Source of the DNA: Perkinsus olseni
Lineage: Eukaryota; Perkinsozoa; Perkinsida; Perkinsidae
NCBI GenBank assembly: GCA_013115135.1
Contig: JABANP010000003.1
Location: forward strand, 62,001 to 126,000
DNA length: 64,000 nt
Direction: 5' to 3'
In this document: positions 1 to 64,000 of the stretch, piece by piece
Layout of the letters: each line of letters opens with the position of its first letter
How positions within the stretch are numbered: the first letter of the stretch is position 1
Made by a program: the position numbers and the translations under genes
Notes under the pieces: model-generated
The model's database searches: none
Seen by the model: the letters and a program-made list of their open reading frames with translations, nothing else
Told to the model about the DNA's origin: nothing

Positions 1-334
1 GAGCAACATCGTCATTGCACCCGACCGACCGCTGAGTGTCGAGGTGGTGGACTTGACGAGCCCTTCATCACAAGACGGGCCCTCGTCGCCTGTCCTTGCC
101 CAGCCTAGTGCGACCGATACCAGCCCTCGAAAGGAGCTAGGCCGAAAGCGGCCTGCGCCGCTGAGTCCGAATAGCAGTGCCAAGCGAGGAGCAGCGGAGT
201 CGGTTAACTCGGAGGAGGAAGCAGTGGCTCTGAGAGAGCGGCTGGCCAGTCTAGCCAGCACCCTCAATGCAGAGCAGCTACGACGAGTTGTCGATGCTAT
301 AGAATCTGAGATAGCGCCAGGAGGTTCCCCTTAA
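1..334 (+). CDS. 3' end of unidentified gene, possible NET-like C-terminus
   Basis: The reading frame is open from the left edge to a TAA at 332-334, so this is the last exon of a gene that starts outside the window. Near the start it reads VEVVDLTS, which resembles a SUMO-interacting motif. A Ser/Pro-rich, basic linker with a possible nuclear localisation stretch (RKELGRKRPAP) follows. The last 35 residues form a predicted amphipathic helix pair (LASLASTLNAEQLRRVVDAI) that resembles the first part of the NET domain of BET bromodomain proteins, where a similar L-x-x-L-P-x-E-x-L-x-x-V-V pattern occurs. The NET reading is an inference from a short stretch. A nuclear or chromatin role is plausible but unproven. 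Confidence 0.5.
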   Translation, partial: SNIVIAPDRPLSVEVVDLTSPSSQDGPSSPVLAQPSATDTSPRKELGRKRPAPLSPNSSAKRGAAESVNSEEEAVALRERLASLASTLNAEQLRRVVDAIESEIAPGGSP

Positions 335-558
335 GCGATGCCTTCTGTGATTTCTGTGTTACTATCGAGTCTTCCCGTTCAGCCGGCAAGGCATGTGTTT
401 TTTGTCTACGAGGAGTTGCGTTCAGCTGGGCAGGCTTCAATGCTCAACGTAATTTGGAGCAGTCACACGAGCTCCTCAATTGTCTACCATCCCTCGCACA
501 ACTTTGAAACACAACACGCCCCATAGTCAACAGCAGTATTATCATGAACATGGTGACG

Positions 559-2052
559 TTAGGCTTCAGTCAGCGGATCCTTGCTGTACCTCATGGCAGC
601 CTCTCGCATGTCGTCGTGGAGGGGTTTCAACATCCTGAGAGGCAGAGTCAGCTGAGCAGCGCTCAAAGCGCCAAATATTTCTCCGCACGGAATACCTGTC
701 GAAGGAAAAATCCTTGTCAAGCGTGAACACCGAGCAGCCCTCCCCTGCAGCCTTCAATGACGCTCTCCTCTTGCCATCAGCAGCGAGCAGTCCAACCTCT
801 CCCATGATACTGCCCGGATTCGATAATCGTGCTAATTCCTAGAAAGAAGAGGATAGCACTGGCAGTCTGCCAGTGGCAGAAACCATTCTCCCGTACGTTG
901 AGATCCTCGTCAAATGCTATGGCAGCCCCATCCTCCAGGATAAACATCCGATCAGCGACATCGCCTTTACGGGCGAACACTTCATCACCATCGAACAATT
1001 CTCTCTCGAGGACCGCGGCCAGCTCGGCCCTCTCAAACCTGACATATGGAACCATCGGTTAGATGGACAGGAAGTTCCATCGTGTCACCTGTTAAGCTTC
1101 GCAAAACGCCTCACAGTTGTTAACAAAATCCTCGTTCTCCTTGGGTTCGACCGCCTCCGCTGTCCTCAGCATCAAGCGGAAGCTGTCCGCATCCAGGCCC
1201 CACAGCTGCGGAAGACAACGCATCGGTTTAACACCAGACGACGCCCGCCGACCTTAGAGTCCGACACCGCCGTCACTGTAGCTGCCCGAGGAGCGTTGTA
1301 GAGCAGCGCCAACTCGCCGAATAGAGACCCGGGCCCTAACTCTAACACCTGCAGCAGAGACAACATCCTACCCCACAGCTCAGTGGAAGATCGTACCTTC
1401 GCGCCTTTGCTGGACTCGTCTTCGCCCGGTCGACGAACGTGCACGTGAAGCTCGCCTTCCGCTACTATGTAGAAAGCGTCACCAACATCACCTTGCTTGA
1501 TAACATCGGTGCCGGCCTCCACGGATTTCGGATACTGAACACATCACCCTTCATGAGCGGTGGGAGCCAGGCGTCCTACCATAGCCATAATGACGTCCGA
1601 GAGGGCGGCAGGTTGAAGGTGGCCGAAGAGCACCTGACGAGGAGGCCACCTCCGTCTGATCGGCTGTGGAGAGGCGGTGATTGCAGCTACCTGGAGCTTA
1701 GAGTTCTCCTCTATCATTTTGGCTATCATGTCCTTCTCCTCCTGTGTCTTGTCAAATACAGGCTTCTCCCAATGCTCGGCTTCGTATTGTGAGACCTATG
1801 CAGCAGAACCGCGGTACTGAGCAACTGTAGCGAGAGGAGGCAGCTGAGGGACTGCACTAAGTCGACTCCTACCTGGGGGGCCGACACACCTGCACGTCTG
1901 TCCCTCACTGGGCCTAGGTCCTGTGGGGCCTTGGTATCCTGCCTCAGTAGCAGCTCTAGTTTAGTCTTGGGAGCCTCTTCCTGTAGTGGACGGGACGGAC
2001 TGAAAGCACTTGCTTCTACCAAACACCTTACCTCCTCGTCAGAAGGCCCCAT
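559..2052 (-). CDS. cAMP-dependent protein kinase regulatory subunit, paralogue B
   Basis: This is a PKA regulatory subunit, which holds the catalytic subunit inactive until cAMP binds. From the N-terminus there is a variable region, then the pseudosubstrate RRAGVSA (Gly at the phosphoacceptor position, as in type I R subunits), the linker EKPVFDKTQEEKDMIAKM, and two cyclic-nucleotide-binding domains. The first phosphate-binding cassette, FGELALLYNAPRAATV, is intact. The second, GEVGLLAADGKRRASL, is divergent and appears to carry one extra residue. Introns are short: one falls after DEDLN (phase 0), and the last joins FDR to a final exon ending PLTEA with TAA at 559-561. The junction between the two domains (about 1056-1115) could not be resolved. 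The start at 2052 is inferred; it lies 7 bases after the stop of the upstream paralogue. Confidence 0.82.
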
Positions 2053-2059
2053 CAGGTCA

Positions 2060-4068
2060 CTAGGGGAACCTGACGCATCCAACGTCGGACGAGCGGGACG
2101 GCGGTCGAAAGCTACTCGGCTCGCACTCCGCCTGCTGCCGAATGATATCCGCATACTGAGGGGTACTGAAAAACAAGAGGCGCTCGAACACAGAGACAGC
2201 ACTCCGCTCCTACGTCGCCCATCTTGGCTTCCAAGCGACGTCTGATCGGCCCGAGGACGCGATTGAACTTCTCCTTCGAAAGGCCCAGCACTCGACAGCC
2301 ATCACCGGACGCGTAGACAGTCGGCCCGTCTGGGAGCCGACGTCAACAGCGCCAGCTCTCCGAAGTAGCTGAGAGCAGAGGGCGTCGGCTAGAGGCTGCG
2401 ACGGTCCTGAGCCCACTCCCCTGGGGTGTTGTACACCTTCGCGACAACCTCGTTGCCATCCTCGCCCGTCAGGCAGGCCTTCGCTACGCCCGACTCGAGG
2501 ATATAGAAACTAAGATGCGCGATGCGGAGAAGGACACTCCACCACCAGTCGGACTTATCCCCGGGGTCCCCTTGCTTCATCAGAACATCCCCCGCCTTAT
2601 GATCTTGCGGTTCAAGCATGTCCGATAGCTGGGAAATCTCGTAGTGATTGAGATCCTTGAGTATTGGTATCTGTCGCGATGGGGGCGGTGGTCGCGGTAG
2701 AAGAGCGCTGAGCTTATTGCCCGGCGGGAGAAGCAATCGCAGTCCGAAGTGTCGAAACATCGGAAGGCAGCTAATAAGGAGCGGCCTCCTCTGATGGGTT
2801 GGGTTGTTTCCGACCTTGAAGATACCCGGCTAAGGGCCACTTACTGGTGTCAGGAATTCCTCATACTTCTTCTTTTTGGTCGACTCTGCGGTGGTTACCA
2901 TCATTTGGAATGACTCGCGGTCTAGCCCCCAGGCCTGAGCATCACATAACACATGCTTGAGATCTTTGTCTTGTATCCGCCTTAAAACCCCGTGTAGAAA
3001 TCATCACACACGCGTCTCGCTTAATGGGCTGCCAGACCCCGACCGGCGAAGCCTCCCTTCCACCTCCCTTTATCACCTTGCCTGCCTCCTTACATTTGAC
3101 CGTGGCTGCCCGAGGCGCATTGTACATAAGTGCCAGCTCACCAAAGCAAGCGCCCTTCGTACAGCTCAGAACCTGGCCAGCCATTTGGGGCGTCATCCGC
3201 GCTACCGTCGGAGGGCCCACCTTGTCACCGAGGGGAGGAGAACCGTCTGGCGTCGGTTTTTCTGCGGCACCCTCAGGAGGCCGATAAACAAAGATTTCAT
3301 ATTGGCCGCTCTCTACTATCCAGAAGGCATCTCCCTCATCTCCTTGTCTGATGATAGTATCCCCTGGGCTGAAGCTCCCAGGGTACCTAGCAAGCCCAGC
3401 TGCACGGAGGTCAACACCGCCCACCTACATCGCCATGATGACGTCTGCTGTTTCAGCCTCGTCTAGGTGACCGAACAGGACCTAGAGGGACAGCACTCTA
3501 GCTGTTGGCGAAGATCGTAAGATGTTGATGGTACTTGCAGTCTCTCGTTGGTCTTGATGATATCACGGAGCATAGCTTTGATTGAGTCATCCTTGTCATG
3601 AACCGGCTTCTTCCAGTTCAGCCGGTCCTCCGCAGACACTGTCGAGGCCGACACCCCAGAACGGCGACGCCTTCCCGCAGCAGGCTGATACACACGGCAC
3701 TGTCAGTACTAGGGTAAACAGACACCCCCTACCCCGTGGGGGCCTTCCCCTCCACCTTCCTCGTTTCCTACTGGCCCACCTAAGGTCGATGATCGAATGC
3801 TCGCGTTTCCCCTAGTAGCCTACCAGCGTCCTTGCCGGGGTCATTCGCTACGGCGGAGCCTACCGCTGCATCCTGAGCACGCTATCTCTGAATCAGCCCA
3901 CGGTACAGAGCCTACAGACCTACCTTGCTCCCCCCTCCTCCCACTGTCTCCTAACAAGCAGGACACTTCAAGAGGCAGCTGAACAGAAGCAGCGCAGCCC
4001 ACCTTCGACGCTCCGCCCTGCTCAGCTGGCTGAACTACGTTGGGTTTTGAGAATGCCCCACAACCCAT
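2060..4068 (-). CDS. cAMP-dependent protein kinase regulatory subunit, paralogue A
   Basis: This second PKA regulatory subunit lies directly upstream of paralogue B. The protein starts MGCGAFSKPN, a Gly2 N-myristoylation context with an adjacent Cys that could be palmitoylated, so membrane anchoring is likely; a comparable acylated N-terminus is known for the Toxoplasma R subunit. Next come the pseudosubstrate RRRRSGVSA, the linker KKPVHDKDDSIKAMLRDI, the first cAMP domain with cassette FGELALMYNAPRAATV, and the second with YFGELALL...APRRATV. A long insertion (RPPEGAAEKPTPDGSPP) sits in the first domain. The tail resembles LGPIRRRLEAKMGDYADII and stops with TAG at 2060-2062. One surplus base near 2321-2327 breaks the frame inside the second cassette where no intron fits. 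An exon between the N-terminus and the pseudosubstrate is only loosely placed. Confidence 0.82.
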
Positions 4069-4879
4069 CGCTGGGAGACGGGTCAAACGACGAGACTACG
4101 CTGACCGGTGGTCTTGCGCTTTTCATGCATTTAGGTCAATTATGCAAATTTGCATGAAGAAATCGATTAGATCCGGGCGACCACCTTCACAAGCATATGC
4201 TTCATTTGTGTTCGAGGTGAGTAGCCCGGAGCTGTAAAGTGTCGTCATTCGCTCCTATCGCGCAAGGTTCGACGGCATGCGGACAAGGAGCACTTCAGTA
4301 CATTAATATTACCTATACGTCATCATGTCCATAACATCTTCGCCTACCCTCACCGCCACCACTCTGGTCAATCCAGCAAGGGAAGGAGAGGAGCACTGCT
4401 GCAAGACAAGCCTTGCTAACCGTCACTCTATGGCCCTGGTCAATGGAGGGCTATCCTGTGAGAAGGCACTCATGGACAGCGGTGGCGGTCGAAGGGTCGT
4501 CGGCAGGCCGATGCAGTTGCGAGTGGGGTCGGGGAAGACGGAGGCGTTAGAGGTAGTAATGGCCGGGATGGGAGGCTTGAGAGCTCTCGTGACGGAGCTG
4601 GGGTATTGCAGACGCCTTCATCGACTGCTAGGAGTAGTACTCCGAAAAATAATAGTAGTGCTCCAAAAACGGACTACTACACCTGTGAGATCTCAACCAC
4701 TCCGCTTCACTGGGAATTGGATAGTGTCGTCGTATTACCAACGCACAGTGGGCTTCATGGCCGAGTAGTGCACTGAGTACGTACCTCAGGGCCCTGCGCA
4801 TTACCGACGCGGCATCGTCCCGCTTGATGAAGCTTTGGAGAATCCTACCAAATACGAGAGTGAAATCAAGTACCATGCC
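4069..4879. other. divergent intergenic region
   Basis: This stretch separates the start of the PKA regulatory gene (-) from the helical/Cys-rich gene (+), so it should hold both promoters. A long open frame at 4325-4768 (+) has no recognisable domain, biased composition and no clear continuation, so it is not called. No RNA gene or repeat is evident. Confidence 0.4.
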
Positions 4880-5815
4880 ATGGCGTCCCAGAAGTCACTC
4901 CCCGACGACGTTCTGGCGAGGGTGGCGGGCCACACGAACGTCATGCGGTGCCTGTTAGACTTGGTACCATCACCCTTCACGGCCGATGCCGTGGTCGAGG
5001 CTCTGGGCCAGTGCAGCCGGGTGGGCGACTACCAAAGCTGTGGAGGCCTTATGGAGGTGTTGGGGGAACCTCGAGACCTCCTTTCCGCTCTCACCCAAGC
5101 AGTCATCAATCGCAAGCACCGCGTAGCGATGCGCCTCCTCGGCAAGTGCGACCCGACCGAGGAGCTCCTCCGGGAGGCCTTCAACAGCGGAGACAGCCGC
5201 ATGTTCGGGTTGCTGATCAACCTGAGCTCCTCTGTGGACCTCTGTGTAGAGAAACTCTTCGACGGCAGCGCTACTGGGAGGGCGCAAAGGAGATTGCTGG
5301 AAGCGGTCGTTTGTAGTGGCCTTGTTGCTGATCGGGTAGGTGAAGCGTCCTGCGCTCCATCCTCGCCCTCTCGGCGTTGCAGTGGTGCTTCTTCCCTCAG
5401 TTGACCGAACATAACATCGCGGCTGTGCTCGACAGCCTGCCCCTGCGAGCCAAGCTGGACGTCCTTAGAATGCGTGCCCGCTCTGCACGCTTCCACATCC
5501 CGGACATTCTCGCGGACAGCTGCGCTGACTGTGGCGTGGACGGGTTCCTGGTGGGGCCTCCGCTAGGTAAGAGCTCCTCTTCACGCCAGGCTGTGCCTCC
5601 ATCGTGCTTTCTCAGGCTTTCTCGCTAACCTCCCCATCGTGGGCTCCCGTGCGAGCTCCCGATCTGCGTGCAATTGCGCTGCTTGCGGATCCGCCATTTG
5701 CGGGAAGTGCCGGAGAACCTGCCGAGACGCAGGGAAGGCCAGCCTCTGCCGGGAATGCTTCCGTAGTTACTCTGGGCTATGGGGCTCCCTAATCCCTCGG
5801 CCACCGACCTTCTGA
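4880..5815 (+). CDS. helical-repeat protein with Cys-rich zinc-binding-like C-terminus
   Basis: Three exons are clear: 4880-5335, 5401-5566 and 5616-5815. The introns (5336-5400 phase 0, 5567-5615 phase 1) have GT-AG ends. The start is the first ATG in the frame (MASQKSLPDDV). The N-terminal 200 residues are helical and resemble degenerate ankyrin-type repeats (NVMRCLLDLVPSPFTADAVV, RKHRVAMRLLGKCDPTEELL). The C-terminal exon carries a dense Cys pattern, CNCAACGSAICGKCRRTC then CRECF, compatible with a RING-, FYVE- or B-box-like double zinc site. It ends RPPTF with TGA at 5813-5815. A scaffold or ubiquitin-related role is possible, but the family is not identified. An upstream exon cannot be excluded. 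Confidence 0.7.
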
Positions 5816-5963
5816 AAGATATCCCCGTATCAAGTGATAATGGCGGATCTTTGAATGGTACATTACACGTGCATGAAGCTGTTAATTGGCATCACCAGAG
5901 CTGAGCTGTAGTGTTAATAGTAAGGGCCGACCTAGGATTCCGTAGAGGATATATTACTGCAGT

Positions 5964-8900
5964 ATGAACCCGCCTAGAGCCCCGGCAGGGATGGCAATGG
6001 GAAAGTGGAATCTGGACTCAGCTAGCACCACTACCGCGGGTGATGAGGAGGCCCAGGGGACCGGTACTAGTACCTCGTAGCTTCATACTCAGACAGCCGA
6101 GGGGAGCCCATGTAGGCCCCCTGGCAGGTGACAGCGAGAGCCATCGCCAGTTGGACGCTATCCAGAGGCGAGGCTTCGACGGCCCGTCTTTAAAGGAGCG
6201 GCTACTGCGTCTGATGGTCTCGAACGAGGAGACCCTCGAGCGTGTGGAGCAGTTGGAGAGGCAGTTCGATGATCTCCGTGGGGCCTTCGAGGCTTTGGCC
6301 GCCGTTGTGCCTCCACAGATGTCACGAGAGATCGCGGGAAGGTAGTACGGGGAAGCTCGTCAGTGGGCCAGATCGTATCCTGTAGATTCGGTCTCGCATG
6401 GTTCGACCTTGGATGCTCCTCCGATGCTCTCGATTCTCCAGTGGATCTGAGCAGGCGGGACACTCCTGTGACGGCGGCCGGCAGCAGCAGTCGGCAGTGT
6501 TGCCCTTGCCGTTTGTGGGTGTCTGAATGCCTTGGGCTGCCAAGTATGGCTGTGGGCATCACAACTGGCTGTTGATCGCCTCGTGCAGGGTTGAGGGTGT
6601 TCGCCTCGCCTGCGTTGAGGCTTCGAGTATGCCTCCAGAACGAGACCCTCGGCACGTCATGGACATCAGCAGAGGTCGATTGGAGTGACCATCCGACTTG
6701 GGAGCCTCCTACGGGTGGTCTGCAGTGCCGAACTGGTAACCGCGCTTCTTCCTTCATTTTCGCCTCCGCTGCCAGCTGTGGCCCTCCGAATGGGAATTAC
6801 GGTGTCCTCTTTCGTAGTGGCCTCTATGCGCTACCGCTTAGCTTCTCGCAGCCTCCCTCCTGTACCCCTCAGGCGATGAAATTCGGCTGTCCGTCGTGAG
6901 CCCCGACGCTGTCGTGGGGGAGTCCCTGCTCACCACACTCAGAGCGGACGACGGAGGGCGAATGGAGGTCCCTCTGTGGAGAGGCACCGCTGGTGACTCC
7001 TCCCTCAGGCTGCCCTCGGGCAGAGCAGTAAGTCCGTCGGGGGAGAATGCCTTCGCTGATCTCTCTTCGTCCCTTCTATCCTCCATCTTTTCCTGGTCGA
7101 CTATCTGGGCCTTCTTTGGTGAGGTAGAGGCCAGTAAAACTCTTGCCGCCAAACCGTCCTACGGTTGCCGTTGATCACCGGCTGCCAGTTGTTAATGGCA
7201 GTTTGGCTGTAGATCGTCAGACCTGGACGTCTTCGCACAGCGAAGCTCGCAGTAGATGGGAACGACCCCGGAGGGCCTGCCTCCAGGTGCTTCAGATGGC
7301 CCAGTCCGGTCCTCCGCCGGTCACTGCAGTGGTTCGTCTCATCGCCATAGACGATGTGGACCTCGCCTCCGACCCCCCGCCATCAGCCGTCTCTGTCACC
7401 TTCACTGTCAAGTCCTCGGGCCAGGCTCAGCAGCTACGATTGCCCCACGACTCCTCGATGGACGCTCAACCAGTGGAGCTCCTTTTGGACTCTCTAGTTG
7501 AGAAAGAGCAAGTCAGGGTTAGTTTGCAAGTGGACGGCTGGGGAGTAGTCGGCGTTGGAGAGAAGGTGAGAAGCCGCTGCCCCTGAACGTACCATGCCCT
7601 CCCTCAGACGCTCAACCCTAGGCTGGCGTCCGAGGAGCTACTCATAGAGCTGTGGCGGGCCGATGATGGCCCGTCGACCATGTCGGACGCCAGCGGCGGT
7701 TGTGGCGGCGGCCAGGATTGTGTTGGCATCATCACAGTGCATGTCACATACTCCTAGTTTCCACACCCTCATTGTGTTGTGCTTTCCTTCACCCCTGGCC
7801 GATGGGCTCCCTTTAGTCGTTTTTATAATGTCAACGGCTGTAGCACTTGCCGCGCTCTCCGCTGCCGTCACTCATGCCCAGTTGGCCACTGGTGCTGCTG
7901 AGCGGCTGGCAGACCAGCTGGTCGAGGAACGGAGCCTCACCGAGCCCCCGCCTCGGACGATACACAAGACCGCGGCGCCGCGGGAAAGCCCCCCGGCCAG
8001 TCAGCCAGTGCCCATCATAGCGCCTAAGGTCCGTGCGCCCGAGCCAAAGCGGATCGATGGCCCCTCCGTCTTGCTGCCCCAAGCCGAGGAGGCCGCCGCG
8101 GCCGCGAGTGATGTTGGTGGGGGATGGGATGTTGGTGATGTGGACTTAGAGGCAGAGGATGGGGCCTCCACGACGGGCGTGCTAAAGGCCTCTGGTGCAA
8201 ACAGGAGTATAGCAGCCGATAAGAATGAACCCGCAACGGAGGTCTCGGGTTCGATACTCGGGGACGACATCAACGAAGATGGCTGGGATGTCGAAGGCCT
8301 CGACGAGGAGCCCGGCTGGGAGGTGGACGACATCGGCATGGCCCCGCCCTCGAGCGATCTTCTTGGTCGGTTTACCCAGCGCCCTGCCTCCCTTGTAGCG
8401 GAGCTGGTAGCAGATGGTGACCCTTGTAAGATGCGCTCGGCTGTCGTCGAGATCGTTGCCGCCGGAGGCGTGTGGAGCGGGTCGTGTGCTGACTTCATTG
8501 CTGCTGTCCGAGCGGGGTTCAGCCATCGCCCACATGCTCCTGGTAAGTGCCAAGCCTGCGTAGCTCCTCGTCGTCTACCTCTCTTCCTTTAGAAGTCCCT
8601 GCAGGACGTTTGGGACAGCCTCTGCCTGGTCTTCGGTTACCCTGGGGGCCTCTCGCGGCTGATACCACTCTCTCCTACGACGACTGATGATTTCGTGGTG
8701 CAGCTAGTGAATGATGGGATGGGACTAAATGCTGGGATATGGCGGTCAGTAGGAGACTCCTCAGCCCTGGATGACCAGGTAAGCCTGTTCCCTGCTCGGT
8801 CCCGCCAATCGTGAATCCGTGGGGGTGCGGTAGGCTTTGTATGGCGCCTTTCCTAGGTTCACACTCTTCGTAGCTATGAAGATGGAGACATGGTCACCAC

Positions 8901-9311
8901 TGAGCCCTCTGGACTGGCTCTGCCTCCTCTGGGCCAACCATGCGTCAGATGCGCCTTCGAACTCTCTTCGAGACCGTTTGCTCGACTGGTGAGTGGATGA
9001 CGTTGCTCCTCTCTCGATAATGAGCGCTCTCCAGTTACCTCGACTCGGTCAAGGCGATCGGCTTCGAGAGCTCGGGTGACTTGCTAGCGACGTTGACGCC
9101 CCTCCCCGAGGATTCCAAGGCAAGCTTGGCTGGGAGTCCTGTGGCTAGAAATCTTCCGACTGTTTGCATGCAGGTTCGATGTGCCGTGCCCGACCTGTTG
9201 AAAGCAACATGGGAAGAGGCAGGCGATTTGGTGGAGGCCCTGCTGCGTCGGCGAGGCCAGCCGTCCCCGAGCAGTGGTCTCTCTGAGGCTGAGGAGTTTT
9301 CTCTTGTCTAA
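5964..9311 (+). CDS. C2-domain protein with coiled coil and acidic GWDV repeats
   Basis: This multi-exon gene has a tentative start at 5964 (MNPPRAPAGMAMGKW). A coiled coil comes first (about 6150-6345, SLKERLLRLMVSNEETLERV). Two beta-rich segments that look like C2 domains follow. The first (about 6600-7030) has WSDHPTWEPP followed by DEIRLSVVSPDAVVGESLL. The second (about 7290-7760) runs from VVRLIAIDDVDLAS to GIITVHVTY. An acidic region carries GGWDVGDVDLEAED and DGWDVEGLDEEPGWEVDDIG (8115-8340), and a helical C-terminal region (about 8350-9311) ends EAEEFSLV with TAA. Clean short introns include one after GVGEK near 7565. Membrane or vesicle-associated scaffolding is an inference. Aspartates expected in a calcium-binding C2 are not obvious. 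Several internal exon borders are unresolved. Confidence 0.6.
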
Positions 9312-9490
9312 TTCTCTCTCAGACAGTGTTGAGTTGGTCAGTCTGGGGATGCTCAGCCGTGAGCGCTCCCAGGGTCGTCTTCTACACGTTACATCTAGTA
9401 TTGGGAGCGCTCCGGAAGTTCAGGGCCGGTCTGTCGAGCACCGCCGCCATAGCCTCAAGCATGCTGTAGTGGCTGCTGTCCTTTTCCATC

Positions 9491-12400
9491 ATGTCACACG
9501 CGGATTCACGGGCCGACAAGACTCCGCCAGTTATAGCGCTTTTCGATCTTGATTGCTTCTACGCCCAAGTGGAACGCCGTCGTCTCGGCATCCCTAGTGA
9601 CGTCCCCTTCGTCGTGTCTCAATGGGATTTGGTCTTGGCAGTGGACTACTCAGCCCGCAAGATACCCGGGGTGTGCTTCCCTTCCCCCTGCCTGGAAGTT
9701 GAGCCTTGTCGCAGGTGAAGCGCGGAGCACCCACGTCGATCGCGGAGAAGGCCGGAGCGAGGAGCGCTCATGTGGAAGTCGTGGACGTGGTCACCGGCGA
9801 GTGTTTCCCTGACGGACCGCCACCGGGAGAGCCTCGTGATCGCTACAGAGTTTCCTTGGACCGCTACAGGGACGCCAGCGAGGAGGGTGAGTGGGCCACC
9901 ACGGCTGCGGAGCAGCGGCTGCCGGTAACGACTTATCTGAGAGAACTGCTGACTCAGCAGTGGCTTAGCAGTGCTGAGACCAGACGACGTGGTGATGTCA
10001 GTTATGCGAGCCCTTCGCACTGCCCTGCCGGAGTCGGCCCCTCTTGAGCGTGCTAGTATCGATGAGGTCTTCGTCGACTTGACAAGTCTCTGTGGAGAAG
10101 AGCAGGAAGAGCAGATGCCTGCCGGGATCAAGTGGGCCGGTGGAGAGGTATGCCCGAAGACGAGCACGACTCGTGCTCACCGATTCTCTGGCGCCAAGGA
10201 CGCCGTCATCACGCCCAAGTGCACGGGAATTCCGGCAGGTTTTTCGGCTGCACTCGCAACTTCGCGGCTGTTCTCTGATAGCGACCATTGAACAGTCCTG
10301 GTTTGTTCGCAGTGGACGCGGTCCGACGTTACAACGATCTTCTCCCCGGATTGAGCTGTTCCCAAACCAACCACTGCGAGTTCGCTTTCAGGTCGGCAAC
10401 GCGGCTCTGCAAGAAGGTGCCATCTGGGCCGAGCGGCTCCGCAAAGAAGTGGAGTCCATCACCAGCTTTACGATGTCGGCAGGAGTGGCCAGCAACCGGC
10501 AGCTGGCGAAGCTGGCCTGCGGTGTCAACAAGCCCGATGCCGTCACTGCCCTCAGCGATAACAAGGTAGGTCTGCCCTCCTTTGCTGACAATCTGTAGCG
10601 TGTCGGGCAGATACTGGACTTCATGGCTGGCGTGAAGGTTAGGTCCCTACGAGGGGTCGGCAGGGCCACCTTCAATGATATTGAGAGGCTCCTGCCGTGG
10701 CTCACTGGTGACACCAAGTGCAGTGAAATATGGCCCGTGCTTAACGACCTCGAACCCGAGCCAGCTGACGCTGAGCTCGTGGCTTGGTTGAAGCTGGCCT
10801 CGAGGGGGCGAGATCCGATAGAGAATGCCAAAGTGGTGAAGGACTCTGAATCTCTGAAGGCTGGCAGCGTCAGCGCCTCGAAGATTTTCCGACCTTACCT
10901 GAAGGAAGTGACCAAGACGAATTTCTGGATAGAATCTTTGGCGAGAGATGTTGTGGAGCGTGTGAAGGCCCGGGCCCCGCAGTTCCCGAAGAGTCTCTGC
11001 GTTACACTCGGACGCGAGGCGACGGCGACCTACGCCACCAAGAGTCGGCGGTGCCCTATGCCGACCCTTGACAAGGTTGTCGTTACTGCCAAGCAGATGG
11101 CTGCGCCGCTGATATCCTCCTTTGGGAAGGTGGGGATGATCACCATCAGCGCCTTCGACCTCCAGGAGCCCCCTGGACCGGCTGGCTCTACTGCCCTCGC
11201 CGCCGCTGGGGAGGCGACTGCCGGTTCTGTGGGCCATACTAAAGGGGCAGTTGACGCCTTCTTTGCGAGCAGTCGGTTGCACTTTCTTGGGACGTGGCGG
11301 AGGCGCTTTCGGCAGTTCCTCGAGGAATGCCAACCTGCCGAGGAGAAATGGGGAGAAGGGGAGGTCCCGAACGGGATCGTCGAGGAGCTCCGCGAAGAAT
11401 GCGAGCGGCAGCTAGAGCCCAACTCGGAGGCCGCCAAGCGGTTCATGCTCTGCGACTTCGACAGCTTCTTCGCCTGTGTCGCGCAGTTGCAAGCGACGGG
11501 CGTCCCCGAATCCCCGAAACCCGATGGCCGTTGTTTCTGGTATGGGCCGGGGGAGCGAGATCTGCAGCGCCAACTACGCAGCCAGGAAGTACGGGGTTTC
11601 CGGCAGCATGTGGCTGGCTGAGGTAAAGGACATATGCCCGGATCTGGAGAAGGTGCCGGTGACTAGCGAGCTCCTCACGCAGTGCAACACCGCGTGGAAG
11701 CAACTGCTGCGCTTGATGGCTGTCGTTGGCGGGGGTACTCTGGATCGTGTCGTTGCCAAGAGCGTTGACGAGGCCATTGTTGATGTATCAGGCGACTGCC
11801 GCTACTCTGATGAAGCAGCGGTTGCTCGGGCACTCCAGAAAGCGGTCACTCAGGCCACTGGGCTTCCCTGCTCGGTTGGTGTGGCCGATAGTCACGTCCT
11901 CGCCAAAATTGCCACCACCCAAGCCAAGCCTCGAGGCTTGAGGGTGCTCAACAATAAGTCCTTTCCTCGCTGACCTGCCGCTGCACATGCTCCCGCAGGT
12001 CGGGTATCGGACTCTAGGGAAGCTGCAAAATGAATTCGGCTTGGCTACCGTAGGCGACCTGTTGGACCCGAACCTCGCTCCCCTCTTGGCAGAGTCCTTC
12101 GGGGTGAAGACGGCCGAGCGGATGCTCGCCAACGCCCGAGGGGAGGACTACAGGAACGACTTAGTCACCGACATCTCCACCGTCAGCGCGGACAAGAATT
12201 TCGGCATCCGGAACGTGACACCAGAGTCTGCCAGGCAGTTGGTCCGAGCCCTCGTTGCACAAGTGACACCGTTGTTGGAAGGGCTTGTCCCCGAGCGAGT
12301 TATCCTTCGGCTGTACCTCGCCCCTGACGATTGGGTTGAACCCTTCAAGTTCATGGGGATCGGTGCGTGCTATCAGTGGAGCCGCTCTTGTGCTGTATCT

Positions 12401-12796
12401 CTGGCGAAAAACGACATTGCAACACTCGCCGTGGGGCTGCTGGAGGGCGTCGAAGTGCACCGGATTCGGGGCGCCGGGGTGGCTGTACGAGTACACGCTA
12501 AGGAGCAGGTCAACAGCGCGGGAAATGGCGATGAGAACCAGCAAACTCTGACCGACTTCCTCGAGAAGAAAGCGCAGCCCTTGGCAAAGAAGCGACGCAC
12601 ATCCACCGTTGATGCCGCTACTTCGGAGGCCATCGCCAGGCTGGAAGAAGAGTCCACAATTCGATCGTGGCGTGATGGCGACGCCGACGCCCAACTTGCA
12701 GAGTTTGCACACTTAGGGTTCGACTATGCCCGTGGGTCCGATGTCGAGAAGAAGTTCCGAGAGATGGTGAATTTGTATGCACGCTTTGATGCATGA
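9491..12796 (+). CDS. Y-family DNA polymerase fusion: Pol eta followed by REV1
   Basis: Two complete translesion-polymerase cores lie in one gene. The Pol eta part opens with ALFDLDCFYAQVE (metal-binding Asp), has DYSARK/IPGVKRG split by an intron at 9671-9714, then ERASIDEVFVDLT (catalytic Asp-Glu), MSAGVASNRQLAKLACGVNK and the thumb VRSLRGVG. Its little-finger region runs straight into REV1 sequence inside one uninterrupted frame (10623-11520): SRLHFLGTWRRRFRQFL (the REV1 Arg-Leu dC-templating segment), LCDFDSFFACV, then KSVDEAIVDVS, SVGVADSHVLAKIATTQAKP, VGYRTLGKL and VSADKNFGIR. The tail has QQTLTDFL, a PCNA-binding PIP-box pattern, and KKRR. Other introns: 9887-9971 and 10566-10598 (33 bases). 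The region 10148-10391 is unresolved. Single surplus bases near 11523 and 11964 shift the frame within the REV1 core. No BRCT domain and no recognisable REV1 C-terminal domain are seen. Confidence 0.9.
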
Positions 12797-13261
12797 CTGC
12801 ATACCATTCATACCATTGCAATATTCAGTTCACCTCCATGCTTGCCATCATTTTTTCCACATATTTTTGCGGGATTTGGCGAGTTGCGTTGTGTGAGTGT
12901 AGTCGCAAAGAGAATGTAGACACGAACGCAGTAAAGTCGTGCTAGTCTAAGGCGATTTTCGCCATTGTAATAGAAACCCGCACACATACTAACGCAAGAA
13001 AACGAGGGCTGCGTTAAAACTTAGTGTATAGACATGTTGAACGCTCTTGCATGGTGATTGATTAGTTAAAGTCAGGCGTACTGGCTGCTATGGGTAGCCT
13101 TCTCAAGAACCTAACACGCTTGTCTTCGTCTCAAATTATCTCGGAATTGCCATCCCCACCTTCTTGCAATAATCCAAGACGAAACTCGAGGGAAGAGTCG
13201 AAGGAGGCGGTTGGGATACTGAGTCGACGATGGTGCGGTAGACCTGCAGCAGGCGTGGTCA
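12797..13261. other. convergent intergenic region
   Basis: This tail-to-tail spacer of 465 bases lies between the polymerase fusion (+) and the coiled-coil gene (-). It is AT-richer than the flanking coding DNA. No RNA gene or repeat was recognised. Confidence 0.4.
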
Positions 13262-16200
13262 CTATGAGGAATGCTTGAGAGTCCCTCCAACCTGAGTGCA
13301 GGTCACTTTCTTAACGCGGACCGGTATCTCGTGGTTGGCCAAGAGCTTCTCGATCAGCTCGTGACACTCCTCCTTGGATAAGCCTAAAGAGATCCCTCTT
13401 CTCACTTACCGCATAAAGAACTGCCTTACCGTCGGTCTCGCGATGATCTGCTAACGCCTTCGCGACTACGGGGTCGCTCTCATTGAGGTTGTTCAGTAGT
13501 CCTCGGGCCTGAGGATGCAGAGGTTTGGAAGAAAACATCAACGCCGAGCTCACCCTGACGATTTTCACGGGCGAATCTTTGGACTTTCTGCCGCCACTAC
13601 TGTGCCTAGGACAAGATGACCAAGAATGAGATTTCTAACGATCATGCCGGCCTCCTTACTTGCTCCCAACCTTCTTAGCCGAGGATGGTGATTTGAGCAT
13701 CAAGGTGCTGTCACTCGGGAGAGCACGTTGGGTCTTCTGGGGCATCGGCGATTCAGCGAACGGACTGCCGCCGACTCTGCTGTACCGCCCGCCATCAGTA
13801 TCGTTTAGGGTAGCATCTGAACGAAGGGCTCCACCCTCCCAAAACCTGTTATTTCTCACTCATTTCGGGCCCAGCAACGCTGAGGTACTTCGACTTCACA
13901 CCTGAGCAGCGCGTCACGACCACAGCACCAGTCGGCCAAGAAAAGGTCTGAGCACTTGTGTTGAACTCGGAGGCCCTGTTCTCCTTGTTCTTCGGCATAT
14001 CTTTGTACCGCGCAAGCTCTTCCTGGAGTCGGACAATCTCCCTCTTGAGGTCACTCACCTCAGCGTGCAACTAACGAAAGATTCTTCCAAGCGAGTTTGG
14101 CCGAGCTGACGCGTACCTTGCTGACGATCTTGTTCTTGCTAGTAGCCTCCGTGACGGTCATATTGATACTCTGCAGCTTCTCCTGAACTCAGCAACTCCT
14201 CGGCGATTCGCGCGACCCGCCGCCTACCTCTGCCTCCCTGCGTGCCTCTTCAAGTGCGGCTCTCTCGCTTCTCATGCTAGCTATCTCATCGCGAGCGTTG
14301 TCCAGTTGCTGAGGGACATCATACGACTCATCACCGAGGGGCCGCCACTGCCCACCTCCTGGAGGTCCTCGAGTTCCCGATTCTTCCGCACCATAGCTGC
14401 CGCGCTGGTCTCACCTCCGTCACTACTGCTGCCACCTGAACGAGCACAAGCGTGAACGATAATCGGCAGTCGGTCTCCTACCGGTGTTCTGCTTCAAGTG
14501 GGAGAGGTTGGATGTTTTGATCACCTGCACAGTGACAAACCCTCAGCAGGCCCTCGATCGACTATGTGCTACATCCTCCTTGTAGCCTCGGCCCTCAGCC
14601 TTCACTTCGGCCAGCTCTGCTCTCTGGAGGGCCTTCCTGGCCTCCTTCTGAGCAGCCTCCAAGTCCAGCCTCAGTGCACTTTCTCGATCAGCCATGGCAT
14701 CCCTAGCTGCCATGGCAGCGTCTCGTTCCTACATCACCGAGCTGCCGAATGGAAGATTCCCTCGCGAGGGCGAGCTCACCTTTCTCGACGTTGCGGAGCT
14801 GCTCATGAATGACCTTCAACTCTGATCGATCCGTCGTAGAGGAGTTCAGCTCGAGTCTGAGAGGCTGTGCTGTTCAAAGTACACCCTTCGGTTCCTTCTC
14901 AGTTCCTCCTCACTGCAGCATCTCATTCTCCTGGGCCGTCTCCTGCAGAGCCTGCTCAAGCTTCGCAATATGAGCCCTCTGGGCCTCTGTCTCCGTGACC
15001 AGCATTTCTTGATCCTACAGCACGCCCAGAATAGTCGACCCACGCCACAGCAGTAGCAGCTCACCTGGGTTACCAGCTGACTCTGCTGCTCGAAGTGGGC
15101 CTTGAGGGACTCCAGTTGCTGAGGGCAACGCAGCTCACAGCATCACCACCACATCCCGCTTCTAACCTCCTTCGTCTCCCGCAGTGTGGCAACAGTCCTG
15201 TCAAGATCCTGCTTGGTCTGATGAGATAAGGCTACAGCTTTCCGCGATGACCGGGGCTGAACGTACCCGACGGGCCTTGTCCTCCGAGGAGCTCAGCTCC
15301 CCCTGGACCCGCTTCAGCTCAGCTGTCCGACCCTCAAGTCGACGGCTCTGGAAGGAGGGTCGTCGAATGCGGTCCGATAGATTATCCTCACCAATTCCGG
15401 CAATCTTCGGGTCGGGTGCCCGGCTAGCCGTCGCAGCTGAGGCCTGACCGAGAATCGTCACTGCGCCTCGAAATATGTATCTTCCGGTCGTCATCGCCGC
15501 GCCTTACGAGTGATTCGTTCTCCGCTCTCAGCTTCGACAGGGCCGCCTTGAACTGTCCCTCGCTCACTTTGTAGCTGTCGATCTCAGCATTCAACCGTCT
15601 TCCTTCCTGAAGCAGCTCCGCTTCACATCGACCCTGGTGAACGGCTACCATACCTCTTCCTTCTGCATCAACTTGTTCGTCGCCGCTTGCAGCTTCTTGT
15701 CCACACTCGCCAGCTCCGCGCGGATCCTATCGACCTCAGCCTGGCTCGGCCCAACGTGCTGCACACGGGCAGGGCGACTCGGCTGAGAAGGAAGGCCACA
15801 CCCTAGCAGCAGCACATCCAGGGAGCCCCGTACCTCTGTGAGCCGACTGTGGAGGTCCGTGGGCTACGCTCTGGTCTAGACCAGGTACGTTCATGCTCTG
15901 AACAGAGTCCATATGTGCCATCAAACAGAGCATCACCATGGAAGGTACCGGAGTCCGCTTCACGACCTGGACCCTTGGAGCTTGGCTAATAGTGCTGCTG
16001 TTTCCCTGCGAGGGAGTGGGTTGATGATCGGATGCCGGCCCGGTGTTGGTGTAATGGGGCAGCTGCTGCTGTTGGTGTTGTTGTTGTTGATGCATGAACT
16101 GCGGGGGAGGTCTTGGCGATAGGTGGTTGGTGGTGTGATGATGCTGCGAGACGTTGTTCATGCTCAGGGATGACATGTTAGCCTGAGGAGGATGCACCAG

Positions 16201-16902
16201 GACGTCCGGTTGAGAAGCTGGTTACACTATCACTACCGCGCTGGTGCCAACTGGCGTGTACTGCCTCACGAAGCCCGAGCTGGCTGCCTGCCCGGAGACG
16301 TTTCGGACGACCACCCGCCCTGCTGCCCTTGCTGGTGCTGCGGTGGTGGTGCAGGTTGGTACTGTACCCCGGGAGCCTGGTACTGTGGTTGACCTGGAGT
16401 GCTGCTCACGAAGGAGTTGGACGGATGACGGTAGAACATGATGCTGGACAAAATGTGAATTGCAGAGCAACCTCCTTAAAGACCAGATTCACGCTGCGCT
16501 GACACACTAAACCCAAACCGTGCTCTCGGTTCATAATCATCACCCAGAAACGAGTGTACCTTAAAATATGCAGCAGCAGGAGGAATGGCCTGAATGCCAG
16601 AAGCTTCAAAGCTCATTGGGCGGCCGTGGCCTCTAGGGTTCCGGCCGCTTCCGCTGGGATATAGTCCGCGGAGCATTACCCTGAGTAGTATTAGAAACAT
16701 CCCCTGCAAGTCACCCGCAGGAGTTCCCCACCTGTGAAGGGCGCGGTGGCACCAGATGTTGGTATACGCCCTGGTCTGGGCCGCTACCTCGGCGTCTAGA
16801 AGGCGCTGCTGCTGTCAGTGCATCAGCCTCGATAGGAGGTTCTGTGCCGTCCGAGGAGAGCGCGGCGCAGCAGGGATCGGCGGCATCAGACCTGGACGAC
16901 AT
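13262..16902 (-). CDS. Pro/Gln-rich coiled-coil protein, unidentified
   Basis: Multi-exon gene with proposed start MSSRSDAADPCCAALSS at 16902; an internal ATG at 16439 (MFYRHPSNSFVSSTPG) is an alternative. The N-terminal third is low-complexity, rich in Pro, Gln and His (FMHQQQQHQQQQLPHY, 15990-16120). The rest (about 13900-15700) is coiled coil, for example FKAALSKLRAENESLV and VSDLKREIVRLQEELARY, broken by short introns. The last exons read ARGLLNNLNESDPVVAKAL, then ETDG joined across a phase-1 intron to LSKEECHELIEKLLANHE, and the protein stops with TAG at 13262-13264. A structural or scaffold role is likely; no enzymatic domain is visible and I do not recognise the family. Exon borders in the middle are not all fixed, and this could be two genes. 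Confidence 0.55.
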
Positions 16903-17046
16903 TCAAATAGGTTTGGGACCTCCAAACCGAAGAAGACAAGATTATCCCGGGGACAGATCTTGTGTCACTTGGCGATCCCAAGTTGGCATACCAAATTTTC
17001 TACAAATCACCATTGTTCCACGCCTTGTGCGTTGATTATGAAGATT

Positions 17047-17250
17047 GTCGACTGTACTCGAACAGGATCACTTATGTAGTGATTTCCTTTCGTTCACAAG
17101 AGTACTCTTGACAAAACCCTAAACCGTGATGATGACGTATATACCACATCCACTCGGAGGTTTAGTCCACTCCATTAACTTGTGTGTGCGACTTCGATGA
17201 GTTCATCTCCTTGCTAGGAGTCTTGGGTGTTGGTAATACTGAGCGGTTAA
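17047..17250 (+). ncRNA. U3 small nucleolar RNA, copy 1
   Basis: A 204-base segment matches U3 snoRNA architecture. The 5' end GTCGACTGTACTCGAACAGG resembles yeast (GUCGACGUACUU) and plant (ACUUGAACAGGAUC) U3, and the box A region continues GATCACTTATGTAGTGATT, which can form a hairpin. Box C' is GTGATGA at 17126, and box D CTGA lies at 17239-17242. The two are flanked by complementary AACCG (17122-17126) and CGGTT (17244-17248), which close the terminal stem. Internal GATGAG and TGTTGG segments occupy the box B and box C positions. The length fits U3. A second copy 5 kb away is nearly identical across the same length. U3 guides 18S rRNA processing in the SSU processome. The exact 3' end is inferred. 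Confidence 0.82.
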
Positions 17251-17416
17251 CATTCAATGAAAGCTTTTCAATTCAACTCATCACGTTCACAAGCTGAGGT
17301 TGGCAATTCTTTTATATGACGATATTTCGAACCACGGCAGTATGATGGTTCAAAAACAGCGTTACCGTGAAGACAATCGAGTTACCCCCACTCCGTAGTT
17401 GATAACAACTCCGCTA

Positions 17417-18050
17417 TTACCGATAATCCCCTCGTTCGTCGCCTGCCAGGAGTATCCGTCCGACCGCTACGCCAAGGATTACCTGCAAGCTGATGGATAG
17501 AGCCCGCGACCCGAGGAAGCCGGAGCACAGCAGCACTACCGTGAGAAATAACTCGCCGGAGTAGGTCATCGCTACGAGCATTGCCATGTACGCCAGTATG
17601 AGGTTGATGGAGAAGAGTCCTATTAGGGTTAGTTTCCCTCGCACAGACGATCGGGCGGCGCCTAAGAGACAGGATGGCAAGCGGTAGTCAGCGGCGGTAT
17701 CACCCAGAGCACACTCCACCCTCTTCCTCAGCCGCATCGCTGCCTCCGCTATGAGCCCGAGAAAAAAGACTGCTACTACACCCAGGAAGAACTTGGACGG
17801 GGTATCCAGGACAATGCCAGGAAAGAAGAGGATGATGCACTGGCGATTTGTGGACCAGAGGAACCTATCCAAGGCATGAGCCCTCGGGAGACGGGATGAT
17901 GAGGAGACTCACTGGAAGCCTGACATGATCATGTTGGTGGAGCTCTCACAGAAGGGTTCGTCCTCAGTGAGGCCTTCGGCAGATGTAACCCCTGCTGGAC
18001 ACCTGAGACGCCTGGGAGCGTCAGCTGTAGGAGCGGTACGTTGATCGCTC
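17417..18050 (-). CDS. Ctr-family copper transporter (possibly part of a fusion)
   Basis: Ctr copper permeases form trimers with three membrane helices. The sequence shows the N-terminal Met motif NMIMSGFQ, joined across a short intron to FLWSTNRQCIILFFPGIVLD, followed by TPSKFFLGVVAVFFLGLIAEA (helix 1). A cytosolic loop with a Cys/Arg-rich part follows, then helix 2 with the hallmark MxxxM (YMAMLVAMTYSGELF) and helix 3 with GFLGSRAL in place of the usual GxxxG. The stop lies at the 17417 end. No good start codon precedes the Met motif: the frame continues upstream through RCPAGVTSAEGLTEDEPFCE and can be spliced (phase 1, donor near 18065) to the oxygenase-like exons upstream. It may therefore be the C-terminal part of one longer protein. 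Confidence 0.8.
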
Positions 18051-19274
18051 TACTTGAGTGCACAGTTCGGCTGCATTTTGCCCGGGGTCATGTCGCAGAG
18101 GTCCATCTTTCGGAAATCCCAACACACCGCGTTCTCAGCAGGACACCCTTCTGGCGGAGTCATACACCGGAGCCAGCAGTAGACCTGAGGGAGGGGACAC
18201 CCTGGAAACCACTCGGAGGTCCAGTGGATATACCTGTCCTGCTGCGCATTGGCTGAGCATCCTCCTCGATTGGAAGGCTTGGGGGGCCATGAAGAACTGC
18301 TGATAGGACCTCCCCTGCGGCGTTGAGAGCCGTAGGAGGCGCCATCATCATGCGACCGAAGACCACTCTGGGCTCACTCTCACTTGACGACTGGTATCAT
18401 GACCTGATCAGCGGGTACTCCCATCGGGACCTAGCGGGCTAGGCTTACTCTGTGGCGAGCTGCAACAGTGTGGACGCCGGGAGCGAGCCAGGCCCGTAGG
18501 GCCTCGCCGAAGATGACTACTAGAGCATCGCCATCGTCCGTGAATAGATACCGCCCCTCCCTCGAAGTGAAGACTTTTGTCATCTGCGATGATCAGCTCA
18601 ATCCTTCAGAGATGTCTGTAGCTTACCTGGAGGTAGAGATAGGATTAGGAAAGAGTCCCATGTCGGCATGCATCTCCACTTGCTCATCTTGCTCATCTTG
18701 GCGATTCCTCAACGCAGTTGTATCATTAGGGATAGTGTATACATTCCAATGGTCCAGGTGATGTCTGCCACCGTCCACTGATATCACTTCCGACAGACTC
18801 TGCAGTTGCTGGCCTCCTTCCAGCGTCACAGCCATGTCCACACTCGGCTTGAAAATGGTTTCGTCCAGTAGCCCCGCCAAGCTCTGTGCCACCTGCCACG
18901 GACATACACGGCGTACGAGTGCTCCATCGAGAGCTCACCTCCCGCATCAAAGAATCCACAGTCCGAAGGTCGTTCAGGTGCAAGCAGCTCGGCACTTGCG
19001 ATGCCTCTCCCGCGTACAGCGCCAATGTACGCTTCGTCTCGTCATGGAACCCGAAGACTGCCTCGCTGCACTTATTGAGTAAGTCCTGTGATAGCCGAGC
19101 TCTTGCCTCCAAGAACTCAGCGGGGAGCCCTTCGACGATGAAGTGACCGCCTCCCAGGGCGGCCTCCGCCACGGCTTCTCCGTAGTCACCAATATTACCG
19201 TAATTAACTGCCACCTGGGCCTGGACGGTCAGGGTGGCTCCCAGCAGCATCAGCAGGAGTACTGCATGTGGCAT
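18050..19274 (-). CDS. secreted 2OG-Fe(II) oxygenase-like protein, possibly fused to Ctr
   Basis: The start ATG at 19274 opens a clear signal peptide (MPHAVLLLMLLGATLTVQA), so the protein enters the secretory pathway. After a helical region (FLEARARLSQDLLNKCSEAV), short introns lead to a double-stranded beta-helix pattern: WNVYTIPND, then EMHADMGLF with an H-x-D metal pair, then DALVVIFGEALRAWLAPG, HTVAARHRV with the distal His, and VVFGRMMMAPPTAL. This order fits the isopenicillin-N-synthase-like 2OG oxygenase fold. A Cys-rich tail (CPAENAVCWDF, KMDLCDMTPGKM) follows. A TAG at 18050-18052 could end it, but a phase-1 donor just before that stop joins it in frame to the copper transporter. The substrate is unknown. 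Confidence 0.6.
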
Positions 19275-19663
19275 TTAAAAATAGAGGAGCGAAATCTGAG
19301 CAAGAACGGGTTGGTTTGGCGAGCCAGCCTCGGCACAAGGCTCTCCCCGACGGCACGAGACAGGAAAGGGCGGGTGAAACGGATGGTGGCGCAGAAAGCG
19401 GCATGATGCAGTAGGGTAAGAAAGACACAGAGTCAACTTTGACGAGTCGAGAATCTTACAGCTCGGATAGGGAAGATACGAAACAGGTCGGGTCGAAAGC
19501 CGGTCTATCAGCGTCTATTGGTGCTCTCCTCCTCCGGCTTGAGCAGCCACTGCAATAGGTGGAAGCTATCGTGAGTTCCGCTGTCTTCTCGCTGTAATAA
19601 CATGATAGTGTCCTGGCGATGTAGCAGGGACTCAACTGTCCCTGCGAGCTCCTCTGTGGACGC

Positions 19664-20768
19664 CTAGGCGACGACGAGCGATGGACGGGGTGGTCGCCGG
19701 GGAGTGGGCATTCTCACCTCTACCTTCACGTCGGTAATCTCCGTCGAGATCGGGCCTACCCTGATGTCGAGGCGGACGGCATCATCCATGTATTCGCTTA
19801 TATCCTTGATACGGACGACCTCACCCAGTACTAGATGGTATCGTGTAGGAGCGGGGGTCCTGAGAAGGACCGGGGTCTCATCTCCGCGTATGGGTGGCTC
19901 GCTGGACCTCTCCCGGCTGGTGGCAGTGATGGCCCGACAATGTGACCTCAGCACGGCATACAGCTCATCCCTATCAAATCCGACAGGGCCCACCATAGGG
20001 GAGTGACGGCCTGAATGGCGGGTTACCATTGCGAGCAATCACAATTACGATTACCTATCAGCCGATCTCAGTAGCACCGACCCTACCGGCCAAGAGGGCC
20101 GCGCCGTGCAGCAGAAGCTCCCGAGCTGAGGCAAGGGAGGATGATCACTTCGCCGCGGCACAGGCACCCTTACTTCGCCATTGCTGTCCACGAATATGCA
20201 TTCTCTCGGTTCCAACTGCCCCGCGGACAATCCGACAATTACGGACTCGTCAGGGTCCAATTGCGGGGGCTTCCTTGGTCGAGCTGGAGAGACCTGAATG
20301 CCCACTCTTGTCCACATCCGTCGCAACAAACCCTCTGCGGGAGTACCCTTAGGGGATGCTTTTGAAGTGGGCTGCCGCGAGAGACGACGTGACGGCTATG
20401 AAACTGAGGACGTCGAACTCGATTGCCCACCCCCTCGTGAGACCAGCGATGAGCGACGGGAGTCGCCGATTGGCGAGCGGATGGTATACTGAGGGATAGA
20501 ATCCCGCTAGCCTTGGCTGTATGTTGCCTACCCTGTCGACAATGACCTCAGGGATGCATCCAGTGGTGGTCCACTGTAGGCTGGCTCCTCTGTACGTGCT
20601 GCTGGCACCTTGCTGACTTGTACGTCCGATTTTAAACTGATCGACACTAGAGCGATTCGGAGAGAACGGAACGACATGGGGACACTCCGAAAGCAGGGAG
20701 AGGTCATTCAGACTGATGCGAGGCGGCCCGCAGTAAGAGGAAAAGCAGGGGGCAGCACTCGTACCCAT
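19664..20768 (-). CDS. hypothetical protein
   Basis: An ATG at 20768 opens MGTSAAPCFSSYCGPPRISL and a long open exon to about 20350, including a moderately hydrophobic segment (VLSFIAVTSSLAAAHF) that may be a membrane helix. Further exons read SPARPRKPPQLDPDESVIVG and, nearer the end, YHLVLGEVVRIKDISEYMDD and EITDVKVEVRMPTPRRPPRP. The coding character comes from biased, charged, low-stop frames joined by short intervals; exon borders were not all resolved. No family is recognised. The stop is taken from the last open frame near 19664. Confidence 0.4.
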
Positions 20769-21005
20769 TTTTGATGAACTCAAGCTCTCTGAGAGCCTCC
20801 TTGGCGAAGTATACCTACTAAACTGAGGAGGTCACAGCATGGATGAAATGATGCTCCCACAGCGAGTTCGGCTCTCTCTAGCAAAGCATTCGGAGCCTCC
20901 GAGGCGGCTGTGGACGACAGCATTAAAGGAAGGACCACGCGAGAGTTCACTCATGAATTGTCTCAACTCAGGAACGCGAGGGCTGGTATGAGGACAGCTC
21001 GATAA

Positions 21006-21947
21006 CTAAGCGAACATCATGCCCTTCATCACTGAACACACGTCACGGTTGGGGACGTATGGCACAGTATCACGATCGGTGGTGCCATCGTCGGACACCA
21101 TGGACGACAGGAATTTGCACGCATGCACATCGCCAGCCATCCGCGCTACGTCGATAGCAGTTTCGCCATATCTGCAAGCATCAAATTGGAGTCCTTGGCA
21201 AGGACCGCACTCCTAATCGCAGGGCGATCTGAACTGACCTATTTCTGAGGGTGATGTCAGCTCCGGAGTCCACAAGAAGTGCGAGAAATGGCAACGGGTG
21301 ACCTCTTCGGCAGGCCGCAATTAAGGGGGTGTCCAGCCAGATATCCCTACAGTTCACATCTGCTCCGGACCTGATGTCCCGCTGGAACAACAGTGCAAGA
21401 AGTGGACCAGACAGCAATACCTCAGCAAGGTCTGAAGGGCTCGCACATGACCGGCGTTAGTAGCAAGGGCCAACGCGGTGGCGCCAAGTGAGTTCACGGC
21501 CGTCACCTAGCGAGGAGCACTGAGTACCACAGGCTGATTGGACGACGAGGATGGGGGTTACGGGTGGTTTTACACAGAAAGTATCATTCGTACAGTAGTT
21601 AAAATTGGTCTGTTCATTCGCGTACGCAAGTAAACCTCGAAAATCGCCAAGTTCATGCATATAATCGATGCCACCAAAGGAGTTTTTACCGTACTCGGGG
21701 ATTGAGAGAAAAGACCAGGAAAGACTTAGTAAGTCTGACTTACGTCGGCCTTCCTCTCTATCAGGATCCGGCATACGTCAGAGTGTCCCTCGGCGGCCGC
21801 CACTAGCAATGGGCGTTGGCCAGTGCGATCTTGAGCGTTCGGGTCAGCCTTTGCGTCAAGAATCTTGCGCACCTGAGAAAAAAATTTGCGCTGCACAACT
21901 TCTGTCTCGGATTCCTCCAAATCAGAGGGACAAATGCTGTGTATCAT
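21006..21947 (-). CDS. ankyrin-repeat protein
   Basis: Several ankyrin repeats are visible in separate exons: ADPNAQDRTGQRPLLVAAAE followed by GHSDVCRILIERKADV; GATALALATNAGHVRAL; GADVNCRDIWLDTPLIAACR followed by LLVDSGADITLRNR; and YGETAIDVARMAGDVHACKF. The start ATG at 21947 gives MIHSICPSDLEESETEVVQ. The last exon ends CSVMKGMMFA with TAG at 21006-21008. The intron around 21480-21725 is longer than usual. Ankyrin repeats mediate protein-protein contacts; no catalytic domain is attached, so the partner is unknown. The gene lies immediately upstream of, and opposite to, the second U3 snoRNA copy. Confidence 0.75.
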
Positions 21948-22002
21948 ACCAATCTTCTACCACATCCCAACACAGTGAGGCGCTGAGGCGTCACAAACCC
22001 TT

Positions 22003-22206
22003 GTCGACTGTACTCGAACAGAATCACTTATGTAGTGATTACCTTTCGTTCACAAGAGTACTCTTGACAAAACCCTAAACCGTGATGATGACATGTATAC
22101 CACATCCACTCGGAGGTTTAGTCCACTCCATTAACATGGGTGTGCGACTTCGATGAGTCCATCTCCTTTCGGGGAGCATTGGGTGATGGTAATACTGAGC
22201 GGTTAA
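22003..22206 (+). ncRNA. U3 small nucleolar RNA, copy 2
   Basis: This is the second copy of the 204-base U3-like sequence, same strand as copy 1 and with the same length. It keeps the GTCGAC 5' end, GTGATGA box C' at 22082, CTGA box D at 22195-22198 and the AACCG/CGGTT closing stem. Substitutions are scattered; one changes GGATC to GAATC in the box A region, so copy 1 is closer to the consensus. The flanks on both sides differ from those of copy 1, so the duplicated unit is the RNA itself rather than a larger block. A T-run follows at 22217-22222. It may be a functional second gene or a recent pseudocopy. Confidence 0.75.
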
Positions 22207-22373
22207 TTTCAGTAGACATTTTTTCAGATCGACCTTGCTCATTTTCGAATTAATTGGGAAATGGTGCCATGTTCTAGCCAATTTCGGTTTGCAAACCGTT
22301 GAACCGTATTTAGACCGTTGAAATTTCCAAGCTTTTATAAAGGAGTAACATGCGAGAGGAGTTGAGAAATCCC

Positions 22374-22942
22374 TCAGATGGGGCTACGCACCGGTGAAGT
22401 ATACTGGTTTGTTACCTTATCGACGGCACCCTTCTTAGATGCATTGTAAATAGCTGAGAAGGTGGTTGAGACACTCTCAGAATCGCCCTCGATGCTGCTG
22501 TCGGGTTGAATCACCACTACGCGATCAGTATGTACATCGCTAGTGGGTAAATCCAGTCTGAGGACAACCAGATGGTGCACGACCCGCGAGCTTCAAATCA
22601 TGAAGCGTTGTTCAGGCTTTTTCTTAATGTGAGGTTTGCTCCAATCAGTGTTGTGTACTCGTGTAACTCCAGTCCTATACACACCAACAGACCGCAACTC
22701 AAGAAGTCGGCTATACCAACCAAAATAAGTGGTGTCGCTCGGAAGAGGGAGAGTCGCCGAATGAGGGCGATCGTTACAGCGACAAGCGCACCACAGCAAA
22801 CATACATCCATTCACTTGGCGCTCGCAATGGCACACAAAAGTCGCATGGCGTCCCTGTTCTCGAAAATTGGTAGTCACACGGGTCGTAATAACTCGCCTG
22901 GAGTATTCTCGCTTTTGCCCTTAAAAGTGAGCCTGACAACAC
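22374..22942 (-). CDS. putative membrane protein segment
   Basis: The clearest exon holds a Cys-containing N-terminal part (YYDPCDYQFSRTGTPCDFC) and two hydrophobic helices (MYVCCGALVAVTIALI and LILVGIADFLSCGLLVCIGL). A downstream exon ends in a Ser-rich tail (SIEGDSESVSTTFSAIYN). No ATG in a good context was found for the first exon, so this could be the C-terminal part of the membrane-protein gene next upstream (23485-24713), joined by a donor at the apparent stop there. No family recognised. Confidence 0.4.
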
Positions 22943-23484
22943 GAACGAATTCTTAAATGGAATATCTTCGAGACAGAAGAATCTTTCTCACCTGAGAGGA
23001 ACTTGGTCTTTTTGTTAGAGATAGCAAAGTAAGCGGGCTCTCGTGTTGTCAATCTGACAAGCCCAGAAGGGGGCGAGCTGAACTGAGTTGCCGTGCACCT
23101 GCCAAGGCTACCCTGAGACGCACCAATCCTATTTTGAAACTCCTACCGTAAGTGGGGATCAGTGCACTGAGCACGTATGAGAGCCCATAACTCGAAAACA
23201 CTTCCTGTCCCGTTCACTTCCCGAAACAGGTTGGCATCAGCGTACCTGGACTACACCATCCATTTGAAAGATCACTGTTCGAGCTCACATGAAGAGATAA
23301 GTGTACTTGCCGCTGTGGCTTCGCCCCAGTCGTCGCACACTGGGCGACACTACCACCTGGGTCGAGCGGTGATAAATCACCGTTGCACCGTTCGCTACGG
23401 GGCATTCACGATACCTGGATCAATGATGTCGACCCACCAATACAAGCGCGGTCCGATGAGAGCTGGCTTATCGGAAAGTTGGTG

Positions 23485-24713
23485 TTACTCATAGCCAGGG
23501 GGTAGCTCCTCGTCCACCACAGGTCGCTGTCGCCCGTCTCTCGCTTCTGCGAGTAAGCGCTGACGGTCGAAATAAGACGACAAGGTCGCGCACGGTTTGA
23601 CGGCCATTTCAATTCGATCCAGCTGAATGTGGATAGTGACTACGGCCAAAACAGGCCCGATGATCTCCGCGATGATGCAACACAGAAAAGTATGAGAGTT
23701 CTCAGCACCACCTCCCCATGAACCCAATATGATGAACTCAACACACACACGATGACCGAATCTTCTGTTCTTGAGAGACTCGCTTGGGACAGGCCCCGGG
23801 AATAACGACTACACTGACGACACTCGTGGAAGAATCGAAGACGAAGTGAGATGCAAGAGTACAAGATGATCATCACAATCCGACTGGAAGCCAGCCACTG
23901 GCCTTCCAGATAAAGCACGCCTCTTCACTCTGCTCGTTCACCTGCCTAACTACAACACCACTGTGTAGATATCGCCAACCTTCGGAAAATAGAGAATTGT
24001 GGGGAGCAGATGTACGGCTGTGTTCGTGGCGAAGACGACAGTAACATTCCCTCCACTTGGCTATGGACGACCAACTAGAGCTGCCACAGTGGGCAAAGCA
24101 GGGTTATAAAAAATCACCTCGGCAAACTCCTTGCACTTGCAAGACACATGCTTCGCGTCTGAGATCGCCCACCTCCAGAAATCGAAAACAGAAAAGACAA
24201 TAGCCGATCGACAAACGTGAGTGACAGCTCGGACGGACAACGAGGAAATGACTGACAGACAATTGATGACAAATACTTGGATCACTAAGAGAAATACGTG
24301 ACCCACGAGAGAATATTACAAATACAATACGAAGTCTCGTACCCTAGCGTACAGCTTCTCCTTCACTAAAGCGCCGACGAGCTACCATGCACCATCGTGG
24401 CGACAGACTCCGGGAAGGCAGCGGCAACTGGTGTATACTTCGTTTCGGCGTTAATGAGAGCTTCCTCCTGTCATAAGGGTACGTGACGGAGCCGGTGCAG
24501 TAGTATGAATGGAACTGTAATGATTATATGACACTTGGTAATGATACCGAACCAGTTTATGTGAGGCAATAATGGAGCTCCTACTCTTTTTCCTGTTCCG
24601 TCATCAACACTGATAACGGTATCATCAGCACTAGCGACAACTGACGCTTCAGGGGGCAGAATCAACGGCCTGGCGGCGTCGACGACGGTATACAAGGGAA
24701 ATGTCTCAGTCAC
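23485..24713 (-). CDS. putative polytopic membrane protein
   Basis: A series of exons encodes hydrophobic helices: INWFGIITKCHIIITVPFIL, VFLLVIQVFVINCLSVISSL, WLASSRIVMIILYSCISLRL, and FLCCIIAEIIGPVLAVVTIH, separated by loops with several Cys. The N-terminal exon starts near 24713 (MTETFPLYTVVDAARPLILP). The last exon ends VVDEELPPGYE. The order of helices suggests a receptor- or transporter-like protein, but no signature motif is seen. Splicing at the terminal GA-GTAACA could extend it into the 22374-22942 segment. Confidence 0.4.
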
Positions 24714-25343
24714 AGAAATTGCAACCGTTCGAGCGCACTCACTTGAAAGCCCCTCGGCTTATGACAGAGATAGATGAGAATTCGGAGACTCGGAAAACTT
24801 GAGAAAAAACGTGTGGTAAAAGCGGCGGGCAGGATGAGACAAACCTATATACGCTACCACTAATCGACAGGTGGCCATAAGCCTACATCCACTCATCATT
24901 GTTGTTATGATAATAATAGCCTAGGAAACGCTGTATATGACAAACGACGATGACCACGATGACGACGACGCAATAATGATGCAGCAGCATAGATGAAGCC
25001 CCAGCGTGGTACCGAATGGAAAACGGCACTACGCGGTTATAGTATGTTCGGCAACAGCAGCAGCTGTGTCGGTTATACACTGGATAGGGGCATCAGCTGA
25101 AGACACGAGAGCGACGAGCGCTTTCTGTACTTCTCGCGCTTCTTGCAATATGATGGTGTTACTCCACGTGGTGAGCAGAAGCAACACCACCGTCGATTGC
25201 CGCTGAGCTTCGACTGTTGCTAGAGACGTCAAAAAGGGTAAATTAAATACTCGGTAATTAGTCAATTAGTTGGCAAAATTGAAGAGACACTGTCTGAGTG
25301 TATCCATCTCCATATTCTTCATCATCACCACTACGCTCCACAA
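24714..25343. other. intergenic region
   Basis: No convincing gene. The sequence is AT-richer than the flanks and rich in short triplet runs (GAT/GAC near 24945-24970, CAG near 25055). Open frames on both strands here have low-complexity translations. Confidence 0.35.
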
Positions 25344-26380
25344 CTAATCTTCCAAATCCATATCACACCCCATAGCTTCCATTCTCGCCAGAATGTTCTC
25401 TTCAGAATCAGAATCGTCGTAGTCGTCATCGTCGTCTAACTTTGACCGTTCCCTGTAGGAGACAGCAATACACAGCACAACAGAGAAGGACCCTACGACA
25501 ACACCACTTACCCACACAATGGGGAGTCTCGTCCGCGAGAAATGCGGGATGCTGCTGAGCCTCGCCTAGGTGACCGCAGACTTTCCATATACTCTTCCAA
25601 GTCGCCCACCGTCACCGACCTGCTGTTGAACTCAGCGCCAGCTGCATCACCAACGAGCGCTCACCTGTCCCGTCCGTACCGCGGCCTCGGCGGTTCGACG
25701 CCCATGAGATGGGCCATCGACTTGAGATCATCGGATGAAGAATACGCCTTTTCCCGTAGGGCAGAATGGCCGTCAAAATCCTTTACGACACTCTCTAACG
25801 AAGACGGGAAAGTCCAGCGAGATTCGCCCTAATCCAACCCACCTGTTTCGAGCACGATGCCCTGCCAGTCAGGAATGGAAGGGCGCAGACGCTCGACAGT
25901 CTCAGAAGGCACGCACTTGCGATGATCGGAGTCGTCTCCGACTAGCGGGAGCTCCGCAGTGCCTTCGGGGTCGGAACTCGGGAGGGGATGAATGAGGAGT
26001 TGACGTAGAATTCTCCTCGTCCTCAGAATGGGTCTCTGGGCGGTCACAGAAGCGGACTTGAACCACTGGTTCGAAACGAACCGTTGGCCTTAGTAGGAAC
26101 CTCGCCGTTAAACGATTCGGGGTAAGAGGCGACGACGCCACTGTAGACGGCCTGAAAGGACGTCACCTCCACACCACGCAGCTCGATAACGCTTCTCACG
26201 TCTTTTCCAGAGTGAGAGACAAGCAACCACCGTCTTTACCATCGGCGCAGCAGCAGTCGAACGAACCAGATCCCTCTGAAGAACAAACGATCTGAACGAT
26301 TCCTGTTCGTCCTCAGTGGAGAAAAAATATCGTCGTACCGCACATCGACAATGAACTGCGACAAGCGAGATTTTTCTCAT
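25344..26380 (-). CDS. hypothetical protein with acidic C-terminus
   Basis: Exons in order along the minus strand: EDEQESFRSFVLQRDLV, then DVRSVIELRGVEVTSFQAVY, then SLESVVKDFDGHSALREKAY with MGVEPPRPRYGRDR ending at a GTGAGC donor, then SRSVTVGDLEEYMESLRSP, and a final acidic exon LDDDDDYDDSDSEENILARM ending CDMDLED with TAG at 25344-25346. The last three joins look sound. The start (ATG 26380 proposed) is uncertain and more exons may lie upstream, up to about 27080. The family is not recognised; the acidic tail and the phosphorylation-prone Ser-rich segment suggest a regulatory protein. Confidence 0.5.
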
Positions 26381-27504
26381 TTTCTCGAAGCCAAGAAGAA
26401 TTTTACGGAAATTTCTCTCCAAAAAACTACACGATGTGGTCGGATTATTCTGATCGTACTCGTCTTACCATCCTCGTCGTCAAGCCAAAGATTCCTCAAT
26501 CGAAGACCGCCATGATCCCTCCGACTTAATACCGTCCTGAAGCAATACCGTTCAATCTAACGGCTGTATTCTCCACGCATTTCGCCGACGACAAAAGCGG
26601 CGCGTCGGATCGGGTTGTCCCCTGCCGAAGCAAAGTAAAACTTGCTATGGGTGGCTTTGCCAGTACGCGTCCACACGTGCCGCACATAGTCATACCAAAT
26701 TATTCGCTATCAACGAGATTCCCCAGCGAGCAACTATTGAGCATAAACAGTGAAGACGACAGACCCATGAAGCCGCTACACCCTTCCAGTACTACTCAGT
26801 ATAATCGGTCCCCTCTCCCAGTAGATCCCTCAGTTCTCGCTGACGTTCCCAATAATAAGTTGATGATATTCCTATAACAGCTGGAGTAGCCTTCGGCCGC
26901 GACAGCATGATAACGACGCAGCAAGGCAAGGGTTGTATGGGAAGGAGGATCAACCGATCATGCGCACGCGTTCGACCATTTAGCGCTCGCCCGATTGATC
27001 GATTTCCCAACCAATCTAGTATCGGAACACTGGTATTTTCACTGTTCGTTGAAAGTTTATTGGCCTGAAACACCCAGTCCAAGTTCTCGAGTTGAGCAGG
27101 TATGAGAGCAGCGTATTACGATTTTGCAAATATTTGAACCCTGAAGATTTACCCAAGTCGTCAAGAGATTGACCGTGATGATGGGGATCAATCATTGATT
27201 AGTAGCCTTGATTAACTTGTTGACGCGAGACACTGACGCGAGTATGAATACTGGAGTAACAACACGCCCTATTAGGCGATGATGACGACGATGATGAAGA
27301 AATGTAATGTCTCGGAGGCTCAATGGCTCTCATTGCTCTTCTCTAGGGGAGGAGGAGGAAGGAGGGGAATAGGGGAGCAACTTGATCGCATCATTATTAC
27401 TACCATTACTACAAACAACATTATCAGCACCTTCGGTTCCGTAACCATCGGTGTGGGGAAGGAGCAGCAGCAGCAGCAGACGACCATAGTAGCAATAATC
27501 TATT

Positions 27505-30500
27505 TTACGAGAACTCCTTCACGGGAGCAGTCTCTTGCCAGAAACGGCGGAAGAAGTCGAAGAACTCGGCCGAAGTGCTAACCTTGTACCTGCCAGATCT
27601 GGCCTCCAGCACAACACGATACCCTATGACGTACGGCGTGGGGTTAGTCGGCCTGAGATGGTCCTTTCTGAAGGTCTTCCTCGACTCGTTGAAGTGCTGC
27701 TTTGGCACTGTGAATATCGGGGCGATCGTTCTCCTTCGTGCGAGGGGACGATGTCAGATGAACTGCTTTACCTGAACAGTTTCATCGGTGACAAGAGGAG
27801 GGAAGCTCCAGCAGTAGTGACTTTTACTACCATCCTTCCACACGCATATCAGCAAGGGCTCAACCTTCCTCGGCGTCACGTAGCACCTGACGTCGCAAAC
27901 CCGAAGCTTACGGGAGCGAAGGGGGTTAAAAGCAGATGTACCTCTTCTGTTCGTCGAATAGATGACGACAGAAGACCTTGGTGTTGGGCTGGGGGACGGG
28001 CTCCTCCTCGCCCTGCATGATGTCAAGGATGGCCATGTCGTCCTGACCGTATCTGAGGCAACCACCACAACGGCACGTGCGGTGCAGACTTAACGGCTCC
28101 GAGGAGTGCTACAATCGATAAACTGCTTTCCTTGACGGAACGCCTTGTTTCTCGAAATCCTGTGACAGTTTCATCCGAGGCTGACCATTGAGTTCAACCA
28201 GCTTGTACCTAAGGATACGCGCGAGTCTGCCAAGGCACACGATGGAGCCCCCTGCTTCCCTACACCATTCCAAGCGCCGGCTGAGCCTGGCAGGTGACGA
28301 GATTCGTCCCGATACCGAAGGAGTCGATGGAATGAGGCTGGTCGTGAAGCGAGAGCAGTACAGCTTCATTGATGTCGTTGGAAGCCACAATCCGAGCTGG
28401 GGGAAACAGTATCCACATAGATAGACTCACGACTGGTCAGCTCACATCCTGCTATGAACTGGAACCCTTCGTTGGCAAAAGCATCAGCAGCAGTCGAGAA
28501 AACCTCCCGAGCTCTCATACTCAAGTACCTAGCAGCATCACAACATACCGTCACCGCGCCACGAAAATACACTCACGCAAGATCGCCGCTATCCAAGCGG
28601 ATGCCGACGGCCTGGATCTGAGCGAACCTCCAAAGGCCGAGGGCCACACTGAGGTAGTTGGGGACTCCGGAAAGGATGGTCTCATATGTGTCCACAAGTG
28701 CGAGGAAGTTGGTAGGGAACGCTTGGGCGTAGCGAATGAAGGCCGCCAGCTCGCCGTCGTTGCAGCAGTTGACCTAAAGATTCCTCCGTCAACCTCCTCG
28801 CTGGCACATCATCCTCCTACTTGGAAGCCTATCGCCTCGCACAGCTCCTCGCGAGCGCTGATGCAAGCCTGTTCGAACTCATGCGTGTTGACCTTGGCCG
28901 TGAGGGATTCAGCTGACGAAAAACAAACGCATGAGCAGCTACTGTCGTTACGGTTCCTCGCCGCTACGATCTGGGGAAATCCTTGTATCCTCGTCGAGGT
29001 CCTCAAGTGAATGGAAACTGTTGACGAAGGCGTGAGCATGGGTACCAGCAATGGGTATACCAAATACATGGCCAGCCTTCACGTTGGAGGTACCTGCAGC
29101 ATCAGCCCGTCCCACACACTCAGATAGCTTCGGTACCCCTACCATCGAAGCCTCCAACGTAGGCGTATCGGCTAGCAGTGAGCGCACCATCGGGGCCCTG
29201 AGCACGACGAGCGCCGAACTCGAGCAACTGAGCGTCGTCTCCGGCGGCTATTCGAAAACGCGCCGCCTGCGTAGCGACCTGAAGAAGAGCGGTGCGAATT
29301 CCCGAGAGATCCGTCGGTCGTACTAAACAGGGGAAGTTGACCAAGTTGAGGATAGCAGTCTCCATGAGCTGACAGACGATCAGCGGGCCAGCCACTCGGA
29401 GCACCGGTTCTCGGGGGAAGACGAACTGAACTTCTCACGGTGGACGGCAGACTCCGATCGGTCAATAGGGGTATTACATCTCCCTCTCGGACGGCATGGA
29501 TGGTTAGGTTACTGGCATCTAGCGTTAGAAGATACTGGAAAAATTCGGGGTCGGCCTCCGGCATTTGACTCTGAAAATGACCAAATATCATACGGTGGTG
29601 GTGGAGGCACAGGCGAGCCTACCTGCAGGTAGTCGATGTGAAGCTGCGTGAACCGGAAGGTGTTAACATATCGCACGACCTCATCAATACCTGACAAGGA
29701 GAGCATTCAACAAGAGAGGACGAACAGAGCATTGAAGAAGAGAGGACAAGGAGAGCATTCAAAAAGGGGGGAGAAGGAGAGCATTCAACAAGAGAGGACG
29801 AACAGAGCATTGAAAAAGAGAAGACGAACAGAGCATTCAACAAGAGAGGACGAACAGAGCATTCAACAAGAGAGGACGAACAGAGCATTCAACAAGAGAG
29901 GACGAGGAGAGCATTCAACAAGAGAGGACGAACAGAGCATTCAACAAGAGAGGACGAACAGAGCATTCAAAAAGAGAGGACAAGGAGAGCATTCAAAAAG
30001 GGGGGAGAAGGAGAGCGTTCAACGAGAGAGGAGACGGAGAGCGGGTATTGATTCTCTGAAAAGCAACATTGTCGGTCCCTTAGCCTGCCGTACCCGCACA
30101 AACAGTGAACTCTCCCCCAAACGGGCACTTCCGAAAGTAGACGTCGAAAACCGCATGTTCCTTCTCCTTGCCGGACTTCCTAAATAGGATTCGCTCCTAG
30201 GTGAGCGAGAATGACGAGGAGAAGCACCGACTACCAGTAAGCATAGGCCATGCTGATCTGGTAGAGGTCAGTGAAGGTCGCCTCGATGATGTCGGAATGA
30301 GGCTCTCCCATCTCGCTGTCGCAGCGTAATCGAGAGAACGCATGTCCGTCACACGCTGAAAGATAACCTCCACGCTCTCCAAAAATCCAGCGATTCAGCG
30401 GCGGGGAGGTATCCAATCCCCTCGCGTATTTTGCTGAGTCGACCTAAGCTTCCCTTACGAGATTCACATGCCGCGTATCCCCTTGCAATATAAGAGCTGC

Positions 30501-30603
30501 TTCTCTCTCTATGGTTCTCCTCCTCTCCAGCCTCCTTGTCGCTCTTCAAGCCCGGTATCTTGAGCTCAGGCTTCCCTTCAGCGGACGACATTGTCTGTGG
30601 CAT
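27505..30603 (-). CDS. NAPRT: nicotinate phosphoribosyltransferase
   Basis: This enzyme makes nicotinate mononucleotide from nicotinate and PRPP, the first step of the Preiss-Handler route to NAD. The start is ATG 30603 or 30591, with a charged leader of about 70 residues. Family motifs follow in order across many short introns: [152 protein letters not shown]. The C-terminus ends [19 protein letters not shown] with TAA at 27505-27507. One intron (29691-30093, phase 1) is about 400 bases, far longer than the rest, because it holds a minisatellite. All substrate-binding motifs look intact, so an active enzyme is expected. Confidence 0.93.
29695..30045. repeat. 26-bp minisatellite inside a NAPRT intron
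   Basis: About 13 tandem copies of a 26-base unit of the type GAGCATTCAACAAGAGAGGA plus CGAACA. Successive GCAT anchors lie exactly 26 bases apart (for example 29781, 29807, 29833, 29859, 29885). Variant units (ACAAGGAGAGC, AAAAGGGGGGAGAAG) recur at both ends, giving a partly mirrored higher-order pattern. The array sits wholly within the intron at 29691-30093. Both strands stay open across it because the repeat lacks stops, but the frame rotates each unit. Confidence 0.93.
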
Positions 30604-31015
30604 TAGTGGCTATGATAGGGTTGATGATGATGGTAATGACCGTCGTCTGGGAGGCCACGGGTGGTTGAGAAACCGACAGTAAACGCTAACAAGGGAAGAG
30701 CTGGCGTGACTACGAAATGGACTCAACGCAACAGTAAAGCTTTCCCTAGTAAAAAAGCAATTTATGATGAGTTTTCTCTGCAGGCAATTGAACATGTGTC
30801 GCTCCTGTTATAACCACTGAGTTTAGCACTCCAGTCCATGCAGGGTTGGTGAGCTACTCGTACTCCCGTCATCAATCGTGTCTACTGAGGGAGCCCCATG
30901 CGTGCCACGTAAGGGATGCCGACAATACCTTCAGAATCACACCCCGTTCTCCAGCCTCTCCAGTCCCCGCTCATCATGCCTAGACGACCCGAACCGCACA
31001 GACGATGCACTTCGA

Positions 31016-32353
31016 CTACTGCGCTTCACCACCTGGCAATGGGCCGGCCTTGCCACGGAAACACTGGCCGGAGGCCCCTACTTTTTTGCGTAGAATGTCA
31101 GCGATGGTCGGCCTAGTCCTCGGATCCGGATCCAAGATTTTCTTAATCAGGCTCCGAGTGGCCGGGCTCACGTGGGGTGACATGTACGACATAAGCATCG
31201 AGTAAACCTGACGGGTAAAAAACAGAGTCACTGCGCCACGAAATTGGAGACTAGCTCGGCCCACCTTAGAAGGAGAAGACTTATCCATGACCATATCGAT
31301 ACCGATATTGCTGTCAAGCTCCCACATAAACCTGAGCCACTGCTCTACCGGCCCAGTGAGTGGTACTGGGCTCGATACTACTACTTTCCCGAGCACATCT
31401 CGAACAGCACGCAGCCTAGACTCCACACATCACCAGGCTTCCCACACTCAGCCGAACAGAGCATTTCCGGGGACATGTAACAGTCCGTGCCTAGCAGCAG
31501 ACCAAGTGCAATGCCCCGATCCAGCATCTCTGGTGAGCCTTACCAACTTGAACTGAGTCGCTGCTACTAGATGTGGCAGTAGCCGCTACGGCAGCGGCCC
31601 TTCGATAGAAGGCGAGTGGCTTCCTCAGGGTCTTCCTAAGCTTTCCTCCTCCACCACCTCGATCTCGCTTGCGTATCTTGTCGTGCTTGCACAGGCCGAA
31701 ATCGCCGAGCCTCACGTCGCCGTTCTCTGTGAGGAAGACATTCTGGGACTTGATGTCACGGTGGATCACGTTTTGTGAGTGCAAATATTGCACAGCCTGA
31801 AACAGAGGGGGACAATTTGCACAAACCCCCTATCGGCCATGCAGCCGCCCTACTACCTGGCAAAGTTGCTGAAACCACGCCAATACAGTCGCCTCTGTCA
31901 ACTGAGCAAAGTTGGCCTCTACCTGCTGCTTCACATCCCCTACAAAGAGCACAACTGCAAGAAGCACCATCTCAAGCACTACCATTCGAGCAGTACTCCA
32001 TGACTATGAAGAAGTACACTTTGACTCCCCACAGTGTGTGCTCAATGTGAATGAAGTCGTCTACGTACGACACTATATGCCTACGATGATCAACATGATG
32101 ATAAACCTGGCAGCGGTCCGATGAATACCGGTGATGCAGCCGGACTAGCTCCTTCGCCTCGGAGGAGAAGCTATCAGCCTCTGTCACGTTGGAGACCTGA
32201 CGCGCCTTCTTAATGACCGAATAGCGACTACCGACATACCGGTATTTTCTTGGCGGCGAAGAGCTGCTCTCTTCCCTCGCCTGACGGTACTACCACCGAG
32301 TAAACTTCACCGTATCCACCACTACCTGAGGAGGGCAACAGGATATACCTCAT
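31016..32353 (-). CDS. NEK-like Ser/Thr protein kinase
   Basis: The kinase domain starts almost at the N-terminus ([20 protein letters not shown], glycine loop). The ATP lysine is in FAAKKI, the C-helix region reads [12 protein letters not shown], and the hinge is [11 protein letters not shown]. The catalytic loop is [18 protein letters not shown] and the metal site LGDFGLCK, wording close to NIMA-related kinases. A 40-50 residue Gly/Arg/Ser-rich insertion (about 31560-31680) lies between DFG and the APE-equivalent [23 protein letters not shown] follows, and the last exons read [21 protein letters not shown] Leu/Val-rich loop before the hinge is also expanded. The protein stops soon after the kinase domain. 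Catalytic residues are intact. Confidence 0.85.
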
Positions 32354-32544
32354 CAGCACCGTGCTAGGCCTGCAGGGGAGACAGGAGCACAGTAGGACAA
32401 CGAAGCAACACGCCACTCATACCACCCTTCCACTGCATCAAAGTGGGACCTACCGAGGCGTTTGACGAGCTGATAATGTCCGGTACACAGTCTACATTTA
32501 CACCTGAGAGGCCGGTCCGTCAAGGGGGGCTCTTACTGCTGTTG

Positions 32545-33125
32545 CTACTTCTTCCGACACAGTAACTTGACCGAGTAAGCACAGCCCATGAGGCTCATGC
32601 CAGTAACCAGGGCCAGAGCCGCAATCTCCGCAGCATGCAAGGGCCTTGTGGAGCCCTCAGTGCCATCACCCTCGGCCCTAGCATGGCGACATTCATGTGA
32701 TGGGGAAGGGCGCTAGCTTACTTGCTCGAGGGCGCCTCTTCGAGATGAGCAGGCGGCAATCCACCACATAAGGAGTTGCAAACGGAATCAGCGAAGTCAG
32801 GCCCTGTGATGATAGAGTTGAGGCGGTCCGACGGAGCCCCTAGCCCTAGTACCCCACTGGAATGCCACTGTTCTTGGAGCAGCACTGGCTCGACTACTAC
32901 TCATTGATACAGATGGCATGCTGGCAGCAGCGCAACGGTAAGGCTGCGCGGTCACCTGACGGAGAGCACAGGGTGTAGTGATGCGATCGAGGGAACAGTT
33001 CCCACCAAAACATCATCATCAACTGGAGAGCCGTCACGCCTCGAGTTGGAGGAGGCTGTTTGCTCAGCCTGGACCAGCGCCACAGTGGACTGGACAGCCG
33101 CCAGGGCTGCAAGGCCAAGGGCCAT
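32545..33125 (-). CDS. small secreted or type I membrane protein
   Basis: An ATG at 33125 opens a signal peptide (MALGLAALAAVQSTVALVQA). A short hydrophilic region follows (SRRDGSPVDDDVLVGTVPS), then an exon with two Cys (DFADSVCNSLCGGLPPAHLE) and a last exon with a single membrane helix (AAEIAALALVTGMSLMGC) and a short basic tail KLLCRKK, ending with TAG at 32545-32547. The topology suggests a small single-pass protein of the secretory pathway. No family recognised. Exon joins between 32650 and 32960 are tentative. Confidence 0.55.
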
Positions 33126-33312
33126 GTGCCACCTGAGACTCGTAGCTGGCTGTGGAGGGCCTCCTAGCGCTGTCACGGAGGTCTGGCCAGCTTCACCGTC
33201 TTGATGAAGCATGAAAGATATATAACCGAGATGATAGTAGTACCGTTTGGGACCTTCAAGGTACGCAACACTGCGTTATGGAAACGACAGAGTGATGATA
33301 CATGAACCGGCA

Positions 33313-34869
33313 CTAGTAATAAGGACGCCCAAAAACTCTCTCATCATAGTCAAGCTGGTCCGATGATCTCTTCACAGCAGCGGAGCGGTCGAAGCGGGGA
33401 TGATATGGCGGCTTGAGCATCTCCTTGACGGAATCCGATAGGTCGAGGTTACTGACTTCAGCAGAAGTCTCGAGATACCTATCCAAATGATCTCAACCAC
33501 GAGAACACCTGCGGCTGATAATAGGACCCTCTGGCGTATGCACAGGTAGCGGGCGCGAAGCGTAGCAGTAGCGTCCGCCTCGTATGGCGTCCCTTCCATG
33601 GCAGAGTGCCGTGTATCAATGCCTCGGTAAACAAGAGAACGTCTCCGGCCTCTAAGAGCTGGTTGCACCTAGAAGGATGCGGGCGTGACAGAGTCTCCGC
33701 ACAGGTCCCCTTGATCACCAGCATATCCTTCACAGCTGCATGCCTGGCGTGTCTGATGTCGTCTGTCAATGGGAAGCTACTTTTGTGAGAGCCAGGTAGT
33801 GTAACGAAGCCGCCCCCGCTCCCAGAGGCATATCAGTAACAGCAATCGATACTGTTAACAAGCTGCACTGCACTGAGGTGTTGTCCACGGACCTGCATAC
33901 CACTCCTTGCGATAATCCTACGACCGTTTGGCCCATTCATGCCGACGTCTTCGTCTAGAAGGAAGCAGCCTCGGGATTTGGGCGAGGGACACTCGTTATC
34001 GATCCTTCGGTCGGACCACATCGAACGAGGAAAAAGAACCAGAGCCTCTGGTTCTTTTCCAGAGCCTCTGGTCCAGAGGTGATCTCACCCGAGCAACTCA
34101 CGTGTATAGTACTGGATAGTTGAGGTGGCCAGAGGGAAGCAGCCGTCCACCGTGAAGGTCAAAACCCTCTCCGCCAGGATGCTGCTCGAAGGCTAGCGGC
34201 AGATGATCCAATCGGAAGCCCTCAAGCCAAAAATGAAAGGCGCACGTCGTCCACACCACTCGTCCTTAATACCTCCCCACAGATTTCTTGTATCACCGGC
34301 TTCAACCTAGGATGCTCAAAGATACCCGCGCACACTGAAGACTCCTGCGTCCACTTCCGAAATGTGTCACCAATACCAACCCAACAACAACAAGGCGCTG
34401 GCTCCGAACGCTTGCCTGCAAGACTTGTCCATAGTCAGACCGACCAGAGCCTCCCTTAAAAAAGTCACTATGGGCTGTACTAACACCGTCACCTCTCGTC
34501 ACGAACTCCGCCGAGTACCTACACGGAGACCATCTGACCGCGCGACGTTTGCCGTTCCAGTCGCACTTTTCGAAAAGGCCGTCGAGCTCCCCAATCTCCT
34601 CCTTATCGAACACTCTTCGGAGTACTAGGTACCCGCAGCTATCAAACAGTGTTCTCTCGACAGCTGCTAACCCCCTCTCGCGGTCAGACTTGACATGAGC
34701 TTACGCAGCAGCACAGGCACTCGAAGTACCGATTTCTTTCATCATGCATCTTGACCAGACTCCCCTTTCGCCCCACCCCGTTACCTCCAGAACGCAACTG
34801 CTGTTGTTGTACCTCGACGAAAGACAGAGAGGCGAGGAGAAGAGAAAGACTTATCGGGCAGTATGACAT
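33313..34869 (-). CDS. phytanoyl-CoA dioxygenase (PhyH)-like protein with signal peptide
   Basis: PhyH-family enzymes are Fe(II)/2-oxoglutarate hydroxylases. The first exon starts with a hydrophobic leader (MSYCPISLSLLLASLSFVEV). The family N-terminus FDSCGYLVLRRVFDKEEIGE follows after an intron. Central exons give MQVRGQHLSAVQLVN and SGGGFVTLPGSHKSSFPL. The C-terminal half has LEAGDVLLFTEALIHGTLPW, the segment with the distal His, then RRTLLLRFAPATCAY, and the typical end MLKPPYHPRFDR, closing with TAG at 33313-33315. The intron joining the leader to the body uses a weak GTCAAG donor and is tentative. The H-x-D metal pair was not pinned down because exons near 33870-34020 are not fully resolved. 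The substrate is unknown. Confidence 0.75.
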
Positions 34870-35188
34870 ATGCTGACAGACTTGATCCTTGCAAGGCTGG
34901 GTCTAGCAAGTCCTATACTGTGAATAGTGAAAGTGTGACAACGAGGAGAGTTGGGAATAATAATAAGTTGATGCCGTACAAGTGACATCAATCAATAGTG
35001 CTCTAGTAGTATCGGTTATATCATTAATATTATTTCGTCCATTAATCCGACTTTGGTGAGATCGAGTAGCGATAGTGCTAGCAGGCCGGGCCACGCAGCT
35101 CGACAGCTAAGAAATAATCGGTTCTGCGATTACCGGTAACCGATAACAGAAAATAAACGCAGGCTGTTAGACAACCTAGCTTCATAAC
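34870..35188. other. intergenic region
   Basis: AT-rich spacer between the CCCH gene and the PhyH-like gene, both on the minus strand. It holds a short inverted repeat around TTACCGGTAA (35131-35140) but no recognisable gene. Confidence 0.4.
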
Positions 35189-35911
35189 TCAAGCAATACG
35201 AACCTCTCCGATGCTGCCTCCTTCAATATGTGATAAAACCTTCAAACATTCTACAAGGTTCTTTATCTCGTCGATATCGTATCCACCGCACGATGAGGAT
35301 GTACGTGAAACATTTATGGGCGAAAGTCTAGGAGAGGCCCTAGACTCCCTCAGAACTCTAGGAGAAGAACCTCTACGACGATGAGTCTTAGTCACGATCT
35401 GCTTCCCACTGCCGTATTTCACACTGTGCTGCAGGGCAGCAGAAGTCGGGGGATCTGGTAGTAGGCCCGGTCCACCGCCGCCACCACTACCGCTACCACA
35501 ACCGCGCGTACAACATAAAATGCTGCGCTGTTGTTCAAAGTAATCCAGATAGAGTGGATCATCAATACAAGCTTCGGCAGCAGCATGGCTGATGTTGATG
35601 GCGCTGTTGTTAGTGATGTTAGAATCCAACCTCAGCTCTTCAAGGGTATGAGCAAAAGAGCAATTAGGGTTATTGCAACCAGGCTTGACGCAGAGCTTGG
35701 TCTTCGAAAGATTGGGCTTCCGGTTAAGCTCGTCTATTGAATGCGCGAAAGCACATAACGACCCGTGAAGGCATTTACCACGAATGTAATATTTGCAAAC
35801 TTGGGTCTTGTACATACGCTTTTTAATAAGGGACCAGTCTTTAGACACCTCGGCCAACTCATATTCGTCGACGCCGGGCGTAGTACAAGGTACCGAAGCG
35901 CAGGAGCTCAT
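35189..35911 (-). CDS. CCCH-type zinc-finger protein
   Basis: Apparently intronless, 240 residues, ATG at 35911. Two CCCH fingers lie at about residues 39-57 and 74-88: CKYYIRGKCLHGSLCAFAH (C-x7-C-x5-C-x3-H) and CVKPGCNNPNCSFAH (a compact C-x4-C-x4-C-x3-H). The linker has a Leu-rich helix (SIDELNRKPNLSKTKL). A Gly run (GSGSGGGGGPG) and a basic, Ser/Pro-rich C-terminus (TKTHRRRGSSPRVLRESRAS) follow. Tandem CCCH fingers usually bind AU-rich or other single-stranded RNA, so a role in mRNA stability or translation is likely by family. The specific target is unknown. Confidence 0.9.
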   Translation of the reverse strand: MSSCASVPCTTPGVDEYELAEVSKDWSLIKKRMYKTQVCKYYIRGKCLHGSLCAFAHSIDELNRKPNLSKTKLCVKPGCNNPNCSFAHTLEELRLDSNITNNSAINISHAAAEACIDDPLYLDYFEQQRSILCCTRGCGSGSGGGGGPGLLPDPPTSAALQHSVKYGSGKQIVTKTHRRRGSSPRVLRESRASPRLSPINVSRTSSSCGGYDIDEIKNLVECLKVLSHIEGGSIGEVRIA

Positions 35912-37253
35912 CAGTGAGTAGTATTATAACAAAGGATAGGCTGGACCAGAAGTCCGCAAAAAGTGTAACTGATCTCTCAAAAGATTGCTTGCTGGATAAT
36001 CCCGTCCATGCTCAGCTGATAAATTCAAGCTGTGTCCCGTGTCACGGCGAGAAATGACGCGTGCATGTCACGTCCCCGTCGCCAGGCCCGTCGCCAGGTC
36101 ACCGGAGACGAGACCGGCCCTTCAACAGCCCCACACGCCTACCGTTAGGATCTCGAGGTCAAGCCCGATTACACAAGTTCGCGAAAAGATGGTATGAACG
36201 GAGCGTCGTTGAAAGGAGATTATCGCGCCGTTTCGCTGTAGAAGTGGTGTGTGTCCCTTCTGACTCGGAAGAGCCGACTTCTGAGTGACGTGACTCACGG
36301 AGTGCTCAGCCAACTAGAGTTGAATGGGCACAATGCCACTCAATCAAGTTCAACGAGCATCGGACTTCTCGGCAAAGGTCAAGGGTTCTTTTCTGCTCTT
36401 TCATCGAAAGTCCCGGCGAGAAAAACGCGCGCGCCCGGGTGTGCTCGCGTACGAGGCACGGTCTCGACCTTAGTACAAGGATGTGGGCTCGTTGGGCCTT
36501 TAAACGTCATCTTGTCGAGTGAAACTACTGGTAGATGCAGCCGCACACAACCTAAAGTATGGTCAAAGTCGACGGTGCCTCGCACCGCCTCGGTCGCGAA
36601 GACGGAGGATTACCTCGACTAGCGCGTTCACTTTACTTGCCAAGGCTACACTGGCCTGTTCAATGAACCCCGAGTGTCCAGTAGGCCTGATGTGTTCGGA
36701 CTCAGCTCAGTGACCTTGCCAAGCTGAGCGTTGGATCACGGAAGGTCTCCAGTCTTTGCTGCTGGGATTACGTTGTCGATGCGCCGTCAAGGTCTTCGCC
36801 AGCTGGGCTGCTGCACCCTCCCCTGGTTTCAGAGAACGGACGGAGTCTAACGAGCGTCCCCATCTAGTGTCGTTTACCGTCCCCTCATTCTCTGTTCCGG
36901 CCGCCCGCACGATTATCGCTCAGCTGACAGTCATAGGGCTCATCACAGTCCGGCCGTGGTCGGTCGAGGAGGGGCCAATCGGTAGTGAGGAGGGAGTGGA
37001 GATTATCGGGTTGTCGTTTGAGTGCCACGATCATGGCGTTCTCGGAAGGCTGCCTCTCCAAAGTTTCGAGATCAGGATCGTCGTCTACGCGTTCAATTGA
37101 ATCCTGGGAGCGCCCTTGGAGTTCAGAGCAGGGCTACTGAGCACCCTTTCTGCAGGCTCCTGTCCTGCATTGCTGTACGGTTGATGATTTCTCGCGGCAG
37201 TGGCTCAGCTTGAGATTGCTGATCTTTCACAGTTTTATAGTGTTTTATATCTA
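35912..37253. other. unresolved region between CCCH gene and Tim22
   Basis: A head-to-head spacer of 1.3 kb. Open frames occur on both strands, with conflicting signals. The best coding-looking stretch is on the minus strand at about 36930-37110 (DDDPDLETLERQPSENAMIV, then ALKRQPDNLHSLLTTDWPLL), but no complete gene could be built. The segment 36060-36120 has a direct repeat of CCCGTCGCCAGG. Confidence 0.35.
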
Positions 37254-37937
37254 ATGACAGAGCCCTCCTCACCAGTGACAGCAGAGACGCCCACACCCGA
37301 GGCTGATCGTGCATCCCCTCCTCCCACCAAGATGGATGACACAATCGACATTTTCCTTCGGCCTGAGTACCGCCACTTGACTTTCGTCAACAAGGACCAG
37401 GCAGAGTACAGCAACCTCTCCTACTGGCAGCGGATCAAGATGAACCCCCAAGTCATCTTCGAGTCCTGCCTCGGTCGTGCTGTCTCCTCCTACTTTATGG
37501 GAGGGGCTCTCGGTCTCCTCATGGGCGGCTTCTTCCACACGATGCAACCTATTGATGTCGATGCAAGCCTCCCTTTCCGTCAGCAAGTTCGGCAAGCATA
37601 CAAAGGCTTCGGACAAGCATCCGTCTCAATGGCCAAAGGATTCGCAGTGGTACTAATCGGGTTGAGAAAAATCCTTCCGTAGTAGTTTTCTCATCATACC
37701 AGCGTCCTCTTGTTTCAGTGTGGTGCCGTGTATTCTGGCGTGGACTGCTTCGTTGAGCGTGCAAGAGGTGCCCATGACCTGAACAACTCCATTTATGCTG
37801 GCTGTCTCACTGGCGCTGCTCTAGCCTACAAAGGAGGCCCCCAGGCTATGGCAATGGGTTGTGCTGGATTTGCTGCCTTCTCTATCGTTATCGACTCTTT
37901 CATGTCCACTGGTGATAAAGATGTTCATAAATGGTAA
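37254..37937 (+). CDS. mitochondrial import inner-membrane translocase subunit Tim22
   Basis: Two exons, 37254-37649 and 37719-37937, with a 69-base intron. Tim22 forms the carrier-protein insertion channel of the mitochondrial inner membrane. The N-terminal 80 residues are hydrophilic. Four membrane segments of the Tim17/22/23 fold follow: SSYFMGGALGLLMGGFFHTM, KGFGQASVSMAKGFAVCGAV, YAGCLTGAALAYKGG and MGCAGFAAFSIVIDSFM. The family motifs GF-x(4)-S-x(3)-A-K-x-F-A and YSGVDCFVERARG are present; the second forms the loop with the conserved Arg and Cys. A first ATG at 37254 is taken because it opens MTEPSSPV after stops in other frames. Ends HKW with TAA. Confidence 0.93.
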
Positions 37938-38224
37938 ATGTATAGTTGATACACCGCTACTGTTTCTGTGCAATATTCTGACACCACTAGCTGTGTTCCT
38001 TCCTTCATCCTCGTGAACCGACTTGCGTTCAACTCTCTAACGCAATTCTCCTGCGCGATCACAACAACGACGACTTGGTAAAATGGGCAGCTTTCGGATG
38101 ACGATTGATGGACATGCGAGACATTCACGATTTCACCACCTCTGGGGACGATTGCTTTCATCATCCCCATTCGAAGGGTACCTGACCAAACAAACGATAA
38201 TCATCGGCCTTGGCTCAGTGCCCC

Positions 38225-38757
38225 CTACTGTTGGACAGGTTCGGGGTGTTCACTGGCCAACTCAGTACTGCTCGCAACAGCATCTGGTTGTGCGCCTTCG
38301 GGTGCCAGATTCATCTACACAAAGACCGCCTATAATAGAGGTCGACAACAATGATGACTCACAGTGTTGAACCGACTGCCCCGAGGAGTTCTTGGCTTCC
38401 GGCTCTGAGTTGGACGGAATCGACAGCCCCACAACTTGGGGAGGCCAACCTTAGCCGCCCTGGTCTGCTGATAGTCCTGAGCGATGGCCATGGCCTTGTC
38501 CATGCATCCACATATTCCGGCCATGTGAAGGAGTTGTGGTACTGTAGCACTCTTCAACCTCGCGATACTGTTGCATATCTAACAACACAAACATGATGGA
38601 ACGACTGTCGGCTAGGGACACCTACTGGTCGGAGTCCGGGGTTACTTCGGAGACACTGCGAGAGTATCGCCTTCAGCCGGCTCCGGCCAGCCTCACCCAA
38701 ACGGATCTTCGGTATGATAATCTGAGTCACATGGTGACGACACAAACGGAACCACAC
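38225..38757 (-). CDS. hypothetical small basic protein
   Basis: Proposed exons: an N-terminal basic part (KIRLGEAGRSRLKAILSQCL), a middle exon (SATVPQLLHMAGICGCMDKA then QTRAAKVGLPKLWGCRF) ending at a GTGAGT donor, and a last exon MNLAPEGAQPDAVASSTELA with TAG at 38225-38227. Four or five Cys and many Lys/Arg are present. It might be a small organellar protein, but no family is recognised and the start is unsure. Confidence 0.35.
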
Positions 38758-38912
38758 CGCAGTGGTGCCAGTACTACTTCTTCCATATCCAGCTGACTAA
38801 CAGCAGCAGGAGTGAGGTCTTGGGGCAGAGATTTCTGTCGACCCTAAGGGAACTTTTCAATTCGAGTACAAAAAAAGACAAGTTAGTTGTCACATCTGGC
38901 TTGGCCGACGCC

Positions 38913-38960
38913 TCTGCTGCTGCTGCTGCTGCTGTTGATGATGATGATGATGATGATGTT
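38913..38960 (+). repeat. CTG/ATG trinucleotide microsatellite
   Basis: An uninterrupted CTG run passes into an ATG run. On the minus strand it would encode His and Gln runs if read in the open frame, but it lies downstream of the probable end of the gene on that strand, so it is treated as non-coding. Confidence 0.85.
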
Positions 38961-39094
38961 TGATAGAACATCCGTGGAGACACCGGCATGCCTCCCCAAG
39001 GGGAAGCCTTCGGTAAATTGAACGAATTTTCTCGATGAACTGAGCGAACAACAGTACACTACGGCGACTGACACCATTGGAGCGCCCTACTAGG

Positions 39095-40052
39095 CAAGTC
39101 AAGCATGCGCGGCGGCTGATGAAGTTCGAATCGATCCGGTGTCGTCCGGCTCTGATGAGCTGAACGAAAAAGCGCTCTTTGCCTTGGCATCGCGACGTGG
39201 ATCCCCTCTTACCCAGCGCTGCTTGGAGGGCTTTCAACTGCGTTTCGTAGGAAGTTGCCGAGCCCCGTCCTGGCGACGCGTCGTCGAACAAGCGGTTTCG
39301 AGGCGTATTCAATGGTAACGATATCTAGCAGTAGCATGCAGCTGAGGGCGTGACTCTAAGTACTTCTCCCCTACCTGTCTCGGGACGTCACTCTGATGAG
39401 TGTCCGGGAACAAGACGAAGCGAAGGTAGTCGGAACCGTCATCGACTCGTTGGCTGTTGGAAGGGGTGGACGGATTAACTGTGGCGATTGTAGTGGCAGA
39501 GGTGGGGCTGTAGGCCGTTTCATCTCCAGACAGCGACCTCTGTCTTTTGCTATCTAGGTTGATGCTCTGGGGGATGAGCAGAGGTCGATTGGGGTCGTGT
39601 TGTTTACTTGGGTCGAATGTGGACGACGATGATGATTGTTTCGTGGGCGATGACGATGAAGATGTACCTGACCATCTGTTTTACCGTACCACACTTTCAC
39701 CAACTAATCTGCTCGACAACTAATAACTCCGTGACCGAGGATTGAACCCGCATCCATCCGATGACAATACGAACAACAAGCCGACCCCCCACCTGAGTGA
39801 TACTCCCTGTTATCGAGGGTCTGCATTGTGGCGAGTGCAGCTAGGATGGCGTTGGGCCTAAAACAATGGTTGGGGAGGGAGTGGTACTGTCGCCGGACAC
39901 TCACCGTGGGGATTCCAGTCCCTGGTAGATGGATCCCAACGCATCCGGTAGACGAGACATGACTTTACAGTGGCAATACCAGACTTGAGCCGTGACATTG
40001 CATTTTCGCGCGGACAACCGCGCTCGCCATTTTGATCGATTTTAGTGCTCAT
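39095..40052 (-). CDS. hypothetical Ser/Thr-rich protein
   Basis: An ATG at 40052 opens MSTKIDQNGERGCPRENAMS and CLVYRMRWDPSTRDWNPHG before a GTGAGT donor. The next exon reads PNAILAALATMQTLDNREYH. A Ser-rich exon follows (SINLDSKRQRSLSGDETAYS, then DYLRFVLFPDTHQSDVPRQ with a GTAGGG donor), then LFDDASPGRGSATSYETQLK, and a short last exon SSEPDDTGSIRTSSAAAHA with a stop near 39095. Coding character is clear from the aligned open frames; no domain is recognised. The intron at about 39710-39795 contains a tRNA-like T-arm, considered a coincidence. Confidence 0.5.
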
Positions 40053-40234
40053 CGATGACGATCGGACGCCAGCGCCCCGTCACAGGGAGATTTCTTCACC
40101 TTTACCTTTGTAGGGCTTGCGCGGAATGGTGTCTTTTCGTGAGTGCAGGGGCGGCGGAGCGGCGCGGTATCTGATGACTTTAGTGTTGTTCGGTTATTCT
40201 CGGGGCATTGCCCTTTGTCTTTTTATTAACCTGA

Positions 40235-43138
40235 ATGAGCGGCGGCGGCCCCCAGCCGCCTTTCACAAGGCAATTTTCAGCATCTTCATCAGCCCCTAGA
40301 GTGGTAGACAGCGGCCAACCACAGCCCACGGCTGTTGCTCAGCAACAGCAGCAGCAGCCAACCCAACAGGAGCAGCAACATGCTCGATCGTCTCCTCAAC
40401 TTGGACACTACTACCCACCCCCTCCCCCACAGGGCTTCACTGGAAGCTCTGAGATGGGGGTAGGATACCCAGCCGCCCCCGGAGGGGTTTACGCGATGCC
40501 GGCTGGCGGCCACTTTATGATGGCTGCATACCCTATGGGAGCATATGGACCAGGCAATGGCATGGTGTCACCAATCATGGGAAATGTATTATCTACTTCT
40601 ACTGGACAGCAACAAGGAGGTCTCGGGTTCAATCCCAGGGGAATGCAACAACAGAGTAATGATCAGGGCGGGGTTGGGACTGCGGGGTTAGCATTAACCG
40701 GGTCTCAGGGCCCCACAATAGACGAGGAGGGATTCCGGGCAGTACTAAGCAGCTAGTGCACTTCGACGAAGCCCTGGCGGCAACCGAGGACGTTGACCGC
40801 GCAATCGTCAGCGCGTTGAAGCAGCCGCAACACAGGCGATTGCTTCTGGAGGTGGAACCCGCCATACAGAGGATGGTGAGGGAGAGTGTTCTGTGGTGAG
40901 GCCAGTTGTCGAGTGCAGATCACCGAAACGGATTCTGAACGCTTGAAGCTGACTAACCCTTTGGGGAAGTACCAGCGGATGCTCATTCATAAGCTGGGGG
41001 ACTACTTCAGGTAACAAGCCGTAAATGGCAAGGCGGTATTATTGGTGTCGTTCTTCTCAGAATGGATCGGGAGGTCGACTATACGAAAGGCTCTGAGATG
41101 AGTACTGTTACTCTGATACGTACGGAGCGGACCTGTGTCCCCAATACTATACTACAAGAACTGTGTCGGAGTGCCTTGGAGGCAGCGGAGATGAACGACA
41201 ATGGTCGGCCTTGGCCGTATATGCCGAAGCCGCAGCATCGTCAACAGCCGCAGCATCATCATCAAGAGCAACAGCAACAACAAGAGCGATTTGATACCGA
41301 TGTACCACCGCCGCATGACCATCGGTCTCACTCCGATGAGGGGGCTTGCGAGGTGAGTCGGGCGACGTGTGGTAGTCGATCGAATCACTACACTTGTGTA
41401 GGGCGGAGTAGCATCGAGTGAAGAGCATTGCGCTGACATGAGAGGGACTTGCAGTGAAGGGGACGCCTCTGGTGGAGGCACACCGTCGGAAACGATGGCC
41501 GGAGAGGGAGGCCCAGCTGGGGCAGCGGGCGCTATGAAGCGTCGCAGTGTGAAGATCCTGCGAAGAGGTCCGGGCTCGAAAAACAAGAATGGCGGAATGT
41601 CCCGGCCTGACGAGTCCTCGAGCGATGAAGGAGGGAAGCACTCCGAGGCAAACCTGCTGCACAACCTGCCGGTGAGGGAGTCCACGCAGTTCGTCGCTAG
41701 AGTTGGGATGGCCGCTTCTTAGGTTGATCAGCGGGAAGAACACTACAATAAGATTCGAGCCAAGATTTTTGAAAAGGAGGATAGCACGCCTGTCGTGTGC
41801 TCAAACGAGGACTTGGCGGGCATTGATGGCGTCGCCCGCAAGCACATCCCCAAGGGGACCGATCTTGACGATCCGGAGTAGGGCGGGAAAGGCCGAGGGG
41901 CTTTGGGATCTTCTTGTCTTCTTATCAGTTATAATCGTCAAGCTGTATCGATTATACCGCAGCTAGGGAGAGTTCAGCAAGCGCCACCGACGCTGCACAC
42001 CGACCCAGTGGCCTACAACGCGGCCTTTCCGGTCCTAGGGGGGGCAGGTGCTGGTGGGCCGCTCCTTGACGATGAGAGCAGAAATAAAGATCGTCGTCGG
42101 GGCGGCAAGAGGCAGCAGCAACAACAGCAACAGCAGTTTAGACAACAGAAGCAGCAATATGGCAGCAACGCTGGCAACAGTACTGGTGCGGCCCCAATGT
42201 CTCCCTACTCGCACGGCGGTATGCCTTCGGCGGCGAGCGCTTCTATGATGCAGCTGCCACATGCGGGGACTGCTGCTGCAGACGCCGCGACGATCGCGGC
42301 ATTTCAGCAGGGTTATATAGCCGCTACGATGGCCGCTGCTGCTGCAGCCCAGCAGCAAGGTGTGGTTTGGACACCGCCTCCGCCCCCTTCAATGGCCTTC
42401 CCGTCCCAACAACAACAACAACAACAAGATAGTTTGCTTCCCAACCCTAGTGGAGGTACTCCGCCCAAGTTCTCCGGCTACTACCAGCCTGCCGGGATGC
42501 CCCAAGGATCGGCTGGCGAGGGGGCCTCTGGCGGCCAGCAATGGGGAGGGGCGGGAGCCACCGTGCCGTCCCCGAGGAAAGGTGGTAGAGGGACTCGACA
42601 TGGGGGTCTTCAGGGCGCTAAAGGTGGCAGGGGCGGCGGGGCTGCTCTCAATCAACATCAACAACATCATCATCAGCAAGGCGGTAGTAGGAAGGCTAAT
42701 GACGTGGGAGGCCTCTTAAATCCAAGGGCTGGTGGTTGGGGGTCGCCTGAGCAGCAGCAGCAACAACTGCAGTCACCACAAGGGGCTCCGACCCTGCAGC
42801 AGCAGCAGTACGATTTCCTTCACCACCAACAGCAGCAGCAGCACGAACAGCTAGCACAAGCACTGGAGTCACAATCCGGCCTGGACACGACTGCGGTACC
42901 GGCCCAAAGAGGCTCTGAAGACGCGCCCGATCTGGTCCAAGGACAGAGGAGCGACTATGAAAGAAGCAATTGGAATATTGATAGTAGTGGTAGCATTACG
43001 ATGGGCGGTAAAGCTCATCAGCAGCAGCAGCCTGGCATGGCCGACCAACACCATTACCAGCAGCAACAACAGCAGAGTGCTTCGGTAGCTGAGGGATCGA
43101 CTACCACGCCCACTGCTGAAGGCTCATCAACGTTCTAG
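40235..43138 (+). CDS. R3H-SUZ domain RNA-binding protein with poly-Q tracts
   Basis: Start ATG 40235 (MSGGGPQPPFTRQFSASSS). An N-terminal Gln/Pro/Gly-rich region is followed by short introns leading to an R3H domain: ITETDSERLKLTNPLGKYQR, then MLIHKLGDYFRMDREVDYTK, carrying the Arg-x3-His-like core KYQRMLIHKL, and VTLIRTERTCVP. A SUZ-type region follows: MKRRSVKILRRGPG and, after an intron, DQREEHYNKIRAKIFEKED. The C-terminal 400 residues are one open exon (41903-43138) with many CAG/CAA-coded Gln runs and RGG-like GGRGGG patches. R3H-SUZ proteins of the Encore/R3HDM type bind single-stranded nucleic acid and act in mRNA regulation; the poly-Q tail suggests condensate formation (inference). 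Ends GSSTF with TAG. Confidence 0.85.
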
Positions 43139-43663
43139 AGGTGGCTGCAGTATTGCCGTCATCGCTGCATCGCCGCCTTACGGTTCGCTGTTTTCGCCAC
43201 TTGTCTGGCCCCTGAGGGGTGTCCTCTATCATTATCATCATCAACAACATAGTGGGTAATGGTGATAATTGTCATGCTCGAAGTGCTGAGTAGCGTCGTA
43301 TAATCTTGCTGCTGCTGCTCCCGCCGTCGCCGCCGCTTCTCGTGCTTTAGCCTCCTGAGGTTGCTTGGGCTATTGTTGTTGTCGTCCTCGTCATGTACAC
43401 GCTTTTGAGAGTGTATCCGCTTACCCTCTCCACCAACTCCTCCCCCTCTTATTCATTCTACTACTACCACAACATGACCAACTAACGAGACCACCTTGCT
43501 GCCGTATCCCTCGATACGAAGGAAGGTGATGATAATAGTATTGCACCATCTACTACTACTCCTTAACATTATTAACAACAACATCAACATCATCATAAAG
43601 CGACAGTGTCTTGTGGTGTTATGTCAATTCGATCTCGCCGGCCCGTAGTCTGCTCAATTCCGC
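43139..43663. other. intergenic region with triplet repeats
   Basis: Downstream of the R3H-SUZ gene, with many short ATC/AAC/TCG triplet runs (for example near 43230-43250 and 43570-43600). It probably holds the 3' UTR of that gene and the promoter of the next. No other gene seen. Confidence 0.4.
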
Positions 43664-45930
43664 ATGTCCGCAAGCAGCCTAGAGGCAGAGGGACCGGCCC
43701 CGCAGCTAGCCACTATTGACGACGTTGGAGAAAGCTTCCAGGGCTTTCCGGCGTGAGGTCAATGCCAAGCTGGATTCCATCCATCGCAAGGTACTCAAAT
43801 GCTTCTCATTCAAAAGCTAATGAGCGCCGCCGGGTAGTTGTCGTTGAGAATGGCCTGGTACTCTTCCGAACTGGCGGCCGGTGGCCAGTCGTGTGGTGCC
43901 CCGCGCGCCTGGTCGCCACCTGTCTGGACGTGTCCATACTCGCCCTTTGCCGCCATCTCATAGAGTGCTCGCGCGTAGCCGCTACGCTGGAGGGATCGCT
44001 CCTCCTGCCACTAGGTTGATATGCTGCTGAAACAGCAAGATCTGTGCTATTCATCGCCGGCATCATCAGCTAGCTGGCCGCATTGCCCAGTTGTCCATGA
44101 AGGGCCACGGGAGATCCTCCTTGGTAAGTAAAGTTAGTGAAGATGACCACTACCGCGCGAGGCCACCTGTGGCGCGCCCGTCACATGAAGCGCCAGGTAG
44201 CTGGTTTTAGGTAATCGGGAGCTGCTCATTGGCATTGTCATCTTCCTCCACCAGAGTGATGTCATTCACCTTGGCCTCGCTTCGAGGTTGGCCGCAGTGC
44301 CCCTCGGACTCGTGCCACATGAAGGGTTCAGTCAGAGGCAGCCCCTCCTGCTCTTGCCTCACGTTAGGGTAGGCGCTCTCCAGCGACGTCTCTGCTGCCG
44401 TTTCTGTTTCAAGGTGCCCTCTCAGAACAGCAGCCGTTTCCCCTTCCAGAGGGTAGACTGGCAGCAGGTCCGGTCCCTCGACATCAGCTCGACCTCTCTA
44501 GTGTGGATCAAGATGCATGCAATCGCCACAGGCCGGGCGTTCGCCCTCGAGGCCCCGGTTGATTTTCGACTGACTCGTCTGCAGCGGATCTGCATCGGTC
44601 CTGCGAACCGCAAGAAAGGACACAACGCAGGCCCAGAGGGCGATGCAGGTCCTCGCCCTTCCCTCACTGGTGCTCCCGTCGACCTCCACGTCCAGGTGCT
44701 TGTCCGCTGTGTTCTCTCGTCTGCCGCGAGATCGCTCAACTCCATATGGGTGCACGTCCCACCGGAGGTTGGCATCATCGCTTCGACGCCTTCCCCCTCC
44801 CCCCTCAGGCTTCCGTGGATTCAGGTGAACTGCGAGTCGGCAGTGACGGCTCTGGAACCACCACGACAGCCGCTCACCCACCTAGGATTCGTCCCAGACG
44901 CTGGTCTGTGGAATGTCGGATCCGACCTGCCGTCGTGGCCCCTCAGCTCTCGCTGGCTCGCTCCCGTCATCATCAATTCGCGAGCGTCCTTGAGGTCACA
45001 CCGACGACCGTTCACCGGGCGGTAGTGAGCTCGTTCTCGCTAGGCGCATCCAGCTCAGCGGTGTCGTCTTATCGAGCACCACTTGGCTCAATGGCAGCAG
45101 CCCAGCCAGCGAGAACTTCGTAGACGCAGCTGTGCAGGTAAAGCTGCTTCCCATACAGTCCCATTGGGCTGGACCTCCCTTCCCAGGCGATGGCCAAGCT
45201 GGAAGTGTTGGAGAGCCTCTCACTGGTCCTCCAATACCCGGATGGTAGAGGTTCCACTGTGGAGCCTATGTCTCTATTCCGATTGAGGAAGGCGCATCCG
45301 AACCACGTGTACCTGTGCCAGGCTCGGAAAGGGAACTTCGGAAATCTATTGAGGTCAGCCTGCCTGGGCCCGCTCGCGGCCGCTAGTCCCTTGGACCTGC
45401 CGTTTGGCAGTCGGTTAGTGGGCATAGTGCTGTCTATCCTTGGACTCGGTGACCACCACACGGCTCGCGCTGCTCAGTCTCACCTTGGGGGCGGCCCGTG
45501 ACGAAGAACACAACTTGGAGACGGATCGGGCGCTAGCTCACTACAGCCGCATACAGCAGTGGTCAGGCAGGAGCGTCTACATTTCGGAGATGTAGCCGGG
45601 GCCCATTGCGACCCTCCGGGTCAGCCTTGTCTTCAGGAGTGTCTTCCTACCCTCTGAGAACGGCAGTGGTGTCGGAGGTGATATCATCGCACGGCCAAGA
45701 ATTCCCTCATCTCTCCTGCTCCCTAAATGGTGAGTGGGAAAATTATATTTTCGTGCTTTCATGGTGAGGGGTTCTGCAGGAGCGAGCTGCCACAGCCGAC
45801 TCAGCAATTGTGGGATGAAGTGATCTGCCTTGCTGTCAAGCGGATACACGACAAGGTGAAGACTCGGGCGCAGAAGTCCTTCGCCCCTGTGACCACTGAG
45901 CTTCGCCGAGCCATTGCGAGGCAATACTAA
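43664..45930 (+). CDS. F-box-like protein
   Basis: ATG 43664 opens MSASSLEAEGPAPQLATIDD. After an exon with a helix (SRAFRREVNAKLDSIHRK), the exon at 44211 reads RELLIGIVIFLHQSDVIHLG followed by LASRL, which fits the F-box pattern L-P-x-E-L-x3-I-x2-F-L-x3-D-L-x2-L-x3-S-R. F-box proteins are substrate adaptors of SCF ubiquitin ligases. Downstream are LRR-like phrases (VRSLDISSTSLVWIKMHAIA, LTRLQRICIGPA) and an exon VLESLSLVLQYPDGRGS. The last exon reads LPQPTQQLWDEVICLAVKRI and ends RRAIARQY with TAA at 45928-45930. Joins at about 45590 and 45735 are sound; others are tentative. The LRR assignment is weak. Confidence 0.6.
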
Positions 45931-46032
45931 TGCTACCATATGCTTCTCGCATGTTTCATACGACTTTGCTGACGGCCTGAGTTGCATATAGGGGGACAGT
46001 AATGATCCTTGAGCAAGGCTGTGGTACTTGTA

Positions 46033-46732
46033 ATGACCACGGACGAACCCTTAGTGGCCGGGATAAACTGCAAGTCATCCTCTGGGGACTCGAACGAGGC
46101 CCCGGCCTGCCCACCCCCTCCTTCCAGTCCCAGAGAAGGAATCACTCCCTTCAACGGCTATGTTATGCGAATGAGACATATACGAATTGCAGAGGAGGTC
46201 CAACGATAATCCACTATGAATTCATCGTAACGAATGACCCTCAGGCGTTCCACAAGATAGAAAAATACTGGCAGCCCAGAACCTATTCAAGCCTGTCCAG
46301 GCCCACCGGGCCCTATTCCTGTGAGCCCTTCCCGCGTCCTTCCACCGCCACCACGCGCTTTACCTCAGGCTCTAATTGGCCCTCGAGACGAGAGGAGATT
46401 CACAAAGCGGAAGGGCAAGCTGATTTACTTCGTGGCGGGTGGCACTGCGGTGTGTTCCCAGTACGCCCTATCGTGTCCGTATTAGGTTGCCTCGGACTGT
46501 GAAGGGTCCTGCCATGACGGGTGTTCCTCGTTTGAGGCCCTCTCAGCGAGGGCAAGAGACCCCGATGGATGTAGACCACTGGAGGTCTCAGCCTCATAAA
46601 GGGGGCGCCTCTTATGAGCCGTCCAGCAGCACACTCTGTGTGAATTCAATAACCGAGTCCGACGATCTCGAGTCCGAAGAGATCGCCGACGATCGCGAGA
46701 ACGCTTATGCGAGACCAACAACACGGCGGTAA
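46033..46732 (+). CDS. hypothetical Pro-rich protein
   Basis: ATG 46033 opens MTTDEPLVAGINCKSSSGDS, a Pro-rich stretch and FNGYVMRMRHIRIAEEVQR. A second exon is Pro-rich, then basic (PRDERRFTKRKGKLIYFVAG). The last exon reads RPSQRGQETPMDVDHW and has an acidic patch (SDDLESEEIADDRE), ending with a TAA near 46732. The joins are not fully resolved. No domain recognised. Confidence 0.4.
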
Positions 46733-46915
46733 AGGGCGTATTGGTGTTTGTTAAGAGGTGTTTGGTTAGAGTTGCTCAACCCAACTGGTGGAACAAGACA
46801 AGCTAGTGGGAATCAAAGATCGATCACAACATGCAAGTCGGATGTCTGCAGGGACTTCTGGAGAATTATACGCGAGAGTATTGTGATGATGAAAGTCAAC
46901 AATTATAGTATATGC

Positions 46916-49132
46916 TCAGGCAGACTTCGAAGGTTGGCCGTGGTAACTTTTAATTGTCTTCAACAGGCGATTCCCGTGCTCTGAAAGTTGTCGTTTGAGG
47001 GTTATATTGTCGCCGTCTACGACCAAAGCTATGCGCTGGCACAAGTCGGGTATACCTGATGCTGTGATGTTACATGATGAGCTTACATTCAACTCACAAT
47101 CGGGCTTGCGCGTAACGCAAGTGGATAGCAGCAGACTTCCATTACGGTTGTTCGCCACCGCCAAGAGGTTGTCGCCTGACAAACGGGAGATGAACGCCAC
47201 GCCGCGATTCGAGGGGCTCCCTGGCGGGTGGCTCCTACTGGCATGGATAATGGCATCGATGAACTGGTCCGAGTAGTCTCCGATTGGGAGCAGTTCCATG
47301 ACAGTTCCCAGCAAGAAGAAGCAAGACGGCTCGGACAGCAGGTTACCCAATTTCTCCCGGATCACCTCAGCGACCTCAACGATGCCCTCAGGCCTGCACA
47401 AAGCAATTCCAACGGTCAGTAGTCGGAGTAGGGTTACGGGTCATCTCTATTTTTCTTCAACTGTCGGGTCATTTCCACAAGCACCTTGGACCCGGCGACG
47501 TCCCGAGACACTTGAGGGAAGTTCGGAGTGGTGACCAGTTCCTTCAGGAAGCTACAGATATCAGAGCTGAGGAGAGTTGATGATCCACAGCGAGCTGAAG
47601 GCCAAGGGCACTACGGGTCGATGTGGTGACACAGCTCTTGAACGAAGTAATTTCCGTAACGATCGGTGGCCAGCATTCGGATACAAGGCCGACACTCTTC
47701 CACGAAGGAGCGGATCTCTTCAGGAGTAGCTTGTCCAGATGACAGGTGTCCCTGAAATGATGGTATTCGTTCGAACCGAGGCGATGGCACTTACCTGTAA
47801 AAGTCGGGAGCCTGCGCCGCCCACAGCGAGCGACACGACCCGACCAGTCAGTGTCGTTTTTGAGTCCCTCCTCCGATGGGAACCGACACTACTGCCACTC
47901 CCCCTACGTCCCGTTGGCCTGTTCCTGCGCTGATCGGTCCTCACCGATGTCCTGGTAGTAGGAGCAGGCTCTTGCTTCTGCTGCGGCTCCTGACGATCGG
48001 CCGAGGCGAGATTGTAGTTCCGGACTGATGAAGGCAATTAAGGCACTGAGCGGCGAGGACTACGTTTACATATCTCATTGGTGGCATGCAGCTGGCCTAG
48101 TACCCAGGCTTGCTGTTGGAGCAAGGCAAGCTGCTGCACTATGTCATACTCGGGGAGGCTGGACAGAAGCGGTGCGATACCATTGAATGGTGTGGGCTGG
48201 AAGAGGCACAGACAAACAGCTAGGGAAAATGAATGTTTTTCCTAGGGGCTCACATTGGGAGGATAATCTCCGGTGTGCTGAAGCGGCGCCGTCATGTCGC
48301 TGTGCCGTCTCTGCTGCTGCGGTGCTTGACAAATCTGGGCACCCTCGTCACCCAGGGCTGATTCGACCGGTCTGCTGACTTCGGGAGCGGCGGTACGCGG
48401 AGGGACTGCTGCGAAGAGGAGGCCACAAGATTCGTCCGTGGCGCTGAGATGAGACCAACCTCGAGGATTAGGGAAGCCGGGCCGAGTTGGGCACTCCTCG
48501 GACGAGCTCCCAGCAGAGGAATCTTCCCAGCTGGAGAGCGAGCTCTCCGATAGGGAGCGCTGTCGGCGTAAATCGCGTTGCGGCCCCGCAGGCGGCGGCA
48601 CCACCGGCAAAACACGGGCTAGATCCAACAGGCTGCTGGATCTGCACGCAGGGTCCACAGGGTGGGACAGTCGATGGACTCACGTGTTGGAGTTGGGCAT
48701 AATGCCGAGAGTGATTTTGTCGCAAGCTCCGTTGTGGTCGGTCATCGGTGTCGGGAAGGGCGGGGCTCTATTGTCGAAGGGGAGGAGCCCTGGTGGGGGC
48801 TGATGAGACTCCGGTTGATGCGGCTGCTCGAGGACCTATCGATGAGCTAGCCTATAGGGTAGCAGCCTATAAGGCACTCACAGCAGGGATGGACGGGTGG
48901 CCGAGGGGGTAGGTGGGGAACTCCAAGAAAGGGTCCGGCGTGGAGGCGAAGGGAGAGGAGGATCTGCGGCGATGAGGGCTCCAGCTGAGAGCGGACGATC
49001 GTTGCAATCCCACCGCCAAGTGACGTGAGAATAGTCCTTGGCCGCCACCAACTCAGCCTGGGACTCCTCGGCACTCAGAGGAACACCGGGCTCTTCATTT
49101 TGCTGGGTTTCACCAGAGGCGAGCATCTTCAA
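46916..49132 (-). CDS. Pumilio (PUF)-family RNA-binding protein, divergent
   Basis: PUF proteins repress or localise mRNAs by base-specific contacts from tandem helical repeats. ATG 49132 opens MKMLASGETQQNEEPG. The N-terminal half is low-complexity, Ser/Pro/Arg-rich (RRQRSLSESSLSSWEDSSAG, PVVPPPAGPQ). Repeats follow: GRVVSLAVGGAGSRLLQ, RMLATDRYGNYFVQELCHHI, VSRDVAGSKVLVEMTRQ, AVANNRNGSLLLSTCV and RQLSEHGNRLLKTIKSY. The recognition triplets are in GSRLLQ, GNYFVQ, GSKVLVE, GSLLLST and GNRLLKT. At least five repeats can be seen against the usual eight, so others are degenerate or lie in unresolved exons. Ends QPSKSA with TGA at 46916-46918. Short introns separate the repeats. Confidence 0.78.
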
Positions 49133-49831
49133 AAATCAGCACTCTGTTGCTATTCTTCGCAGGCCGAAGGCTGTAGTTACGATAGACATTAACGACTGAA
49201 CTCAACACAGCCGCGCTCGACTCTGATGTTTCTCCTCCTCCTCCTCCTGCACAGTGGAGCGGCATTGGACTAGTGCAGAATAATAGTAGCCGTAATAGGA
49301 AACTAGTAGTAGTAGGGTTAGCTTTGAACTACATTCGCTAGGAGTACAAGATGCTGAGAACTCAAGTATGCACGGGAAGCAGTTGCTGGTAGTTGTAGTA
49401 GTCGTTCTAGTGTGAAGAGGGTTGGACGCCGATGGACACCCTCAGCCAAGATGCAGTGGACGCTCCGCTAAGGAAGCAGCGGCGTCGGCGGCGGGGGGCT
49501 GGTGTCGCAATATAAGGGTACTGGACTCTAAGGGACGCCATCGGCTAGTGTCGACCTGGACAGGCATCAATGAGCATACTGATGATGATGATGAGCGCTG
49601 GGGACCTGAGTATCGTCCATTCTAATAAATGTACACGATGCAGTATCGTTGTGAAGTAACCGCCAACTTGAAACTTCGGTTTCTGACACCTCTAGCTTTT
49701 CACCTGAGAAAGGAAGGACTCCTCAGGATCGGCGGTGGGTGAGGCTACTTATCCGTCGCTTCAAGTCGGTCCCCGAGATCTGGCCGCTCGGTAATTGTAC
49801 GAAAAATATGTGACCGAACAGGGAGTGGCCG
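49133..49831. other. spacer between PUF and USP7-like genes
   Basis: About 700 bases between two minus-strand genes. A short plus-strand frame (about 49433-49625) encodes an Arg-rich start (APLRKQRRRRRG) and SKGRHRLVSTWTGINEH, but it lacks a consistent ATG-to-stop structure and is not called as a gene. The segment 49226-49250 has a CTC triplet run. Confidence 0.35.
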
Positions 49832-52800
49832 TTACGAGTGGCGTGGCACCTGGCAAAGAGCGGCGATAGCGTTGCTCTGTTGTCGGCGCCGGACGATGGG
49901 GACTGAGACCAGTAGTGGCCCGCGGAGGTACACTTCGATCACTTCTTCGTTCTTCTCCTTCTCGACACTTTCCTCGATCCGGAGGTAGTTTCCGCCGACC
50001 CGGCCAGAGAAGATATCGCTCCGCCCAGCGCATGGGAGCTCAGTAGCCCGTACGTTCTCGAAGGTCTGTGCAGTGGGGTCTTCGGAGTCCAACCTGGAGC
50101 GGAGAATGGCCGCTGGGACGAAGACTCATGATCCTCGCTTCAACTCACATCATCAGAATCTTCGATTGGGGGGCATCCGTGGTGCCCTGGCAGGGTGCGG
50201 CGGTAACCAGAGCCCGGATGCCGGACTGGAGACCGAAGCTCACCTAACCACGAGAGAAGGAGTTGATACACTGGACGAGACCGTTGGGGTACTACCTCCG
50301 GCTTCTTGAACGCGTCGAGAGCCAAGCGAATTACATCAGTGACCATGTCGGTGGGAAGATACCAGACCACAGTGGCAGCTAGTTCTCGAGCACCGCTGAA
50401 GCTGAGAGGGGATATCAGCGGCGCTGGGGACTGTCCGAACCCTTACGCTCGGCACATCATGGGCATGGCGCCGGGACTGGCAGACTGGTGCTTGGGTAAG
50501 AAGACGATATGCAACTCGGGATGCCTGAGAGACCTAATCAGCTGCCATGGGGACACGGGCTGGGCGGAGTACGCGAAAGGCTCCAGCTTGGAGAAGCTTC
50601 CACCATGATCTCCCACAGTAGCCAGTGCAGCCATGTCGTGGTGGATGCAGTCATCAACGACCTCGCCGCCGTCCAGCGGTATGAAAAACGGGTCATAAGT
50701 GTACCTAGGGGTGGGCCGGATGACCACGCCGGGGAACCACTGCAGCTTACATATAAAGGAGATACCCGCCCAGCTCTACTGAAGAACCAGGTCTGAAAAA
50801 AAGAGAAGTATTGTTCTGTCTGAGCAGGCATGGGGAGTTATACTGCAACTCGGTGAGGCTGTCGAGATTGCTGTGCCTTACATGAAGGGAGAAGGGGCGC
50901 TGATGTCTCTATTAGCTTCCACTAGGTCCACCAGGGCTTCATACAGCGTTTTTCGTATCTGACCCGCGGGAACTACGCTCCAGGATGAAAGGCAGAATGG
51001 CTACATCGACCATCATCTCCTGCCTAGTGCACCGAGGACGCTCCTTGTTGAGCAGCTGCTGCTGTGGGTCTGCTGCTGCTGCCGCTGTTTTGGTGTAATC
51101 TACACCGGGCCCGTGCAGGCGAGTGAAGGGATCGTGGACCACGAAGGTGACGGGAGCAGAGTGCTTCAGAGACTCGAAGTACTCGGGGAGCTGAGAACAT
51201 ATCCCATCGAGCGCTCACGGAAGATCAGAGCCGATGCCCGGTATGAGCCCAGAGAGGATAACCTCCTACCGTGATGAGCCCCTCCTGGTACCACTGCACC
51301 ACTATGACCTCCCCATCACTGATGCTACGCTGATATTTACCCAAGACATCCTGAAACGAGCAATCGAGTAGAGAAGGGCGTGCAGCTCCTTTGACGCCAC
51401 TCACGTTGAACATTGACTTGCTCATGTCACTGAGGGCATCCACGGCGATGGCCTCCCCGTCCCGCTCGAGGTACCTGCGGGAGCTCGCTTGAAGGCCCTG
51501 GAGATGGGGGTGCGAATGTCCTACAGCTTCCAGTCCGTTCGCTCGTCCAAATTCTCGGAGGTATGGGCCGCCTCCGACTGCCGACGGAATTTTTTGTTCA
51601 TCACATACCTGAGACGGCTCGTGGGGGCGTGTCATGGGAGGCAGTCTGTGAAATGCACTTACCTGGCGGCCTTGACCAGGCCCGCAGGGGAAGGAGTTAT
51701 CGTTGCTGTTGTGAAGAACTGGAGAGTTCTGCTCACGGGTTCGAAAAAGCGTAGAATAACTAGTCGAGATTTCCGACCGAAGTGGATTCCTGAGATGAAG
51801 CTCCGTTGGCAAGTCTCCTTCGGCCGCCCCCTCGGGTCCCTCACCCGCGACAGCTTTCCGACCGAGAGACTCACTAACCTCCACCTTCGGGGTTGTCTGC
51901 TCATCCGCTAGCATCATGATCATCACCGGTCTCGAGACTCGGTCCGCTGAGGAAGGGCACGTCAGGGCCGCTCTCGAAGACGATAAGCCTCACCTAGTGG
52001 ATGCTCTCTGCAGGCACTCCGTGGCAAACACATACTGAGGAAGTATCCACTGATAACCTCCACAAATCTGAAGGGCTATGGCGTCGCATGAACGGTCGGT
52101 TGTTGGCTTACTTTAAGGCTGGCGTGTCCTTAGACGAAGGGCTCACTTCGACCCGTCCAAGCTGGTAGATTTTGACAGAGGATGAGGGTGCCGACGGTCC
52201 GTTGCTCACGCTGGAACGGCCCCTGACGCCCTCCACGGTGGGGAGTGTATCCACCTAACAGTGCTCAGGGTGCTAGACGATGGTGAGCCGTAGGATGAGT
52301 GGTACTAGGGCTCCTGAGCTGACGATGGTATGAGTAGCTCCCGCCGGCAATTGGGGTTTCTGTGGGTCCTTCGCCAGGGCCTCCATAACTGAGAAGAAAG
52401 GGAGTCCATCGTGGACCCTCGGGAACTTCATCCTTCCCAGAGGAAATGAAAAAAACTTTTCTGAATCAATTTGAATGGATGTTAAATGTTTTAATATTTC
52501 GAAACTTAGTTCATAATCAACCGGGTTCATCGAGGTCCGGCTTTTTGCTTGACAAACACGCCAAGAGCACAAAGTGAACGACAGTCCATCAGAAATCAAA
52601 CCCGAATTATGGTACTTTTCCAAAACAATCGGCGAAGACATTCATTTGAAAGGGAAATGGCGTAGTGGTATGGGAACCGTTGCCTTACTCTGATCGACCA
52701 CGGAGGCCGGGTTCCACGTGTATTGGTGGGACACCAGTTGAGCTAGGGAGACGTTGCTCAGGCAGACCACGCTCACATCTACCGGCTGGTCGGCAGTCTC

Positions 52801-55800
52801 CCCCTGACAAATGATGAGAGCGTATGACCTCCGCTACTGCTCCACAGACTCACCTCGGGGCTGGCCTCATCAGGGGTCTCTAGCGAGCCCGGGTTCGACG
52901 AAGTGCCTGCCAAGGTGAGTTCTCGGACGCGCAGCCGGTAGAAGACACGCGCCTCTGATCGTATTCTCGCATGACTCACTCGTCGGGGTGTTAGTGGATG
53001 CCAATAATCTACGGTGGAGGTAGGGGTTGACCTCGGCCAGAGAGCACGGCTTCATCACCCACTCCAGAGCCGACCGTCTGAGTAGGCGCAAACTACCGTC
53101 AGAATATACATGGCCCTCATCAGCCGAGGGAGAGCCGATCGACCCCGAACGAATAACCGGGGATCCCATAACGGGAAAAGGAGATGAGGCCCCCACTAGC
53201 TCTGTTGGGAAGGGCAGAAGGGCACCGACCTGATGTAGGTGAGGATGTAAGCACTGTGCGTCTTGCACCCTCGGCTGCCTCCAGCGACGGAAGACCGTCG
53301 GCCCGCAGATCGAGCAGCAGCAGGACGCGCGTCTGCCTCCACGAAGGGATTTTCGAACTCGGCCGGAGTAGGACCGCCAAAGTTATCGTCCACCTGGCCA
53401 ACAACAGAACGTCGAAGAGGCTGCCTGTGGAGATGAAAAGGGCCTACCGCTGCCTCCTTGGTCACTCGGGTGACATTCTCGTCGTCGAACCGGTACCTGT
53501 AGTATTGAGAATGCCCACCTCTAACGCCGAGGAACCGATGCTTACCACTTGTCCTCGCCACCGGGCTGGCCGAGCTCCGGCCGGACAAAGGCGTAGTAGT
53601 GACCACCATAGACGTTGCCGTTGTGGACCAAAACCGTGTGCAGGACATACTCACTATCAGCTGGGTTGGACGGCGCCTCGTACAGCTAAAGAGGAGAACT
53701 CGACTGGACGCAGGGAGTCGAGGAGACGACTCACGTAAGGGGACATGTCCAGCACATCGCCGAATTGGAAGTACTCGTTGACCTTTTGCATGTCCATAGT
53801 GTCCACCGAGAAGCAGAAGCGTTTGAGTTGGATGGTGAAGACCGGCGGCATCGACAGGAGTCTGAGAGGCCGAATCACGAGGGCGGGAAGCGGAGGGGGG
53901 CTGCTGACCTGAGCCCTTTCCGTGCCCGTTGCTTCCCAAACCCTTCCGCATCGTATCTGCTCCAAGCACCTCACCGGGCAAGCTATGTCGTGCGAGGGCC
54001 TACTTATCGTCGCCATCCATGACCTCTGGTTGCAGGTACTCCTTGAGGGAGTCCTCTACCGAACCCAGGGGCTCACCAGTGAGGGAGAGGACGTTCAACT
54101 AAACAACCAGACGGGGAACTGAACCAGGGCGGGCTCCAATCACCCAGTGTGGACCGAGGAAAGGCCGAGGCTGCTGCTGATGCTGGTCACCTGCAGATCG
54201 TAGAAGACCTCCTCCTTGGTGCTCTTGTAGTCGACGTCGAGACACTCGATGTAGTTCTCTAGCCGACCAACGAAGAGGTCTCGTATAAGCTTATCAGACT
54301 TCGACGGTTTCAGCATCTGTCATGTCCCTAGGCACAGGAGCAGTACCACTCCTTTGGTACCTCTTCTAGTTTGTCGCATAGCAGCCGCGATAGCTCTTGG
54401 GCGTCCTGCTGCGTGAAGAGATCTGCTGTGTCCCAGCCGAATGCCCGAACAAGGACTTCTCGGAGCTCACTGCCTTGCTCGTCTCGCCATTAGAGGGCAC
54501 TCTGGAAGATCGGCCTGCTAAAGGCTATAGCGTTGGCAGGTCTGAGGAGCGGAGGACACCCACCGTTGATTCCACTAGATGCCTCCGACGAAGGGGGCGA
54601 GTCGGGCGCCCTAGCGGCGCTCTCGAGTTTGAAGAAGACGTTCTGCAAGGCTAGCACGATTTGAAGGCCATTGGAGGTTGAACGGGAAGGGAGAGGAGGG
54701 CTGCGGTACCAACTTCCCGGAGTCAGCTGCAAGGGTTGAGCAATATCTACATCAACGAAGTGTTGACCTACCGGGGGTGTCATTCTTACACTATTCGGCG
54801 GAATTGTGGTATGAGGAATAAACTCTGTAGTAGACCATTAAGGTAGCAGGTGGCGCCCAGGTTCTCGAGGCCGAAGTAGGGCACGACCGGACCATCATCA
54901 TCAGGTCTGTTACCCTACAGAGACTGCAGTAGACGAGTAACCATAGCGGAGCGGTGAGACTCACTTGAGATTCGACGCCCAAACGCAGCGGCTGAGCTGC
55001 ACATCGCAGAAGCATACGACCGTGCTTGTTGGCCCTGAGGAGCCAGCGACTCCAAGACCATCACCGAAGGATGATATTCCGCCTTACCAACCACCTTCCA
55101 TCAGCTTCTGACACTCCGGAAGGCGAACGACAATCGCAGGGCACTAGCCTGCGCCAACCTCTGATAATGAGACACCCAGGGAGCAGCTCGGCGGCCATGG
55201 GACATTCCAACTCTCACAACTTACGAGTCTGTTGATCCGACGTGGAAGGACTTCCGGTCTTCGCGGAAAACGCTCATCTCCGGGTTCCTGATAGACGGCG
55301 TACGATGATGGACGAGCAAAAGGAACTGGACATGGCGAGGTGAGAGGGTGGCGACCCGCTGGGCTCACTTGAAATTGATAACACTGATACAGAAGTTGAC
55401 CAGACGAAGATACCATTGGTCAGGGAAGTACCTGACGAGGCACGGAGGGGATGAGAAAAGGCGTGCTTGACAGCGGTGCTACTTTCCGGCTTCAGACCGG
55501 AGGCCCCGCTTGCTGGGCGGAACGATCTCGACGAAGGCCGATGGGGCGAAGTCTAGCGGGTTCCGAGCATCACTGGTGCCACAGGGATAGAAGAGGAGGC
55601 GGAAGTTGAATGGCCTGATAGTTAAAAGCCATCAAGATCTGACAACTGCCGGCGCCGTAAGGAGACCCCCATAATGCTACTACAGCGAGGCAACAGCTGC
55701 AGATCCGACCTAGCCCCAGCAGACGATCAGGGTCAGTCGGTAGCAGCCAGCACGCCCACTGGATATTGCTACCCCACGTATTAGCTATCGCGGTAGATTG

Positions 55801-56508
55801 TCGAGGATATTGCTAGTGCATGCAAGCTAGGCCGCTAGCTCTTGCTACAGCCCACACCCAGATATCCTACCCGGCGCTCTTGACAGCATCAGACCTCAAC
55901 GGTTTCCTCGGTACTCTGTTGGTTTCCTCACACATGTCGATCCACATCTCCAACTCCTCATCCCGTGGCGGAGGGATCTCCGGCTCGACGGTATTACCGC
56001 ATCGCGAGTCGTCATCATCTTGAGCGCTGACGCCCGATGAGAAGCTGACCGCATCCTCCTCCTCGCCATCAGGGGAGCCCTCAGGGGTCGACAAGGACTC
56101 ACGCCCGGCTATGTCGGCTACTCGAGGAACCCTAAAGACGACAAAGTCCACCCGCAGACTAGGGGAGGGATCGGGAGAAGGCAACCCGTACTACTTGACA
56201 GGGGGCTCCCCAAGGTCACCGAGGTCGATCATACCGCCGCTTATACCCCGGCCCAACTGCGGCACATCTTGGCTGCTCAGTAACATGCCCTGTTGATCAG
56301 TGTCATCATCGCCGCCGCTGCCATTCTCTCGTAGGTGATGGCTATAGTTCCTCCCTTCTTGCATTTCATTTAATTCATCCCTCTCATCAACACTCCGTTT
56401 CAGAGGTGAGGGCGCGGGAGGCTGCTGCTGCTGCTGCCGTTTGCCCCTACTAGTATCAGCTCCTTCCTTGTCGGGCAAGTCTCGGCAACCTTCTCCAGCC
56501 GAGGTCAT
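49832..56508 (-). CDS. USP7-like: USP7-type ubiquitin carboxyl-terminal hydrolase (MATH-USP)
   Basis: This is a large multi-exon deubiquitinase. ATG 56508 opens MTSAGEGCRDLPDKEGADTS with a Gln/Pro-rich leader and an acidic segment. A MATH-like domain follows (about 55350-55600: FNFRLLFYPCGTSD, WYLRLVNFCISVINFK), the substrate-docking module of USP7. The catalytic core has the Cys box GLENLGATCYLNGLLQSLF (nucleophile Cys), QQDAQELSRLLCDKLEEV, FVGRLENYIECLDVDYKS, PPVFTIQLKRFCFS, and the His box YGGHYYAFVRPELG. C-terminal exons (49832-52640) correspond to the ubiquitin-like tandem region (for example VVWYLPTDMVTDVIRLALDA) and end QVPRHS with TAA at 49832-49834. Catalytic Cys and His are intact. 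Several exons in 51200-53100 are not fixed. USP7 acts in the nucleus on many substrates, including chromatin and DNA-repair proteins. Confidence 0.88.
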
Positions 56509-56875
56509 TTGTCAAGGGCGGCTGCTGCTGTTGACTTTCCCCAACCCACGATCTCACTCCAATGACTGGCACTTAACGCAACTCTCATACAGATCAACGA
56601 TAATCGCTCCCTACGCCCTCTGGCGAACACAAGTACGAAGCGGCGCAACACTTCTGAGGGCTGGAGAAACTCGGGTAAAATACTGCAGTCAATTAAAACT
56701 GGTAAGTGGTATGGTCGTCTGGTGCTTCAACCCCACTTCCTCTTGGCCGCGCCATAGCCATCCTTCATCCAACCTCCAACCTTCCTACCGCCCTTCTTAG
56801 TGTAGTCCCAAGTCACCTAATCCCACCTTGTACTCTCTACTATCCGACCGTCCGTCATCGGCCTACCTCGCCACC

Positions 56876-57157
56876 ATGCTTGATCTTATCAGACGTCGTG
56901 GACTGCGTGACGTCACCAGGCGAGGTCGCTACGTAGGACGACGAAGTCGGGTAGCTCGTCGTCGTCGTCGGCCTGATCAGCAGCGGAACACACTGGTAGC
57001 AAGAAGAGGCTTCGTTCGCTACTATTACTGGTATGACGAGCGAGAGGCTGATCCAGTGGAAGTATCAGCCGGGGCAGTAGCCGAGAGGCCTCCACCCACT
57101 GTGCCAGGGGCTATGCTAGGGCCACTATTAGGGAGACCGCGGCGTGGCAGGGGTTGA
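56876..57157 (+). CDS. small Arg-rich basic protein
   Basis: A single exon of 93 codons with ATG in good context (CACCATGC). The first half is extremely Arg-rich (RRRGLRDVTRRGRYVGRRSR followed by VARRRRR), then FVRYYYWYDERE, an acidic and Pro-rich middle, and a C-terminal GPLLGRPRRGRG. It sits between two minus-strand genes on the opposite strand. Composition suggests nucleic-acid binding (chromatin, RNA or ribosome). It matches no family I recognise. Its reality rests on the intact frame and composition only. Confidence 0.45.
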   Translation: MLDLIRRRGLRDVTRRGRYVGRRSRVARRRRRPDQQRNTLVARRGFVRYYYWYDEREADPVEVSAGAVAERPPPTVPGAMLGPLLGRPRRGRG

Positions 57158-57361
57158 ACTGATCAACGCGAGCAAAGGGTAATTCGACGACACTAGAACA
57201 TACCTCGGACGATCTACCTGCTGCTGCTGCTTACTGGAGGTGTTGCAGTGCCCACTCTGCCCGGTGCCACCTTAACCTAAGCTCGAAAGATACCCATCCC
57301 AAGCCCTCTGGTACCACCACACAGCACTACCTCAAAGGAGCTGGCCGTTACAGAAGGCGTG

Positions 57362-60300
57362 CTAGCAGCTGAGGAGTATCGCGACTGCCCGCCACTGCTG
57401 CTTGGTACTCCCGTCTGACGACCCTGAATGACGAGATGAAAGACCGGTCATGGCAATGTTGCTGTCCCCAGGCTCACTCCCGAAGGCTGACTTGGCAGTC
57501 GTCGACTGTTGTGCCTTGGCTGCTATCTCGTCCCTCTCCCGTTGGAGCTTGTAGTACTCAGTAGTGTAGGTGTCGTCCAACTCCCAACTGAGGAACGACC
57601 TCAGCCCACTACAACAGCGAGCGCAACTCCCTTTCTACCTGTCCTCCGAGTCCACAGGCTTCGACTTTACGTCGGCTATTCGCTGAGTCATCAACGCCTC
57701 CAACTGAAGCAACCCACGCAGTATTCCCGAGAAGGGGCGAATGTCAGCCTCGCACTCTGTCCGCAGCCGCCTTCATCTCCTTCAGCTGCGTCTGCATCTC
57801 CGTCTTCTCATTCTTCATCTGCTCGATTCTGTCGTGTAAAACGGATACCTACGATTATGAATTGGGAGAAATTTGGTATTGAAACCGCTCAAGGGCGAGA
57901 TGTAAGTGCTATCCCCTACCTCATCCTGCTTCGTTTTCAGCTGTCTCTCTGCCTCTTCAGCCTTCTCCTGCGCTCCCGATATGTCCTCATTCCTCGCATC
58001 AGCCTTAGCCGCATCGTCCTCGTTCTTAGACTTCAGTCGATCGTACTCCTACCAAACCCGCCCATCTCCGACAGCGCCTCCCCTGCCCACTACCTTCCTC
58101 GTCTCCTTATGGGCCGCCACTTCCCGATCGAGGTTCCTCTTCTCTTGGTCCGCGTGCGCCTTAGCCTCTGCCAGCTTACTCTGCTGCTCTTCCTTATCAG
58201 CAGTAGTGTTAGCAAGGGCCTGGAGGAAGCGCATGACGTGACGTCGAGCAACACATCGAAGCCCCCTACCGTCCGTGTCTTCTCGTGTTCAGCCTGTTCC
58301 TTAGCTGTTGCTGCCTTAGCCTCATCAGCCTGCCGTCCGAGGCCCTACACAGAGCCGGTTGCCTCCCCAATATAGTGTCCCTGTTCAGCTCGCCTCAATG
58401 GTCTTCTGCATGGACTCCACCTTCCCTGCCAGCTTCCCACCATCCTTCTGAGCTTGAGCCGTCGCCTTCTGCTCCGCCCCGATCTCCTTTTGTATTTGGG
58501 ACACCTCCGCTTTGAGGTCTGAAGGGCAGTATCAGCGGCATCGTCCGCCTTTGCACCACCGACCTTGTAATTGCTTCTTGAGATCATCACGCTCTGCAGT
58601 TGCCGCCTTAGCCGATTCAGTGGCAGCTGCCGTCTCCCCCTCCTTCTCAGCGATCAGAGTCTGTGCATCTTTAGCATTCTGTATCGCCGCCTCCTTCGCC
58701 TGTTGATCATCCGCTAGAACCTGGAGAGGAGCAAATGGCGACCGATGCAGATTGGACCGGAGGACTTCACGTTCACCATACTTGTTTGACTTGGTTCAGC
58801 TCCATGTTGGTCTTATTCAGTTCCTCTGTAGCCGCATTGGACTTCTTCCTCAAGTCAGCGATCCACGCTTGAGTCCTACAAAGCTAACCGATAATACCCC
58901 CAGCGCATCGCCATGATACGTGAAAAGATTCGACCCGATAATCGCCACTGGACAGAGTCAGGCAAAGAGCAACGCACAAGCACTTAAAGAGGGCTCAGCT
59001 CAGCTGAGTCAGCTGCTCTACGCGCCACAGCAATAATTACACAAGGCCTGCGCATAAAAAGCCTGTACTACTGTTCCAGCTGCTTATTCAAATTAGCAGC
59101 GTTAGCCTCAGCCGTTTCCGCCTCTCTCTTCACACTTTCGAGCTTGGCCGACTGAGATCAAGGAAAATTGCCACGTCCCTCCACGCACGACGTCCTACAA
59201 TGTCGTCCTTCTCCTGCTGTGCCTTCTGCAGTGCCGCCTTTTGCTCTACTATCTCATTATCAGCCTCTTCGATCCGCTTGCGCATGTTCGGCAGGTCCGC
59301 AGTCTCCGTCTTCAACCGCTGTATATCATCTTCCGTCTTCTTTAACTACGATACAGCTCCTACAGCTTCCCCGCTAAGACCACAGGCCCTACGCTAGCCT
59401 GGAGATCCGCGGTCTTCTGAGTAATATCGTCCAGCTCCTGTTGAAGTCTATCACGCTCCTCTGTTACACCCGGTACGGCCTGATGCGGAGAGTATCACAG
59501 GTCATAGGATTGGGCGCGCAGCAGACACGGACGGGCCCCTCTCGGTGATTGCCAGAGCTAGTATTAGTAGTACATTAGCCCTTTCAGCCACCGCCGCCGC
59601 CATATCCTCGGCCTCCTTCATCTGATTCTCGGCATCTTCCGCATCCAAGTCAAGCTGCTGCCTCTGAAACCACAGTCGACCTGGACAATATCCTCGTAAC
59701 GCTCCGCCCTATAACTTACCACACGCATGTCCGCCCGCTGCTTCGTCTTCGCCTCAGTAGCCGCATCCTCAGCCGCTTGGATCCGCCCTATCGCATCAGC
59801 ACGAGCGTCCACTGCATCCTTCAGTTGAGCCTAAGCGCCATCAATACCAATTCGGCCGATGCCGCTATCCCCTGGCTACCTGCAGGCCTTGGATCTTGGT
59901 GAAGTTCTCGTTGCCGCTAGAGGCGAACTCACGATTCGCTTGTTCCTCCTTCTCCAACGCCTTCGATAACTGATCAGGAGAAGCTTGACTCGGGCGGAGG
60001 CCTGGGGCCGGCCGCACTACCTGCAATTTCTCGCGACGCACTTTGTCTAGCTCCCGCGTGATGGTGTTGCGCATCTTCTTAGCATCCTTGGCGACCCCTT
60101 CGGCATCATGCTTTGAGTCCGCGATCAACCTTAGATACTTCCTCAGCCCTCTTCTGCTCCGTTTGTGCGTCCTATCAAGTCTCCAATACACGGGCAACGA
60201 CCGCAGTGCAGCGTGTAACCCCCCTACTCCGAGTTCTATCATCAATACTGCCGTTAGCACGACATCATACGAGCCACACAGGAAACAGCTCGTGGGCATG

Positions 60301-61299
60301 CAGGCGAGAAGGCTAGCACAAGTACTGCGGCCGAGTATCCCCGGTACTACCTCCACCATCCTCCTAGCAGCCGCTGCATCCTCTTTCTCGATCACTGCCA
60401 GCAGCAGTAGGCGATCCCTGTCCCGCTGCATGCCGTCCAATAGCAATACTGCCTGGAACAAGATCACGCTTCCAAGCTGAGCAGCCGTGGGTAACGGACC
60501 TCGTTCTTAGCCCTCCTCTGCGCTTCTGCCAGCGACTGCACTCTGCCTCGATACTGCACCTGAGGAGAATGCAGTCACAGCTGATGCATGAGGCTTAGGG
60601 CTGCTGTGAGACAAGCCTAGGAAGCGAGCATGCTATCCTTGAAGGACACTGCTGATTATCAGCATAGCTAGACAGCTAGAATCTATCTATATACCTATGC
60701 TGGTAATCGGCAGCTTATGAAGACCTTACCTATCCCATACTACCTCCTGTTTATACATAGCCGCAGCATGATCTCTCTCCTGCGTGGCTCGAGCAACATC
60801 ACCCTCAACCTTCTGTAACGCTAAGAGCGTCTTGCCGGCTTCTTCCTCGTACCTGCTCACTGTTTTTGAGTCCACGATCGTAAAAAACAGTGCCATACTT
60901 CCGCACAAAACTAGTGAAGGCCTCCAGCTTCGGCCGAAGGCCAGCGTTGACCTTCCTTATCGCTCTGCTGAGCGCTTCCAAGCTCAAAAAAACTTTCCGA
61001 AACGCCGGATAGAGATCCTCGTATCTGAATACGGAGCCTACGCCCAGTCGTTGGCAGCGAGGCGCGACATACTTTCCGAGTGGCATCGAGTCACTGGCGA
61101 GCTCCGCAGCTGCAGTAGCGAGCTTGTCATCGCACAAGTCAAGATCGCGGCAGAGCTGCTGCCATTTGTCTCGGAAGCAGACGAGCTTCCAAGCACCACC
61201 TAATCGACCACGCATTGGGAGTTCCACATAAATTCGACCGCCACTACTGACACCCGGTGGAGCAGTCAACCCTGCAATTGCTAAACTGCGATTAGCCAT
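57362..61299 (-). CDS. long coiled-coil protein
   Basis: ATG 61299 opens MANRSLAIAGLTAPPGVSSG and a folded N-terminal region of about 150 residues with aromatic-rich helices (VFRYEDLYPAFRKVFLSLEA). The rest, split by many short introns, is heptad-rich coiled coil with Ala/Glu/Lys bias, for example RYEEEAGKTLLALQKVEGDV, RKRIEEADNEIVEQKAALQK and KLAEAKAHADQEKRNLDREV. Phrases such as A-x-A-x-x-x-E-K-E recur with about the same phase, suggesting internally duplicated helices. The last exon reads TEYYKLQRERDEIAAKAQQS and stops at about 57362. The architecture fits a cytoskeletal or tethering protein. No motor, SMC head or transmembrane segment was seen. Individual exon borders were not all traced. 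Confidence 0.65.
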
Positions 61300-61993
61300 A
61301 CCAACCGAACCACATCAAGGAGCGAAGCGTCCGACTTGAAGTCGGCGAAAATATTACGAGTGGGGCGTGCGATTCCTCTACCCGCGACTACAAGTGGCAT
61401 CCCCGTGGACTACTACCAACTGGCTCCTCTTTGGGACCCCGCTCAGGCTGGTCAGGACTACGGTTATTCGCACTGAAAGGGTTTGGTTCTGCAGCTTCTA
61501 CTGGCCACTGCTGATCATCGGTAATGATCATGCTAAAAATAAAACTACCGCGCAAGAGCCCATCCCTCCCAAAGAGATCCTTTCCCCAGCCCTCGCCGCC
61601 CAGCATGTGTGAATAAGCTCAACACCCTAGTGATGAAACCATCGTTAAATAGCCAGTGTGTGATGAATACTCAATATTAATAGTAGGCTAAAGTAGGAAC
61701 GCTCAGCCCTGTGGTGCCGTTTTGCCATGTCACAGAGGAGGCATTGGAAGGCATTGCTGGCATCTCTCCCAAACCGAGAGGAAGGCCATCATAACGTCAA
61801 CGCGCTAGCCTTATATTCTGCTTGAGTCCCTCATGTAGTAGTTACTTGACAAATCTTGTCCGTCCGTAAAGTAGTGGCCCCTCTCGAGGTACCTCTTCCT
61901 CTGCTCGACTACCTAAACCAGTGCTACTAATGTCATCCGCTAAAAACTCAACAGCCATTCAACTCGAAGACGCCAGTAAGCGAGACCCGAGTC
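61300..61993. other. intergenic region
   Basis: A spacer of about 700 bases between the ABC-transporter stop and the coiled-coil gene start, both on the minus strand. Open frames at 61367-61612 have no recognisable content. No RNA gene seen. Confidence 0.4.

Positions 61994-64000
<2,007 letters not shown>

What the first reader, a model, noticed from the sequence alone, without database searches (positions are those of the whole stretch)
9491..12796. Natural fusion of two translesion polymerases: Pol eta joined head-to-tail to REV1
Seen: Pol eta signatures (FDLDCFYAQVE, ERASIDEVFVDLT, MSAGVASNRQLAKLAC) and REV1 signatures (SRLHFLGTW, LCDFDSFFACV, KSVDEAIVDVS, KIATTQAKP) occur in one gene, and the switch happens inside an uninterrupted open frame (10623-11520) with a linker of about 40 residues. 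Known: elsewhere Pol eta and REV1 are separate genes, and REV1 recruits Pol eta through its C-terminal domain. Inference: the fusion makes that recruitment permanent, giving one enzyme that can insert opposite UV dimers and place dC opposite abasic or bulky G lesions. I know of no described Pol eta-REV1 fusion.
Basis: partly seen in the sequence, partly recalled or inferred. Interest (0 to 1): 0.95.

Follow-up and report, generated by a model that had tools for sequence, protein, structure and literature searches.

The report
Two lesion-bypass polymerases fused together
In a shellfish parasite, and in its dinoflagellate relatives, two DNA polymerases that copy past damage (Pol eta and REV1) are encoded as one protein, and the REV1 part appears to lack the pieces by which it normally grips its partners.

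Summary
Window 9491-12796 encodes a Pol eta catalytic core joined by about 35 residues to a REV1 catalytic core. One stop-free exon (10611-11516) runs from the Pol eta thumb into the REV1 palm, so splicing does not separate them. The contig matches a Perkinsus olseni record naming the protein 'deoxycytidyl transferase'. The same junction occurs in 40 database proteins: 3 Perkinsus or Perkinsus-like, 23 from unnamed organisms, 14 dinoflagellate-type (three with transcriptome names). Trees put N-halves with Pol eta and C-halves with REV1. REV1 catalytic residues and the Arg-Leu pair that templates dCTP are invariant in 39 of 39. Pfam finds BRCT, UBM or REV1_C in none of 40. No stand-alone POLH or REV1 was detected in this genome; Pol kappa-like and REV3-like genes were. 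Two +1 frame changes (near 11520 and 11960) interrupt the window's copy but not its relatives; assembly error is likeliest. Nine searches of an open library listed no paper describing the fusion. Best reading: an ancestral Pol eta-REV1 fusion in the perkinsid-dinoflagellate line, a two-active-site bypass enzyme in which covalent linkage replaces REV1-CTD recruitment. Function is inferred. A Prorocentrum protein fuses Pol iota to REV1.

The parts
9491..9670 (+). Exon 1: start codon, Pol eta palm with first catalytic Asp (FDLDCFY)
   Evidence: tblastn with P. chesapeaki P0002
9715..9886 (+). Exon 2: Pol eta fingers
   Evidence: GT-AG intron 9671-9714
10002..10147 (+). Exon 3: Pol eta palm with catalytic Asp-Glu (ERASIDE)
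   Evidence: acceptor at 10001 supported by P0001 and P0002
10392..10565 (+). Exon 4: Pol eta palm (MSAGVASNRQLAKLACGVNKP)
10611..11162 (+). Exon 5, first part: Pol eta thumb and PAD / little finger
   Evidence: aligned in A1
11163..11267 (+). Linker between the two polymerases, same exon, no stop (35 residues)
11268..11318 (+). REV1 N-digit motif (SSRLHFLGTWRRRFRQF): Arg-Leu pair equivalent to yeast Arg324-Leu325
11445..11516 (+). REV1 palm with first catalytic Asp (LCDFDSFF); end of the continuous exon-5 frame supported by relatives
11506..11524 (+). First +1 frame change, no plausible intron; absent from P0002 and P0003
11524..11957 (+). REV1 fingers and palm (GSEICSANYAAR; catalytic Asp-Glu in KSVDEAIVDVS)
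   Evidence: IMS match over the joined half
11957..11966 (+). Second +1 frame change, no plausible intron; absent from P0002 and P0003
11966..12796 (+). REV1 thumb, PAD with G-loop (FKFMGIG), PIP-like QQTLTDFL from 12539, C-terminal tail, stop

Best explanation
The gene is a natural fusion of DNA polymerase eta (N-terminal half) and the catalytic core of REV1 (C-terminal half), encoded as one polypeptide. Shown by sequence: one exon spans the junction, the junction is shared by perkinsids and dinoflagellates, both active sites are kept, and Pfam finds no BRCT, UBM or C-terminal recruiting domain. Inferred: the fusion arose once, before perkinsids and dinoflagellates split. Inferred: the protein docks on PCNA through PIP-like motifs (seen in Perkinsus tails and most dinoflagellate-type linkers) and, outside Perkinsus, through C-terminal ubiquitin-binding-like zinc fingers. 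Once docked it offers two inserters side by side: Pol eta for UV dimers and other lesions that still pair, REV1 for abasic sites and minor-groove G adducts, where Arg of the N-digit templates dCTP. Covalent linkage thus does the job that REV1-CTD binding to the Pol eta RIR does elsewhere. The confidence given is for a real one-polypeptide fusion with two intact cores; for docking and hand-over as described I would say about 0.5.
For: One continuous frame across the junction. Best PDB relatives: N half Pol eta, E 3.2e-17; C half REV1, E 3.8e-25. The same architecture in 40 proteins: 40 of 40 keep the REV1 SxDE motif, 35 also the Pol eta Asp-Glu motif ahead of it, 31 also the first Pol eta palm motif. 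Three have Trinity transcript names from EukProt, P0006, P0028 and P0035, the last lacking the Pol eta palm. Trees: Pol eta/iota and REV1 halves part at SH-aLRT 100. In the careful tree, fusion C-halves are one side against 6 canonical REV1s, 100/99 with the iota fusion and 100/98 for the 19 eta fusions; N-halves are one side of a branch at 88/89. Both halves show the same Perkinsus-plus-unnamed versus dinoflagellate split. Invariant in 39 of 39: SRLHF, the first REV1 catalytic Asp, and Asp-Glu. Invariant in 13 of 13: Pol eta SIDE and the Gln and Arg at the Q38/R61 positions. AlphaFold2 model of P0004, pLDDT 84.9, matches REV1 (3gqc, 1.4e-27) and Pol eta (4j9q, 4.6e-27). BRCT, UBM and REV1_C in 0 of 39 fusions at E 0.07 and not in P0002 at E 0.1, against BRCT 4, REV1_C 3 and UBM 5 of 6 canonical REV1s. 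No separate POLH, REV1 or POLI seen in the genome, while a Pol kappa-like gene is found.
Against: No P. olseni transcript or protein was seen here. The window copy has two +1 frame changes. N-half monophyly is not strongly supported (88/89), and in the quick tree the dinoflagellate and Perkinsus-side N-halves did not join directly. No apicomplexan or chromerid POLH or REV1 was sampled, so the date of the fusion is loose. A 2019 table lists PolH and REV1 of dinoflagellates under separate gene ids, including a PolH id (symbB.v1.2.015189) far in number from its REV1 ids (PMC6680887), so stand-alone Pol eta may coexist in dinoflagellates. PIP-like patterns are not above chance in the linkers of the 23 proteins of unnamed organisms (0) and only modestly in their tails (7 of 22, 3.1 expected). 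Perkinsus lacks the zinc finger (0 of 3). A diverged REV1 C-terminal domain could escape Pfam: 3 of 6 canonical REV1s also show none. The two-core model has pTM 0.54, so the relative placing of the cores is unknown.
Confidence: 0.9

Rival explanations
1. Gene-model or assembly artefact: two neighbouring genes read as one.
For: Merged models do occur: the P. chesapeaki model P0002 also swallows the upstream gene, and two models, P0036 and P0037, carry a CorA domain at the N side.
Against: One stop-free exon spans the junction. 23 proteins predicted from contigs of unnamed organisms have the same junction, as do Trinity-named transcript proteins.
Confidence: 0.03
2. The P. olseni copy is a decaying gene: the two +1 frame changes are real and the fusion is dead or used only in part in this strain.
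For: Two frame changes for which I found no GT-AG intron, and no second copy in the assembly.
Against: The three frame segments stay 81, 90 and 86% identical to P0003, with the end of the protein intact. Codon-position G+C is kept. Relatives are unbroken at both places. Length errors are common in long-read assemblies (general knowledge; how this assembly was made was not checked).
Confidence: 0.1
3. The frame changes are programmed +1 frameshifts, as in Perkinsus mitochondria.
For: Perkinsus mitochondrial genes have conserved frameshifts (PMC9550989, title and start of abstract in the listing). Both places here lie at proline codons (my reading).
Against: P0003 and P0002 show no frame change at these places, so the feature is not conserved.
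Confidence: 0.03
4. One polypeptide exists but it is not a two-activity enzyme: REV1 acts only as a DNA-binding or docking module for Pol eta, or internal trans-splicing yields a separate REV1.
For: A 2024 review calls the REV1 dCMP transferase activity dispensable for TLS (PMC11276120, passages). Spliced-leader RNAs are reported from Perkinsus and dinoflagellates (PMC3101222, start of abstract).
Against: The REV1 carboxylates and the Arg-Leu template pair are invariant in 39 of 39 fusions, which a purely structural role would not require.
Confidence: 0.2

Closest known systems
DNA polymerase eta (POLH / Rad30)
   Same: Catalytic core, carboxylates, conserved Gln and Arg at the Q38/R61 positions, PAD, fold
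   Different: Here it is the N-terminal half of a larger protein; a PIP-like motif lies in the linker (10 of 14 dinoflagellate-type) or in the tail (3 of 3 Perkinsus); zinc fingers, where present, lie at the far end, after REV1
REV1 deoxycytidyl transferase
   Same: N-digit SRLH motif with the Arg-Leu pair, palm carboxylates, thumb and PAD; tree position
   Different: BRCT, UBM and REV1_C found in none of 40; a Pol eta core stands on the N-terminal side where BRCT normally is
Fission yeast Eso1 (Pol eta fused to the cohesin acetyltransferase Eco1)
   Same: A natural fusion with Pol eta as the N-terminal part (PMC3542068, passages)
   Different: Its partner is an acetyltransferase, not a second polymerase
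REV1-CTD / Pol eta RIR complex (TLS mutasome)
   Same: Brings Pol eta and REV1 together at PCNA (PMC11276120, passages)
   Different: Non-covalent, and shared with iota and kappa; here fixed to eta

Membership tests
Pol eta (N half) | Y-family catalytic domain (PF00817) | tested here: met
   E 2.2e-24, residues 19-219
Pol eta (N half) | Closest to Pol eta rather than iota, kappa or REV1 | tested here: met
   PDB best hits are Pol eta; tree. For P0004, structures of eta and iota tie in Z (about 32) but identity is 32% versus 22%
Pol eta (N half) | Three catalytic carboxylates | tested here: met
   Present in the window frame; SIDE invariant in 13 of 13, first Asp at 90% or more
Pol eta (N half) | UBZ zinc finger at the C-terminus (accessory, recalled as common rather than universal) | tested here: not met
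   Perkinsus 0 of 3; C2HC-type motif in 14 of 14 dinoflagellate-type and 22 of 23 unnamed-organism fusions, but after REV1; Pfam support weak: 6 of 39 hit a WRNIP1-type UBZ
REV1 (C half) | Catalytic core closest to REV1 | tested here: met
   PDB best hits are REV1, E 3.8e-25; tree
REV1 (C half) | N-digit Arg-Leu (yeast Arg324, Leu325) for protein-templated dCTP | tested here: met
   Alignment to 2aq4; its 434-residue chain fits residues 305-738 named in PMC5645340, which puts the Arg at 324; invariant in 39 of 39
REV1 (C half) | N-terminal BRCT domain | tested here: not met
   0 of 39 at E 0.07 and not in P0002; control 4 of 6 canonical REV1s. So the C half is filed as a REV1 catalytic core, not as a canonical REV1
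REV1 (C half) | C-terminal scaffold domain (REV1_C) and UBMs | tested here: not met
   0 of 39 and not in P0002; controls 3 of 6 and 5 of 6; no REV1_C match in the whole genome, with a control set of prokaryotes only
REV1 (C half) | dCMP transferase activity | not testable with these tools
   needs purified protein

The most novel reading that the evidence does not exclude
In the perkinsid-dinoflagellate lineage REV1 has stopped being a free scaffold and become a catalytic module that is welded to an inserter polymerase: to Pol eta across the group, and to Pol iota in at least one dinoflagellate (P0038). Polymerase switching at lesions there would happen within one molecule, and Pol zeta, whose catalytic subunit still seems to be encoded, must be recruited without REV1-CTD.
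Probability: 0.45. Interest if true: 0.85.

Novelty: new variant of a known kind. Interest (0 to 1): 0.78.

Why it matters
REV1 is held to work mainly as a scaffold, through its BRCT and C-terminal domains, with its catalysis a side role. Here a whole lineage appears to have kept the catalysis, lost those scaffold domains and replaced recruitment by fusion. That is a natural test of which REV1 function matters, and a ready-made two-active-site bypass enzyme in organisms with unusual nuclei. It also means that database names ('deoxycytidyl transferase', 'DNA polymerase eta') and a separate-gene table for dinoflagellates may need revising.

Tried and rejected
An intron bridging the two frame changes was sought by eye among GT and AG sites; none that I tried gives the right phase without removing conserved motifs. 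The public model P0001 does the latter: it lacks the GSEICSANYAAR and LADLPLHMLPQ stretches. An exon 3 start at 9972 was my first choice and stands in the queries; it was dropped for 10002 because P0001 and P0002 both read EEVMRAL there.

Programmed frameshifting was rejected because relatives lack the frame changes. A prokaryote or phage source was considered: 42 phage records matched P0004 but 0 covered 80% of it; the 80 GTDB loci kept, of 398, match over one core's length, judged from the table alone. IMG/VR scans gave none with P0047 and two short matches with A2, not examined further. The organisms behind P0004, P0005 and P0040-P0060 could not be named. REV7 (HORMA) gave no match, but no control genome rang either, so nothing follows. 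The VIA-align list covers the Pol eta half only, so REV1 does not appear among its 50 rows; Foldseek shows it. The PIP pattern scan missed the Perkinsus tails because the tail was cut too late; one search repeats it. PMC12871630 was opened (outline and abstract) for a conserved REV1 helix, but that helix (M1) lies before BRCT and is not the motif seen here. Locus L007 was fetched and not used.

Limits: each protein search scored only about 8000 candidates, and one search listed 120 of 153 hits, so 40 is a lower bound. Literature: nine searches in the held open library. Searches found no paper; some searches listed only the top 20 of 40, 15 of 1456, 25 of 360, 10 of 111 and 12 of 464, and one search listed 5 of 5. 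No listed title or abstract start describes a Pol eta-REV1 fusion. Most subscription papers are not held.
Full report
What is there. The window lies in a 61.5 Mb assembly of 968 contigs, on contig C223 of 457,126 bases. The closest public protein, P0001, comes from a contig of exactly that length and is named deoxycytidyl transferase of Perkinsus olseni, so I take the organism to be P. olseni. The gene reads as five exons with GT-AG introns: 9491-9670, 9715-9886, 10002-10147, 10392-10565 and 10611 onward. Exon 5 is one stop-free frame that starts in the Pol eta thumb, ends the Pol eta PAD at about 11162, crosses a linker of 35 residues and enters REV1 with SSRLHFLGTW at 11268 and LCDFDSFF at 11445. 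Of 2000 single-base shuffles of this 906-nt stretch, 1 is open. Splicing therefore cannot separate the two polymerases without cutting into either.

Frame changes. After about 11516 the conserved reading moves by +1, and again by +1 at about 11960; the last frame ends at the stop at 12796. Relatives P0002 (P. chesapeaki) and P0003 (a 721-aa protein, 81, 90 and 86% identical in the three segments) cross both places with no gap. The segments keep a similar G+C pattern by codon position, and the locus has no second copy in the assembly. The simplest reading is two length errors in the assembly. A real defect in this strain is not excluded. The public model P0001 steps over both places and lacks conserved REV1 stretches there.

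What each half is. The N half has one IMS domain and its best solved relatives are Pol eta (E 3.2e-17); the C half has a second IMS domain and its best relatives are REV1 (E 3.8e-25). A quick tree of 61 half-proteins parts Pol eta/iota from REV1 at SH-aLRT 100: 20 of 20 C-halves go with REV1, 19 of 20 N-halves with Pol eta, and the last (P0038, a long branch) with Pol iota. In that tree the 20 C-halves hold together at 85 and the 19 eta-fusion C-halves at 96, while the N-halves form two groups not joined directly. Careful trees of each half give the C-halves as one side against 6 canonical REV1s (100/99; 100/98 for the 19 eta fusions) and the 19 N-halves on one side at 88/89. Both halves show the same split between Perkinsus plus unnamed organisms and dinoflagellates, as expected if they have travelled together.

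Where else it occurs. Three database searches returned 40 eta-REV1 proteins, a lower bound because each search scored only about 8000 candidates and one search listed 120 of 153. They are Perkinsus or Perkinsus-like (P0001-P0003), 23 proteins of unnamed organisms, mostly from metagenome sources (P0004, P0005, P0040-P0060), and 14 dinoflagellate-type (P0006, P0025-P0037), so called from tree or similarity; the named ones are Durusdinium trenchii, Effrenium voratum, Polarella glacialis and Symbiodinium natans. All 40 keep the REV1 SxDE motif; 35 also have the Pol eta Asp-Glu motif ahead of it and 31 also the first Pol eta palm motif; P0003 and P0034-P0037 begin, or are joined to something else, further in. 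P0005 is cut short in the REV1 PAD. P0006, P0028 and P0035 carry Trinity transcript names from EukProt, which is the only RNA-level evidence seen. The trees used 19 of these fusions (the window's own copy standing in for P0001, and 18 others), plus P0038, 14 Pol eta, 1 Pol iota and 6 REV1 rows chosen from the hits; the other fusions were left out as partial or as near relatives of rows already in.

Active sites. In 39 fusions (A2: the 40 without P0002) the REV1 motif SRLHF, the Asp residues of DxDxFF and the Asp-Glu of SxDE are invariant. The alignment to yeast REV1 2aq4, with the residue numbers given in PMC5645340 (passages), places the Arg and Leu of SRLH at Arg324, which pairs with dCTP, and Leu325, which evicts the template G. 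In 13 fusions (A1) the Pol eta SIDE motif and the Gln and Arg at the positions named Q38 and R61 in PDB titles are invariant; the match of positions is mine, from the alignments. AlphaFold2 on P0004 gave pLDDT 84.9 and pTM 0.54. Foldseek's best hits were human REV1 (1.4e-27) and human Pol eta (4.6e-27). Residues 1-393 matched Pol eta and Pol iota structures equally in Z (about 32), at 32% and 22% identity.

What is missing. Pfam finds BRCT, UBM or REV1_C in 0 of 39 fusions at E 0.07 (full list; at E 0.1 hid one family present in a single member) and not in P0002 at E 0.1. Six canonical REV1s show BRCT 4, REV1_C 3 and UBM 5, so the test misses some true domains. The C half is therefore filed as a REV1 catalytic core and not as a canonical REV1. 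According to a 2024 review (PMC11276120, passages), REV1 binds PCNA through BRCT and lacks a PIP box, and REV1-CTD binds the RIR of Pol eta and REV7 of Pol zeta on separate faces. In the fusions a PIP-like pattern lies in the linker in 10 of 14 dinoflagellate-type proteins (0.4 expected from shuffles) and in the tail of 3 of 3 Perkinsus proteins (Q[QR]TLTDF[FL]; 0.4 expected). In the unnamed clade it is in 0 of 23 linkers and 7 of 22 tails (3.1 expected), which is weak. C2HC-type zinc-finger motifs close the protein in 14 of 14 dinoflagellate-type and 22 of 23 unnamed-organism proteins but 0 of 3 Perkinsus. Calling them UBZ is an inference: 6 of 39 score on a UBZ model.

The rest of the toolkit in this genome. 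IMS-domain and protein searches find only this locus and a Pol kappa-like gene on C778; a thumb-family search adds one hit below cut-off on C46. A B-family locus on C105 is closest to the Pol zeta catalytic subunit (2.3e-62). So the usual extender seems to be there, but the REV1 domain that normally recruits it was not found. These searches read exons one by one and score few candidates, so absence means not detected.

Mechanism. I think the protein is a two-headed inserter that reaches stalled forks by PCNA and, outside Perkinsus, by ubiquitin contacts. Pol eta serves lesions that still pair; REV1 serves abasic sites and minor-groove G adducts by protein-templated dC insertion. Tethering makes the hand-over local. 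Shown: one open frame, both active sites, scaffold domains not found, and the spread across two groups. Inferred: docking, both activities, hand-over, and a single origin.

Against known systems. Eso1 of fission yeast is the nearest precedent known to me of a natural Pol eta fusion (PMC3542068, passages), but its partner is an acetyltransferase. A 2019 review of dinoflagellate DNA damage responses lists REV1 and PolH as separate genes, with no occurrence of the word fusion in its main text (PMC6680887, passages and part of Table 8). In its S. minutum column one PolH id (017537) and both REV1 ids (017539, 017542) are near neighbours, which would fit one fused gene split by annotation; another PolH id (015189) would be a separate copy. 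Nine searches of the held library listed no paper whose title or abstract start describes the fusion; several of those lists were capped.

A second fusion. P0038 (named Prorocentrum cordatum by one source and Polarella glacialis by another, 1169 aa) joins a Pol iota core (PDB best hit Pol iota, 2.1e-58) to a REV1 core that groups beside the eta-fusion REV1s, and has a UBA-like domain near its end. It is a long branch and rests on one cluster of two member sequences.

Noticed in passing
protein P0038 (labelled Prorocentrum cordatum or Polarella glacialis, 1169 aa): A Pol iota core fused to a REV1 core, with a UBA-like domain near the end; a second, different REV1 fusion in dinoflagellates.
   Followed up: partly
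window 17048-17248 and 22004-22204, + strand: Two matches to U3 small nucleolar RNA (Rfam RF01848, about 101 bits each), 93.7% identical over 206 bases and about 5 kb apart, with no longer repeat found around them.
   Followed up: partly
proteins P0004, P0005, P0040-P0060: A clade of eta-REV1 fusions of unnamed organisms, beside Perkinsus in both halves, with two C-terminal zinc-finger motifs in 20 of 23 members.
   Followed up: partly
window 6519-9305: The gene upstream is conserved and in the same order in P. chesapeaki, where the public model P0002 merges it with the fusion gene.
   Followed up: partly
G000 C418:32053-33114 and C889:7674-8919: Two near-identical loci that look like Pol alpha by eye, which suggests duplicates or haplotypes in the assembly.
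   Followed up: no
window 29693-30042: A short tandem repeat array with a period near 26 bases, read from self-match offsets.
   Followed up: no
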